A stretch of 64,000 nt of DNA from Fragilariopsis cylindrus CCMP1102 (taxonomy: Eukaryota; Bacillariophyta; Bacillariophyceae; Bacillariales; Bacillariaceae). Location of the stretch: contig FMBT01000012.1 of the NCBI GenBank assembly GCA_900095095.1, positions 1 through 64,000 on the forward strand. The letters are read 5' to 3'. Below are positions 1 through 64,000 of this stretch, piece by piece. The notes beneath the pieces were generated by a model. That model was given only the letters and a program-made list of their open reading frames with translations. It had not been told where the DNA came from and ran no database searches. Within the stretch, counting starts at the first letter, position 1, and each line of letters opens with the position of its first letter. The position numbers and the translations under genes were made by a program.

Positions 1-1209
1 AGAGCGTGCCTTGACGTCGTTTGCTAAATTGAGCGATCGCTTTGCGGACAAGGGCGATGTAGCTGCTTTAGATATGCTCGCGAAGCTAATTAAGAAACAT
101 GAAGTATCTCATTCCCTAGAACTCCAGCTCCGATCATGCGAATATGCTGCACTAATTAATGCCTCCAAGGGAATAAAGACTATCATAACAAAACCGGCTG
201 CTGAAGAAGAAGATTTATTCGGACTTGCAGATAACGGCGGTGATAGTGGTGAAAGCGTCAGCGCCTCAGTTATTAATGCTGCAAAAGAAGCCTTGTCTAG
301 AATGCCTGTTGTTGATTTGAAGGTACTACGAAAGAAACAGGAAGATGCTTTCGGTAGTGGCACTATGCCCTCAGGAAATTATCCAGTCGAGGCCAGTGCC
401 CCTGCATCTGGTGGTGGAGACTTACTTGACCTGAATGATATGTTTGGAGGTGAAGCCCCTGCATCTGCACCTGCACCTGCTCAAAATGGTTCCAGTGGTG
501 GTGGTGGTGAAGCTCCGAAAAGCGATTTGGATCTACTATCAGACATTTTTGCAGCAACTCCGTCGTCAGCTCCAGTGAATGTTGCCCCAACTGGTGGTGG
601 AGGAGGATTCGACATATTTTCTACACCAGCGTCTCAATCAACACCAGCACCAGCAAACCCAATCGATTTATTTGGTTCTCCACGGCGATGTCAACGCCCA
701 CCCCTGCACCTCAAAACAGCAATCCTCTCGACATTTTTGGTGCTCCACCACCAGTTCAGTCACAACCCGCGGCGATGATGGCTACACCTAATGTTATGGA
801 TGCCTCAGTTACTAGCTCTAGCGCTGAGCCCGTCACAGTTATAGTCCCTGCATTCACTATCGAGGGTTTGACAGTAGAATTTGAATGTACTAAACCTGAA
901 ATTTGGAACAAGCAGAATTCTGAACTGATTGCTAGGTGCAAAAATGCAGCTCCTGATGCACTATTTGGCTTTAATATGCAATGTGCCGTTCCTAAATATG
1001 TTATTATGGAAATGGAACCACCATCGTCTACGACTGTTCCTGTCACGGGGATGAATAATTCCAAGATTGTCACACAAAAGATCAAGGTTACTAATACAAA
1101 GATGGGTGAAAAGAAATTGGTTTTAAAGATAAAAGTTAGCTTTACACTTCAGGGAAAGAAAATAGAGCACATGGCTACTTGCTCAGGGTTTCCAGATGCA
1201 CAGTATTAA
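1..1209 (+). CDS. AP-1 clathrin adaptor complex subunit gamma, C-terminal part
   Basis: This is the 3' part of a gamma-adaptin gene; the large N-terminal trunk lies left of the window. Gamma-adaptin is a large subunit of AP-1, which recruits clathrin at the trans-Golgi network and endosomes. The visible protein starts inside the end of the helical trunk (ALTSFAKLSDRF, matching the family's ALTAIMKLSTRF). It runs through RMPVVDL and a Gly/Pro/Ala-rich hinge with DLFG/DIFG clathrin-type motifs, and ends in a gamma-ear domain (AVPKYVIMEMEPPSS, then TQKIKV and KLVLKIKVSFTLQGK) with the final FPDAQY. The reading frame steps once near 683-690, inside the hinge, in a way that needs one extra base; no GT-AG intron fits there. 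I infer one gene with a one-base deletion. AP-1 gamma is preferred over GGA because trunk, hinge and ear are contiguous. Confidence 0.88.
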
Positions 1210-1379
1210 TGGATTTTAATTAACTAGTTTTTTCTTAGAAAACACAAACTTTTTATTGGTGTTCTGTTATAACTGTAGAGAAGCAAAACAATCGAATCAA
1301 CTGAGTTACTTTGATCTCAACTAAACTAGTCCACAACATGCAGCCTACAACAGCCACTTTGTTATTGTTGATTTATTAG

Positions 1380-1411
1380 AATATATATATTAAGATATAT
1401 ATATATATAAA
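1380..1411. repeat. AT dinucleotide tract
   Basis: A TA-rich simple repeat lies just past the stop codon of the minus-strand methyltransferase, in its probable 3' UTR. Confidence 0.8.
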
Positions 1412-1421
1412 TAGAATTACG

Positions 1422-2332
1422 TTACATTTTACGGACGCCCTTCACTATGTAAAGCGGATCCGATCTCCCAGGATTCGGTGAGATATCTGAACAGCTTGGC
1501 ACATCAAATAAATCAGAATAATGGAAGAAACTGCCTGTAATAAGATATGTTCAAGATCACTCGTCTGAAGCCAGATCTGTTGAACACACACACACAAAGA
1601 GAGAGAGAGAGAGAGAGAGAAAGGGCCGAAGTGAGCTGGCAAATTATATGATTGCATTAGGCTTTTGAACCAGAGAGATACACTTTTTAGTGCTTACCTT
1701 AAAAGCTTTCGTGGGAAAACATCGATTACTCATCGAGATCAAACATTCGCCACCAGGACGAAGTACTCTCCCAATTTCCTTGAATACTTGTAGAGGTTTG
1801 TTTAGGTAATCGACGCTCACAACACACGTGACTTTGTCAAAGGATGAATCCTCGAATGGAAAAACAGGATCGGCGTTGAGATCCTTTACAACAAAATCTG
1901 TAAGTTGAGGATTCTGACTTAACTCATATTCATTCATTCCTAACCCGACCACCTTGCCTCCCTTAAAGTCTTTAGGATAATGAGAAACCCACGAACTACA
2001 AATATCAAGAACATCATCGCCTTCCTTCAAATTTTCTGAATAATATTTCGTTAAAGCGGAGACAGCATCATCATCGATATGATACAAAGACGCGGAGTAT
2101 CGTAGAAGATCGTATCTTTGCTTTCATCCTGACGAGAAAAATCGGTGTCGTCGCTGTACGGCCACTCATCAGGAAATTTTGGATTCTCCAGTACCTTTTC
2201 TGCCATGCTACCCAAAGTTATTGACATGCGGTAACCAGGAACATTAGATGGTACTGGGAGGAAAGCTAACGCCAATTCTTGATGTGAAACTAAACACAAA
2301 ATGGCTAGGATACGATTTGCTGACTTTGACAT
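1422..2332 (-). CDS. SAM-dependent methyltransferase, probably plastid-targeted
   Basis: This is a class I (type 11-like) methyltransferase of a family found in plants and algae. The first exon encodes a signal-like N-terminus from the Met at 2332 ending in LALAF, an ASAFAP-type site, so I chose this start over the Met at 2407. Core motifs are FYDTPRL, HIDDDAVSALTKYY, DVLDICSSWVSHYP (SAM loop), PFEDSSFD and RVLRPGGECLISMSNRCFPTKA. An intron at 1577-1697 (donor AAG|GTAAGC, acceptor TTCAACAG) joins KAFK to IWLQTSDLEH; it contains a CA/GA microsatellite. The last exon ends SPNPGRSDPLYIVKGVRKM with the stop at 1422-1424. Two one-base frame steps are needed, near 2078 (between PRL and YHIDDD) and near 1527 (before GSFFHYS). 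Substrate unknown. Confidence 0.75.
1587..1621. repeat. CA/GA microsatellite in intron
   Basis: A (CA)n tract followed by (GA)n. On the coding (minus) strand it reads CT then GT repeats directly upstream of the TTCAACAG acceptor, so it forms the polypyrimidine region of the methyltransferase intron. Confidence 0.9.
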
Positions 2333-2407
2333 TGTAGAAATGACACCGGTGTTGTGAGCTTGTCTCTTGCTTCCTTCTTTCGGGAGTTGCGTTGTTAACG
2401 TTTTCAA

Positions 2408-3499
2408 ATAGACCCCTCTTGGCGGATATCGGCTGTTGCTTTGATCTAATGCTGATAATATGATATGCTGTGTAAAAGAAAATGTGTGATAAATGTTTGA
2501 TGTTGTCGTTATGAGTTACTTGTGATACACGAATGACGTGTTATTCATTATTTATCGTGCTATATAATAATGAGTCACGGATTCAAAAATTTCACAAAAA
2601 GTATAATATTTGCTCTTTGTTACATACAGGAAGAACTCAACTACTATGTACTAGCTATCGAGAACTACTGTACTATTTTGATGAGTATCATACAAAACAA
2701 GGATTACTTTGGCTACTCTCCATATATCTCTTGTCATGGCTGTTCAGATTAATGTCTAGGCTGCATGCACGCAATTCAGTCAGTCTTTTATTCCAGTATG
2801 GCTTAATATGCTGAGTCACAATGGAAAGTTTCCTCCATATAGTATTGTGGTATAATATCACATCTCTCTTTTTTTTTTTATACAGAAGAAACTTCTCCCT
2901 AAAGTCTAGGTTCCATGCACGTAATTCAGTCAGTCTTATATTCCAGTATGGCTTAATATGCTGAGACACAATGGAAAGTTTCCTCCATGTAGTATTGTGA
3001 TATAATATCACATCTCTCGTTTTTTTCTACAGGAAAAACTTCTCCCTAATACAATATAAAGTAATAGAGTGCATGAACGTTAAAATCTAAATTAAAATCC
3101 GAAATCCAATGGGTACAAAGCATGAGATCTTATTGTTGATATCAAGCTGCTGTACCTAACTTACTATCTTTTAAAATATCCCCCTATCTAGGTATTAAAT
3201 GATAAAAGACTAACACGAGTGTAAAAGGGATAAATGACGAATAAGATGAAAAACCTCTGCATTTGAGCATAGTGAAGTGTTTTTTATTATTTCCTTTATG
3301 AGTAATTTTTCAAAACTGATGTAATTCTGTGCAATTAAAAAAGGAACAGTACAAAAATCAGTATGATGATATGTGTGCAAATCGTCATTTACGGTTAGAT
3401 CAAGTCGATTTCGGAAACAAAGGCAGTAGTACTTGTACTTCGAACCAATCAATCAATCAACAAGTATGTAAACGATACTGTTGTTGGTTCTAAAATTAA
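2408..3499. other. Intergenic, no gene seen
   Basis: AT-rich spacer between the methyltransferase and the FAM136A-like gene. Apart from the tandem duplication I see no coding region supported by similarity or codon pattern. A (CAA)n tract near 3509-3526 lies at the end of the next gene. Confidence 0.6.
2754..3050. repeat. Tandem duplication, two copies of about 150 bp
   Basis: Two adjacent direct copies of roughly 150 bp (about 2754-2903 and 2904-3050) share GTCTAGG, CATGCACG, ATTCAGTCAGTCTT, the ATTCCAGTATGGCTTAATATG block, TGGAAAGTTTCCTCCAT and ACTTCTCCCTAA, with scattered substitutions and a few indels. A partial third similarity (TACAGGAAGAACTC) lies near 2626. The short open frames across it follow the repeat and are not credible genes. 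I see no transposon ends. Confidence 0.85.
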
Positions 3500-3928
3500 T
3501 TACATCAACAACAACAACAACAACAAAATCCACGAAATAATTTCCTTTGTGGCAGAAACGTACCTATCCTTCATTGGTTTCAATAATTTGATATGTTCAT
3601 TTACTTGGTTTGACATACAAGATATCAATGCTTGTTCTACCTTTGCTATTTGATTTGGATCATTTTCATATCCAGGCTTCACCAAATCGCGTGCTTTTTC
3701 TTGACATTCTTGCATATTTCTATTCAATCGATTTTGAAATTGAGCAACCTCCTGTATAAGTGGGGGAAAAAAATGTCAAAGATGAAAAAAAAAACAAGTG
3801 ATGTGATGTTTATAAGTTTAGATAAGAAAGTTGATTATTCACGAAACATTCCTACAAGGGGGTCATTCATTCGTGTCGGTTACATACGGTACACGACCGA
3901 CGACAAACAAAAAATCGGTTGGCATCAA

Positions 3929-3965
<37 letters not shown>

Positions 3966-4211
3966 ATTCTTACCTGTTGAACCATACTACTCGATTGCTG
4001 ATACGGTCCTTGACAGTTTCTTGTACAAGCTTCGAGTGATTCGGCGGCACCAGTGTCCCGGCCTTGTCGTAACACTTTACTGCACAGGCAAAGGATTGTC
4101 GTGCGACTTTTCTCATCCAATTACGCTCGACGTCATCCAACATCTTCGATGCCTCTCCTTCCATCTTTGCGTTTAAGGCATTCGCCTGCGCTTGGGTGCT
4201 GCACTTGCCAT
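3500..4211 (-). CDS. FAM136A-like (DUF842) mitochondrial protein
   Basis: This is a small conserved eukaryotic protein of the FAM136A/DUF842 family, whose animal member is a mitochondrial protein. Exon 1 encodes MEGEASKMLDDVERNWMRK, then two CX3C motifs (CAVKC and CTRNC) typical of the family. Exon 2 continues EVAQFQNRLNRNMQECQEKARD and SCMSNQVNEHIKLLKPMKDR. The intron at 3752-3973 (CAG|GTAAGA ... TTATACAG) contains a TA array. The frame steps by one missing base near 4065 (CYDKAGT to GAAESLEAC). The start at 4211 (MASAAP) also needs one missing base near 4192; otherwise translation begins at 4164. The 3' end is uncertain: a further donor (AG|GTACGT) near 3566 would replace the hydrophobic leucine run that closes the open frame. 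Confidence 0.75.
3929..3962. repeat. TA dinucleotide array in intron
   Basis: About 17 TA units lie close to the 5' splice site of the FAM136A-like gene's intron. Confidence 0.9.
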
Positions 4212-4572
4212 TATTGCGTCGTTTTCTATTTCTATTTCTTCTATACTAGCTAGGATTGGTGTAAGAATGCTTCGACTTTCTGTTCCTTGGCAATGAGATC
4301 TTTATTTATTGTCGCTAATATTTTTTGTGGTTGAGAAAAGGTAGGCGAAGGAAGACGTTTTGATTTGATTGATAGGCGCGCATAAAATTTTCCTTCGAAC
4401 TTCAAACTCGAGAACTTCAACTCATTTATTTCTCATTTTCATTCGCTTCATATCTTTTTAATAAGAATTGAGAATTGCTCTTGACATAAACAGCATAATA
4501 GTTATGACCAACACCCCGATCTATCATAGCACATACGACCAATATAATCAGTATCGGTTCGTCGTCTAAAAT
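4212..4572. promoter_or_regulatory. Divergent promoter region, FAM136A-like / RABL6-like
   Basis: 361 bases separate two divergent start codons. The region is AT-rich with one GC-rich block, AGGCGCGCAT at about 4373-4382. Similar GGCGCGC(C) blocks occur in the intergenic regions near 24974 and 54055. A promoter role is inferred from position only. Confidence 0.4.
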
Positions 4573-7372
4573 ATGGGAGCTACGGAATCAGTCTTCGAAG
4601 ATACAACGACGGAACCAGCATCGACGACGTCCTCGAATGCAGCGTCGGTTGGACAGTCATCGAGGGACCCAATTCCGTCGAGATCTCAACCAAATGGTGT
4701 CACCAAAATGATGATGAAACCTCACAAACGACGCCCTCCGTCACAAGCCAAACCGATTAAAAGAATGGAAGGGTGGTGTTAGGATGTCCCAAAACAGGAA
4801 AACGAACATTGTTGAAACGTCTAGAAGGTATCGATCCATTTACGACGATCAATAATAAGAAGAAAACCAACGACGTTGAAAACAACAAATAAGTGATGAT
4901 AATGATGATGATGATGATGATGATGATAATGACAGCATTGGTAATTCCACAGCAACAGAACCATCGTCTCCGTCTATAACTATACCCTACAAACCACCGG
5001 TAGATTCTACTACATGGGACCGTATAAAGCTCCGTATCCAGTACGCGAATAGTAACTTCGACGACGAGAAGATCCAAACAAAAAATAAGATCGATTTTGT
5101 TGTCATATTGATCAACCCGAAACATCCACGAGATATGGTGCAATCTCATTAACAAATGTTCTTAACTCGTATCTAGATTTACTAGGGCATCTAACAAACA
5201 ATACAATTGAAAAAGAAAAAGAAGAAAAAATGGAGTCGTCTACGTCATCTAATAATAATAACGAGACATCCAGCACAACAACTAATATCACGGAACCGTT
5301 CTGCATGATAGTACTGTTTAATTTTCGAGACCTTCAGAAAGAAGAAGGAAAAGATGAATTATCGCATCCTGTAGTGAAAAGATACAGAGCGTTTTATCCG
5401 CGAAACACTCCGATCTAGAAATGTACCAGAAGAAAATATCGTTTTAGATCTACTGAATACGAGTCTTCGAAATTGTTATGGACTAGATGGTTTGCATCGT
5501 TTTATCTATCGTACCTACCTACAGCGATGTCGAGCGGACATAGAAAGACAAGTCAATGTTGTTCGAAATAAAATACAAATTACTAACCTAGCCGATACAG
5601 TACCAATGAAGTATGATGAATTTATAGAAGAAATTACACCGAAAGAAATTATCGAACCTCAGCGAGCGGAACAAAAACAACAATCCTCCAGAAGAAGTCT
5701 GAAGTTACAATCCAATAAACAATCACAACCGCAGGGACAAACATCATCAGCTCGTATGGGCAAGGAAGCTTTGGCGGCATTTCTTGCCAGCAGTAGTGAC
5801 GAGGAGGATGAGCCGCCTATAACTAAGGGCACCGCGAGATCTTCGACGAAGAAATTCGGGTCTGCCTTTTCTTCGAACATTGACGACAACGATGATGAGG
5901 ATGATGATGATGATGACGACGACGACGACGATGATATTTTCTATGACGAATATGGCAATCGACGGCACAATAATAATCAAATAATGGTAATGGGTCAAAT
6001 GAATGGTAACTCAAATGATAATGAAGAAGAAGAAGAAGATCATCGAAGTATTCAATCATCGCACAATTCTTCTTCCGATAAAATCAAATCAGAGGAATCT
6101 CCAATCGAAATAACATCAAAATTAAACGTACCAGAGAAAGTGGAGACTCAACAAACATCTGAAGAGGACGATAATGCTGATGCGGAAGTCGCGGAAAGTC
6201 TTAATGAAGTGGCAAAGACAAAAGAGATTACAAATCATCAAAAGGAAATTGACATAACCATAGTTAGGGAGGAGAAAGAAGAGATGAAGATAGAGGCACA
6301 CAAGACTTCGAAATGTTCAGATGGAAAAGAAAGAGAGGAACAAGACATTTCAGATATCCTAGAAAATATGCAGGTAACAAAGACTGGGACGGACCAAGAA
6401 GGAGCTGTTGATGTTGATGTTGATGTTGATCATTCTGACGATAGTGATTGCGAGAATGATCATAATGACGACATTGACAATGATCATAATGACGACAACA
6501 ACGACGAAAAAGCTTCAATGATCAGTCCCGAGCCTGTGGAGCAAAAAGTAGATGATGATGAAGACGACGACGACGACGAATATGGAGGCGACTATACGAC
6601 TGGCTCCACGCATGATAATGAAGCAAAAGAAAAAGATGATACGGACGATGATGACGACAACGACTTAATGATTGGCTCCATGCATGCGAATGTAGCAAGA
6701 GAAACATATGATGAGGATGATGATGATGATGATGACGACGATAACCTTATGATTGGCTCCCCGCATGTTAACGTAGCGAGAGAAAAAGATGACGACGACG
6801 ACGATTTTATGATCAGTTCCACGCCTGTTGAGGAAAACTTAAACGAATATGACAGCGACGACGATAGTGGTTACATGATCCAGTCGAATTCTCCGGTACA
6901 AAAGAACGAGAAAATAGCTGAATCATTATCCAGCACTAAAATTCCTAGCATTAATGACTCCATCGAAAAGCCTTCTTCTTTAAATACAGCGGGTCACGTT
7001 GATGCGAATAAGAATAGTAGTTCTGTATCGATAACACAATCAGACGATAATGACGAGGAATCTCAACAGAAGGACGAAATTCTAACAATTCAACCGTCAA
7101 ATTCATCGTTAGCGATGAGTGATAAAACGGCAGCTACGAAACCTGCCGCTACTAGTAGTGGAATCAGCGCGGCGGCTCTTGCAGCAATCGCTGCGGCTCA
7201 ACAAGAAGCGGAAGCCATGATGCAGCAGCAACAACAACAACAACAGCCAAGGCACGCCGCCTCCCATGTGTCTCCGATCAAGGAAAAGAAATCAAAGAAA
7301 AAGAAGAAGAAAGACGAAAAAGATGGAGAGAAAAAGAAGAAGAAAAAGAGGAAAGCAAAAGTTGATAGTTAA
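4573..7372 (+). CDS. RABL6-like GTPase with long acidic repeat tail
   Basis: Pieces in three frames read as one protein resembling RABL6/Parf, a Rab-like GTPase. It begins MGATES, a possible N-myristoylation signal. A P-loop-like stretch VVLGCPKTGKRTLLKRLEG (about 4773-4829) is followed by TTWDRIKLRIQYANSNF, IDFVVILINPKHPR, then SYLDLLGHL and FCMIVLFNFRDLQ, and ERFIRETLRSRNVPEENIV. NCYGLDGLHRFIYRTYLQ matches the RABL6 segment GLKFLHKFFNxPFLQ. From about 5492 a single open frame of some 620 codons carries Asp-rich tracts, four tandem D(n)-LMIGS-H-NVARE-type units (about 6550-6870), a poly-Gln tract and a basic Lys-rich C-terminus. At least four frame steps lie between 4770 and 5390. Walker A has GKRT instead of GK[ST]. 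Family call is moderate. Confidence 0.6.
6550..6870 (+). repeat. Coding tandem repeat, acidic run plus LMIGS/NVARE motif
   Basis: Within the RABL6-like tail an Asp run of 5-9 residues is followed by a (F/L)MI(G/S)S-x-H/P-x-N-x-A-R-E-type segment, four times with divergence. The unit is about 35-40 residues. Confidence 0.75.
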
Positions 7373-7673
7373 AACTAGTTTAATTTCCAAAAAATCGGAT
7401 CATAAGTCGTTTTTGTGGTATCAAAACGCATTGTTTTCTATTTATTTTTCTCTACTTTTAAATGGTTACTTCTACTTGCAGTAGAATAAATTTTAAACGA
7501 AAGGTTCTGACAGCGTCGTTGCTATTCTATTCTGCAGTGAAATCATTTATCAACTACATGTCGTTTATACTTATATAAGACACCCACCCGTATCATAATA
7601 GTTTGCTTTCTTAATATAATGCAATATGGTTTTGAATTTAAATTTAATTTTAATCTAACAGAAAAAATGATGC

Positions 7674-9132
<1,459 letters not shown>

Positions 9133-9873
9133 ATGACATCTGTTATATCCCAACCCAACAATACTTTGTATATATCGAATATTGACTGGAAAATTAAAAA
9201 ACCATTATTACGTCGTTCACTATTCTCATTAATGACACGACATGGAAAGGTGGTAGAAATTATCGCATTACGGAAAGATGGATTACGAGGACAAGCTTTT
9301 GTAATTTTTGAGGATGTCCAGGCAGCGACAGCCGCATTACGATTCGAACAGGGTTTTACATTTTTTGGAAAAGATCTGAAATTAGCATACGCCAAAGAAA
9401 AATCGGATCGAATTTCGAAACGAGATGGATCGTATGTTCCTAGAGCTAAAAGAGTGAAGAGGGAAGAAGAATCTACTGCAGCAGCAGCAACGACGACGAC
9501 GACGACGACGCAAGGTGCGACAGAGGTGGATATGGATGTTTCCGCAGAAGGAACATCGACTACTGCAGGAGATTCTACAACTACTACTGCTGCACCACCA
9601 CTTCCACCTGCACCAACTACCACCGCAACACAACAACAACAACAACCGACTCATATACTTTTTGCCGAAAATTTACCATCGGAATGTAATGAAATGATGT
9701 TGGCTATGTTATTTCGACAATATGCTGGATTTAAGGAAGTTCGTATCCCACGTGCTGGTTTAGCATTTATTGAATTCGATACTGAACCGCATGCAACTTT
9801 AGCATTAGAACGATTAAATGGATTCAAATTAACTACCACCGATTCGTTGAAATTGACATATGGCAAGGCCTAG
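9133..9873 (+). CDS. U1A/U2B''-type snRNP protein with two RRMs
   Basis: This is a spliceosomal RNA-binding protein of the SNRPA/SNRPB2 (fly snf) family. The start at 9133 (MTSVISQPNNTLYISNIDW) was chosen because RRM1 begins directly after it; 71 further upstream codons are low-complexity. RRM1 has RNP2 TLYISNID and RNP1 RGQAFVIFEDV with HGKVVEIIALR between. It is followed by the family hallmark FGKDLKLAYAKEKSD. A Thr/Ala/Pro-rich linker with a short Gln run leads to RRM2 (HILFAENLPSECNEMML to GLAFIEFDTEPHATLALERLNGFKL), ending LKLTYGKA. About 246 residues, matching the family. Protists often have a single gene serving both U1 and U2, and I cannot tell which applies here. Confidence 0.9.
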   Translation: MTSVISQPNNTLYISNIDWKIKKPLLRRSLFSLMTRHGKVVEIIALRKDGLRGQAFVIFEDVQAATAALRFEQGFTFFGKDLKLAYAKEKSDRISKRDGSYVPRAKRVKREEESTAAAATTTTTTTQGATEVDMDVSAEGTSTTAGDSTTTTAAPPLPPAPTTTATQQQQQPTHILFAENLPSECNEMMLAMLFRQYAGFKEVRIPRAGLAFIEFDTEPHATLALERLNGFKLTTTDSLKLTYGKA

Positions 9874-10066
9874 TTATTAGGCGTACAGTAGAACTATGAA
9901 TTTGTATAGTTGCAAACTGGAAAACTTCATGACTACTCATAAATAATAGTAGGAACTTAGCTTTAAATTTAAAAAATAATATAAGAATTATCAAACAAAT
10001 CTTTCAGATGTAGGTATTTTGAATATGGCCATATAGTTTGAAGTCTATCCTCATACAGTAGTATTT

Positions 10067-10565
10067 TCAATTTGATGGCAATCGGGAAAATCGCCGTATT
10101 GAAACCAACTGCAAAATATCTCGCTGGGTATCAGTAAAATCTTGGTAACCCAACAATCCTGGAACCAATGAAGCGCAGTATGATAATATAGTTTGTCCCC
10201 AAGCGTTGCATCCGAGCAAATAGCAGATACCATTTCGCTTTTCTTCTTTCCGCTTTGTTGGTCCATCAATAACGTTCCTACAATTGGTACCATATCGACC
10301 GTTCGGAGTATAATCCATATTGTTTCGGAAACGATGATACCTCTTGGTCTGTATACGAATTGTTGCAACCGTATCGTTTAATGTCCACCGACTTAAGCGA
10401 TTACAGCGTTCCTCCACTTCAGGGGATTTGTATGCGCTAAAGTGATCTTCACCGCTGACTCGAATCTTCCCATTCGTATAACACCAATCATGAGTGTATC
10501 CCCATGTAAAAAAATTCGGAGAACAGTAGCCGCCGGCCGTCGTCGTCGTCGTCGTCATCATCGTC

Positions 10566-10596
<31 letters not shown>

Positions 10597-11566
10597 TGTG
10601 TTGCTGTTGTGCTGGTGAGCAGCAACACGAGAAGATTTAGTAGTGGGAACATGTACCAGATAAGAATAGCAGGGTTTTACCAACCCGTTCAAAATTTCTT
10701 CTTGATGCTGAGAAATACGGAGGGCTCCTGTAGCTATAACAACATGCTTGGCAGTAATCGTACGTTGGTTTTCTTCGTCGTGTCTTTTTATGGTGACTCT
10801 TTCACCACCGCCAGCTTGCGAATCAATTGACTGAACGGTTGTATCGGACCAAAATTCTGCATTTCCTTCGCTATTCTTCACTACGTCTCTACCAGCATCT
10901 TTGCATATAAAGATGAGTCAATAACAGCGTCATTTGGAAAATAAATCCCACAACAGAAATCCGTGCTCATCCCTTCCACCGAAGACAAACGATTGACATC
11001 ACACCATTCGATGCATCATTACCATCCATAAGTATGACAATATATCGTATTCTCTCCGTAGCTCGATCTCGTCTTGTTCGGTACTTCCTACATAATAAGA
11101 TCCAAGTTTTTTCAGGTGTTTGTTGCTACAACTTTCCTCATCATCGGTAGTAGTGGTCCCCATAATTGGCCTGCGATCCCTTTTTGGAGGACTAATCCTT
11201 CCCTGGTGGCATCAAGGTATTGCTTGGCACCTTGGTGACCGTGATGTCGCATGAATTCATCGCAACTGCCCGCGAAGAGTTGAACCATCATTTTAACACA
11301 CGGAGCCACTTCCATGGTAGCAGTCCCACTCCGGGTGTGAGGAGCCAAACCCTCACCAGCGGCAGGGCCAGCATCAACGACTAGAATTCGCAGGCTGGTG
11401 GCTGCTTCTTTTGCTTGTTGTTGTGTCAGTAAGCTTAAATGATACGCCGCGGAGCATCCCGCAACACCTGCACCAACAATGATCACATCGTATTCTGTCT
11501 CTGTCGTCTCGTTAGAAGAAAGAGAAGGGGGACTGCTTTGGGCAAGTCCTTACCATTGTGTTGCAT
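10067..11566 (-). CDS. FAD-dependent oxidoreductase (DAO type)
   Basis: This is a flavoprotein of the DAO/sarcosine-oxidase-like fold. The N-terminus has the dinucleotide motif DVIIVGAGVAGCSAAYHLSLL (11440-11495), then ILVVDAGPAAGEG. Downstream pieces continue QLWGPLLPMMRKVV, LGSYYVGSTEQDEIELRREYDIL, EWCDVNRLSSVEGM, CGIYFPNDAVIDSSLYAK, DAGRDVVKNSEGNAEFW, AKHVVIATGALRISQHQ, FFTWGYTHDWCYTNGKIRV, and a closing LLGCNAWGQTILSYCASLVPGLLGYQDFT. These occupy three frames with at least four one-base steps, so the gene is either badly covered in the assembly or decaying. The start is uncertain: ATG 11566 (MQHNGKD) needs one step, and a later in-frame start is possible. Substrate unknown. Confidence 0.65.
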
Positions 11567-11580
11567 TCTCTTTCCTTGTG

Positions 11581-11890
11581 ATGTTTTCTGTCTTGTTGAC
11601 GCGCGAAAACAACAAGATTCAGTCCACTAGTATTGTGAGTTGAGTATCAACGGTCAGTCATTTTTATTTCACCTCTGTTTATTGATAGAGTGATAGAGTG
11701 TTTTAGTGTTATTTTAACTACTATTCTTCATTTTATCAATATTCTATTTCAGAATTTGCTCGAAACTTCGAACGTAGTAGGGCCAGACTATCGATCAAAT
11801 CCAGTCCCGTTTAGACTGCATACCGTTGATGACGTCGCGGAAGATTTCTGGCAAAATCAAACAAGAATTTGCAATATCATGCACATCTAA
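11581..11890 (+). CDS. Possible small two-exon protein, 63 residues
   Basis: ATG 11581 opens MFSVLLTRENNKIQSTSI, with a donor ATT|GTGAGT at 11635. After acceptor TATTTCAG|AAT at 11752/11753 the frame continues NLLETSNVVGPDYRSNPV through VDDVAEDFWQNQTRIC to a stop at 11890. Splice sites and phase fit, and the second exon looks protein-like, but I recognise no family. Its start lies only 15 bases from a candidate start of the divergent FAD gene, which counts against one of the two starts. Confidence 0.3.
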
Positions 11891-11999
11891 CCGTCTAATG
11901 CGAATCTTTTATACAACACAACCTTTTTAACACAACAACAACAGCGGAAGAAGTCCTGCACAATCGTTGACCTTTATATCACCACACCGTACTCTTTGT

Positions 12000-12720
12000 A
12001 TGTTGCGAAAGACGAACAATCCTGCGACGGATAGCATATCTGCTGATGCTGGCAATGATGAAAGATTCATCGACCATGACAACGATAAGAATTCCAAGAT
12101 AAAACGACAAAAGGATTCTCAAACGAAATCGGTACTTTTTTGTCTCGGTATTATTGCATTGTTGGTAGTTATAGTGAGAGTCCGAAGCAATCATTCACAT
12201 AAATATACACCGGAAAGATTACGAAAAACACATCCATCTCATCATAGACGTGCAGAAAAGGAGAGGAGGACACGTCATTAACATTATCACGTCAAGATAA
12301 TGAAGAAGAAGAACCTGCTGATGTTGGTTTGATGACTGCTAAAGATTTTCTACCACCATATTCAATTTATAGTCCTAAGCTTGAGGTAGAAATATTCACG
12401 GAGGAATGGTAAACTTCTCTAAGTTTCGAGGGATGGTTACATTGGTTGTGAACGTTGCCTGCTTATGAGGCAAAACACGGGTTTCGTATACCGAATTAGG
12501 TACGTCAAAATGACATCCAAAATACAACTCTGATCATCCGTGATGAATAAGAATAAGTAATTAATTGTAGCTTGACCTATTTAACTGGATTGAATTGAAT
12601 TGAATTGAATTGAATTGAATTGAATTGAATTGAATTGAATTGAATTGAATTGAATTACTTACAATATTTCGATCTTTGAATTGTGATTTATATATCATGT
12701 GTGTATGTATATATTGAAAA

Positions 12721-12758
<38 letters not shown>

Positions 12759-13121
12759 CTGAACTGCAAAAGAAGTATGGCAGTGAAGGGTTTTCGGTAT
12801 TAGCATTCCCTATTAAAGATTTTAGTCAAGAGTTGGGTTCGAATGAAGAAATTATATCATTCATGGATGAAAATTTCCCTCAAGTTGATTTTCCTTTATT
12901 TAGTTTAAGTAGCTTAAAAGAAAACCCGGTATATCAAAGTTACATAAGCAAAAACCAGATAATCACATCAAATGGAACTTTATAAGTTCCTTATTGATTG
13001 GAATGGACAAGTCGTTGAGTTTTATGATAAGAAAGTTAGTCCTATGCAAATATCAGATCAGATTGAACAATTATTAGATGAAGCTTCTAAAACTGGTGGT
13101 GCTAAACTTGTGACATCGTAG
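12000..13121 (+). CDS. Membrane-anchored glutathione peroxidase, probable selenoprotein
   Basis: This is a GPX4-like peroxidase. An N-terminal segment from ATG 12000 carries one hydrophobic span (SVLFCLGIIALLVVIV, about 12130-12180). After an acidic linker come YSIYSPKLEV and NIHGGMVNFSKFRGMVTLVVNVACL. In-frame TGA at 12466-12468 follows, then GKTRVSYTEL. The family signature is NVA-x-x-[U/C]-G-x-T, so TGA sits exactly at the catalytic selenocysteine/cysteine. The intron at 12500-12758 (phase 1; TTAG|GTACGT ... ATAAAG|CT) leads to AELQKKYGSEGFSVLAFP, ELGSNEEIISFM, HIKWNF, YKFLIDWNGQVVEFY and a stop at 13119-13121. About four one-base frame steps occur elsewhere. Reduction of peroxides at a membrane is inferred. 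I did not identify a convincing SECIS element. Confidence 0.72.
12590..12656. repeat. (TTGAA)n pentanucleotide array in intron
   Basis: About 13 perfect units of TTGAA on the plus strand, inside the peroxidase intron. The complementary array (TTCAA)n lies at 17002-17089. Confidence 0.95.
12726..12756. repeat. TA dinucleotide array at intron end
   Basis: About 14 TA units immediately before the AAAG acceptor of the peroxidase intron, replacing the usual pyrimidine tract. Confidence 0.9.
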
Positions 13122-13560
13122 AGTGAAGAAGAAGACGAAGAAGAAGAAAGGAAGAAGAAATAAATTAATAAGGTTTTGCTTCTTTACGAATCTCTTGTGA
13201 ATGACGAATTCGGGGATGGTTTTGTGTGTGTTGTTTAAGTTCTATACAACAACTACTACATGTGCTATCCTTTGTTCCGAAAAAATTTGTTTCGTATCTT
13301 GCTGTACATCTTGTCATCAGTTTTATTTAGCTATTTAAAGTCGTGTTACCATTAATATATATTCAATACATGCAAATGTAACAGAAATCGAAACATCTAC
13401 TTCTAGCTAGTTAGTAGTATGTAGAATGATTCAAAACGTATTTAAAATAGTATTATAGTAGCAAAATTAGCCAGTTCAGTAACTCTCAAAAGTGTATATG
13501 TATGTAGTATGAATGTATGTATAAAAATAATGATGTACAGAATGTAAAAATGAGTTTCGT
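13122..13560. other. Convergent intergenic region, 3' UTRs
   Basis: Lies between the selenoprotein candidate and the minus-strand GDNP-family gene. A SECIS element for the peroxidase would be expected here. An ATGA quartet candidate at 13201 has no obvious AA apical loop at the normal distance, so I do not call one. Confidence 0.4.
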
Positions 13561-14316
13561 TCATTTGTTCTCCTGACAATAAGAACAAGAGAAACTAGTA
13601 CTTTCAGAAGAGCTCGTACTAGTATCCATAGACGGTGATCGTTGTGGTTCGTCCTTCGTTGTCTTCGCATTGATATTGATATTGTTGTTGTTATTCCTAT
13701 TCTTCCTCCATTTACGGAAGTGTTCCAATCCAATTTCTATTGGTTCAAATATCATTATTCGTCTTGTATGCTTTCGTTGATTACGATCAATTTTGATCAT
13801 TTTTCGTTGTATATTAATTTCTTCCTTCGTGTATCCTAATTTATGTATTAATATAAATTCTCTTTCAAATGGTTGTAATATTAATTGCCATTGTTTCAAC
13901 TTATTACCGTTGCTTTGATGCCTACTTCTTCTCTTTGATGACGATGAATTCGTCGTGTCATTATGATCATTGTGATGTCTTTCTTCATATTCATCAAGAT
14001 TATACGATTCATGTTCTGTATCGTATTCCCAATCTAATGAAATTGGTGCACCAAGAGCACCAAACTGTCCACCACCAGGATTGTCTCCTATACATAAGGA
14101 ATGTGTTCGTACTTCAATCGTTGTAAATTGAACATGAGGACGATTCTTATCTTTTTGATCACCTTTGTGATGATCACCATTATGATCGACGTTAGAATTC
14201 AATTTCTTCATCGAAGATTTTCGTTGTAGTTGTAGTACTTGATGATGTACACATTGATGTAGATTACTGCTACCCATTGTATTGTTACGAAGTACTTGTG
14301 CAGTATGTATATTCAA
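13561..14316 (-). CDS. Diatom GDNP-family protein, copy A
   Basis: An uncharacterised protein of a family I recognise from diatoms by its core: VQFTTIEVRTHSLCIGDNP, then GAPISLDWEYDTEHESYNLDEYEE. The core is followed by a basic helical segment with the KLGYTKEEIN motif and an Asn-rich, Ser-rich C-terminus. No catalytic motif, signal peptide or membrane span is visible. About 240-251 residues depending on start (14316, or an internal Met about 12 codons later). It is arranged head to head with copy B at 15371, with about 1.05 kb between the starts. Function unknown. Confidence 0.7.
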   Translation of the reverse strand: MNIHTAQVLRNNTMGSSNLHQCVHHQVLQLQRKSSMKKLNSNVDHNGDHHKGDQKDKNRPHVQFTTIEVRTHSLCIGDNPGGGQFGALGAPISLDWEYDTEHESYNLDEYEERHHNDHNDTTNSSSSKRRSRHQSNGNKLKQWQLILQPFEREFILIHKLGYTKEEINIQRKMIKIDRNQRKHTRRIMIFEPIEIGLEHFRKWRKNRNNNNNININAKTTKDEPQRSPSMDTSTSSSESTSFSCSYCQENK

Positions 14317-15370
14317 TTATTATCGTTGTTGTTTCTCTCTCTCTCTCTCGCCTTTGTTCGTCCAGTAGCGATAATTACCTACAGTACGCAAATAAAATAT
14401 TATGATATATGTGTTGAATGATGTCAAGAAGCAATAGATTGAAAATGCAACGATCGTTGAAAGGCAGTATTGTGGTACAGTATCTGAGTAGTATCATCAT
14501 CGAAATGCTGTAACAATTCAGGCATCTAATAATACAACGATAGATGTTCTTTGAATTGATACATTCTTCTCTTTCTCTCTTCTGCTTTTACTTTCATACT
14601 TTTGCTGTACAAGTAACACATATAATATTATTTATTCATCTGGTTACCAGGTTCGGAAGTTAAGACGTGTCCAGTTAAAATACCGGTACCTTCCGTTCGA
14701 TTTCAACGAAGATATGGCGAAATATACAAACTACGATCATAATTTCAAGCATTTGGGCACTATTTAGCGAAGAACTATCGGAATCAAGAATCGTTTTCTG
14801 ATGGACACACAGAAGTACAGTTTTGTTTCGAGAGGTCTCAAATATTGTTAAACACACATCAACGAAAGAACTCGAACAAAGAAAACCATCGTAATTTGTC
14901 TGATGAATGGACACATAGACGTACAGTTTGTTTTTTAGAGGTCGCGAACTCTTTTTGCTTGATTAACAGTTTGAGTAGGACCTAAAACACAAACTACTAC
15001 TGTGTATCATAAGTATAAAAACGCTATCGTACGTATTTTTTGTTTTGAGACAAGAAAGAACATCCGAAGTGCCGAATATGAATTCCAAAAGTAGGCTATG
15101 TTTATTACTGACTGCCAAGCGCCAGTAATATCTATGCCATCGATGAAAGAACTTATAATTACCGTATTCGCGTGTTGCATGCGTGATGTTGATAAATGTT
15201 GCAAACTTCGAAGAAAAAAAAACACAAACCTTGTCTTGTACTCACTCACTTGATCACTATTATTTCACTACCTACATTATTCTTCATTTGAACTACTGTA
15301 TCGATAGCCTGCTACTTTATGGTCATAACTCCAACAACAATTATTCAATAGATATTATATTTTCTATACG
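14317..15370. promoter_or_regulatory. Divergent intergenic region between GDNP paralogs
   Basis: 1.05 kb of non-coding DNA between the two head-to-head paralogs. It contains CT microsatellites (14334-14350, 14565-14580) and two direct copies of a roughly 38-base block, ATGGACACA...GTACAGTTTG...AGAGGTC (14801-14836 and 14907-14943). A shared bidirectional promoter is inferred from arrangement only. Confidence 0.45.
14801..14943. repeat. Direct repeat pair of about 38 bp, period about 106
   Basis: Copy 1 at 14801-14836 and copy 2 at 14907-14943 share ATGGACACA, AGA.GTACAGTTT, TTTGTTT/TTTTTT and AGAGGTC. The pair lies at the midpoint between the two paralogous genes. Confidence 0.7.
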
Positions 15371-16126
15371 ATGGATTCCATCCAATGTATCGAAAGTAGT
15401 TCTGTTATAATGAGTACAAATAATAGTAGCAACAACAACACAACCGAGAAGCATGTTGTTGTTGTTAACATTAATGAAGTTTCTCGCCAGCAGTTTCTCC
15501 AGAAGAAAAAGAAGTCTTCACTGAAGAGTACACGTACGAGAAACAACAGTAACATTAGTACGAGTGATGAAATGAAGAAAAGCATTGGCAGCAACGATAT
15601 AAGTGTAGATGACGTAGTCGAGAGTAATAATAATGATAATAGTAATAAGTCTGTTCGATTTTCTATCGTTGAGGTTAGAGATTATAGTTTATGTTTAGGT
15701 GATAATCCTTCAGTATCAAGAGGTGTACCGATATCATTAGATTGGGATTACGATACAGAACATTCACATGAATTTGAAGTATATGAATCTTGTCGAATTG
15801 TTGACCGTCGTAATAATAATGAAATGATACGTTCATCATTACAACGAATACAATTATTAAAAGGATTAGGTTATTCAAGGGGGGAAATCAATGAACAAGC
15901 CAAATCCGTACATCGTATCAAAGAGCAACGATTAATATCAAGAAGAAGAGCTGAACGCACCGAACGCATGAAACGTTTCTTCAATCGTGTAGTACATTGT
16001 TTTCCCTCGAACAAGAAGAAGATACATCATCGACTTGCTTCTGGTGATGATGAAGATGATACATTAACATCTTCGACATCAAGTACAAAATCTGGGATGA
16101 TAATAGCAACAGAGATTGATCTATAA
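15371..16126 (+). CDS. Diatom GDNP-family protein, copy B
   Basis: Paralog of the gene at 13561. The core reads VRFSIVEVRDYSLCLGDNP, then GVPISLDWDYDTEHSHEFEVYE, and KGLGYSRGEINEQAK. The N-terminus is Asn/Ser-rich and the C-terminus basic (RRRAERTERMKRFFNRVVHC). 251 residues, one open frame. Compared with copy A, the core is conserved but the flanks are unrelated in detail, so the duplication is old or each comes from a larger family. Function unknown. Confidence 0.72.
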   Translation: MDSIQCIESSSVIMSTNNSSNNNTTEKHVVVVNINEVSRQQFLQKKKKSSLKSTRTRNNSNISTSDEMKKSIGSNDISVDDVVESNNNDNSNKSVRFSIVEVRDYSLCLGDNPSVSRGVPISLDWDYDTEHSHEFEVYESCRIVDRRNNNEMIRSSLQRIQLLKGLGYSRGEINEQAKSVHRIKEQRLISRRRAERTERMKRFFNRVVHCFPSNKKKIHHRLASGDDEDDTLTSSTSSTKSGMIIATEIDL

Positions 16127-17001
16127 AAGCTATAGGCTACTAGTAAGCTACTTGTACATGTACTTGTACTTGTACCTGTACAACTAATTTACAAGTAGCT
16201 CTGCTCAACAATCGATCCACAGCACGACATACATAATACATTCATCACTACTTTCGTATATATTTTGTTTTGTAAATAAAACGAGAGAGAGAGAAGGAAG
16301 GACGAAAAGAAAACCTAACATGGGGACTTTAGGTTTTCAGCAGTATAGGGAATGAGAAGCTAAAACTTATATCGTATGTTCGTTGCTATCTTCCAAAATA
16401 TCTCTTTTAACTATATATCAAAATAAACTAATTCAATCAGAATTACATTCCATATTCTTCTACATTCTATAGATCTCTTAGGATCACATGATATATTCCG
16501 TAGCAGCAGCTATTGATAATGTATATACATATATATATATATATGTACATATATATAATATTTGTAAAAAGATTCAGAGTACTAAGTTATTGGAATACTG
16601 CAGTATCAAAAAAATACCAGTACAAGTAGGTCTTATTACAGTAGTTCGTTCTTTTTAATAATAATCACACAGTCTACTATAGAAACAAGAGAGGCCCCCT
16701 CTCTTCATCGCACCGATTCGAGTCTCAGTAATGTTTATATTAACATTTTTCTAACAAGTATCAACGTATGGTATGAAGTACACAATTAGTGTAAGTACTA
16801 GTCAGTATATTAGTAGGACAAGCAGTATATGATATATTGTAATTAATAGGAGATATCGATAAAAGAGATAATGATATGTGCATTGACGGATAGACTGTGC
16901 ACGTAACTTTACAAATAATGTGGGAAGATAGATTGTTCATTTTTTTATATTTATGTTAATTCGAGCACAAGTATAACATGACTATTTTTTGATAGATTCA
17001 C
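16127..17001. other. Intergenic, AT-rich, no gene seen
   Basis: Contains GTAC/TACTTG-rich short repeats near 16140-16190 and a TA tract near 16530-16560. No credible open frame. Confidence 0.6.
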
Positions 17002-17089
17002 TTCAATTCAATTCAATTCAATTCAATTCAATTCAATTCAATTCAATTCAGTTCAGTTCAGTTCAGTTCAGTTCATTCAATTCAATTCG
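17002..17089. repeat. (TTCAA)n / (TTCAG)n pentanucleotide array
   Basis: About nine TTCAA units, about five TTCAG units, then TTCAA again. It is the reverse complement of the array at 12590-12656 and lies just past the 3' end of the minus-strand oxygenase gene. Confidence 0.95.
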
Positions 17090-17128
17090 ATTTGATGCTG
17101 ATCTTCTTCTTCTTCTTCTTCTTTGTCA

Positions 17129-18505
17129 TCATCTTTTTGTATTTCGTTTTCTTCCTTTTTTGTTATCAGATTTTGATTTTGATTTTGTGGTTGCTTTTTT
17201 ATTGTTATTATTATTACTATTACCAAACTGATTTAGATTACGTTCTTCACCTCCTATGTACGTTGAACCTTCGTATATATACGCACATTTTAATATTACT
17301 CTTCGACCATGTTTCAATGATGTTACACAATGCTCGGGTCCATCAGGACCAGCCTGTAACAACAATAATGAATTAGGATGTGTTTCTTGACTACTATATA
17401 TTTCATTCTCATTCTTCTCATTCTTATTATCATTGATGTTATTCTCATTCTCGTTTTTATTTTTATTCTCATTCTTCTTCCACATTGTGACACAATCAGA
17501 ATTATTCTCGACAGTAAAAATAACTTCAAATTGTGGTGGATCGTATAAACATTCATCCTTATGCCATGACATAGATGCACCAATCTTTTCATATGAACGA
17601 ACTTCAATCGGAATTTCTTGACATAATTGAATCTTCCTCGCTTTTATTGTTTTTTCCGTTGTTTTTGCCATTGTTATTGTTGTTGTTGTTTGTCCAGTAG
17701 TATCGCCATCATCAGCTCCTACAAATGCTAATGATTCTTCTGAGAAGCTTGTAGGTACTTCTGTTAATCGTTGGACTAAAGAATAAATAGAACCACCTTC
17801 ATTTAATATCCGTAGAGTATCACTACTTTCATTATTATTATTATTATTATTAGCAGTAGAAGTAGAAGACGACAATGCTGCACCAAGTCGATTCTGTGAA
17901 ATAGACGATCGTTCATTTGTTAGATGATGTTTCGTTATTATAGATGCTTCCTTTTGAATTAATTCCATCTCATATTGACTACAAATAGATTGACGATAAA
18001 CAATCCCACCATCTTTTTCTAACTTTGATTTTCTTTGTCTTGTTGTTGTTGTTGCTGTTTCTGGTGCTGTTGCTGTTGCTGTTGATGTTTCTGTTTCTGT
18101 TTCTGGTGCTGTGTCCACCATCGTTGAAAGAAGAAAAGAAGTATTACAGGAGGAATAAGAATTATTCCGTAGATTTATGGGGCGCAGAGCCTTGCTTTGT
18201 AAATATAATAATCCATTGCATGATGATAGAAATCTAAATTGTTGTGACGGTAAGAATAGAACGAAGAGGATAATGATGGAACATTCTCGTATAATTGAGG
18301 TCAACATGTCGTCAATGATGAAAGATCGTATTTTATGGAGATTTTTCTTCTTCTCATTTTCTTCTTCTACTGTATCTACTGCATCTATTGTCGATCCCAA
18401 TCGGTTTTCTTTTCTATTATCTGTTTTCGGTTTTGATTTTTGATTGACTGTGTATGATGATGTGCGAGCCAAGAATATTGTCAATAATCGTTCTTTCTGC
18501 CTCAT
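17129..18505 (-). CDS. 2-oxoglutarate/Fe(II) oxygenase-like protein
   Basis: The C-terminal half carries a 2OG-Fe(II) oxygenase pattern: PIEVRSYEKIGASMSWHKDE with the HxD iron pair in WHKDE, FEVIFTVENNSDC, then GPEHCVTSLKHGRRVILKCAYIYEG, supplying the distal His and the Arg that holds 2-oxoglutarate. It lies in one open frame of 458 codons. The N-terminal half has a hydrophobic segment (SIIILFVLFLPS), a Thr/Glu-rich stretch and short Asn runs. Another Met (STMVDTAPE, about 18122) could be the real start. The C-terminal tail is Asn/Lys-rich. Some alkylation-repair (AlkB) and prolyl-hydroxylase proteins share this fold, and I cannot assign a substrate. Confidence 0.65.
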   Translation of the reverse strand: MRQKERLLTIFLARTSSYTVNQKSKPKTDNRKENRLGSTIDAVDTVEEENEKKKNLHKIRSFIIDDMLTSIIRECSIIILFVLFLPSQQFRFLSSCNGLLYLQSKALRPINLRNNSYSSCNTSFLLSTMVDTAPETETETSTATATAPETATTTTRQRKSKLEKDGGIVYRQSICSQYEMELIQKEASIITKHHLTNERSSISQNRLGAALSSSTSTANNNNNNNESSDTLRILNEGGSIYSLVQRLTEVPTSFSEESLAFVGADDGDTTGQTTTTITMAKTTEKTIKARKIQLCQEIPIEVRSYEKIGASMSWHKDECLYDPPQFEVIFTVENNSDCVTMWKKNENKNKNENENNINDNKNEKNENEIYSSQETHPNSLLLLQAGPDGPEHCVTSLKHGRRVILKCAYIYEGSTYIGGEERNLNQFGNSNNNNNKKATTKSKSKSDNKKGRKRNTKR

Positions 18506-19020
18506 TTTCTCAATTCACATTTTTTATGATTGCTTCGAAATGGTACTAGTATCCGATGAGTCGAGTCCCACTAAAAGTCAGTCGTGAAAATTTTGATTTA
18601 AAAAAAACTTCATGAACTTCCATACTGTAATTGATCTGAGAGCATTCTAAATAGGACAGAACTGGGTGTACAGTAGCAATTGGATCAACAATAGGTGCAG
18701 AGCTCTAGGAACACCGCTTGGTTGGCTCGAGACTGAGAGCTGTTCTTGGGGCAAGTAAGGGTTAGAATGGAACTCAGCACAGGACTCAGTGAAAAACTGG
18801 GTCACAAGCTAGAATAGGTCAAGAACTAGTAACACTTGACAAGCAAATAGATGGGAGACAAGTAATGAATAAATGACGGTGGATGGTAAATACATGACGC
18901 ATGAATAACTAAGTAGTTAATCAGATTAAGAATCTATTGTAATATTCTAACTTAATACTTATCGAACCTTCGTAGCATGTTCCGTACTCGGTTCATGTTT
19001 CACCAAGACGAAAATGAAGA
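18506..19020. other. Intergenic, no gene seen
   Basis: Contains TGAGTCGAGTCCCAC at 18557-18571, about 50 bases upstream of the oxygenase open frame; the same 15-mer recurs at 22500-22514. Otherwise featureless. Confidence 0.5.
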
Positions 19021-22000
19021 TCAATCAACCATAATCTTATCACCCATAGATTTGTCAATCATACCCTTGTAATATCCATTTTCGATAGTCATCAGTTTTT
19101 CATGCGATCCTATTTCAATAATTCCACCTTCTTTGATCACAGCAATACAATCTGCGTTTCTCACCGTTCGGAGTCGATGTGCAACGATTATGGTAGTAAT
19201 AGATTTACTGTGCTTCAAGAGGTTATCTATGCTGCCTTGCACCAAAGTTTCAGATCAGCATCAAGTGCTGAGGTGCTTCGTCTAGAAGGAGAAGAGAAGG
19301 ATGTCGAATAATTGAACGAGCGATTGCTATTCTCTGTTTCTGTCCGCCTGATAATGCAATCCCACGTTCACCGACCTCCGTCTCGTATCCATTAGGAAAC
19401 GTACAGATGAAACCATGGGCATTGGCGCTTTTAGCGGCCTCTATTGCTTCTTCTTTTGTCGCGTTCGGCATTCCGTACATAATATTTGAAACTATTGTGC
19501 CAGTAAATAATATTGGATCCTGTGTAACATACCGATACGCTGACGATGCTGTTTTAAGTCGAATGATTTTATATCGGCCCCATTTATCATGATACGCCCA
19601 GAGGAAACATCATAAAACCTCTGCAGTAAGTTCACTATTGTGCTCTTGCCGCATCTGAAGAAAAGAAAACGGCGCGAAAGTTAGCTGACGCAGGACTGAA
19701 TAGTGAGAGGCAAACACATAATAATATTAGATTATCAAACTTACCCGCTGGGGCCTACTAAAGCAAAAGTACATCCAGCATCTATCCTTAAATCGATTCC
19801 TTTCAAGATTGGTTGTTCTGGTCTCGACGGATAAGAAAACTTAACTTTTTCGAAAAGGATTGAGATAGGAGCATCACTGATCGTGGTCGTATTTTCTAGT
19901 CGTGTCTGTACTTGATGGCTACCAGTACCTGGAGGAGGAGGCTTTCGATCTAAAATTTCAAATACTTTGTCGCCTGCACCAGAGCTCTTGATCAGCGAAG
20001 AATAGCTATTGAATAGATTCATCATTTCATTTTGCACCCTCCTTGATATAGCATGAAAGCCAAAAGTATCTCACTTGTGAGGTTCCCCTGCTGGATCATG
20101 TAGGATCCAACCAGCAGCAGAGTGCCTTGGACGATTGTATTTATAAGAAATGTGGAAACAAACTACGGGTAGAAATCAGAAATATATGTAAGTGTGTACC
20201 AATAATTTGACAAACATTAATCAGCATCTTCTGAAAATCTTCCGAAATCTATATGGACAGTACACATAATATCACAAGAAATCTTACCATAAAGTAAACG
20301 CCTGAAATATATGTCTGTCGAATATTAAGACGGTATTGCTCATCGATGCGTTCCTTATACTTGTTGTGTTCAAACTCTTCCGATGCAAATGCAACGACGG
20401 TACGAATGCAAGCCAGAGATTCTTGAGCTACAGAGTTTGCATCTGCCAAGGCATCTTGAACCAATTTGGCATTTTCGTTAAGCCAGTTTCCATAGTACTT
20501 ATTTATGATAGCAACCAACGGAACGATTGACACAGCGACACCTGAAAAGTAAATAAAAAAAGAAGAAGAAGAAAAACAACGTTGTTATAATTTGGCTTTT
20601 TCATTTGTGTACTGTATACAACAGCTGTACGATAAGAATCGAAGAAACCACGTCAAAACGAAGACGACGTCCGTAGCGTTGCATGCCTCAAGTCAGGGAG
20701 ATCAAATACTATTGTACTGTACTGTACTATGCTGATCGAGTTCGTCGCATCGACGCGAGTTACATAGTTTCGACGTACCGCCGAGCTTCGGACTTCTCAG
20801 TAACATGTATGTGGTGATACCCGTTATGCGCACAACGCTTTCAATGCTGAACCGGAAAAACCAGGTCTGACGAACGAATATAGCACCGAGTATGAAATAA
20901 GGAAAAAACAAACCAGCAAAGGTATAATAGTGAGATAATATTACCAAAGCATCACATCGATTACGGTGAAAAAAATGAATGATAAGCATAATAAATCGTA
21001 GAAGAGTCAATTCACAACTTACCAGGTCACCAGCCATTTCACCACAATCTGAATTGAGTCGGGAGGAAGATCACCTGACGTTCGACTATCGAAGAAGCCT
21101 ATATCTTGTCTCAACATTGATAAAAAGGTGTCAATTCGGACGCCTCTCACAATTCTATGATTGGCATATTGAAACCCTGAATGTATTCGGTATTGAAAAT
21201 GAAAAGAAGAAGAAGAAGAGAAGAAGAAGGAAGAAGAAGAAAAAGTAAATATTATCGTTCATCATTCAAAAGAACAAATAACGTCATCACTTCATCTTCT
21301 GAAACGACAGAAACTTACAAAATATACACCAAAAATCTAATAGTGCATCATTGTACCGAGTATGAATAGCCAAATTATTTCTCTCCGAGCACGATCATAT
21401 TCTGCGTGTGATAGCGCTCCCAGTGTTGTACTACAAAATGAGGAATAGACAAAGAAAATGGTAGTCGGATCAAAAGCGTAATGCAACCGATGTAGAGATA
21501 AATTACCTCAGGTTTTGCTAATGCCAATAGACGTTGCGTCCCTCGGATACGAGAGGTTGGTTCGGGATTGTTTTCGCTTCCAACGGTATCATCGCGGAGA
21601 AGACCAACTTCAAGTTCGTCGTCGCTATTTTCCTCTTCAACCAGTGAAAGTACACTATTTCTATCTGGAATATTTTGGTCTTCATGATCTCTCGGTAGTA
21701 ATGGCTCTACAAGATCGTTTGATTGATTTGATGATTCTTGGTCTTCACCTCTTATCCTCTCTCTTTCTATCGTATCATCTGATGGTTCTACGGCGGGGAA
21801 GAAACTCAGCATCATGCCAAAACAACCAAGTAAGAGTATCACAAAACCAATCAACAAAAGACCGAATGTATTTCGACGATAATTCCCAGCCACTTCGTTG
21901 CCTCGGTCATCAAATAGAGCAACGACGACCCACAACAATCCGGTTACGATTTGAATGGTTACTGAAGTCCGTACATTCCAAACGGCCAGACGGCTGTAAT

Positions 22001-22307
22001 TATGACAATTTATAGAAGATACGCCTTCCAATAAAATCGGAAACAATAGCAAGAAGCACGATATGCCTTGCCCCAAGAGTACGCATCCTACCATCATTGA
22101 TAGTGTTATAACGCTTTCGTCGATGGGATTATCATTCTGTAATAAACGATCGAAATACTGACTTGAGGACGAATAATCCAATAGAACCGACAGCACCCAT
22201 AACGGGGAAAATAGAAATGCACCACCGACAAACAGCAATAGGATAGAATTCAAAAGTGAAATAATCCCAGAAACAAACTGCAATCTAGGAACAAACTCCG
22301 AGTTCAT
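19021..22307 (-). CDS. TAP-like ABC half-transporter (ABCB family)
   Basis: A multi-exon transporter. Exon 1 (from ATG 22307) encodes several membrane spans and an acidic loop, then [17 protein letters not shown] and [13 protein letters not shown], the start of a TAP-type core. Later exons give [36 protein letters not shown] with [67 protein letters not shown] and [17 protein letters not shown]. The ATPase domain has ALVGPSGCGKST (Walker A, split by an intron near 19630-19742), [21 protein letters not shown] (signature), LLLLDEA (Walker B) and IIVAHRL. Clear junctions include GTAAGA at about 20285 and GTAAGT at about 21318. At least six one-base frame steps are needed. Peptide or lipid export across an internal membrane is the usual TAP-family role, and the substrate is unknown. 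Confidence 0.8.
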
Positions 22308-22673
22308 GCTTTCGGGTGGTTATGCTAAAGCGAACAGTTCTTTGTTTGGTGCTACAAGTACACGTTCAAATACCTTGTAGACAGTCATGAAGTATAACGA
22401 TTAATAAACAAACACAAACTTATTTTTTATTTTGTGTTCCGCGAATAAATAAAGATAATATAATAATTGATTAACAATGATAATCAATCAATCACTTATT
22501 GAGTCGAGTCCCACAAATGAATTGACGCGCAAAAAATGAAGCGAATGTTACCACTAGTTATAGCTAACTAGCTACGGTACAATTTTAAATTTTAGAGCAT
22601 GCTCTAAATTAACTAATTACTACTGACAGCAACTCAATGATGAGCTAGGTTTTAAAGATGGATGCTTCTGCCA
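22308..22673. other. Intergenic, upstream of ABC transporter
   Basis: 366 bases. Holds the 15-mer TGAGTCGAGTCCCAC at 22500-22514 and an imperfect AT-rich palindrome (TTTAGAGCATGCTCTAAA) near 22592-22609. No gene. Confidence 0.5.
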
Positions 22674-24615
22674 TCACATCTCGTCAGATTTAGAAGCATC
22701 CATCTCGTCAGATTTAAATATTCCAGATTCGAATCCAGATAAGTAGCTAGCTGTTGACGGTCTGCGACTAGCACGTCTAAATGTACTATCATCTTTTTTC
22801 TTACTCCGAGACGATTTCCTACTCTTGCGACTTTGAGAAGAATGTCCACTGTTCCGGTTTAGTGGTGCTGATGTGGACGCCGCCATTCGACCAAAATTGG
22901 GAGGTGGGACTGCAGGTAGTGGCTTTGCTCCATTCATAACATGATATTCCACAAACTGTTCTGGTATCTCCTTCAAAGCCTCAGCGATAACCTCGGTTGC
23001 ATTTCCTCCGAATTGCTTAAAACTAACAAAAGTTACAACTTCCCTAGCTATTGGAATACCCCGTGAGTCGCGTAGCATCCCGTTTTTGTCACCACACAAT
23101 TTTTTGACCGAACTGAAGTCATTGTTACCGACACCGATAATTAAGATTGAAAGCGGTGCATCTTCTGCTGCGGTACATATCAAGTCAACTGTCTCTTGTA
23201 ATTCGGTAAAGTCTCCAGCCGTAAACACAACGAGTACCGTGTAGCATGGACGTTTTTTCGACAAACGAATAGTACGAAAGGTAGCCGCTTCGATCAATGC
23301 ATTCAAGGATGCCTCGTCACCTAATGAAAAATCAGTATTTCAACGACGTTATCATCATATGCCTTCAGTAGACTTTTTCCTTCGCACAGTCGCTCTTTCA
23401 TTACATAGCAGTCACGATCCCTGTCATTTATTTTTGCTCCCAACCCCCACAGGGATGAATGCTGGCCTCTGGAAAAATTCTCTGTGATAGTTCCCAGCTT
23501 TTGAATTCCTGCTTGATAATCGTTCAACCAATGGTTCGCAGAAAAATGTAGATTCTCCTCCGTTCCCCATTCCCCATTAGCGACGCTACAATCAATACCA
23601 ATCATCAAATCGAGTGAGGTACCACCACTTAGATATTGTAGCATACTAGGAACAATTATTACAGAAGCGTTGAGAACTTTCAACAGCCCAACCTGTTTTA
23701 ATTTACTACCCCGGAACCACTTTTTCTTTTCCTTCATAACAATAAATACAGGTATGCCACCATCCTTCGATTTTTCAATAATTTCAGCCACCGTCGATTC
23801 GACAAAACCTAGAATAACATGTGTGCTTGAATGCTTTTCATAATCCCATATAGTAATCTTTAGTGGATTGGTCTGATCATCGTTACATAGGAGCTGTAGA
23901 GGTAACCGAGCTTCATTCCAAACTGGATCGAGCGTATATTTAACTACTTCGCTTTTCCATACGATCTCCCAGCTTTGGTCGTCCTTGTTTAGTCGTTCTA
24001 TCCGAAAGTATGGTCTGCACTTATCAAGTACCTTTGACGACCGATCAACTATATCAGTGATAATATTATGATCTTTTACAAGATCTTGACAAGAGAAACG
24101 GAATTCTAAAACTTCACGATTCTCGATGACCTCTTCCCCAATCACGACTAGATATGCATTATCTTTACCCAAAAGTTTCGCTAAGCAATTTCCCTTCGCA
24201 CCCATAAGCTGTCCTAGCGTAAAGACGCAACCCCCTAAGTAATCGTGTTCACCTAAATGGGTTGCATACCTCAAATCTTCATCGTAAACACGTAATACGA
24301 ATGTCTGTTCTTCATGAAAAACAAACTCTGATCGAAATCGATGTTTGAATGTAGGATGAGCACACGAACGAGAAACCTCGGTTCGTCCCATTTCTTCTTC
24401 TTGTCTTCCTGGTAACTTAATTGGGATTCCGTTAGCACCCAAAGCCTCGTATCCGTCAGGGACTTTCCATAAGACACAAAACGCATCCGCTTGACTTAGT
24501 AGGTCTTTTTTGGGAAGATTATGACATTTGATGACCAAATCCAATTTTATTACAGGAGCAGTGGTTCGGGATAACCATGCGAATTTCCGAAGTCTTTTTT
24601 ACCTTTATTCTTCAT
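22674..24615 (-). CDS. Copine-like protein (two C2 domains plus copine vWA)
   Basis: Copines are calcium-dependent phospholipid-binding proteins. C2A spans LDLVIKCHNLPKKDLLSQAD through RFRSEFVFHEEQTFVLRVYDED. C2B spans YFRIERLNKDDQSWEIVWKSE through LKITIWDYEKHSSTHVI. The vWA/copine domain begins LDLMIGIDCSVANGEWG and continues HSSLWGLGAKI, CYTVLVVFTAGDF, APLSILIIGVG and REVVTFVSFKQFG. A Ser/Lys/Arg-rich tail closes the protein. The MIDAS-like DxSxS site reads DCSVA, so its third position is replaced. One frame step lies near 23310 (VEI to DFSLGDEAS). The start at 24615 (MKNKGKKDFGNSHGYPEP) also needs one step; the N-terminus is therefore tentative. Confidence 0.85.
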
Positions 24616-25107
24616 AATTATATTGTGTTGTGTAGTAGTCGTGTCTGTAAATTATAATATACACTACTTGTAGACCGAAAAGCTCAAATATCGAACACCC
24701 CCAGCATCACACACCAGAAAATGAACTGATCCTATCCTAACAGTTGTTTTGTTTTGTCGTACTGTGTAGTATCATACTATAGCTTCGATCGTCTTTGCTT
24801 ATCCATTGTCATTCGACATGTACTGTACGTGTCTTTCTGTTTCGATGTCGTTTTAGAAAATAAAAATAATCATACTAAGTTAGCAGTAATAAAGCATAAA
24901 AATAAATACATTCAACATGAATACCGGCGATACTCTAGGGTCGCGTCATTCACTAATAACTCGTGACTTGTGGCGCGCCAATTTAGAAAGCAAAAATCTG
25001 TAGAACCACACAAAAAAATCTAAAAGTGGACGACATCGAATCGAAAGAAATAATAATTACAAATAAAAGCAATCAATCAAAGTAGATTGCTAAAAGAGCC
25101 AGATACC
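24616..25107. promoter_or_regulatory. Divergent region, copine / RsmB-type gene
   Basis: 492 bases between divergent genes. Contains an 8-base palindrome GGCGCGCC at about 24973-24980, like the GC blocks near 4375 and 54055. A promoter role is inferred from position. Confidence 0.4.
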
Positions 25108-26737
25108 ATGCCGTCGCAAATGAACCGACATACCTTGTTTTCATTACCATCACTACTATGTCTTTTGTTTGCGGTCTTTGCCTGCATTCTGGATGAATGC
25201 GATGGATTGACGACTAATATATCACACATCGAGCTGTAGCAGTATTTGCTTTGATGGAAAGTATGAAACGGAATCAAAAGTTTGCAATACGTGTTCTTGA
25301 ACAGGATCCCAGCATATTTGAATCTAGATCAACGAGATCGTGCCTTTGCTAGAAATTTACTATCAACTACAGAACGTAGAATGGGACAAATTGATCAAGT
25401 TATAAAAAGTTTTGCTCACAAAAAAGAAGACAAGAAAAAGAATACAAAAATTCGCCCACATGATATTCTTTGTGAAGCAGCGCTACGGATAGGTGCGACT
25501 CAGATATTATTCCTAGATGTTCCTACATATGCAGCAGTTTCTGAAACAGTAGAAGCATTAAAAAATCATCCCAAAGTTAAGGTATCGAAGGCGCAGATTA
25601 GTTATGTTAACGCTGTTTTAAGAAATATTGATAGAGAAGGAAAATCTAGACTGGATGCGACCTCAACACTTGCCAACGTAGACACATGGCTTGCTGATCA
25701 GTGGATTCAAACGTACGGTAAGGAAACAACAGAGAAAATGGTAGGAGCAGCCATGTCTCAATCTCCGGTGTTCATCACAGTCAATCATAATCATCAAGAC
25801 AATTCAGAAACGAAACAGCAGGATACAATTCTTGATAGATCGGAAAGCATTAGGGATGTGTTTACGTCGATTGCCGGCGAAGAGGAAGACGACGACGACG
25901 ATTTCGAACAAGTAGAAGTAGAAGCAGAACTGCTTCCAATTGGATCTATTAGAATACCTGCTATCGTTGGTGGAAGTGTATCAAAGTGGCCACTTTATGA
26001 TGATGGTGCCTGGTGGGTTCAAGATGTTAGCGCAACACTACCAGCAATAGCACTATTCAATAGCTTTATGCATAAACGGGGGAAAACAGCCAAAAGATAT
26101 TCACGTTGTAGATCTATGCAGTGCTCCTGGTGGAAAGACAGCACAATTGTGTTCGATGGGTTTTGGTAAGGTTGATGCCGTAGAAATTAGTAAACGCCGG
26201 AGTCGATCACTACATCAAAATCTAAAAAGACTCGGGATGGAAAAGTTGTGCAATGTCTGCGTCGAGGATGGGACAAAGTTTCAGCCATACATATCAGAGA
26301 ACGACGACGGAGTCCAAGGAGTATTGGTGGACGCTCCTTGTAGCGCTACTGGTCTTGGAAGTCGACGTCCCGATGTCCTTCGAAAGTCAATTAATCTCGA
26401 TGAACTTATATCAATACAACGAGAACTAGTTGTCCATGCAGCAAATAATATTCTAGATGTTGGAGGTGTTTTGGTGTACGCAACATGTTCATTATTGAAA
26501 CAAGAAGGGGAGGATCAAGTCGATTGGTTACTCTCTCAAGATGTGACAGGGAAAGATGAAAATACGGAACTATTATCCAGCACATTAGAGACTATACCTT
26601 TTGAAGTCGGAGAAATACCTGGATTCGATGATTGTATTGATGAAAAGGGTTGGCTTCGGGTTATACCAGGCGTTCTTCCTGGGTCACTGCAATTTTGTGA
26701 CGGTTTTTTTGTAGCTAGAATGAGGAAAATAGCATAA
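25108..26737 (+). CDS. RsmB-type 16S rRNA m5C methyltransferase, secretory/plastid presequence
   Basis: This is a NOL1/NOP2/Sun-family methyltransferase with the NusB-like N-terminal domain of RsmB, the enzyme making m5C967 in bacterial 16S rRNA. From ATG 25108 there is a signal-peptide-like leader (LFSLPSLLCLLFAVFACIL), fitting plastid import. The NusB-like region follows: RAVAVFALMESMKRNQ, LNLDQRDRAFARNLL, RRMGQIDQVI and YVNAVLRNIDREGK. The catalytic domain has WWVQDVSATLPA, VVDLCSAPGGKTAQLC (SAM motif), VEDGTKFQ, GVLVDAPCSATGLGSRRPD (PC motif with catalytic Cys), VLVYATCSLLKQEGE (TC motif) and the closing FCDGFFVARM. An acidic insertion lies mid-protein. Frame steps occur near 25227, 25305 and 26100. 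Confidence 0.88.
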
Positions 26738-28998
26738 TAGTTACTAGTTTCAGAAGTCTACGCACATCAAGTCTCTAGTCTAACTTACGTAAATACCTGT
26801 TGTGCTAATCGGAAATTTGTTGCTTTTGACAGCATGCAATGGTTAACTTAGACTTTCCAAGGTCCTTAACTGATTATATCTCTATTTGTAGTGTTTATAC
26901 AATAAGTACTGTGCACATCTATACCGCTGGGCTTAGTTATGTTATGTTGCCTTTCCTCTCACACTATTCTAATATGATCTGGGTTTTTTTCAGGAATTTA
27001 CCAACTGATTGATTGATTGTTGATGACAAGATCTGTATGTAGTGAAGACTGAACAAATTATTGCAAAAAGCTGCAGGTGTGTCTATCTTTCACAAGATGG
27101 TCATACAACAACAGATTTCCAATAAGTGTCAGATTTGTGTCAGATAGGTGGTGGTAGGGGGGGGGGGGGGGTTACAAGCTTCCCTCTCTTGAAATAAGAA
27201 CCTGGAAAAGTTATACATCATTCCATTGCATAAAATACATACCAGATAGCACACATGTTCTGGGTATGATGTACTTCTTGTACCCTATGCTGGACAACAG
27301 TAACTCAACAGTCACTGGTCAATACACCAGTCAACCTGTCTTTGTACTTAAAATAATAAACTGATAACATCATAATAATGTGGTGAGGGGGGAGACAACA
27401 TAAAAGGGGTGCTCCATCCAGCAACATGGATGTGCAGCAGGCAGTAGCAGCACTTATTAATTATTGTGGGACCTAATATTAATCAGTACTAACATACTCT
27501 GAACATGAAGAAGGCATATTAAATACAATTGTAAGATTAGGGGGATTAAGTATTCCTCACTCCTCACGATTCCTCACGATTCCTCACAATCCCCCATGAC
27601 AAGGATGAAAGTTCCTTTGGGGAAATTTCTATATAGGGTTATATAGCTAGCTGTTGAGGGAGAAATCTTATATCATCACAAGGGGTACATAGAGAGGTGT
27701 GTTTGTTACAATCAAACAATGGACTTAATAATAGATAAAGTAATAATAATAGTATAAAAGTATTTATTAGTGTGATATTATCCAACTGACTTGTCAGTTT
27801 TTAATTTTATGAGAGCCTTGAAAGGGGACCCGTTATCAACGGGTATGTTTGACATGCTATTTGGATGGAAAATAACATCAAGTCTCTTTGTAGAATCGAA
27901 CCACATCACATGAGAGCAATAAAAGCCTCACCTCTATGCCATAGGGCAGACCATTATATCCGTTTGTTTCACATTATTTTGATCTGTTGTGAACGTACGG
28001 TATGTTGTCTTGTTTTGTGTCTCCTTGTTGCTTTGTGATAATATAACTTTAGACTGTTGAGCTGCGGTGTAAAGTACTTTGATATTAAACTAATGTCTAA
28101 AGTTATTATGAGCTATCTATCCTAGCGTCTAACTGGGGCTATTCCCATTACACTTGTCTATTCAATGGGTAGGCAATCTTCCTTACCAAATGGATGATCT
28201 GTGACTGGTATGGCTCACCTGGTTGCAACTGTTGTACTGGGCTGTAGTCTTTATTGTACTGGCTAGTAACGGGGTAACAGTATTACTGTTAGTCCCGCTT
28301 GCTAGTGATTCCAGGATCTTATTCAGTTGTTGTTGTTGTTGTTGTTGTACAAATACAAGTACACTAGTAGTATAGATGTTACTGTGTAACTGCGCATTGT
28401 TTTCAAATCTGAGGTATGATTTTGTGCAAGCAGTCTCACCATGAAGAAATGGGAATTCCAGCACACCACCTAGTTATTATAATTTGGAATTATTTATTAT
28501 TTGAATTACCTGTATTAGAGCTTGCACAAAAAGCTATCAGTTTGTATCTCAGGGCAGCTTTTGCTTTGAGTCTTCAAAATGTCAACCTTGTGCATTAGCC
28601 TCCAAGTGTGTACAACTGGACCCTGTCAGAAGACAAAGGTGAATGCTGCTATACATTATCATCACCAGCGGATCATACTTGTGATGAATATTACTATGAT
28701 GTCACTCATGCCCCATAGTCCTTTTTCACATTTATAAGGAGGCATTTTGTTTTAAAGAGTGCCTTTCAAACCAAAAAACAAGTAGCAGCAGCATGTAGTT
28801 ATCAGTTAGAAGCTAAGTAAATAGAGCATACAGTGTGTTGCTGCTGATTTTTCAAAATAGGAGGATAAAGGTAGTACCAATGAAAACACAACATGCAGCA
28901 AAACATGAAATAAGAAATAACCCTGCTAAGCATTTATTTTACTACTAGTACTGTAGAAAATATATAAAAGATACGCTCAACTTTTGAAGACTAAAAAG
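26738..28998. other. Gene-poor intergenic region, 2.26 kb
   Basis: No open frame here has support from similarity. The region holds a G15 homopolymer (27157-27171), a short tandem series of CCTCAC(GAT)T units (27554-27590) and a TTG run (28325-28348). A 93-codon minus-strand frame at 28183-28464 with seven Gln has no recognisable domain and is not called. Confidence 0.6.
27157..27171. repeat. G15 homopolymer
   Basis: Fifteen consecutive G on the plus strand, preceded by GGTGGTGGTA. Exact length in the genome is uncertain because such runs are often miscalled. Confidence 0.85.
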
Positions 28999-29070
28999 TG
29001 GAGGAGGCAGGAATCGAACCTGCGACTTGTCGCATGCAAAGCGACCACTCTACCCCTGAGTTACACCCCC
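28999..29070 (-). tRNA. tRNA-Ala (anticodon UGC)
   Basis: A 72-base cloverleaf. Acceptor GGGGGTG/CTCCTCC with a G3:U70 pair (the alanine identity element) and discriminator A; D stem ACTC/GAGT; anticodon stem GTCGC/GCGAC with loop TTTGCAT (anticodon TGC); T arm GCAGG-TTCGATT-CCTGC, which includes a canonical B box. CCA is not encoded. A TTTTT pol III terminator follows just past the 3' end (28992-28996 on the complement). There is no intron. Confidence 0.95.
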
Positions 29071-29458
29071 TTTTTAAAGCTGCAATATCTCATAATTTTA
29101 GGTATAAAAATATAAGAATGAAAATTCTCACACTTTTTTCGACAAACTTTAGAAAATGGATTTCTAACTAACTTAATAAAGTAGGAAGAAATAATTCACA
29201 CACCACAGTACTTGTACTTAGTTACTTGCGTTTATAATATGCCTATAACTAAAATACCAACGTTTAGCTATGACTTGACCGCCTAAGGTAATAGTGTGAT
29301 TGTTGCATGACATTTTCCTAGAAAAGAGAATGCCGTATGACGTAAACAGGCTTATATTAGACTATGATTCTTTATTCATGCATCAATATTAGTTAGTTAT
29401 ACCAACGTTTCTATTATCCACCTGCCTCATCATTAATTGTTATGATGCCTATTTTCTC
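29071..29458. other. Intergenic, no gene seen
   Basis: 388 bases upstream of the tRNA and downstream of the TrmB-like gene; AT-rich with no recognisable element. Confidence 0.5.
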
Positions 29459-30976
29459 CTACTTCCTCTTCAGTATCAACTCGTATGTAGATTCTCCAAC
29501 GTTGTCGAACTTAGCTTCAAAATTCGTTAATGCTACAGATTTATCGATCCGTTCTATTGGTCCCACTTTGGCCGATGAAAGATAGGGTAGAGCTAGATTA
29601 TTACTGCTACTACTACTACTACTACTACTACTTGTACGGCCTTGCCAGGAAGAAACATCACTGTCATTCCCAACAAAGTTGGTGCTATTATTGTGGTCGT
29701 AGAAATCATTTGCCATCTCGATCGCTGCTGCAAATTCATCCAAATATACTTCCCAATTTGAACGAATAACCATCGTTTCAACATTCAGCTTTAGAATGAG
29801 AGGAAAGCAAGGATGAGCGTACCATCGTTGCATGAGTCGTTTTTTGGTCGGATACGGATTTGGATAAAGCATGTAGTGATGTGTAATTTTTAAACTGGTT
29901 TCGTTGACTTTGTTGTCAGGCTCGTCTTTCTGGCGGTTGTCACTGTTATTGTTTTCGTCGTCCGTGTCTGTACAGTCGTCAGAGATGGACGTCGTCCAAC
30001 CGTGATCTATACAACATTCCCAGAATTCAACCAGTTCAGCTCGAACGAGGTACGCATTTTCAGATATTTGTTGACAGTACGTTTCGTCGCCTGCTGATGT
30101 GGTATCATCCACATCTCCACAACTATTACCATTACTATCACCAACAACATCACCATCAACATCACCATCACCATCAACATTACCATCAACATCGATATCA
30201 GCTCCCAACGACTGACGATTGTCTTTTGTTTTAGTCAAACGAGAAAAGGATCGATCGACACCAATCACCAAATGATGAGGATATATATCTCTGGCTAGGA
30301 TCTTTGTACTCCTCCCCGTACCACAACCACTATCTAGAACGATGCCATCGTAAACAGTTGTTATACTACTACTATTATTATTATTACTATTATTATCGTT
30401 GTTCATTTCAATCATTTCTAGTAAAACTTTGAAGGCATCTCGTGTGTGAGGAAGAGAGGGTTTTTTGTCCAGGTAAATATCTAACGATCGACACGCTTTA
30501 TGAACAGACGTTTTTAATGTTATCCCCTTTGTTGGCAAACAAATACTATCGTCTATTGTGTACTGGGTGATTTTTCTTCCCAACCTCGTAGATATTGTTG
30601 AAGACGAAGAGCAAGATGATGATGACGAGAAAAGTGATGTCGCCGTTTTTGTTCCTTTAGAAAAGAAGGGTAAAAAAATTGGTACTGGTATTGGCGGCGT
30701 CGTAAACGACGTCGACGTCGATGCTGATGAAGATAAAAACGATGATAATATTGACGATTGTCGTCGTTGTTGTGTCGTGGTGATCATAGTTCCAATATTA
30801 TTTTCTCTTGTTTGTCTTGTTGTTGTTGGTGGTGGTATCCGCAACGAATTAAAGGCAGCAACATGATATCGATGATGATCACTCCAAAATAGATAGACGA
30901 GAAAAGAAAATAAGCGCTTGTTCCGGGGCGGTCGCACGATAATATCCATATGTTTGACAAGAGAAATTCGTGCCAT
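29459..30976 (-). CDS. TrmB-like tRNA (guanine-N7) methyltransferase-type protein
   Basis: One open frame of 505 codons. SAM-binding motif GIVLDSGCGTGRSTKILARD with HLVIGVDRSFSRL, then ENAYLVRAELVEFWE. The diagnostic TrmB stretch is HYMLYPNPYPTKKRLMQRW, followed by HPCFPLILKL and MVIRSNWEVYLDEFAAAIEMA. Bacterial-type TrmB makes m7G46 in tRNA; the algal form with this fold is often organellar. The N-terminal 130 residues are basic, Ser/Thr-rich and low-complexity, compatible with a transit sequence, but no clean signal peptide is visible. There is a (GD/DGDVDGD) repeat insertion in mid-protein and a Ser run near the C-terminus. It is longer than the usual 240 residues because of these insertions. 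Confidence 0.75.
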   Translation of the reverse strand: MARISLVKHMDIIVRPPRNKRLFSFLVYLFWSDHHRYHVAAFNSLRIPPPTTTRQTRENNIGTMITTTQQRRQSSILSSFLSSSASTSTSFTTPPIPVPIFLPFFSKGTKTATSLFSSSSSCSSSSTISTRLGRKITQYTIDDSICLPTKGITLKTSVHKACRSLDIYLDKKPSLPHTRDAFKVLLEMIEMNNDNNSNNNNSSSITTVYDGIVLDSGCGTGRSTKILARDIYPHHLVIGVDRSFSRLTKTKDNRQSLGADIDVDGNVDGDGDVDGDVVGDSNGNSCGDVDDTTSAGDETYCQQISENAYLVRAELVEFWECCIDHGWTTSISDDCTDTDDENNNSDNRQKDEPDNKVNETSLKITHHYMLYPNPYPTKKRLMQRWYAHPCFPLILKLNVETMVIRSNWEVYLDEFAAAIEMANDFYDHNNSTNFVGNDSDVSSWQGRTSSSSSSSSSSNNLALPYLSSAKVGPIERIDKSVALTNFEAKFDNVGESTYELILKRK

Positions 30977-31623
30977 AATATCTATTTGTCGGGATGGTAT
31001 TAGTATTTATTATTCAGTTCAGTATCCAAAGGAAGAGTGATACAGTAGGTCTTACAGTATGGCGATACCGACAATCATTCCGCTGTTCCTACGTAGATCA
31101 AACCGTCGTATCAACCTTATCCCCCCTCTTCGTCAATGCTTGTACGATGTTTTTGTTATTGTCGCAATTTATTATTATATTTTTAGAGTGGTGAGTGTTT
31201 TCCAACTTCCAAGTAAAGAAAATAAAAATTTACTATTTTGAATATTCTGCGGTGTACACTCGCTTCTTTTCACGATGAACGTTAAATAAAAATTAATTAA
31301 CGAAAGTCAAAATATTTTTATTTTATGCGCTGTTTCCTAATAATACGGACAACGGTACACGTAGAACGTGCACCTCGATAACCATACAATCTTTCTCACA
31401 ATTTGAACGTCGAAACATTTCGATTTTCATTCACCGAAACACGCTGGGGTGAACAGGTCAGTAGTAAAAATCCCATGTGAGTGATATTAAATCCTACGGC
31501 GCGGTAGCATTTGTTTTGCGTATCGCTGTATTTCAGTCGTATTCATGTTATTACATAATATTATCTTGTTCCCACCGCAAACGAGTCATATACAATTCCT
31601 AATACAGCAATAACAATCATAAT
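30977..31623. other. Divergent intergenic region
   Basis: Upstream of both the TrmB-like gene (minus) and the GST-like gene (plus). AT-rich; no convincing gene or motif. Confidence 0.5.
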
Positions 31624-32508
31624 ATGTCAGGTGACGCAACAGCAACATTCTTCGCAGCCACAAAGGCAGCAGGGACGACAGTCGAAGTAGACTTTGGTGA
31701 TAAGACCACTGCAAAGCATGCTATTGGATATTGGTCTATCCGTGGGCTCGGAGCACCACTAGCAATGATGATGTGTGCATCTAAGACACCTTTCACTTTA
31801 TTTTTATATGATATTGTAGAAAAGGGAGAAGCCGGATGGAATAGTGATTACTTTTCTGCCAAAGGTGAATATATTAAGGAATATAAGCAACCGTTATGGA
31901 ATCTTCCATTTTGTGTCGATCGGGAAAATAAAGAAATTATTGTCCAGACCAATGCAATTTTTGCACACCTTGGTCGTGCATGTGGTATGTTCGGTGATAA
32001 TGCTATTGCAGCATCTAAATGCGAACAACTACTTGGTGAAATATACGATTTACGTTGTGTAATGTCCGGGTATGCATACGGTGGAGGGGAAGTTGAAGCT
32101 GTTATTTCTGCCGGTAAGAAACATTTCCGTAAACTCGAACAATGGATGGAAATTCAAGCGGAAAATAGTGACGATGATGTTGTTGTACACTTGGTTGATG
32201 GAAAGTATTCTGCACCGGATTTTCATTTATATCAGATGTTAGATCATTTCGAAGCTCTTGCAAAAGCGAACGATTCAGATTTATATGCCAACAATGACAT
32301 GAAGCGGATGAAGGCATTTAAAGAAGGATTTCAATCATTACCAGAAAATCAATCCTATCTAAAGTCATGGTTACATACGGAATTACCATTTAATAATTGT
32401 ATGGCCGGATTTGGTAGCTTACCAGGACCGAAGACCTATATTCATGGAGAGAGTGCTAAAGATGCTACTTGGAGAGCAAAGGGAGTAGTCGACCTTGTAT
32501 TCCCTTAA
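31624..32508 (+). CDS. Glutathione S-transferase-like protein
   Basis: A single open frame of 294 codons. The N-terminal thioredoxin-like half has AIGYWSIRGLGAPLAMMM (the GYWxIRGLxxPxR pattern of mu/sigma-type GSTs), WNLPFCVDRENKEIIVQTNAIFAHLGR and the acidic loop typical of the glutathione site. The C-terminal helical half includes KCEQLLGEIYDLRCVM and GKYSAPDFHLYQMLDHF (the SxxDFxLYxxL folding motif). About 30 extra residues precede the domain without a clear signal sequence. The Tyr of GYW is the likely glutathione-activating residue, by family knowledge. The C-terminal extension after the helical domain is unusual. Confidence 0.8.
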   Translation: MSGDATATFFAATKAAGTTVEVDFGDKTTAKHAIGYWSIRGLGAPLAMMMCASKTPFTLFLYDIVEKGEAGWNSDYFSAKGEYIKEYKQPLWNLPFCVDRENKEIIVQTNAIFAHLGRACGMFGDNAIAASKCEQLLGEIYDLRCVMSGYAYGGGEVEAVISAGKKHFRKLEQWMEIQAENSDDDVVVHLVDGKYSAPDFHLYQMLDHFEALAKANDSDLYANNDMKRMKAFKEGFQSLPENQSYLKSWLHTELPFNNCMAGFGSLPGPKTYIHGESAKDATWRAKGVVDLVFP

Positions 32509-32777
32509 CTATATTATAAACAAATAATAAATATAAATATATAATCATAATCAATACAACCGCTGCATGCATATGTTCGAAGTAGGTATAAATATTATTT
32601 TTAGTTTCTTACTACTACTACTACTACTACCACTACTACCTTTGGTAGAAATTTTGACTGTACAGTATTCAATGAATTCGTATGATGTACCACCATCGTC
32701 ATAGTAAAAAGATGCACTTCTTTAAACTTCGCACCACCATAAAATGCATCTAGGATAGAACGAATTTTCAGGTGTAG

Positions 32778-34043
32778 CTAAAATGGATTGAAGAATCTGC
32801 CTATTTGTATCATAAAATGTGGGCACAATCTATCATTCATTATCGGATCATCCGGCCAGATCAGGTTTGAAGAGTCTGTCCAATTCTTGACATCATTGAA
32901 TAGATCTCTATGCAACCTGTGGTCTGCGTCCATCGGCCCTTCTAAAATTGGATCTGTATGGCTCCAACCAGAATAGCTAACAAACGAAACATAGTTCTCA
33001 CCTGTCATATGATTTGATAGCTCTTGATGGAACGTTTCCGACACTTCGTATGGAACTGTCTTGTCATCTGTACCATGATATATGTGAATTGGAGGGAGCT
33101 CATTAGACAATATTGGACTTGCTCTTCCCTTAGTATCTCTTGTAGAGCTAAAAATGGATCATATTTGTCCTTTTCAAATCCAAACATGCGATCCATCGTA
33201 TCATCGTTGAATCCATGTCGTCGAAAGCCTTCTGTCATTGCTCTTAGATTGAGTGGAGATGAAATTACCGCAAAGCCTTTCAAATCGGATGGCATCCATT
33301 TTCCGGTCAAATTGTCATCTTCCAGACCCCTTCTTTCCGCCCCAATGACTCTTGTGTTGCCGAAGCGATATTGTTTTCTACTTGTATTCTCCGAATCTTT
33401 TTCAAAACAGCCATCATTGCAACGTGACCACCAGCAGATTGGCCAACAAGAACGATATTGGTTGGATCACCTCCGTATTCTGCTATGTTCTTGAATGTCC
33501 AATCAATTGCCAAATCCACATCATTACCATGTCCGGTATATATACCGACGGATAATTTTGCATATCCGGAATGACAACGACCACCCCAGTGGCTGTTAGA
33601 GCTCTTGCCAATAGAGTTCCCCACATTTTATATCCTATTAGCCAAGCTCCACCCGTACAGAATATAAGGACAGGTGCATTAGATCGACACGTCATTTCTC
33701 CACCACGACCAATACCTTCCCTATCCAGGAGTGGTTCTCGTTGTCCTTCATGTTGTATATCTCGTTGACATGATCTATACACGTCGATTTGCTGTCGGAT
33801 ACTATCATCGGCATACCGAACAGAAACTCGATCGGAAACAACAAAGTAATACCAAGCAAACCTGAAAAATCCGGGAGACAGGCTCACAACGAAGAGAAAA
33901 AGACGGAAACAATTGAATAATGATAATGGTAGGGTCCAACATATAAGTCGGGAGATATAGGACATAATGGAAAGGCATCTACTACATGCGTATCGAAATT
34001 TATTTAATGTACTATGCGGCTGCTCAGTTGCTGTGTTGCTCAT
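32778..34043 (-). CDS. Isoprenylcysteine methylesterase-like alpha/beta hydrolase
   Basis: This resembles ICME, which removes the methyl ester from prenylated protein C-termini. The N-terminus (from 34043) has hydrophobic membrane segments (LICWTLPLSLFNCFRLFLFVV). The hydrolase core has IFCTGGAWLIGYKMWGTLL (oxyanion loop), NIAEYGGDPTNIVLVGQSAGGHV (nucleophile Ser in GQSAG, with the EYGGDP signature of ICME), KGFAVISSPLNLRAMTEGF, IHIYHGTDDKTVPYEVSETF (catalytic Asp) and SYSGWSHTDPILEGPM (catalytic His). It ends QIGRFFNPF. Four open frames are joined by three one-base steps near 33520, 33310 and 33110. Confidence 0.82.
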
Positions 34044-35781
34044 TGCTTGTCGGAAGTCGGAAGTCGGAAGAACAAAGAACGAAGAATACCGTGATGTGTC
34101 GTCGAATTATTTTGCGTATTGTACTGACAGTAGAGCCACCCTTTGCCTTTCCGTTTGTTTAAGTTTAAAATTAAATGGACCTATATTGATGGAGCTTCGA
34201 TTTATTACATTCCATTGTCATGGTATCGATTTTCTATTTCAATTCTTAATGCACATAACACGATTCAAATACAATTGAAAAATGCCTTTCCAGGGCCAGG
34301 CAGAAACAAATACTGTTGCGACTTGCTAGTGACATGTTAGCTAACAAAGTCACTAACAAGTCACTATACGCGATTGAGGGCGCAAGGTAAATCTAAATTT
34401 TAATTGCCAATTTATTTTTTGCGCCTGCATTCAAGAATTCGCGCAAGAATAAAATTGATTCGATTTTTTATTTATTTTTTTTATCCACGTATGAACGGAA
34501 GATGGTCCAATTGAAAGCAATTGGCAGGACAATTGTCAAAAAATTAAGATGAAGGCTCTTGGAAAGGTCCAGGAAATTAGTGTGAGCAAAGGCATAGTTC
34601 ATACAGTCCACTTTGATAATTTGGGATCCAACAAAGGGGCACACATGTCATAAATAGTGTCATCTAACATAGCGTAATACAGTAGTAGGTGGGATAATCA
34701 TTTGCCAACAATAAGAAAATAAGGGCACAACAGCTTTTAAAGTTCTTCAGGATTTCATTCTTCTTCTTGCCAAGATGGCAGCTATATGAGGACCTGTATG
34801 ACTCCCTATAGCTAGTGAAAAATATGTGCTTACTTTACAAGACACACACTTACTAAATACACTTTCTAGTCAACCAAAGAGCTTGCACTGTTGTGGAAAG
34901 TGCTTCAAATAAATTTGATTATATAATGTCCATGCCTTTTTGTGTACAAGATTTTTCCAACAATGTAAGGACATTAGACATATTGATTCAGCAACCATGT
35001 AGAAAGGAAAAAAGTGGTCAAATACCATTGCTGTTTTTGTTACAACAAGTTAAGTAGTGCTGCATTGATGTGATGGCGGTATTTTACTGCTAGTTGAATA
35101 CTGGTACACAGAGAAAAATTGATGCATACACACCAAGAAAAACACAGAGGTTTGTTCGTGTTGCACCGAAAACGGACATACATGACTTGTCCTCCATCAA
35201 TGGTTCTCCCTGTAGAGCTATGTTACACGGTTTGTGCTTGATTTGAATGCGATCTAAGTCAATCATGCATAGAAATGGAGCTGTGTATTGATTTGTTTGT
35301 CTTGTGTATGTGATACTGTTGAACTGGTTGGCCACTGTATGTACCAGCTGCAGTAATATTCTTTCTCCCATATTCCTCCATCTCATTTTGTAGCAATAAG
35401 GGGATGTATGTGGTAGCTGTTCTCTTTCGGGGTGAAACAATTAAGAACAAAAGAAGAAATACAACTCGAATCTTGGTTTCACATTTTCCAGCAAGTACGT
35501 TCTTCTTGTGTTGACACGTTCGAACGTTAGACCTCTCCTCGATCGACGTGTGTGTGAGAGAATTCACAAACGTATGCTTTTTTCTTTTTTTCTCAACCGA
35601 GATCTTTCTGCCTTTGCTTGAACTTTTAAAATGGACGGTCAGGCTGCCTCAGTGAGAAAAGAAAATCAGAGGCTTTCCATTTTTTTGAATTCAACGGGCT
35701 TTTACCGTTATATATACGTTCAGATACGTAAGTATATTTAGGAACTATTGAATGCGACACTCAAAGCGACATTTAAATTGC

Positions 35782-35855
35782 TACGTACGCGGGTTTTTTC
35801 GGTTGTCTGACTGACACTCGTCCAAGAAAGTAAAACGTTTTTCGACGCGTACGTA
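35782..35855. repeat. Inverted repeat TACGTACGCG / CGCGTACGTA
   Basis: Two perfect 10-base arms (35782-35791 and 35846-35855) separated by 54 bases. They are GC-rich in an AT-rich spacer and lie about 500 bases upstream of the small plastid protein gene. Confidence 0.7.
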
Positions 35856-36042
35856 CTCTTTTTCCAACTTTTTTTCTTTTTTCTTGTGGAAGACCAATTA
35901 TCGCGTATATTACCGCACAAAGATCCACCTGTCAATGAAAATACTTCAGTTGTCTTGATTTCGATCCATTTGGCGCCACACTAACTCATCATCATAAATT
36001 CTTTATTAGAAACTATCAAATAAATTTAATAAATCAAACAAA

Positions 36043-36350
36043 GTAAGCAATCAGAATTCGAATATTATCGAGCATCGTTTGAGATCGAGATCGAGCATGG
36101 TCGATTTACACTATCATTCATCATCATCGTTCGATGATTGGTCTGCCGACACATTAATCAGTTGACGTTGTTATTTGCTTTCGACGAGAATCTTGACGTT
36201 GTCGTTTGTCGTTAACTTTTAAAAATGTCTTTCGACATCAATCTTATACTGATATATTATACTAACTTATCTTGTATCTATCATTTTCTCTCCCTTTCAA
36301 TATATCCTGTACTCCTATTTGCTAAACGAACGACAAAACTTTTTTAACAG
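36043..36350 (+). other. Probable 5' UTR intron
   Basis: The ATG at 36351 is directly preceded by TTTTTTAACAG, a strong acceptor. A GTAAGC donor lies at 36043. Splicing here would put the start codon at the first base of exon 2. Inferred from splice signals only. Confidence 0.4.
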
Positions 36351-36731
36351 ATGCAACTTACTATCTTCGCCCTTACCATCGCATCTGCTGCCGCATTTGC
36401 CCCTGTCATGACTCCTAGTGTGTCTACATCACTTTCACTTTCATACGGTGAATACGATGGACAAATGTGGGACAATGATGCCAAGAAGATCATTTACGGA
36501 AAATTCGACCCTATGTCCCCTCGTGGAGTCATGAACTTCAACCCTTTCGAAACATTCGAAGGAAACTCACCTGATGCATCCGGATACTACCCTGGTGAGT
36601 CTGGTTACAAAGATCCTGCCAGAGGTGATGTTTCATTCGCATCAATGATGGTCGAACGTGCCGAAATCGAAGATCGTCTTGCCAACCCTAAGGCCGGTGA
36701 AGCCCCTGGATGTGCTGGATGCAAGAACTAA
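36351..36731 (+). CDS. Small plastid-targeted protein, strongly biased codons
   Basis: 126 residues. The signal peptide MQLTIFALTIASAAAFAP has an ASAFAP-type cleavage motif, directing import through the ER into a secondary plastid. The mature part starts around SYGEYDGQMWDND and includes IIYGKFDPMSPRGVMNFNPF, YYPGESGYKDPARGDVSFASMM and a C-terminal CAGCKN. No membrane span and no cofactor motif apart from the terminal CxxC. Codon use favours C-ending codons (TTC, TAC, AAC, ATC, GCC) and CGT, unlike every neighbour, which suggests very high expression. I think it is a conserved photosynthesis-associated algal protein but cannot name it. Confidence 0.75.
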   Translation: MQLTIFALTIASAAAFAPVMTPSVSTSLSLSYGEYDGQMWDNDAKKIIYGKFDPMSPRGVMNFNPFETFEGNSPDASGYYPGESGYKDPARGDVSFASMMVERAEIEDRLANPKAGEAPGCAGCKN

Positions 36732-37697
36732 AAAGCTTCTTATTTTTCTTTTCATTTAATAAATAATACATAAAAACATATAGAAAGTTATTTATCAAGA
36801 TCAAACTACTCATTTTTTCTAGACAATACCAGTACAATCATTTCATAATACCGTTCTTGTTAGAAGCTTCTCTCGTATTGGATGGTGTGATGTTCTCGTC
36901 GGTCTCATGTTTTTTCCAATGGACGTTCAGATCAGTAAAAATTCTATTTGAATTTAATCTGGATGCCGACTAGAAATTAAATACCGAGTACATATAAAAT
37001 TTTAAATGAAGTACAGTACTGATTGACAGAGAACACAACATCAGCAAGAGATGCCATAACGATGGCACCATCACATTCAGCATTAGCACAACAAACAGTA
37101 TATCAAAAACTCAACACAACAACAAAAAGACTACCGATATGCTGAAATGGCTGCACGGCGTTTTACAAAACTAAAAAAAAACTTGAAGTAGACTAGAAAA
37201 ATTAAAGATATCGACCTATTCAATAACATTAAACCATGTACATGATAAGGCGGTACAGCTTAATACTATAACAACTAAAAATTCACTAATATCGTTAACC
37301 GCCATCGCCATCGTCATCGTCGTCTTCATCTAGCATCGAGTTCCAATCTTCATCGCTGACAAAAGCAATTGGTTTCTCATGACTTTTTTTGTTCTCATAA
37401 TTGCTTGATGCTTATGACGTTTAGTTTATCTGTGCGCACGCACAATCAAGGATCCGTACTTTCGCGCTAATTCAGGACTGAATGGATCTCAGTCACGGGA
37501 CTTCTCGACTTGTCATTCTTTTTAAGCCAACTTTTCTACTGTACATTCCTTCCTCTCGATCTCTTATTGTTTTATGTACTTCTGTAGATCCCTTATGGCA
37601 AGGCAGAGAGAACGAGACAGATAGATAGAGAGATAGAGAGCAACTTTTTATTAAGTTCTACCCACCTGGCCGTCTAAAAAGAAAGAAGAAGACGAAG
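36732..37697. other. Intergenic, no gene called
   Basis: Nearly 1 kb, AT-rich. On the minus strand, 37298-37410 reads as an acidic tail (AFVSDEDWNSMLDEDDDDDG, then a stop), but no upstream exon can be joined, so it is not called. Confidence 0.5.
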
Positions 37698-39629
37698 ATG
37701 ACAACCGAAGAAAACGACTCAATGGAACAAGAATCACGGCGACGAATCGTCAAAGCTCGATGGGCCATCCTTCGCAATGCTCTGTTAAATCGTGACGGTG
37801 ATGGTTCGTCTTCAACAATAATAAACTCGTCATCACAAAGTAGTGAACAAACAGAGCAACACTCCATCCATCGCTTTAAGGGGTACAATCTTTTGAATGG
37901 AAAACCAGTAGTCGTCGATTCACAACTACTAAGTCCAATCGAATCGTCGTTGTGTAAATATCAATGGAATTCATATCAAAGTTTGGAAGAAAATATAAAC
38001 AGATTAGAAATTTCTATTTTAGCATTGTCGGCTTGTTTCCCAAAGGGAAAATGTATTCGAGTTATTATCTCGTCGTCAGAAGTAAAAGTAGATAATAATT
38101 CAGCATCTTGGTTGACATCATTACAAAAAAGATGCCAACCTTCTGTTCGTATTTTGAATATCAATGAAGAAGAAGAAGATGCTAAAGAGCAAAAATCGGA
38201 CGACTCGTTATCGTCAACAAATAATGATACTATTAAATCTACCTCGACGAGAACAACGACGACGACGACGACAACAACTCTACTCATCCAGGAAACCTCA
38301 ACTTCGACCAACTACAAGACGCTTATGTATGACTTGCATTCGAACGACGACGACAAAACCAAAACCAACAACAATAACAATAAGAACTGCGACAATCCTT
38401 CATCGCTCATAAATACACAACAGGATGGCTACCTTCCTTCTTCGTGTTTTCGCTTTATTTGGACTAGAGAGCCCAAAGAAAAACGACTCACCCTTGATGA
38501 TTTGGTTAGTCATCGCAAAAACAAAGGTGTCGACAATACAGGCAATATTTGCGTATGGGATTCGGAAAAGACATTAGCATATCTATTGTACAATCATTTC
38601 GATGATTTCTTTACTATGACTACTACTACTACAGGAGCAATAATATGTAATAATAATTATGATAATCTGAACACCATTGTTTGCTCCTGTCACGATGACA
38701 ACGACAACGATGATTATGACGATACGGAATATGACTATAACAAAGATGAAAAAGTCGAGACATCTCTGGAGAACAATGATCGTCATCGCCACTCGGAGGT
38801 TCGAATTATGGAGCTTGGAACTGGCATGGCCGGCCTTTCTGCGGTAGCGCTTGGATTCCGTATAGAAATACGACAACAACAACAACAATATAGTCAGCCA
38901 GATAATGAATGCGGTGACGACGACGAAACCAACAAAGACAATCACGAGAACAAGAAAACTAAGAAGCCAGTGCAAATTCTGTTGACGGATGGCAATCCGG
39001 ACGGAGTTAAGAACAATACGATCAATCAATATCTGACGAGATTGAATTCAAATCATAATCTTAATATAAAATGCGATATCCTCTTGTGGACAACAGATTG
39101 TAGTAGTAACGATAGTAATGGCGATGATGGGGACCAAGACGTGATATTGGTTTCTGACTGCGTTCACTTTCAAAAATTTCACGCTGCTCTCGCAATTACT
39201 ACATTTAGATGCCTACGTGTAGGAGGAACTGCCATATTTTGTCAACCAACTCGAGGACCGTCCCTTGATAATTTTTTAAAACTATTGTCAACAGCAACGG
39301 AGCAACCGGAACAACAAAAAATCTCTATGTCGTCACCTATTATCCAATCGAACAATAATAATAATAATGATAATAGCACTACTAAAAAGAAGAGAAAGAA
39401 TTCTCCGTTGATGCGTATTTCCTGGTTGTCACATCCGATCATAGAACAAAAACACCAAGAAGCGTGTTCAAAACACAAAGACGTCTATGAAGAGAACCTG
39501 CACAAGCCCAAAATATTGGTGATAACCAAGTTACGTGACATGATAGAAGAAGATCGATTACTATTTATTGCTTATCAACAACGGTACAGTCCCGACAAAC
39601 CAACCGTCGTGCATGCAGTAGAAGGTTAA
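37698..39629 (+). CDS. Calmodulin-lysine N-methyltransferase-like protein
   Basis: 643 codons in one frame. The core resembles CAMKMT, a seven-beta-strand methyltransferase that trimethylates calmodulin. Motifs are ICVWDSEKTLAYLL, RIMELGTGMAGLSAVALGF (SAM motif I), VQILLTDGNPDGVKNNTINQY (motif II, highly characteristic), DVILVSDCVHFQKFHAALA (DxxLxxDC) and VGGTAIFCQPTRGPSLDNFL. Long low-complexity insertions of Asn, Asp, Thr and Gln separate the conserved blocks and account for a size about twice the animal enzyme. The N-terminal half before the core includes KARWAILRNALL, seen in that family. There are no frame breaks. Cytosolic or nuclear, with no signal peptide. Confidence 0.72.
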   Translation: MTTEENDSMEQESRRRIVKARWAILRNALLNRDGDGSSSTIINSSSQSSEQTEQHSIHRFKGYNLLNGKPVVVDSQLLSPIESSLCKYQWNSYQSLEENINRLEISILALSACFPKGKCIRVIISSSEVKVDNNSASWLTSLQKRCQPSVRILNINEEEEDAKEQKSDDSLSSTNNDTIKSTSTRTTTTTTTTTLLIQETSTSTNYKTLMYDLHSNDDDKTKTNNNNNKNCDNPSSLINTQQDGYLPSSCFRFIWTREPKEKRLTLDDLVSHRKNKGVDNTGNICVWDSEKTLAYLLYNHFDDFFTMTTTTTGAIICNNNYDNLNTIVCSCHDDNDNDDYDDTEYDYNKDEKVETSLENNDRHRHSEVRIMELGTGMAGLSAVALGFRIEIRQQQQQYSQPDNECGDDDETNKDNHENKKTKKPVQILLTDGNPDGVKNNTINQYLTRLNSNHNLNIKCDILLWTTDCSSNDSNGDDGDQDVILVSDCVHFQKFHAALAITTFRCLRVGGTAIFCQPTRGPSLDNFLKLLSTATEQPEQQKISMSSPIIQSNNNNNNDNSTTKKKRKNSPLMRISWLSHPIIEQKHQEACSKHKDVYEENLHKPKILVITKLRDMIEEDRLLFIAYQQRYSPDKPTVVHAVEG

Positions 39630-40038
39630 GAACATATAGTTCGTATGTTATGACTTATTCCGCTCTTCTCTAGCTATCTAGTTTTAGTGTTTACTAGGAG
39701 CTCTCAATCTGTCTACAACATATCTCTCGGTAGAGACTCTCGGTAGAGAATCTATTAGCTAGTATTACTATCATTTTAGGAAAAGTATCAGATTTCGATT
39801 TGAAGATAGAAGTAAACAAAGTCAAAGTAGACAAACACATGTATATTTATAGTACCGGTATGAATATCAAATAAAAAGGTAAGTACTATAGTATCCTGTA
39901 TAAGTCAAAGTGAAATTTCACATCCTTTGGTTTTTGTTTTATAATATTCTTGCATAAATTATTAGTATGTATCTATGATATTTTTTGTTGATAACGAACA
40001 CGAGAGCGTCATCATAGCACTATATTATTTCGATTAAT
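39630..40038. other. Convergent intergenic region
   Basis: About 400 bases between two converging genes. Contains a short CTCTCGGTAGAGA repeat, twice near 39725-39750, able to form small hairpins. Nothing else recognised. Confidence 0.5.
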
Positions 40039-41797
40039 TTAATCGTCGTCTTTGTCTGGGTACTGCTTATTTCCCTCCATGATGACTTTCATCGTTACGC
40101 CTATTCCTTCTCTAGTCCAACGTTTGCGGTTCCTTTCAACCATTGCTGCAAAAACTCCACCCCTTGTATCACCAAAGGCGCCAGTATCATCCAACATACG
40201 GGCCAATGGTAAGAGATAAAAATCTAAGAATCCGATTTGATTGTTGAACCAACCATTCATTGGGTCGTCACCTTTCTCTTCGATGAAAGCCTTCCGTAAC
40301 TCCAAGTATAAGCAATCACTCCATTTGGCCATTTGCTCGAAGCCCTGAAGATTATGTGCCACGTCTGCTGATTTGATAATCGTTTCCATAATGACGGATT
40401 CACGCATATCATCAATCTCCTCGGGAGGAGGGAGTTCATACATTGATAGAATACTAACATCATCGGATGACGCAGAGCACCTTTTGTTTGCATCGTACGT
40501 TTCGATAGATGCTCCAGACAAGTCCATAGTCCTACGAAAACCAAGTCGTTTATTCCGAGGAGGAGTTATTGCTGAGGTGTTTGTTCCGACCTGTGAAAGT
40601 CGACGATGAAACTTCAAAGCTTTTCCTGACAAGTTGGCTTCAGGATCCTCTGATGATGTGTCACTCCCGTTCTCTTTTTTCTTCATCCTATGTGACTCCC
40701 TTTTTCGACCGTTGCTATCATCTTCATCTTGGGACGCAAGGGACTCAAGGGATACACTTGAATCGTCTTGTTGTTCAGATTTAATTTTCATTTCATCAAG
40801 AATTACCTCAGCGCTATCAGAGTTCGATTTACGCTTTTGAACTTCCTTCATCACCTTCCGCTCAACTGTTTCGTAGGGGTCACCAAATGCCTCCTTCCAT
40901 TTCGTCTTACCCAATTGTGTCCGCTCTGGAGATGCAATATCTGTGGTCAAAACCTTCGTTCGTTTGTTCGGTTGTGAGTGTAATTGTATTCGAAAAGATT
41001 AATAGATTCAAGTTTAGAGGATACGAATTCAATACAATAAGATGCAAAAAATATCCGCATATGAAATCTGCGGTAGTCGGACCGTTCAGAGAAAATAAAA
41101 GGTAACGTACCATATTCACACAGGCCATACGAAATCTGCGGTAGTCGGACCGTTCAGGGAAAATAATACTACGAAACTTGCCATATTTCTTATTGAGTAG
41201 TTTAGAAAATCCAATAAATAGTGATTCATTCTCCGCAATAGATTGATCATTATACTTAATGGCAAGCTCTTCATCTTCCAATGCTAACTGACGATTAGGA
41301 ATACCACGATGATCAACATCATGGATTAATGCCGAAAATAGCATAGCAAATTGCATCAATGGGTCATCACGAAACCCATAGGTATGAACAGGCTTTTCAT
41401 CGGGGTACACGTGGACAATCATATCAACTAATTTGTTCGCTGAGATAGTAACATGATAACAATGTTTGAAGTTATGGTAGGGAACATCATTGTACCCCAC
41501 AAGGATCGTTGTAACATACTCCTTAATCTCATTAATTGCCTCATCGTCTAATTGTTCAGGCCATAAATCATTATTGATCAACATCGACCGACAAATCGTA
41601 GTCGTACTAAGGTCGGGAAACATCCCCCGAGGTTGGATCCATGCAACAATCCGAATCAATAGTAAAGCCGTAATCCTAGTTGCAGTCTCATCGACATCAT
41701 CTGATGGAGCCGTTGCTGGGTCATTCGACAAGCCAGTATCACGCCAATCTTGACTTGTTATTCCCAAGGCAATCCCAATATAACGATTTATAGGCAT
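40039..41797 (-). CDS. 3',5'-cyclic-nucleotide phosphodiesterase
   Basis: A class I cyclic nucleotide phosphodiesterase catalytic domain. Exon 1 has VPYHNFKHCYHVTISANKLV (metal His), MLFSALIHDVDHRGIPN (HD pair), AIKYNDQSIAENESL and YRRFRMACVNMV. The intron at 40954-41110 (ATG|GTACGT ... AACGAAG|GTT) joins NM to VLTTDIASPERTQLGKTKWKE. Exon 2 has a Ser/Glu/Lys-rich insert of about 120 residues. It then has IIKSADVAHNLQGFEQMAKW (last metal Asp) and NQIGFLDFYLLPLARML. All metal ligands are present, so it should hydrolyse cAMP or cGMP. The open frame begins only about 70 residues before the domain, so no membrane or cyclase domain is visible; upstream exons may be missed. Confidence 0.88.
41059..41170. 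repeat. Exon fragment duplicated into adjacent intron
   Basis: A block GAAATCTGCGGTAGTCGGACCGTTCAG plus GAAAATAA occurs at about 41062-41100, inside the phosphodiesterase intron, and again at 41128-41167, in exon 1. The two copies differ by very few bases, period about 65. Confidence 0.85.
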
Positions 41798-42679
41798 TAT
41801 AATATTAACAAGTAGCTATTCCTTTTATATTCAATATATGGTACTAATGATTTCGAAGTATTCTATCAAAAATCTTTCCTTGCGGCATGTATCGACAGAA
41901 AATCAAGTCAACTATGAAATGGGAAAATACTATGGAGTAACAAAACTTATCTTTTTACCTTCCACTCTTTTTGCAGTGTATTAGAAATGAAAAGCGAACT
42001 TCTCTTAGTCTTCGGTTGGTATTACTGCTTTTGAGCAAGTAACTTATATCATTTCACAAGTACGCTCGCAATAACGACATACAGTACTGTACGCGGAGCG
42101 AAGTGGAAGCAGGACCATCGAAGAACACCATAAGAAAAGGCTGAAGATGCAGTGACATTTAAGAAGTTTTGATGAGAAGGTCATTTTACATGTCCGTGAC
42201 GGCGGTCACTACTAACTTTAGTACTTAGTAGGGCCTAGTAGAACAACAGACGATATTATTATGTACTTGATTCTACATTTCGCTAGCCTGGCTAGTGCGC
42301 TATTTTCGTGTGAAGCTAAGTACTTTCAATAAAACGGCCTATAAAGCGGAAACGCGTTCATGTTTTCAAAATACATAGAAGAAACTATTTTTTGTTTTTA
42401 AATAAAAGAAAAAACACATAATATTTGAATCAAACTAGTCCGGTCACTTTTTTGAAGCAGTCCCAGCAAATTTAAATACCGTGACTAACCGTTGTAAATT
42501 AAGAACAAATACAAATAATAAATTAAATCTTTTTTCACACCACATACCTCATCATCACAAACACATTAATAGACTAGTATAGCATACAAAACAGAATAGA
42601 ACGCCCAATCGCAATAGAAATTGCAATCAGTTAACACTACTTTTAGCCATCGCCTTCACCCACAATCGATCCTGGGATC
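41798..42679. other. Intergenic, no gene seen
   Basis: Upstream region of the phosphodiesterase and left flank of the transposase-like element. I looked for terminal inverted repeats matching sequence past 46.86 kb and found none by eye. Confidence 0.5.
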
Positions 42680-45600
42680 ATGGAAAATCGAAATCCAAAC
42701 ACATACCGGTATTTTCCTCCAAATCATCGACAACAATCATTCCCACCACCGCGTATACCACCGTACTTTCCACCAATACAACAACAGCAACAGCAACAAC
42801 AACAACAACAACCCCACAAGCACAAGCACAAGGACCATATTCTACTGCTACAAGCTCGCATAGAACTAATGTATTTCTACCTCCTCCTTCATACCGGCGA
42901 CAATTCAATCCGTATCATCATCTACAACATAATCGATTGCCTCCATCCCATCCAGTATATCCTATTCCAACTCCAAAACCACCAAACGAAGGAACAGATC
43001 TATTGAAAATTATGGTAGAATCGATGAAATGGACTGCCTCAAGTATACCAGGTCCATTATATGATTATATTGAAAAAGAAGGAAGCAACAAGGAGAAAGG
43101 TTGGTTACGAGAGATGGCAGGTATATCAACATCAAGAAGAGGCAATAAAGAAACAATGGTTTACTATGACTTACTTTTGAGATGTGCTCCCGAAAAACAC
43201 TTAGAATTAAGATAAACCTACACTTCTATCATGCATTTGATATGAATGCAGAATCACTCCGGTATGCGAGAAATAATAGTACTAAGAGAAATATAGATGT
43301 GACGCCAACATCAATTTTAAAGAGAAGAAGATATAGCCAACCAACATCAACATTAACAACACCAACACCAACATCAACAACACCAACAACAGCAAGTCGT
43401 GTTAGTTTATCACCAAATAATTCAGCTTCGAAACACATTTCATTTGAATATGCAGCAAGCACACAACAAAATAGACATACCATGAAAACACCAAAACCAA
43501 TAACCAACACAATATCACAGTTTGATGAAGCTCTCAAACAAAAAACTAGTCTGATACCGGACAGAGAAGAAAATGTACTGGTGATATTAAAAAAGGGTTG
43601 AAAGTAGTGTATTCGAATTGGAATGGACCACGATTTGATACGGAAGCATTAGTGAGAATGATTGCACCAAAATCAGTACAGATATTACGAAATCAACGAG
43701 TTGAAAGCTAGAAAAGAATAATGACTTACTAGTAAACCTTCAAGCCGCATCAAAAAGAGATATAATGGCAATCGACAGGCACAGAACTATTTTGCAGCAG
43801 GTATTGCAATGACACCTAACTGTTCTGTGAATAGCGCAGAGACCTTTATTGCTTTTTCTAGACAGAGTCTTTTCTATCAATTTGGATTCGATGCATCAGC
43901 AACTGATATAGCGAGAAGCTCCCCATCAAGTACAACAGTGTCGAATTCTCTTGCAAATTTAGCTGCCAGTTGTCTCAATCAGCGATTAAAGCAAATGAAA
44001 GATGCAAAGCATGTATTTCTAACATGTGACAAAGGCCATCGAGCAGGTGTAGATCATTTTGCTAAAGTGATATCATGGTATGACCGAAAGAAAACTCAAA
44101 CCGAATACTTCACACTTGATATGGATCCTGCCGGCAATAGTGATAAAGAATGTGCACATGCTGTCAAGTATTCGATGGATCAAAAGGAAGTCGGACATAA
44201 ACTGTCCGGACAAACAACAGATAATGGGGGGGTGCAACGTTAGAAAGTTTCGGTAAAGAGTTGAATGTACAAGAGATTACAAATCAAGACTATTATTCTA
44301 TTGCAAATTGCACTCTACATGACTTATCTTTGGGTGTATCTGTACCGGTAGAGAAACTTTTTGGACTGGGTGGGGTAGGCAAAAATAATTTCATGCAGAT
44401 GCTGCATTCTATATTTGATTTACAGAAATTTTACGGTGGTGGTGAGGTATGGAAGCATGTTATGAGAACTGAGATGGATACATGCAACATGGAGAATGAA
44501 GACGTACCAAGAAATTTACACAGCCTGTTACGACAAGATGGTGGTGGCTAAGCATATCATGCCATTTGCCATTACATACTGGAATGTATATAAGAAATAG
44601 CACAATCAACAGTAAATGCATATGTGAGTTCATCATATGGTAATATTGTAGCATCAAGCATCGATGCACTAATGAAAGAAGAATTATTCAAGGGACATAC
44701 CATATTTGTTCGATGTTATACTAATTTTTAATCAACCCTCACTTTGATTTCCTACAAAGCAAAGGGTGTCGATCAAAGGCAGCCGGATTCAATTCTGAAG
44801 CACTCCTTGTTCGAATGTTTTTGATCTACCAAGACTTCGATTCCGTGTTGGAGAAGGATGGAAACTCAGTCCTGAATTTGACTTATTCAATCAACATTTG
44901 GTGGCAGATCGAGAGCCAACAGTCAAAGAAGCAAGACAAAAGGAATATGATGATGAGAAGAGACGGCTGAAAGGACCAAAAGACTACATCAAACGAATGA
45001 AAACAGCAGATAAATTGAAGAAATCAATATCAAAAGAGCTGAAGAATACAGAAAATACACAAAAGGAGATCGATACTATCATACAAACAAAACCATCATC
45101 TTACTGGATGTCATTATCAGAGATAAGAAGTAAACCCACTCTCGAAGCCATCATAGCGCTGTTTCGACTGTCAACCGAACAGATAATAGATGAAGTGACA
45201 AGCAAAAAAAGGAATATGAGAATTTCAGAGAAAAAAATAGTGATTGCAGATATAGAGCCAGTCGACAAGGATGGATTTGATCGACATCATACTGACAATG
45301 CAACGCGGATTATGAAACTTGAACTACAGCTAGAGGAAATTAATTTAGGATTGAAGCAGACATTATTTGAATTGTTTCAGTTAGCACTTACCGAAGATAA
45401 AACAAACAAGGATCTAATGAAAGTACCGCTCAAAGATCTCTTTCAACAGGAGACGTTAGAGGGAATCGACATTACAAACGATACAGTCGAGGATGAGATG
45501 GGCGAGTTAGAAACAGAAATATCAAATATTGAATCGTTCATAGAAAAACAAGAGCTAGAAATACAAAATAGGAATCCTTTGCCAGAAGACGGAATGATCA

Positions 45601-46856
45601 ACATAAATAGAAACAACAACATTGTTCGACGACAAGGACAAGATGCAATAGTAAACTTACCACCAAATGAAATCGAAACACGTTCAAAGGATCAGATCCA
45701 AACTGACTATAACAACAAGCTTTCACGTGACGCTACAATTTTATTGGAGAAGGATATAATGTGGTGAGATTACATTTTGGACGATGGGCAATAATCTTAT
45801 ACACTACGGGTTAGCATCAGAACCACCTATCTCATCGATGGTGGCAAATTTGATGCTCGGAGACCATTAGCACATCATCATAACGAAAGCACTTACTTCT
45901 CTACAGTACACAAGAGAGATATCAACCTCAATGCATTCGCTGCATTTCTACAGGATGAATGCAAAGAGTCGTCATTAATAGAAGTACGCGAACAACTGTA
46001 TTATATCAAACACAAGGATGCCATAACAAAAGTAGCAAATGGTGAGAAATTGTGGACAAGTTTAATACCATGTGTGAAAGACTTACGTGAATTTATTGAG
46101 GATGTTGTACTCGGCATAGCATCAAATCAACAGTTTGTTGAGCTATCTATCAAGGAAGTTCAGAACGTAGTCTGTCAGAACAGATCTGCTGCAACTAAAT
46201 CAGTAATCGGTATCACTCGTGCATATTTGAATCGAGAAAAGGCGGCTTATGTAGCAGAAGAGCTCAAAACACATCGATTGCATGCCAATCAATACACGGA
46301 AGAAGGAATCAAGGGTGTGAGAAAGATGAAATTCAAATCAAAAGAAGAGGATTTAGACTCTAGATTTATTGCAAAAAATTCCATTAAAACGATTGCATTA
46401 ATAAAATGCGTAAACGATCTCAATGAAACAGAAAGCTCCGAAGATGAAGCAAGGATACGCCGTTTAGCAGCAAACCTAAAGACACAACAAGACAGCTATC
46501 AACGAAAGCTGGACGCAGCAAAAAAGAAGAAGTATGATGAGGGACGGCTGATAAAGCGAAAAATGAATGAATCACAAAGACGCAGAGATGCCGACGAAAC
46601 TGACATATCAAAAGGACAAATACAATTCACAAAACTACAGAAGAAACATATCGAAGGCGTGAAAGAAGAACTTGTTGCAAGAAATCATGGATTGACGAAT
46701 GATCTAAATATAACACAATTGAAAAAGATTCTAAAACTAGCAGTTGAAAGCACAGATGGCGAAGAGTATGACAAATCCTTTCATCCTAGAAAAGATAAAC
46801 TTCACTCGCAATTCGAACATTCGATTCTATACGCAGATAGAAACAGGCCAAGATAA
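42680..46856 (+). mobile_element. Broken hAT-like transposase-derived element or gene
   Basis: Successive open pieces on one strand read as a large protein interrupted by several breaks. The N-terminal part is Pro/Gln-rich and then has LLKIMVESMKWTASSIPGPL and KEKGWLREMAGISTSRRGNK. The central part resembles an RNase H-fold transposase of hAT type: KHVFLTCDKGHRAGVDHFAK, EYFTLDMDPAGNSDKECAHA, LSGQTTDNGG and SIANCTLHDLSLGVSVPV, with LHSIFDLQKFY after it (compare the hAT pattern TDNA...CxxHxxNL). The C-terminal part is Lys/Glu-rich coiled coil. I know similar multi-copy sequences from algae, but no terminal inverted repeats or target duplication are visible here. It may instead be a host gene derived from a transposase. 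The breaks may partly be sequence errors, as in neighbouring genes. Confidence 0.5.
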
Positions 46857-47549
46857 TATAATATTACAATATAAATAAGACTTACCTACTAGTTGAGGAT
46901 GCATGTTTACCATTGTAGATTAATTTGATTGATTGGTTTGATTGATTGATTTGTAGTTGTAGATTGATTTGATATTGATTTGTAACTGCGTTTGATTTGT
47001 ACTTGTTTTGAATTTGTGTTTGACTTGTACTCGATTTGGAATTTATGAGTGCTTTACACGATACAACGTGTATAGCATTCAGCTTGTCGTGATAATAAGA
47101 CGTAAAGCTTTCTTTTTTCTATTTTCTTTTTCTTTTTATTCGTGCTTCCGGATTTTTCCAAGCGTTAGATGCTATATCATTCCCAGATCATTCACACGAT
47201 TGTGATAGTATCATGAAATTTGGAGTGGTATTGTCATTTTTATTCAGGAGAATTCAAAACGTAGTGTTGGTGCCATTTTCTTCTTTAAGTCTGATGTTGA
47301 TGCTGTTGTTTAGGGTGTGATTTGATGTCATTTCAAAAAAAAAGGAGAACGTCAATTACATCACGTTCACAATTCTTAGATTTTTTCTTCGACTTGCCTA
47401 AACAGCTGCGACCATATTGTGTCGTAGTGACATATTTTACTTAACTAAAAAGATAAAATCACCTCATTTTTTCAAAAAGAATGTCTGTAAAATTTCAAAT
47501 TGACATTATTCCCGTAAACAAATGCATACATAGTCGTTTGTAGGTACTC

Positions 47550-47705
47550 TGTATCAAAATTTTAATCACACGAGAGACAGCTCCTATACTTACTTAGATC
47601 AAAATTTTGATCACACGTACAGACGGCTTCCATCATCGCCTGTTGAAGTATACTTACTTAAGTCAAGATTTAATCACACGTATGAGACAGCTTCCACGGG
47701 AGCAT
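47550..47705. repeat. Degenerate direct repeats, three copies
   Basis: Three copies of (A/G)TCAA(A/G)ATTTT(A/G)ATCACACG at about 47551, 47598 and 47662. Each is followed by a GAGACAGCT- or AGACGGCTTCC-type block, and CTTACTTA precedes two of them. Spacing is about 47 and 64 bases. Confidence 0.7.
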
Positions 47706-47954
47706 ACTTAATTCCTCCGTAATCCTATAACTTTATACGTGCTATCGTTGAGAGTTTTGATGAGTGCTTAAAATCCAACCACAAAATGCCAAATGTACAA
47801 AACAAATAAAAATTAAGCGAAGATTTTAAGGGACCAAAGCGCTATTATAGTAATCCCTCACAATAGCACGCCTGTATTTAACGTTAGACGGAGGAAGTAG
47901 TAGTAAACGAAAATTTTATTCGTGACATGAATTGTCAAACTGTTGGAGTATACT

Positions 47955-48058
47955 TAGCTTTCTTCTACGTAGAAAGTGTACTACTTCTACACGAATTCTC
48001 CGTACTGATGATCTACAAACAACCCCTTTTTTAGCTTTTTCTACGTAGAAAGTGTACT
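47955..48058. repeat. Duplicated palindrome TTCTACGTAGAA
   Basis: The block TTAGCTTT-(C)TTCTACGTAGAAAGTGTACT occurs at about 47954-47981 and 48031-48058. Its centre TTCTACGTAGAA is a perfect 12-base palindrome. The pair lies about 550-630 bases upstream of the orphan gene at 48585. Confidence 0.75.
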
Positions 48059-48584
48059 GCAGGCTACAGCAATTCACAAATATTTTAAAACATAAGATAT
48101 TTCATCCATAATTTTTTTTTAAACTAATCAAAAAAAGCAATCTAAAAAGAAAAATATATCATATCGGCAATGGTGATATTATTACAACTACCGTAAGCTT
48201 TGTAACGTCTAGCCAGTACCATGATCAGCCAATTCATACCATGTTTATCGTGTTACCAGATTTAAAATTAGTATATCATGTCATTAGCAACCATTAAAAT
48301 AATGATTTATGATTGTAAAATTTCGAAAATAATTTCAGTCGCCTTGCGCCATTAACACATTATAATAATATTCTTTGGACTTTGGCTTGCGACCATGGAC
48401 AAAAATTTCATTCCATTCAAACAAGCATGTCAATCTTATTAAAGTAAGTCAGTATCGCATTGCTATCTTTCCCTCGTTTTTGTTGTCATGTACTGGTGTT
48501 GAATGTTGAATGTTTGAATGTTGTTGTTGTTGTTGTTGTTGTTCTTTCATCACAAACAAAAAATTAACTACACTTACATTCAAC

Positions 48585-49481
48585 ATGCCTACTTATTATC
48601 TCATACCGTACCGCAATGGTACAAAGATTGGAGAGAAAGAGGATATATATCCTTTGCTTTTAGACGATGATAGAGATCGTGCTATCTTTCCCGAAAAGCT
48701 TAAACAATGGACGGTCGAAATTCATTGTGGTAATACAAGAATGAAATGTGTTGCTTGTCAGAAATACATACATGATAATGTCAAGTTTGCCAGCCTATCT
48801 TTGTATCTTATGTATGATGCTGATACACATATTCTGTCTCACAATACAAACTACCATCCCTTTACTGGCTTATCCTATCGTAACAACGATGATGAAGATT
48901 TGATATCTCTCCCTCGAGAATTTACACTCCCTCTTCGTGAGGGTATGTTCTTATCATTCAATCTACCTGCTAATCCAAGACGATGGTGTTATTCAATGGA
49001 TTTCTATGTTGGTGCATTTGAAGAAGAAGAAGAAGGCGTCGATCCTGATATCGATGATGAGGAAGATGATGATGATGATTTGGTCGATGATGAACCACCA
49101 TGTCGTCGTTTAGATCTTCCACCTGTATCGATTCTACCACCTCTCGGACCAAGAACACCCTGTAACGTACAAGAAGCTTCTCGCAATCCAATCAATGATG
49201 TTGATGATCCAATCATCGGTGTTGATGATGTCTTGGCAACACCACATCGTATGCCTGATCCTCCCGGCAGTACGCCTTTCAATTTTTCTTCTCCACTACC
49301 AACAAGGTTGAGTTCTCATCATATGCTCGCAAGATCATCAGAAGATGGAGTAGTCATTGATGATATTGCTGCCGTCCGAGCTGAATTAGCAGCGACACAC
49401 ACACAACTACAAGCTGCTTTGGCTCGGAATGCCTTATTATCGCCTTTGGAAAAGGGTTATATATCACTAAACTCTCCATAA
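48585..49481 (+). CDS. Orphan protein, acidic with Cys pairs
   Basis: 299 codons from ATG 48585 (MPTYYLIPYRNGTKIGEKED). The open frame extends to 48510 but only through a poly-Cys stretch encoded by a TTG run, which is unlikely to be translated. The N-terminal 150 residues look folded (QWTVEIHCGNTRMKCVACQ, LSLYLMYDADTHIL, PLREGMFLSFNLPANPRRW). A Glu/Asp run, a Pro-rich linker and a short helical end (IAAVRAELAATHTQLQAALA) follow. The CxxC near residue 60 could bind metal. No family recognised. It lies between a transposase-derived element and another orphan gene. Confidence 0.55.
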   Translation: MPTYYLIPYRNGTKIGEKEDIYPLLLDDDRDRAIFPEKLKQWTVEIHCGNTRMKCVACQKYIHDNVKFASLSLYLMYDADTHILSHNTNYHPFTGLSYRNNDDEDLISLPREFTLPLREGMFLSFNLPANPRRWCYSMDFYVGAFEEEEEGVDPDIDDEEDDDDDLVDDEPPCRRLDLPPVSILPPLGPRTPCNVQEASRNPINDVDDPIIGVDDVLATPHRMPDPPGSTPFNFSSPLPTRLSSHHMLARSSEDGVVIDDIAAVRAELAATHTQLQAALARNALLSPLEKGYISLNSP

Positions 49482-49676
49482 TTGACGACTCCCCCTATGA
49501 CGCCCAACGGAATGTCCACGCTGAGTATACAGCAACAAAACAACCCATTTTCTATGTATTCTGTACAGTAACGTTACTGTTAATCGAAAAACAGTAATAA
49601 TAATTTCATTCATTCATTCATTCATAAAATATAAAACATAAAATATAAAACAGAAAAAGAAAAAAAGATATCAACA

Positions 49677-50738
49677 ATGGCGAATACAAGCACTCCTATC
49701 ATTAAAGAGGAAGAAGAAGATCCCTTCAGCCTGCTTCCACACACGACAACATCATCATCCTTATCATCCTCATCCGAAGAAGATCCCTTATCCTTCTCAT
49801 CATCATGCCGTGCCTTCTGGAATAACACGACAACATCGTCATCATCATCATCCTTATCATCCTCATCAGAAGAAGATGAAGATGAAGATGAAGATGATGA
49901 AGCTTCGTCAACACTTTTTGTCCTTAATCTTCCTCCACACATGACAACAACATCATCATCAACATCTTCATCGATTTCTTCCATTACTACACTGGCGAAT
50001 ACAGGCACTCCTATCATTAAAGTGGAATCATCCTCATCAGATGAAGATGAAGATGATGAAGCACTTTTTGTCGTTAATCTTCCTCCACACACGACAACAT
50101 CATCATCATCCTCTTGGTCAGCACCTATTGTCCTCAATCTCCCTCCACACATGACATCATCATCATCAACATCTTCTTCTATTTCTTCCATTACAACACC
50201 CTTCCTCGAACAACCCCTACTACTGATAGAAATCCTCGAAGACCGAAATATCTACACAGATGACATAGAAGCCTACCAGTATTTGGTCCACCATCAAGGG
50301 CCCGGATACAGTGCAACATCTTATTCCTTCAATGTTGTCGTCCACTATCTTCTACCGAATGTACAAATTCAGCATACCGTAAATATCAACCATCAAGACG
50401 ACGATGTACACCTCTTGTTCTACAACAACACCCATCCTATGGGCATCAGCATCAACGACATCTTCGTCGACGACAATGCCGATGATTTCATGAGCATTGG
50501 CAGTGCATCATTGATTATGTTCGACCGTAACGATGGTTTTGACACCCCTGCACCTACTGCAGCACCTACGTCTCTTCTACTGGACCCATCGGCATCAATC
50601 AATCAATTGTACGACCATCTTCTACTGAACCCCGATGATTTTGATAGCGCCCCTACTGCTGCAGCCCCTACATACAACCATCTTCTACTGGACCCTTCAT
50701 ACGTTTACGACCCCAACGACTTCATCATTGAGGTCTAA
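49677..50738 (+). CDS. Orphan Ser/Asp-rich protein with internal duplication
   Basis: 353 codons in one frame. The first 190 residues are a degenerate internal repeat: ANT-x-TPIIK, a Ser run with EED(ED)n, then (F/V)VLNLPPHMTTTSSS and SSISSITT. The unit appears about 2.5 times. The second half looks more ordered (LEQPLLLIEILEDRNIYTDD, SFNVVVHYLLPNVQIQHTVN). It ends with (N/S)HLLLDP repeats around APTAA. No family, signal peptide or membrane span recognised. The minus strand also stays open for 189 codons (49622-50191), a by-product of the TCATCA-type repeats. Confidence 0.5.
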   Translation: MANTSTPIIKEEEEDPFSLLPHTTTSSSLSSSSEEDPLSFSSSCRAFWNNTTTSSSSSSLSSSSEEDEDEDEDDEASSTLFVLNLPPHMTTTSSSTSSSISSITTLANTGTPIIKVESSSSDEDEDDEALFVVNLPPHTTTSSSSSWSAPIVLNLPPHMTSSSSTSSSISSITTPFLEQPLLLIEILEDRNIYTDDIEAYQYLVHHQGPGYSATSYSFNVVVHYLLPNVQIQHTVNINHQDDDVHLLFYNNTHPMGISINDIFVDDNADDFMSIGSASLIMFDRNDGFDTPAPTAAPTSLLLDPSASINQLYDHLLLNPDDFDSAPTAAAPTYNHLLLDPSYVYDPNDFIIEV

Positions 50739-52088
50739 GTTTAAGCAGAAGAGAGAGAGAGCTATATTGACGTTCTTCCTCTATTATGATATGTCTGTTG
50801 TCTGCTACGATACTGTATCTATTATGTAACATGTTACAGTTTGTAGTGTTAATAACTAACTAGTTAATAGTATTTTAATATATGATAATACGTTGTTTTG
50901 GGTACCTTCATGGTATTTTTTCTATGTATGAACATAAAATTATTCAAATCTGAACGTTTTGTTATTTTTTTGTTTTTTATTGGCGATCGCAATAATTACT
51001 TAGATGTTTTTTGTTTCCACGCGATAATAGCGCCTTTGAACGTTTAGCGAAATGTAGATTCGTGATTGATCATCGTGACTGATTATATATGTACAGTAAA
51101 GTAGAATGGAAATAATGTATACACACACTTTTTCAAAGTTGTTCTTTTTCTTTTTTACAACAGAAATACATAATAGTATCAACACATGAACATTCCATGG
51201 CTAAATGAGACATAAGTTATCACTACTAAGTAGTTGAAAAAGGTACAAGAAGCACAAATACAAGTACGAAAGTAATTTCCCTCGTGTATCTGATCTGTGA
51301 TTTGCTTCCACATGATCGAACAATACTATGCATCACAGTCAAAGAATCACAATGAATGGTTGAGTTATGGACCTTCTTTTGTAGTCGATGTGTTGAACTT
51401 GAACCCTTGTCTCAATGTGTCTCATCATATCACTAGTCATTCAAAATTGGAATTTTCTGTGGAGGTGTTGCAGATAAATTTTGTATAACTACAACAACAA
51501 CAACAGCAGCATCAGATAAACTCTGTATTGGATATTATAGTATGTTGATAGATAGTATTGTTGGTTTTGTTACCAGAACAGTTGAAGGTTTCCACTGCCC
51601 CACTACTGTTATCAATGATGTGTATACTGCACTGTAAGTAGCGTTTGTTAGACGTCGTATTCTTCATATACATTCGGGGGGGGGAAAGAGAAATATATGA
51701 CATTTTTGCGAATTTTGCTTAACTTTCATGAATTTAGCAGAATCTCCCCCGAATTAGTAAGGAAGATCTCTGCTTTCACCTGAAATGCACGAAATCCGTC
51801 GTCTTCGTTCAAGTTAGTTGTTGATGTGTGATAGTCCGCGGACAAAGTTGTCTGTATTCTTTTTCCGGAACAAGTATCAGATGTATGATGTATATCGTTG
51901 ACAGCGAAAAGACCCACTGGGTGCATCAGAATAATACGAGCTGTTCGAATTCCTTCTCGTTGCATGTATTTCAATCTACGAGCACGATGTATAAATAAGA
52001 CGACACTAACGAAACAAACCTAAGAAGAAGGGACAGGCTGCCGCTGTAATTCGCTGAATGAAACTTTGTTTACATCCCGACGATCAAG
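50739..52088. other. Intergenic, 1.35 kb, no gene called
   Basis: AT-rich. Contains a G9 run (about 51676) and small open frames (51297-51488 plus; 51726-51974 minus) without recognisable features. Confidence 0.5.
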
Positions 52089-53462
52089 ATGAGTGAAGAC
52101 AATGAAGAAGATTCGGGTGATTTTGGCAAGAGGAAAAGGAGAGATTCTTACCTGGCATCGTATAAGAATGATTTCAATACCAAATTTGGTAAGTATACCT
52201 CAGGGGCGCACCGAATGTATACGGATCTAGAGAAGGAGGTAATGGGTATGGTTGATAAAGCACAGGCTGTCCTTAAGGATATACCAGATGAGGTGAGCAC
52301 CGATGACGAGGAGGAAAAACTTCCCGAGATAGAGATTTTTACGCCACATAATATCAAAGATGCAGTATTTTGTGGTCATCTTGTAACAGATCTAGACTCC
52401 ATTAGTGGAGCAATCGGAGCGGCAAAACTATACGGTGGAATACCAGCCTCAGCCAGTGAATTAAATTCCGAAACCAAGTATGTATTGGAACTATTCGACG
52501 TTCCAGTACCACGAAGAATCGAAGATATTTTAGCCGAAGATCCTGATGCAAAGATTTGTCTTGTAGATCATCAACAAACAAGTCAGATGAATCCATCAAT
52601 CCAAGCAAATAATGTTGTCGGTATCATAGATCATCACGCTCTACAGAACAAGACTTTGTGTACGGAGAAAGCAATTTTTGTAGACATTCGACCATGGGGC
52701 AGTATGTCAACTATTATTGCCCACTCCTTTCTTGTGAAGAAGAAATGTCCATCCAAATCGATTGCAGGGATCTTGCTTTGTGCGATTCTTTCTGATACAT
52801 TAAATTTGAAAAGTCCCACAACAACAGATTGGGACAAACTAATTGTTACGGTTCTTGCAGAACTTGCAGGGATAGATGATATCAACGAATTAGCGAAGAA
52901 ACAGTTCCATGCAAAGTCAAAGGAATTGAAAAACCTCAGTGCCTATTCCTTAGTACACGGAGATCAAAAAACATTTTCCTTTGACCAACCGGGTGGGTTC
53001 AATGGTGAATTGGGTTTTGCTGTCATCGAGACTACCGATGATGAGGCCATCTTATCACGGGTCAACGAGCTTGTAGAAGAAATGATCGCTAGCAAAAAGG
53101 AAGGCCCTCTTAAGCTTCTGTTCCTTGCTATTGTTAATATTGTCGATCTTCACAGCAGCTTAGTCCTATGCGGACCAGCAGAGACTGCAATTGCCATAGA
53201 GGCCTTTGGAGGAAAGATTTCGGGAGATGCAAAGACGTTATTGGATTTGGGAGAAAGGGTGTCACGAAAAAAGGAGTTCATCCCTGCACTTGCCTCGAGC
53301 ATCCAAGAAGGTTGGATGCACGATCAAATTATTTTAGAGGGAGATAATGATGAAAAACCAGGAGAACTAAAAATCCTACAAAGTGATCCATTTGGACAAA
53401 TTATACGTGCTGGTTCTATACGTAAACTTTTGGATATTTCAGAATATGATTACGAAATGTAG
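52089..53462 (+). CDS. Family II inorganic pyrophosphatase / DHH phosphoesterase
   Basis: 457 codons, one frame, from ATG 52089. A DHH-superfamily phosphatase. Motif I is AVFCGHLVTDLDSISGAIGAA (family II form GHxxPDxDSI, here TDLDS). KICLVDHQQTSQM, NVVGIIDHHAL (DHH), IFVDIRPWGSMSTIIAH and GILLCAILSDTLNLKSPTTT follow. The DHHA2-like C-terminal domain has FSAYSLVH-type and GELGFAVIETTD stretches. An acidic extension of about 80 residues precedes the domain (GDFGKRKRRDSYLASYKNDF). Family II enzymes are manganese-dependent and mostly bacterial; algal copies are known. Hydrolysis of pyrophosphate is likely, and a short-chain polyphosphatase is the alternative. No targeting sequence is obvious. Confidence 0.85.
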   Translation: MSEDNEEDSGDFGKRKRRDSYLASYKNDFNTKFGKYTSGAHRMYTDLEKEVMGMVDKAQAVLKDIPDEVSTDDEEEKLPEIEIFTPHNIKDAVFCGHLVTDLDSISGAIGAAKLYGGIPASASELNSETKYVLELFDVPVPRRIEDILAEDPDAKICLVDHQQTSQMNPSIQANNVVGIIDHHALQNKTLCTEKAIFVDIRPWGSMSTIIAHSFLVKKKCPSKSIAGILLCAILSDTLNLKSPTTTDWDKLIVTVLAELAGIDDINELAKKQFHAKSKELKNLSAYSLVHGDQKTFSFDQPGGFNGELGFAVIETTDDEAILSRVNELVEEMIASKKEGPLKLLFLAIVNIVDLHSSLVLCGPAETAIAIEAFGGKISGDAKTLLDLGERVSRKKEFIPALASSIQEGWMHDQIILEGDNDEKPGELKILQSDPFGQIIRAGSIRKLLDISEYDYEM

Positions 53463-54296
53463 ATTAATGATTTCCACTATATAATTATCAACGCAGGATG
53501 CTTGTTTTATGACTAAGATCTACAAAGTTAATGCATGACAATCATTATTAACAATACTTTAGATCACGACTTAAATTTACCATAACATCTAATTGTCTAT
53601 CTATCTATATCTATTTCTATATCTAGAGTAGTGTAGCACACTAATTTGGGCGCTTAATAAGTCAATTTCCAGTCTTATTTCTAGCTACAAAGCCCACCAT
53701 AGTTGTCAATGATGATGCTAGAAATACTACCAAATGGAAAGAAAGGAACCAAATTGGTCAGCTCTAGCCAAAGAAAGGCCAATATAGAGGGTAACAGCTA
53801 TTGCTTGTTGATTTGATCATGTGAGTATAGTAATCACCTTGAACAAACAACTATGGTAGAAAATGTTTAATAATACGTACCAGTCTATTATTTGGTGAAT
53901 TCTCTGTCCTGTAATGGAAGAGGTTTGCCTGGTCAGGCTCTGCATTGTAGGTACAGTAGACTAAAGAGTGTGTTTCGTCCTTTTGGAATAGCTAGCATAA
54001 TTAAGAATTATCGTCTAGATAGATGATGTATGTGTGTATGTGTAAATGATTTAGCGCGCCATGACTCGACTCGACTCATTGTTACTTGCTTCACTCGCGA
54101 CCAACTTTCCGTTCACCTAAAAATATGAAGTAAATAATGTTTTTCTGATATGCGCAATGAAATAATTTGAAAACGTGCCCGGTATTGTGCAGCCTTTAGA
54201 CCTAACGCAATGGCAATCGAAATTTGACGAGTTATGGTACTTAATATATTGTTATTCAAGACACAAAGTCTGCACGGTAGGTAAGAATATAATGCA
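53463..54296. other. Intergenic, no gene seen
   Basis: AT-rich with a TCTA/TATC simple stretch (53598-53630). A block with GCGCGCC at about 54054-54060 and GACTCGACTCA at 54068-54078 (reverse complement of the motif at 18557 and 22500) lies about 220 bases upstream of the next gene. Confidence 0.5.
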
Positions 54297-55043
54297 TTGT
54301 TCAATTCTTCTCTCTTTATGAAAAATCACACTACTATGGCTATTCAACGTTTCTATGCTGATGATTCACCTTTTGATGAGCGTGTAGAGGATTTACCGCC
54401 GATGCCTTACTATGATGTTGATGACAAACCTTTTGATGAGCGATCACTGTGCTCAAAGGGGGATGAGCGATCGCTGTGCTCAAAGAGGGATGAGCGATCG
54501 CTGTGCTCAACCAGACTGATTTCTGAAAATAATATTGATGCATACGAAGAAGATGACAACAGTACTACGTATCTACATGGCACTCAATATGATGATGAAT
54601 TTTCATTTTCATTATACGACCAATCGACGATTCAAACCGAGGAATCTTTCGATAATCCAACAATTTTAGAGCGCATACATTCAAGGAAATCGCGTTGGCG
54701 TAGGTACGACTACTTTACATCACGTCAGACATCTCCACGATGTGGTTCTCGTATACTCTATAACCACGACAACGACAATGATAGCGACAGTAACGGATCG
54801 GAACAAAGTGAATTTTCATACTCAGACATTTCATCTTTGTTTATGTGCACCCGCCTAGGCAAGGGATCATTCATAGAAGACGGATCGAATGTATTTTGTA
54901 TGATCATGAAAGATCTCAAGGCCGTCTTCTACCTACCACCTTGCAGCTTTCGCAGTAAGCCTTTCCCAAAGCCAGAAGATTGGAAAGAGTATACATCACT
55001 ACATGCCTGCCTTGATGCTTCCGCTGCAATATCCTGCAATTAA
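54297..55043 (+). CDS. Orphan protein with DERSLCS repeats
   Basis: 248 codons. The start is either Met 54297 or the later Met in NHTTMAIQRFYADDSPF. Three tandem 9-residue units DERSLCSK(G/R) or DERSLCSTR (54435-54515) follow two related PFDER segments. The rest is acidic and Ser-rich (QYDDEFSFSLYDQST, DNDNDSDSNGSEQSEFSYSD), with an ordered-looking C-terminus (FCMIMKDLKAVFYLPPCSF, EDWKEYTSLHACLDASAA). Not recognised. No signal peptide. Confidence 0.55.
   Translation: MFNSSLFMKNHTTMAIQRFYADDSPFDERVEDLPPMPYYDVDDKPFDERSLCSKGDERSLCSKRDERSLCSTRLISENNIDAYEEDDNSTTYLHGTQYDDEFSFSLYDQSTIQTEESFDNPTILERIHSRKSRWRRYDYFTSRQTSPRCGSRILYNHDNDNDSDSNGSEQSEFSYSDISSLFMCTRLGKGSFIEDGSNVFCMIMKDLKAVFYLPPCSFRSKPFPKPEDWKEYTSLHACLDASAAISCN
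54435..54515 (+). repeat. 27-bp coding tandem repeat, three units
   Basis: Three copies of GATGAGCGATCRCTGTGCTC plus seven further bases, in frame and nearly identical at DNA level, so recently amplified. Each contains a CGATCG-like palindrome. Confidence 0.9.
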
Positions 55044-55462
55044 AAAGCATTACACTTTACTATATTTTGAATTATAATAACATTACATAGAATCTTTACA
55101 TACATAAATCATACTGATATCAGTTACTCCATCTTGACATAGTCTGTCGTTGACTTTCGTTGGCGATATTCACTTACGAAACTCATAATTAGTGACTTCT
55201 CCCAAACAAAGTTTTCTCACTGTTTAGCATCTCTTGCCTGCCTGCTAATACACGCATTACGAGCAAATATTAAACAACGAGAGAAAATCACTAGCAATGT
55301 CAAGGTAAAGCAGTAAAATCAACTATGAGGTAACGATTCTTAACAAATAAATTATTGTTCGACTTTATACAAGAAGAAATATAACAATCGTTAAGTGTGC
55401 AATTTATGGCGTTCTATCCGACCAGAAATAAAGCTATCCGTTCTGTGACATCGAAGCTAAAT
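55044..55462. other. Convergent intergenic region
   Basis: 419 bases between the orphan repeat gene and trigger factor; AT-rich with no recognisable element. Confidence 0.5.
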
Positions 55463-57431
55463 TTACTTAGCACCATCTGCATCCAACGCCCCAGCATCTT
55501 TTAGAGCATAGAATGCTTTATCCGCCAGCGACATGGATTCAAGATCTCTATCTTCCGCGACTGGCTCTGCAACGGGTGTTTCTTCTTCAACTTCTTTCTC
55601 TTCTGTCGCAGAGGCCTCTACCACAGGGGAGGATTCATCTGCTACTTCGCTTTCCTCGGTAGTTTCTACTTCAAAGCTTTCTTCTCTAGCCTGTGATTCC
55701 TCTGCAAGTTTCTCCATGAGTGATTCATCGAATTCTCCCTCACCATCAACAAATTTCACCTCAAGATCTGCCTTTTCTGCTAAGAAGTCCATCACTGCCT
55801 GACGTAGTAGTGTTGCTTCAACCCTACTGCGAATTTGTGTTTCATCAAAATCCTCCTTTGAATTTTCCGCGTCTTGTTTGATCGACTCCATTTGTTCTTC
55901 AATCTGGTAATCTTCTACCTCAATATTTTCAAGTCTTGCAATTTCATCAGTGGCCATGGAAACTTTGAAGTCCTTAATAATATCGTCCTTGACGATATTC
56001 TTATATTTCAAAAAGTTATCTGAGTTAATTTGGTTTTTAATTTCGTCGTCATTTACTCCGTTGTTTCGCATATCTGCCATCATCATTGCAAACTTTTCTC
56101 GTGCTTGATTAGTCACAAGCGTATCCGGAACTTCCACATCCATAACTAGTGCTAAAGACTTTGCGAGGGCAGCATTACGTGCAGGTGTATATTCCTTGGC
56201 ATCTTCGGTATCGACAGCCGTTTGGAGTTCCTTTTTTAGGGTTTCAGCAGTTAATCCTGCACGAACCTCGTTGGCAAATTCGTCTGTTACTTCCGGTAGA
56301 GTACGTTTCGATGCTTCTAAAACCGTAACATCGAATATTGCTGTCTTTCCTGCCAATGTCTTATCTTTAAGGGCCTATTATTAATGCAAGGGAAGATGTT
56401 GTCGGAAAGGAAAATGGCAAAATTGTGGTGAGATATCGATCGATCGATCAGTAATGAGATGATGATTGAAAAGAGAGAGAAAAAAGGAGGCTATATTGAA
56501 AGAAAGAAAAAATTCATTGACAAGCTGCGATTTGCTTTGTCGACGACTTTGAACTTACTTCTGGAAAGGTTACTTTTACTTCTTTCGTTTCTTCTACCTT
56601 GGCATTGACTAAACCTTCAACGAGACCTGTCATGTACCGTCCATCTCCCAAGACAACATCAACTCGATCACCACTGGCTGCTTCAGGTAATTTTTCACCT
56701 TTTTGGCCATCATCTGTTGCCATATATCCCTCCATATTGACAACGCAAGCATCTCCCATTTGTAATGCATAATCTTTATCTTCGATGGGTTCCAACGTAA
56801 CATATCGTTCTCTCAAATCACCAAGAGCTTTGTTGAATTTTACTTCGTCAAAAGGTTTGCGTGTGTACTCTCCCTTCATACCCATGTAGGGTTTGTCTGA
56901 GCCCTCTACCGCCGTCCATTGAATTTCAGGCCAAACATCACATTTGACAAACATGTCAAAGTCATCACCAGGTTTAAAGTTGTCGGCTAATTCTTCGGCG
57001 GCTGTTTCTAATGCTGGTTGACCGATTGGTTCTAGTCCATGTTCTTCCTTAATAGCAGACTCAATAAGTTCGGATAGTAGTGTATTGATGGCTTGTACTC
57101 TCAATGCGTTGCGTCCTCCCTTGGCGGCCATAGCATTTTCTAATACGGCGGGTGGAATTTTACTACCCTTACGAAAGCCAGGAAGTGTAATTGTTTTTGA
57201 AAGTTCGGTACAGACCTTATCGTATGCAGCCTTAGTTGCCGAACCGGGGACACCGATTTTGATTCTTACTGCACTGTCTGGAAGACGTTCCAAAGTGGAA
57301 GCCTGTAGAGATGTAGAGTATCCATCGTATGACAAACGATTGGAAGTGAAGGCCAAATTTAGAGGGACAAACGCTTGTGTTGTTGTGGCAGCCAAAAGCA
57401 GACCAGCTATGATGCTTTGATGGATTTTCAT
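55463..57431 (-). CDS. tig: Trigger factor, plastid-targeted
   Basis: A ribosome-associated chaperone and peptidyl-prolyl isomerase. Exon 1 (56559-57431) begins with signal peptide MKIHQSIIAGLLLAATTTQAFVP (an ASAFAP-type site, AF). It then has the ribosome-binding domain (LPGFRKGSKIPPAVL, the GFRxGxxP loop that docks on the ribosome) and the FKBP-like domain (YALQMGDACVVNMEGYM, FPE). The intron at 56375-56558 (GAA|GTAAGT ... AATAG|GCC) leads to exon 2, with ALKDKTLAGKTAIFDVTVLEA, the end of the PPIase domain. The helical C-terminal arms follow (EVTDEFANEVR, MDVEVPDTLVTNQAREKFAM). A Glu/Val/Ala-rich C-terminal tail of about 90 residues is additional to bacterial trigger factor. No frame breaks. 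Confidence 0.94.
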
Positions 57432-57957
57432 GATGACACTGTATGATGATGATTCTATCGAAGACTATATTATGGAAGTTATTTATTGAGAATGGATTCT
57501 GTTTCGATCGAAAAGACGATACAATTATTTAAACTACTGGTACAATAAAAAAGAAATTAACAAGATGTTTTCGAGTTTCAGACACCACACATCACAAGGA
57601 ACAAGCTGCCTTCCACAGACAGACTTGTTTCACAAAATTACCTACTAGTAGACAGTAACGTTATCGTGATGGAATTCTTCTTTTTGCTGTTGTGTGGTAC
57701 GCACTACACAAACTGATATCCACGAATGAGAAAAAAGTATGAAGTCAGCCCTTCCGTCCGATAATATTTTGCCACAAAAAATCGATCACATTTGATGAAT
57801 TTTCTTTTTTTTCAAGTTTTCTTCACTTGACACAATTTTTTTTTTTGTAAATACACGCTTCTTACATTTCAATTTCATCTCAAAAATTACATTGTACTTG
57901 TACTCTAATAGTTTTTGCTAGCCAGTCTATCGGAATTTAACAAGGCAAATAATCATC
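57432..57957. other. Divergent intergenic region
   Basis: Between trigger factor (minus) and the SET/JmjC gene (plus). AT-rich with T runs; no motif recognised. Confidence 0.5.
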
Positions 57958-60900
57958 ATGTCCCATCCACAACAACCCCTCTTTCAATACCTACGACATG
58001 CTACAGATGAAAAAAGGGGACGATGTCTTGTCGCCACTGATGAAATACAAAAGGCTCAATTGATATTTCTGGAGCGACCCGTAATTGCCATGCAGTCCAT
58101 CGGAAATTCTCATGAGGGTGTCTTGGTGTGTAGCTACTGTATGGCCTTTTGTGGAAGACCTAAACAGGCACTCGATGTGGCTTCGGATCCTACTCTCTTA
58201 ATGGAAATCGCGACAACGAACGGCGATAGCGATGGCGATAGCGATGGCAATGGCGATGACGGTCTCAACAATAATGCAATTGAAGATAAACACACTATAC
58301 ATTGCTGTAGTCACAAATGCGGTCACATCTATTGCAGTCGTGAATGTCAACAAGATGACTGGGAATGGGGTGGGCATCAAGAATTGTGTACAGGAACGAT
58401 CCCGGAGCAGGAAATGGATACTAACAGCATCGGCAAAGAAGACGAGATCCCTTCGATGCATCCCCTCTTACAGTTTAAAATGCATGCACGAGAAACTAAT
58501 GAAATCTTCCTATTGGTTGCCACCTGGCTGGTTCGGATACTCAAACAAAACTTGCCGTATTATGACGATGACAGTATGCACGATCATCCGTATACTGACT
58601 TTCAAATGAATGCATGGTGGGACGTCAAGACGACAGAATTATTGGCTCAACCCGGTGACAGAACAAGTAGCATCGCTGAAGCGAAGTCATTAGAATTAAT
58701 CTTAAAAGAACTATGTAGCGAATCTCACTCGTTTCTATCACAGGCATTACTATTGAATCAACAAAATGATGAGGTAGTTTGTTCTTTTAGTAACTCACTG
58801 TGGCTTACACCGCTGGGAATGGCAAGATTGGTCGGTTCACTGGAACAAAATTGCTTAGGAATACGAAGAAAGCATGCGCTTCAACACGGCATAATGAATG
58901 ATACCGACTTGAGACACGGGCTACATACAGAATTGATTCAGTGTCTAGAAGAAGCTGGATTAATTGGAGACGAAGAAGATGAATCCGAAGCCGACGATGA
59001 CGACAAATGCGGTGACGATGAATGCCATGACGACGAATGCAATGACACCAAATGCGATGACGCAAAATACGACGATAACAATGATGTTCATACCGATAAC
59101 CGTAACCATAACCGCAACAATAAAGACGATGTTGATGACGACGTTGACAATAACGATAATGATAACAACGACGATGGTGTTGATGATGATTCGGGGATGA
59201 AAAAAGGTGTTGTATCGGAATATTCTCATGATGAAATTGCGGACTTTTTTGCAGGCTTGACAACAGATGACGAATGGTACGATTTCATTCGGCCACTAGA
59301 TGGGATCTCACATTATTCGACTGCTACCAAGATGAATCACTCTTGTGATCCGAATGTTATCTTAGTGTACGAGACGCGAGGTTGGGGAAGAGATCATCCC
59401 TTAGTTGCATACTGTATCGCACTCAGAGATATTGCTCAAGGTGAAGAATTGACAATTAGCTACATTACTTCCGAGGATCCATACGAGAAGCGACAAGCTG
59501 ATTTGGCGAATTATGGATTTATTTGTACATGTTCTAAATGTAGTCGAGAAAACGACGATACCATTGAAGGAGAGAAATATTGTGTAGAATGCACAAACTC
59601 CCTAGATGAAGACGACCTATTCGGAGACGACGACGACGACGACGACGGTGGTCAGAATGTCAAAGAAGCAAATAACCATATGGAGTTCCACAAAAAGAAA
59701 GGATCGGTGACGAAGAAAGAGAAGATTATGATGACAATCAACTCGAACCGATTCTAAACAATTTAAATCAGGCTTCAATACCAATCGCTTACTTGGCACC
59801 AGCTTTGAACTACGTTATAAAAGAAGCTTCTTCTCTTTTGCAAGCTTTGCGAAGTACAAAAGGAGCAGAGAACGAAACGATCATCGAAGATTTGCTAGAG
59901 CAGAATATACATGCATTGAGAGACCGGGATTTCGCATCTTGTCGTATTGTTGGATCCGGCTTAGAACTAATTCTTTACAATCAACTTGAGTCCAATGGAT
60001 CGTGGTCAAGTTCATTATATAGATCATCTTATTGGTTTGCATCAATCACAGCGTCAATTGGCTACGCTAATGAGGGAAGCTTCCTGGTTTCAATGAAATA
60101 TTTAGACAAGGCAACTATATTGGGACTAGACCGGAAAAAATTAGAGTTCTATTTTGGATATGTGGAGCTATTCGCGTCACAAATGGCAGTTGGCCCATGT
60201 CCGATAGCTGTCGACTGTAAGATCTCTGACTTTCAAAGTCCCGAACTCAAAGAGTTAGTTGCTACCAATGCTCTTTCAAAGCCGATACAATTTCCGGTCA
60301 ATGAGATGATTATTACTTCATTCGATCAATCCATTGCATGTGTTATCCGAGACGTAGCATCTGAATGGCCAGCATTGAGAAAGTGGAGAGCTATGGATGT
60401 TTTGGCAGGGAGTTCGGGCACCGTTTGGTACCCATCGAAATCGGTTCTATGACAAATGGAATGGAAGAAGCTGTTGTTACATTTCGACAATTTGTATCAA
60501 AATATCTCTCTACAAGTTCTACGAAAGATTGCTGGAGTCTAGACGATGCTTAATGGATAGAAAATCCGTTGCTTACATTGCGCAGCATCCCTTGCTTGAT
60601 CAAATACCAGCTCTTTGCTCAGACATCGATATGAATCCTTGTGGAGTTCAACCAACAAATATCAATATTTGGATGGGAACAGGTGGAACCCGTACTCCCT
60701 TGCATTTTGATAGTTACGATAACTTACTTGTACAGCTTGTGGGTGCGAAGTATGTTCGACTTTACGATAGGGAATGTTCGCCACAACTTTATGTAGCAAA
60801 GACACTTCTTATGGTGGACAAGGAAACATGAGTGATTGGATTGTGAACGGGAAGACTATGAAGGCATCCATTAGCTAAGATACAACTACAAAGAAGTATT

Positions 60901-60991
60901 GTTTTCCAGGCGATTGCTTATTCATCCCAGCCCGGCATTGGCATTATATCCGGTCACTCAGTACAAGCGTAAGCGTCAATTATTGGTTCTG
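57958..60991 (+). CDS. SET/MYND methyltransferase fused to KDM8/JMJD5-like JmjC oxygenase
   Basis: The N-terminal 600 codons (57958-59757) are a SMYD-type protein. The SET start [20 protein letters not shown] is followed by a MYND-like Cys cluster (VCSYCMAFC ... [20 protein letters not shown] ... HQELC). The SET core then has [35 protein letters not shown] and the post-[12 protein letters not shown]. After one missing-base step near 59730 the frame continues without a stop through [20 protein letters not shown]. It then enters a helical domain like that of JMJD5 and a JmjC domain: [52 protein letters not shown] (iron HxD at 60703-60711), [13 protein letters not shown], and [20 protein letters not shown] (distal His), ending SVNYWF. 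A Cys/Asp-rich insert lies at 58970-59090. Further steps occur in the JmjC part. Two adjacent genes remain possible. Confidence 0.7.
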
Positions 60992-61477
60992 AAGATTCCA
61001 TTTCGGTTGGTTGATTCAAAACATTTCCAAGTAGCATTAAAAGAAGCGATTGCTGAGTTTTGGGTTGTTTGGGAAGTTTTACAAAACTATGCAAATATAG
61101 ATATTGAACATACTTTAATAGATTACCAATTTGCTTGTATTCGGGTAATTTCATTACTACTGTAGTATATCATCTAAAACAGTTGCCTCCAAGAGCTATT
61201 TGGATAGAATACTGAATCTGGAAATTAACGGTAAAATCCTACTGTTGTAGCATTTCCCGTACTGAGTAAGGACGCCCCTTTGAGTCGTGTTCATAGTTCA
61301 TTTTTCATTAATTACCACGAGCATATATAATATTGAAATACGGCCTAAAAGTTTCATGTTCAAATGTGGGTGTGTAAAATGCAAACGATTCAAATACATC
61401 GACAGCACTGAGAATCGAGATTAAGAAATAACTCTATTATTGTATACGAGTAGCCAATCGCAGAAAACTCAAAAAAC
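60992..61477. other. Intergenic, no gene seen
   Basis: 486 bases between two tandem plus-strand genes. Nothing beyond AT-rich sequence. Confidence 0.5.
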
Positions 61478-62885
61478 ATGAGTGCTTCATCTCCTTTTCG
61501 GTCTCATTTACTACAGCAATGGACCAAAGGTGCTGGTCGTTCGCCAATCGGCGTAGCCACATGGCTAAAGAAAGCAATCGACGAAGATACGGAAGAGGAT
61601 AACAGTAATCCTCGCCGGTCACAAACACAAAGTTCGAATCTATATCGATCCACACAAACCTTGTCTTCGAAGGATGTATCACTGTCTTCAATGCATGCTT
61701 TGTGGTCAGCTTCTGTGAAGCGTAAGAAAAATGAAGTAAAGAACCGTGATGTGCTCTCTTCGACTGGATTATCATCTGCAGCAGTTGCCACCGAAACCAC
61801 GACGAAGAAAAAAATGATATCCCGCTCGGATCCCTTACGGTCGACCGAAATTACATAACGAGGAAACTGTATTCGGATGCGATCAATAGCATGATGACAC
61901 CAAAAGGAGGAGCCGCAGCCTCGAATGCAACAGACGACGATGAACGACGAGAACTACTTAAAACGGCGATCGATCGAGCAGTGAGAGTGGCACAAATCAA
62001 CTGCAGTAGTAGTCAAAACGGGGAGGTAGTAGTAGTACCATTTGCATTCCGTCGATTTTTCTCGAATTCTCAATCTTCAGAACGTCTCACCGAAATAGGT
62101 TGTAGGGTCAACAACAAGTTGGCTCAAACAAAAAATAATGACGACGAACATAATAAGGCGATGAATAATAGTAAGGTAAAGGAGTGGTCGAATAATAATG
62201 TACCAGCATTCATCGTCGCACTTGTTCACAACAATCAAAGAGCTACAAATGAGAAGGAGGAGGAGGAGTTAAACGACAATGATCCCTTCGAAGCGATGGA
62301 ATATTCTCCGCCTGAAACCGAACAAAATCTTGAAGACGTAAGTTCCTTGTCTACCACTATCCACGATTACTACATCTATACTGTTGGGAGATTAGTGATA
62401 GTGACATAAGATTGTAGATGTCACTGCGTATGAATACATGAATGAATCATGAAATCACAACTAATAAGAGCATACTTAACTGAATATTCACACCGTCAAT
62501 TTCTTGTGCTATCCTTCCTCTCTTTACTTTCTTCTTCTTTCTTTCAGTACGCGACCACTTGTGCTGCTGTACAAAATGTGATTACTTCTCTTCACACGGA
62601 TGGATTTTGCACTACTATGGTAAGGACGTAATTTTTTCTTTGTAAATGAAATAAATGTTATATTATTCACAACACCTCAAACTTTTTCTCTTAATTATCC
62701 CTCGCACATTATGGTAGTGTGCAGCGGAACCCATCATTAAAACATCCGCTTTTCGAAAATTAGTGAAGGCTGACTCTACCGACAGAATAGTCGCACTCAT
62801 AATGGTAAACGAAACGATAAATAATCAACCTAAAGAAGAGGAAATTGGATCTACAACGAGAGATCTTTTGATAGATCTACCGTAA
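61478..62885 (+). CDS. Nitroreductase-like protein, three exons
   Basis: Resembles nitroreductase-fold flavoproteins of algae. Exon 1 (61478-62337) includes HALWSASVKRKKNEVK, then after a one-base step near 61860 RRELLKTAIDRAVRVAQINC, VVVPFAFRRFF and VPAFIVALVHN. Donor GAC|GTAAGT; exon 2 (62548-62619, after CTTTCAG) reads YATTCAAVQNVITSLHTDGF (the AxGxAxQN-type helix of nitroreductases); donor ATG|GTAAGG; exon 3 starts at 62718 after ATGGTAG and reads CAAEPIIKTSAFRKLV, TDRIVALIMV, with stop 62883-62885. Introns are 210 and 98 nt, both phase 0. Low-complexity Asn/Glu stretches interrupt exon 1. FMN-dependent reduction is inferred from the family; the substrate is unknown. Confidence 0.62.
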
Positions 62886-63009
62886 ATATTCATATTCAGT
62901 AGTAACACGAAGTCAGTATATAACACAATTAAAAAATATTTCTATATGAAGTTTCCTGTGAATGCGTTCTATATTTACTGAAAAAGTAGTCCCCCTCCCC
63001 CTCTCTCTC

Positions 63010-64000
63010 TCATTGTCCTTTCGTTTTGTCCATTAGCGGGATGCCAACATGATGCAAAACTTTATCTCGATAATTATCGTTTTCCGCCATGTCTTTGAGG
63101 ACATTCCATGCTTGTCGAAAATCAACATCGTCATCGGTTCGTTGTAACAAGATAGCAGCATCTATCGATGGCAAGGGTAAAGGACGATCGTCTCCTGAGG
63201 CATCGTACTGTGACGTATCGTAAGGTTGTCCCTCAATTAGTTCAGGAAGATTTCCTTCCTTAAACAAATCCATAAATGATCTATCTATCGCATTCTTAAG
63301 TTGAAAAACCCATCGTCCATAAATGGGTATACCAAAACGAAAGCCTAAAGCTTTGCCATCACCACAAGCTAACAACTTTAGAAAGTCACCCTGTGGTACA
63401 TATGCCTTTAAGAAGGAAGCGTTTTTGTCTACTGCTCCGCCAATTTTGTGATCGTTATTGCTGCTACTCAAAAAGCGAGTGAGATTTTCAATAAGAATTG
63501 GACCAGCTCGTACTGCATACACTCCCGCCTTTGGTGGTGACGAGCGACTACCCGGAATCTCCATAGTACAACAATCTCCCGCAGCAAAGACATACTCATG
63601 GCTTATACTCTGAAAATATTCGTTCACTTTAATCCAACCAGCTTTAGAAACAGCCAGTCCATTTGTTTGGAGCGACGACGACAATGTATGACTTCTCGCA
63701 CCCGTCGCCCAAAGACAATGCGTAAATTCAATACTTTCACCTGATTCTAATTTCAAAGAATTTTGATCTACACGATCAACCTTCGCATTGTTAACGATAC
63801 ATATACCGCGTTCATCCATTCGGTGAATTAATGCTTCTCGATTGACTGGTGTTTCATCTGGAAATAGTCCGTCATACGAATTGAGCAGTGTAACTTTGAT
63901 ATTTTCTTCTCCCACGATGGGTTTCCATCGTCCTACTATACTCATGGACAATTCAATACCAGCGGCTCCTCCTCCTACAACAATAACATTCACGGGTCGT
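63010..64000 (-). CDS. NADH-dehydrogenase-like flavoprotein, partial
   Basis: A pyridine nucleotide-disulphide oxidoreductase cut by the window end; its N-terminus lies beyond 64000. Visible parts are the NAD(P)H-binding motif NVIVVGGGAAGIELSMSIVG, DGLFPDETPVNREALIHRM, FTHCLWATGARSH, HEYVFAAGDCCTME (second FAD motif, GD) and PPKAGVYAVRAGPILIENL. It then has GDFLKLLACGDGKALGFRFG and WVFQLKNAIDRSFMDLF. The last parts recall the flavoprotein domain fused to selenophosphate synthetase (SelD) in cyanobacteria and some protists (FLxLIStGD, WKDWIDRRFM). Here a stop follows DKTKGQ without a SelD domain, so this is a stand-alone copy or a type II NADH dehydrogenase relative. One frame, no breaks. Confidence 0.72.
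   Translation of the reverse strand, partial: RPVNVIVVGGGAAGIELSMSIVGRWKPIVGEENIKVTLLNSYDGLFPDETPVNREALIHRMDERGICIVNNAKVDRVDQNSLKLESGESIEFTHCLWATGARSHTLSSSLQTNGLAVSKAGWIKVNEYFQSISHEYVFAAGDCCTMEIPGSRSSPPKAGVYAVRAGPILIENLTRFLSSSNNDHKIGGAVDKNASFLKAYVPQGDFLKLLACGDGKALGFRFGIPIYGRWVFQLKNAIDRSFMDLFKEGNLPELIEGQPYDTSQYDASGDDRPLPLPSIDAAILLQRTDDDVDFRQAWNVLKDMAENDNYRDKVLHHVGIPLMDKTKGQ

What the first reader, a model, noticed from the sequence alone, without database searches (positions are those of the whole stretch)
57958..60991. Apparent fusion of a SET/MYND methyltransferase with a JMJD5-like JmjC oxygenase
A SMYD-type module ([16 protein letters not shown], CxCxxC post-SET) runs into a KDM8/JMJD5-like module with its iron ligands HFD and HWH intact. 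The only interruption at the junction is one missing-base step of the kind seen all over this window; no stop-free UTR, promoter-like gap or new start with a signal lies between. A single chain would combine protein-lysine methylation with 2OG-dependent hydroxylation or demethylation, two activities usually on separate proteins. The Cys/Asp-rich insert in the SET half is also unusual.
Basis: partly seen in the sequence, partly recalled or inferred. Interest (0 to 1): 0.72.

Follow-up and report, generated by a model that had tools for sequence, protein, structure and literature searches.

The report
Diatom SMYD–JMJD5 fusion gene
In this diatom a gene for a protein-methylating enzyme most likely runs on into a gene for an oxygen-using enzyme of the JMJD5 type, making one two-headed protein; a fusion of the same kind was reported in another diatom in 2011, so this is a further example, not a first.

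Summary
Frame 1 from ATG 57958 encodes a SMYD-type SET protein (Pfam SET 9.3e-11; nearest solved structures SMYD3/1/2). From about 59706 to 60991, in frames 3, 2, 1 and 3, comes a JmjC domain whose three searched pieces all match JMJD5/KDM8 best. A codon model finds coding on both sides of 59703/59706 with a 2-nt gap. No ATG opens frame 3 before 60093, and no good intron donor was found. A second assembled copy, contig C90, differs by one base at four other frame breaks and reads through them, so such breaks are probably often assembly errors. It is identical at the junction break, so DNA alone does not prove the fusion. Decisive for novelty: PMC3145265 (2011; passages) lists a Phaeodactylum tricornutum gene model under both SMYD and SET+JmjC, with two-domain transcripts confirmed by cDNA PCR (data not shown). 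The fusion is very probably real and a new member of a known kind. 'Methylase plus demethylase' is doubtful: human JMJD5 hydroxylated arginine and did not demethylate H3 peptides (PMC5862942, passages).

The parts
57958..59703 (+). SMYD-type SET module, from first ATG to the frame step (frame 1)
   Evidence: Pfam SET 9.3e-11; PDB SMYD3/1/2; HMM coding 57967-59703
58129..58389 (+). MYND-like zinc finger, split by an acidic insert (CSYC ... CCSHKC ... YCSREC ... GGHQELC)
   Evidence: motif positions; zf-MYND C-terminal half E 0.04-0.13, below cut-off
58960..59193 (+). 78-aa Asp/Asn-rich insert with 4 Cys in the SET half (30 D, 13 N, 6 E)
   Evidence: that it is low-complexity filler is my inference
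59335..59592 (+). SET core ([16 protein letters not shown]) and post-SET Cys (CTCSKC, CVEC)
   Evidence: motif positions; alignment to SMYD3
59673..59708 (+). junction: frame 1 passes to frame 3 by one -1 step; holds the only run of four or more equal bases in 59600-59760 (AAAAA at 59692)
   Evidence: 25 best change points, HMM, homopolymer scan; no difference from C90 within 150 nt
59706..60338 (+). connecting region of unknown family (frame 3)
   Evidence: HMM coding 59706-60413; no Pfam or PDB match in this part
60339..60514 (+). JMJD5-like N-terminal part of the JmjC domain (frame 3 then 2; C90 has one base more at 60407 and is open there)
   Evidence: PDB JMJD5 6.8e-6 with the C90 copy
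60547..60813 (+). JMJD5-like catalytic core with HFD (60703-60711), frame 1
   Evidence: PDB KDM8 5.1e-15; Cupin_8 2.5e-15
60900..60993 (+). JMJD5-like C-terminal part with HWH (60936-60944) and stop TGA, frame 3; true end uncertain
   Evidence: Cupin_8 3e-9; PDB JMJD5 4.1e-7; coding signal in another frame to 61135

Best explanation
One gene of about 1,000 codons encodes a protein with an N-terminal SMYD-type SET methyltransferase and a C-terminal JMJD5/KDM8-type Fe(II)/2-oxoglutarate oxygenase, joined through a connecting region of unknown family. The junction frame step and most breaks in the JmjC half are read as missing or extra bases in a noisy assembly (inferred). Proposed mechanism (inferred): the SET half transfers a methyl group from S-adenosylmethionine to a lysine, and the JmjC half hydroxylates a residue, most likely arginine as in human JMJD5, on the same or a partner protein, so that one chain couples two modifications.
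For: Coding signal runs in frame 1 then frame 3 with a 2-nt gap. The 19 codons of 59700-59757 score +8.9 bits in frame 3 and -7.5 in frame 1; the latter includes a set penalty of -6 for the stop, so about -1.5 without it. Frame 3 has no ATG from 59676 until 60093, and GC is 0.42 at the junction against 0.31 and 0.34 in the flanks. Among 39 frame-restoring intron candidates of 41 nt or more, the best donor is GTCAGA, none GTAAGT-like. C90 has one base more or less at 23338, 26064, 61795 and 60407 and reads through in one frame there (659, 559, 325 and 292 aa). P. tricornutum bd1647 is listed under SMYD and under SET+JmjC, with two-domain transcripts confirmed by cDNA PCR, data not shown (PMC3145265 passages). 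JMJD5 residues H321, D323, H400, N327, K336, Y272 and W310 (roles from PMC5862942 passages) align with identical residues.
Against: The junction step, and the PDEase step at 40945, are identical in C90. Two breaks of the JmjC half (60514-60547 and near 60800-60830) are in both copies too. One-base differences between copies could also be real allelic differences. No transcript, proteome or diatom relative could be searched. The JmjC core found no relative in genome contigs or viral contigs, nor the SET half in viral contigs (not scanned in genome contigs). The sequence of bd1647 was not available, so orthology rests on domain types and order. The two other genome columns of the paper's table read 'not found' for SET+JmjC.
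Confidence: 0.8

Rival explanations
1. Two adjacent genes: a SMYD methyltransferase ending at 59757 and a separate JMJD5-like gene.
For: Frame-1 stop at 59755-59757 in both assembled copies. SMYD and JMJD5 proteins are usually separate (recalled). In the same genome the three other SET matches have no Cupin_8 match within 100 kb in the list, and a stand-alone JMJD5-like frame exists.
Against: Only 2 nt between coding blocks; no in-frame ATG before 60093, 387 nt past the step; frame 3 scores as coding across the stop; two-domain transcript reported in P. tricornutum.
Confidence: 0.08
2. A decaying fusion gene: the frame steps shared by both copies are real, and the JmjC half (or the fusion) is a pseudogene in this species.
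For: The junction step and two breaks in the JmjC half are the same in both copies; the SET half (57958-59703) has no break and the rest has several.
Against: Coding-like codon use persists in most of the JmjC half and catalytic residues are kept. Many of the breaks lie in 60407-61463, where the two copies disagree with each other, as they do in other patches of the window; C90 opens the break at 60407.
Confidence: 0.08
3. A real -1 step at the junction is read by programmed ribosomal frameshifting, giving SMYD alone plus some fused product.
For: The step is -1, the two copies are identical there, and an AAAAAG run lies in the step interval.
Against: No X XXY YYZ slippery heptamer in 59600-59760; one-base differences at frame breaks are common between the two copies.
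Confidence: 0.03

Closest known systems
Phaeodactylum tricornutum SET+JmjC gene model bd1647 (PMC3145265, 2011; passages seen)
   Same: Diatom; SET listed as SMYD; order SET then JmjC; two-domain transcript reported.
   Different: Its sequence and JmjC subtype were not available here, so JMJD5 type and orthology are untested.
Human JMJD5/KDM8
   Same: Best solved match of all three JmjC pieces; metal and 2OG residues kept; Glu238 of the arginine pocket kept.
   Different: Sits behind a SET module; Tyr243 position is Thr, Ser318 position is Thr; the region before the JmjC domain was not recognised as that of KDM8.
SMYD1-3 methyltransferases
   Same: SET core and post-SET cysteines align.
   Different: MYND split by an insert, an Asp/Asn-rich insert of 78 aa, and a JmjC module downstream.
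Neurospora crassa JmjC-SET protein (mentioned in PMC3145265)
   Same: Pairs the same two domain classes.
   Different: Opposite order according to that paper; no sequence examined.

Membership tests
SMYD (SET and MYND) methyltransferases | SET domain of SMYD type with NHSC motif and post-SET cysteines | tested here: met
   Pfam SET 9.3e-11; the first 27 of 43 PDB rows are SMYD1-3
SMYD (SET and MYND) methyltransferases | MYND zinc finger within the SET region | tested here: inconclusive
   C-terminal half E 0.04-0.13, under the cut-off; no MYND match at E<=1 in the whole module; cysteines present but split by an insert
SMYD (SET and MYND) methyltransferases | Lysine methyltransferase activity | not testable with these tools
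   needs an enzyme assay
JMJD5/KDM8 | JmjC domain closest to JMJD5 with HxD...H and 2OG residues | tested here: met
   best PDB hits of three pieces, searched apart, are JMJD5; the pieces lie in different frames
JMJD5/KDM8 | Glu238 and Tyr243 of the arginine pocket | tested here: inconclusive
   Glu aligned, Tyr position is Thr (residue roles from PMC5862942 passages)
JMJD5/KDM8 | KDM8 N-terminal domain (PF24472) | tested here: inconclusive
   not found (the 14 control genomes gave nothing either); the human N-terminus typed from recall aligns no better than shuffles, 869 of 1000 reach the score
diatom SET+JmjC fusion (bd1647 kind) | SET then JmjC in one reading unit | tested here: inconclusive
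   adjacent, coding nearly continuous, but one frame step shared by both copies
diatom SET+JmjC fusion (bd1647 kind) | single transcript | not testable with these tools
   no RNA data

The most novel reading that the evidence does not exclude
A single diatom protein that methylates lysine with its SMYD half and hydroxylates arginine (or another residue) on the same target with its JMJD5 half, wiring S-adenosylmethionine, oxygen and 2-oxoglutarate status into one modification step.
Probability: 0.25. Interest if true: 0.5.

Novelty: new member of a known kind. Interest (0 to 1): 0.3.

Why it matters
It adds a second diatom genome to the 2011 P. tricornutum report and points to the JMJD5 subtype for the JmjC half. 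That shifts the expected chemistry from 'writer plus eraser' to 'methylase plus hydroxylase', which can be tested with one recombinant protein.

Tried and rejected
Intron at the junction: 39 frame-restoring GT-AG candidates of 41 nt or more (15 best printed), best donor GTCAGA; the neighbouring trigger-factor gene shows a GTAAGT in the printed stretch that I take for its donor. Judged unlikely. Slippery heptamer: none in 59600-59760. KDM8 N-terminal domain in the connecting region: alike by eye, but it failed the shuffle test and was not found by Pfam or in the PDB; not claimed. Relatives: JmjC core in genome contigs and viral contigs (29 and 4 pattern matches, no relative), SET half in viral contigs (3 pattern matches, no relative). 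A stand-alone JMJD5-like frame (L003, 443 aa) is present; which gene is the JMJD5 orthologue was not settled. A light-harvesting protein searched in the PDB to fix the lineage matched several algal groups and did not decide it; plastid rbcL was not found. Paper searches. Of PMC3145265 and PMC5862942 I saw passages; of the others, listings and abstract beginnings only.

Full report
Setting. The window is G000:C597:1-64000 of a 67.9-Mb, 818-contig assembly. The genome gives 27 silicon-transporter matches, exon by exon, best 1.1e-226, and 104 light-harvesting matches. That fits a diatom; no species name was available, plastid rbcL was not found, and a PDB search with one light-harvesting protein did not decide the lineage. 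Many matches come in pairs on two contigs, so the assembly probably holds both haplotypes or duplicate contigs.

Observation. Frame 1 from ATG 57958 gives a SET protein: Pfam SET 9.3e-11; the first 27 of 43 PDB rows are SMYD1-3. Zinc-finger cysteines of MYND type are present but split by an acidic insert, and Pfam sees only the C-terminal half, below its cut-off. The JmjC half falls into pieces in frames 3, 2, 1 and 3. Three pieces were searched apart, the first from the C90 copy, and each has JMJD5/KDM8 as best solved relative. By those alignments and the residue roles in PMC5862942 (passages), H321/D323/H400, W310, N327, K336 and Y272 are kept, S318 is Thr, Glu238 is kept and Tyr243 is Thr. 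The residue numbers on the PDB chains are my count from chain lengths.

Junction. A codon log-odds model trained on 4,878 codons from nine open frames of the same genome places its 25 best change points from frame 1 to frame 3 within 59673-59708. A simple frame-switching HMM with penalties that I set gives 57967-59703, then 59706-60413. Over 59700-59757, frame 3 scores +8.9 bits and frame 1 -7.5, of which -6 is the stop penalty. Frame 3 has no ATG from 59676 until 60093. An intron is poorly supported.

Are the steps assembly errors? I ran the HMM on six regions: three chosen because neighbouring ORFs overlap, the locus, and two neighbouring genes as controls. It shows five abrupt steps with 19 or fewer bases between coding blocks: 23340, 26056-26074, 40945, 59704 and 61796. 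At three of these five C90 has one base more or less (23338, 26064, 61795; near 26064 there are also four substitutions within 150 nt), and the same holds at 60407. C90 reads through these four as single frames of 659, 559, 325 and 292 aa. The other two of five, PDEase 40945 and the junction, have no difference within 150 nt. So one-base differences at frame breaks are common here and most simply are assembly errors, though real allelic differences are not excluded; the junction itself is not cleared by the second copy. The copies differ in clusters: 60835-61463 holds 19 differing positions, while none lies between 52331 and 60407. A break between 60514 and 60547, and one near 60800-60830 (by eye), are shared by both copies.

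What is in print. PMC3145265 (passages) reports a P. tricornutum gene model with a SET and a JmjC domain, with such transcripts confirmed by PCR on cDNA (data not shown), and contrasts its order with JmjC-SET of Neurospora. Its table lists bd1647 under both SMYD and SET+JmjC; the other two columns, which I take from their ids to be T. pseudonana and E. siliculosus (the header was not in the passages), read 'not found'. Searches listed no other paper that I recognised as being about this fusion; they are listings, not full reads, and the library lacks most subscription papers. The present locus is best filed as a further member, orthology inferred.

Function. PMC5862942 (passages) reports that human JMJD5 showed no demethylation of the histone H3 peptides tested and is an arginyl C-3 hydroxylase. 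The present JmjC half keeps the metal and 2OG residues but only one of the two arginine-pocket residues named there, so hydroxylation is likely and its target uncertain. On the other side, the abstract beginning of PMC11041705 (listing) links Kdm8 loss in mouse heart cells to more H3K36me2. The 'antagonistic writer and eraser' idea, also raised in the 2011 paper, is therefore possible but less likely in my view.

Genome context. Outside C597/C90 the SET half matches three other places (C265 twice, C164); none has a Cupin_8 match within 100 kb in the list of 31, which counts only the best candidates. A stand-alone JMJD5-like frame occurs on C229 and C311; the C229 one has JMJD5 as best PDB hit, 1.6e-20. 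The fused gene is thus not the only JMJD5-like gene here.

Noticed in passing
window 42267-51056: An 8.8-kb stretch absent from the C90 copy, with inverted-repeat ends (arms 42269-42312 and 51018-51061, 44 nt, 75%) and diverged partial copies on C32, C221 and C297; six ORFs scanned showed no transposon family at E<=0.01. Probably a mobile element of unknown type.
   Followed up: partly
window 55466-57464 (minus): Trigger-factor gene (Trigger_N, FKBP_C, Trigger_C) in two frames with 142 non-coding bases between, probably an intron; it lies upstream of and divergent from the fusion gene.
   Followed up: no
window 40042-41815 (minus): PDEase gene with an abrupt frame step at 40945 shared by both assembled copies, the same unresolved kind as the junction.
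   Followed up: partly
window 60926-61135: Coding signal in another frame beyond the TGA at 60991-60993, inside a patch where the two copies disagree; the protein may have a longer C-terminal tail.
   Followed up: partly
L003 1165-2493 (C229); a similar match lies in L004 (C311): Stand-alone JMJD5-like frame with Glu and Tyr spaced as in the arginine pocket of human JMJD5 (VEMGGSY; my reading, not aligned), unlike the fused one.
   Followed up: partly
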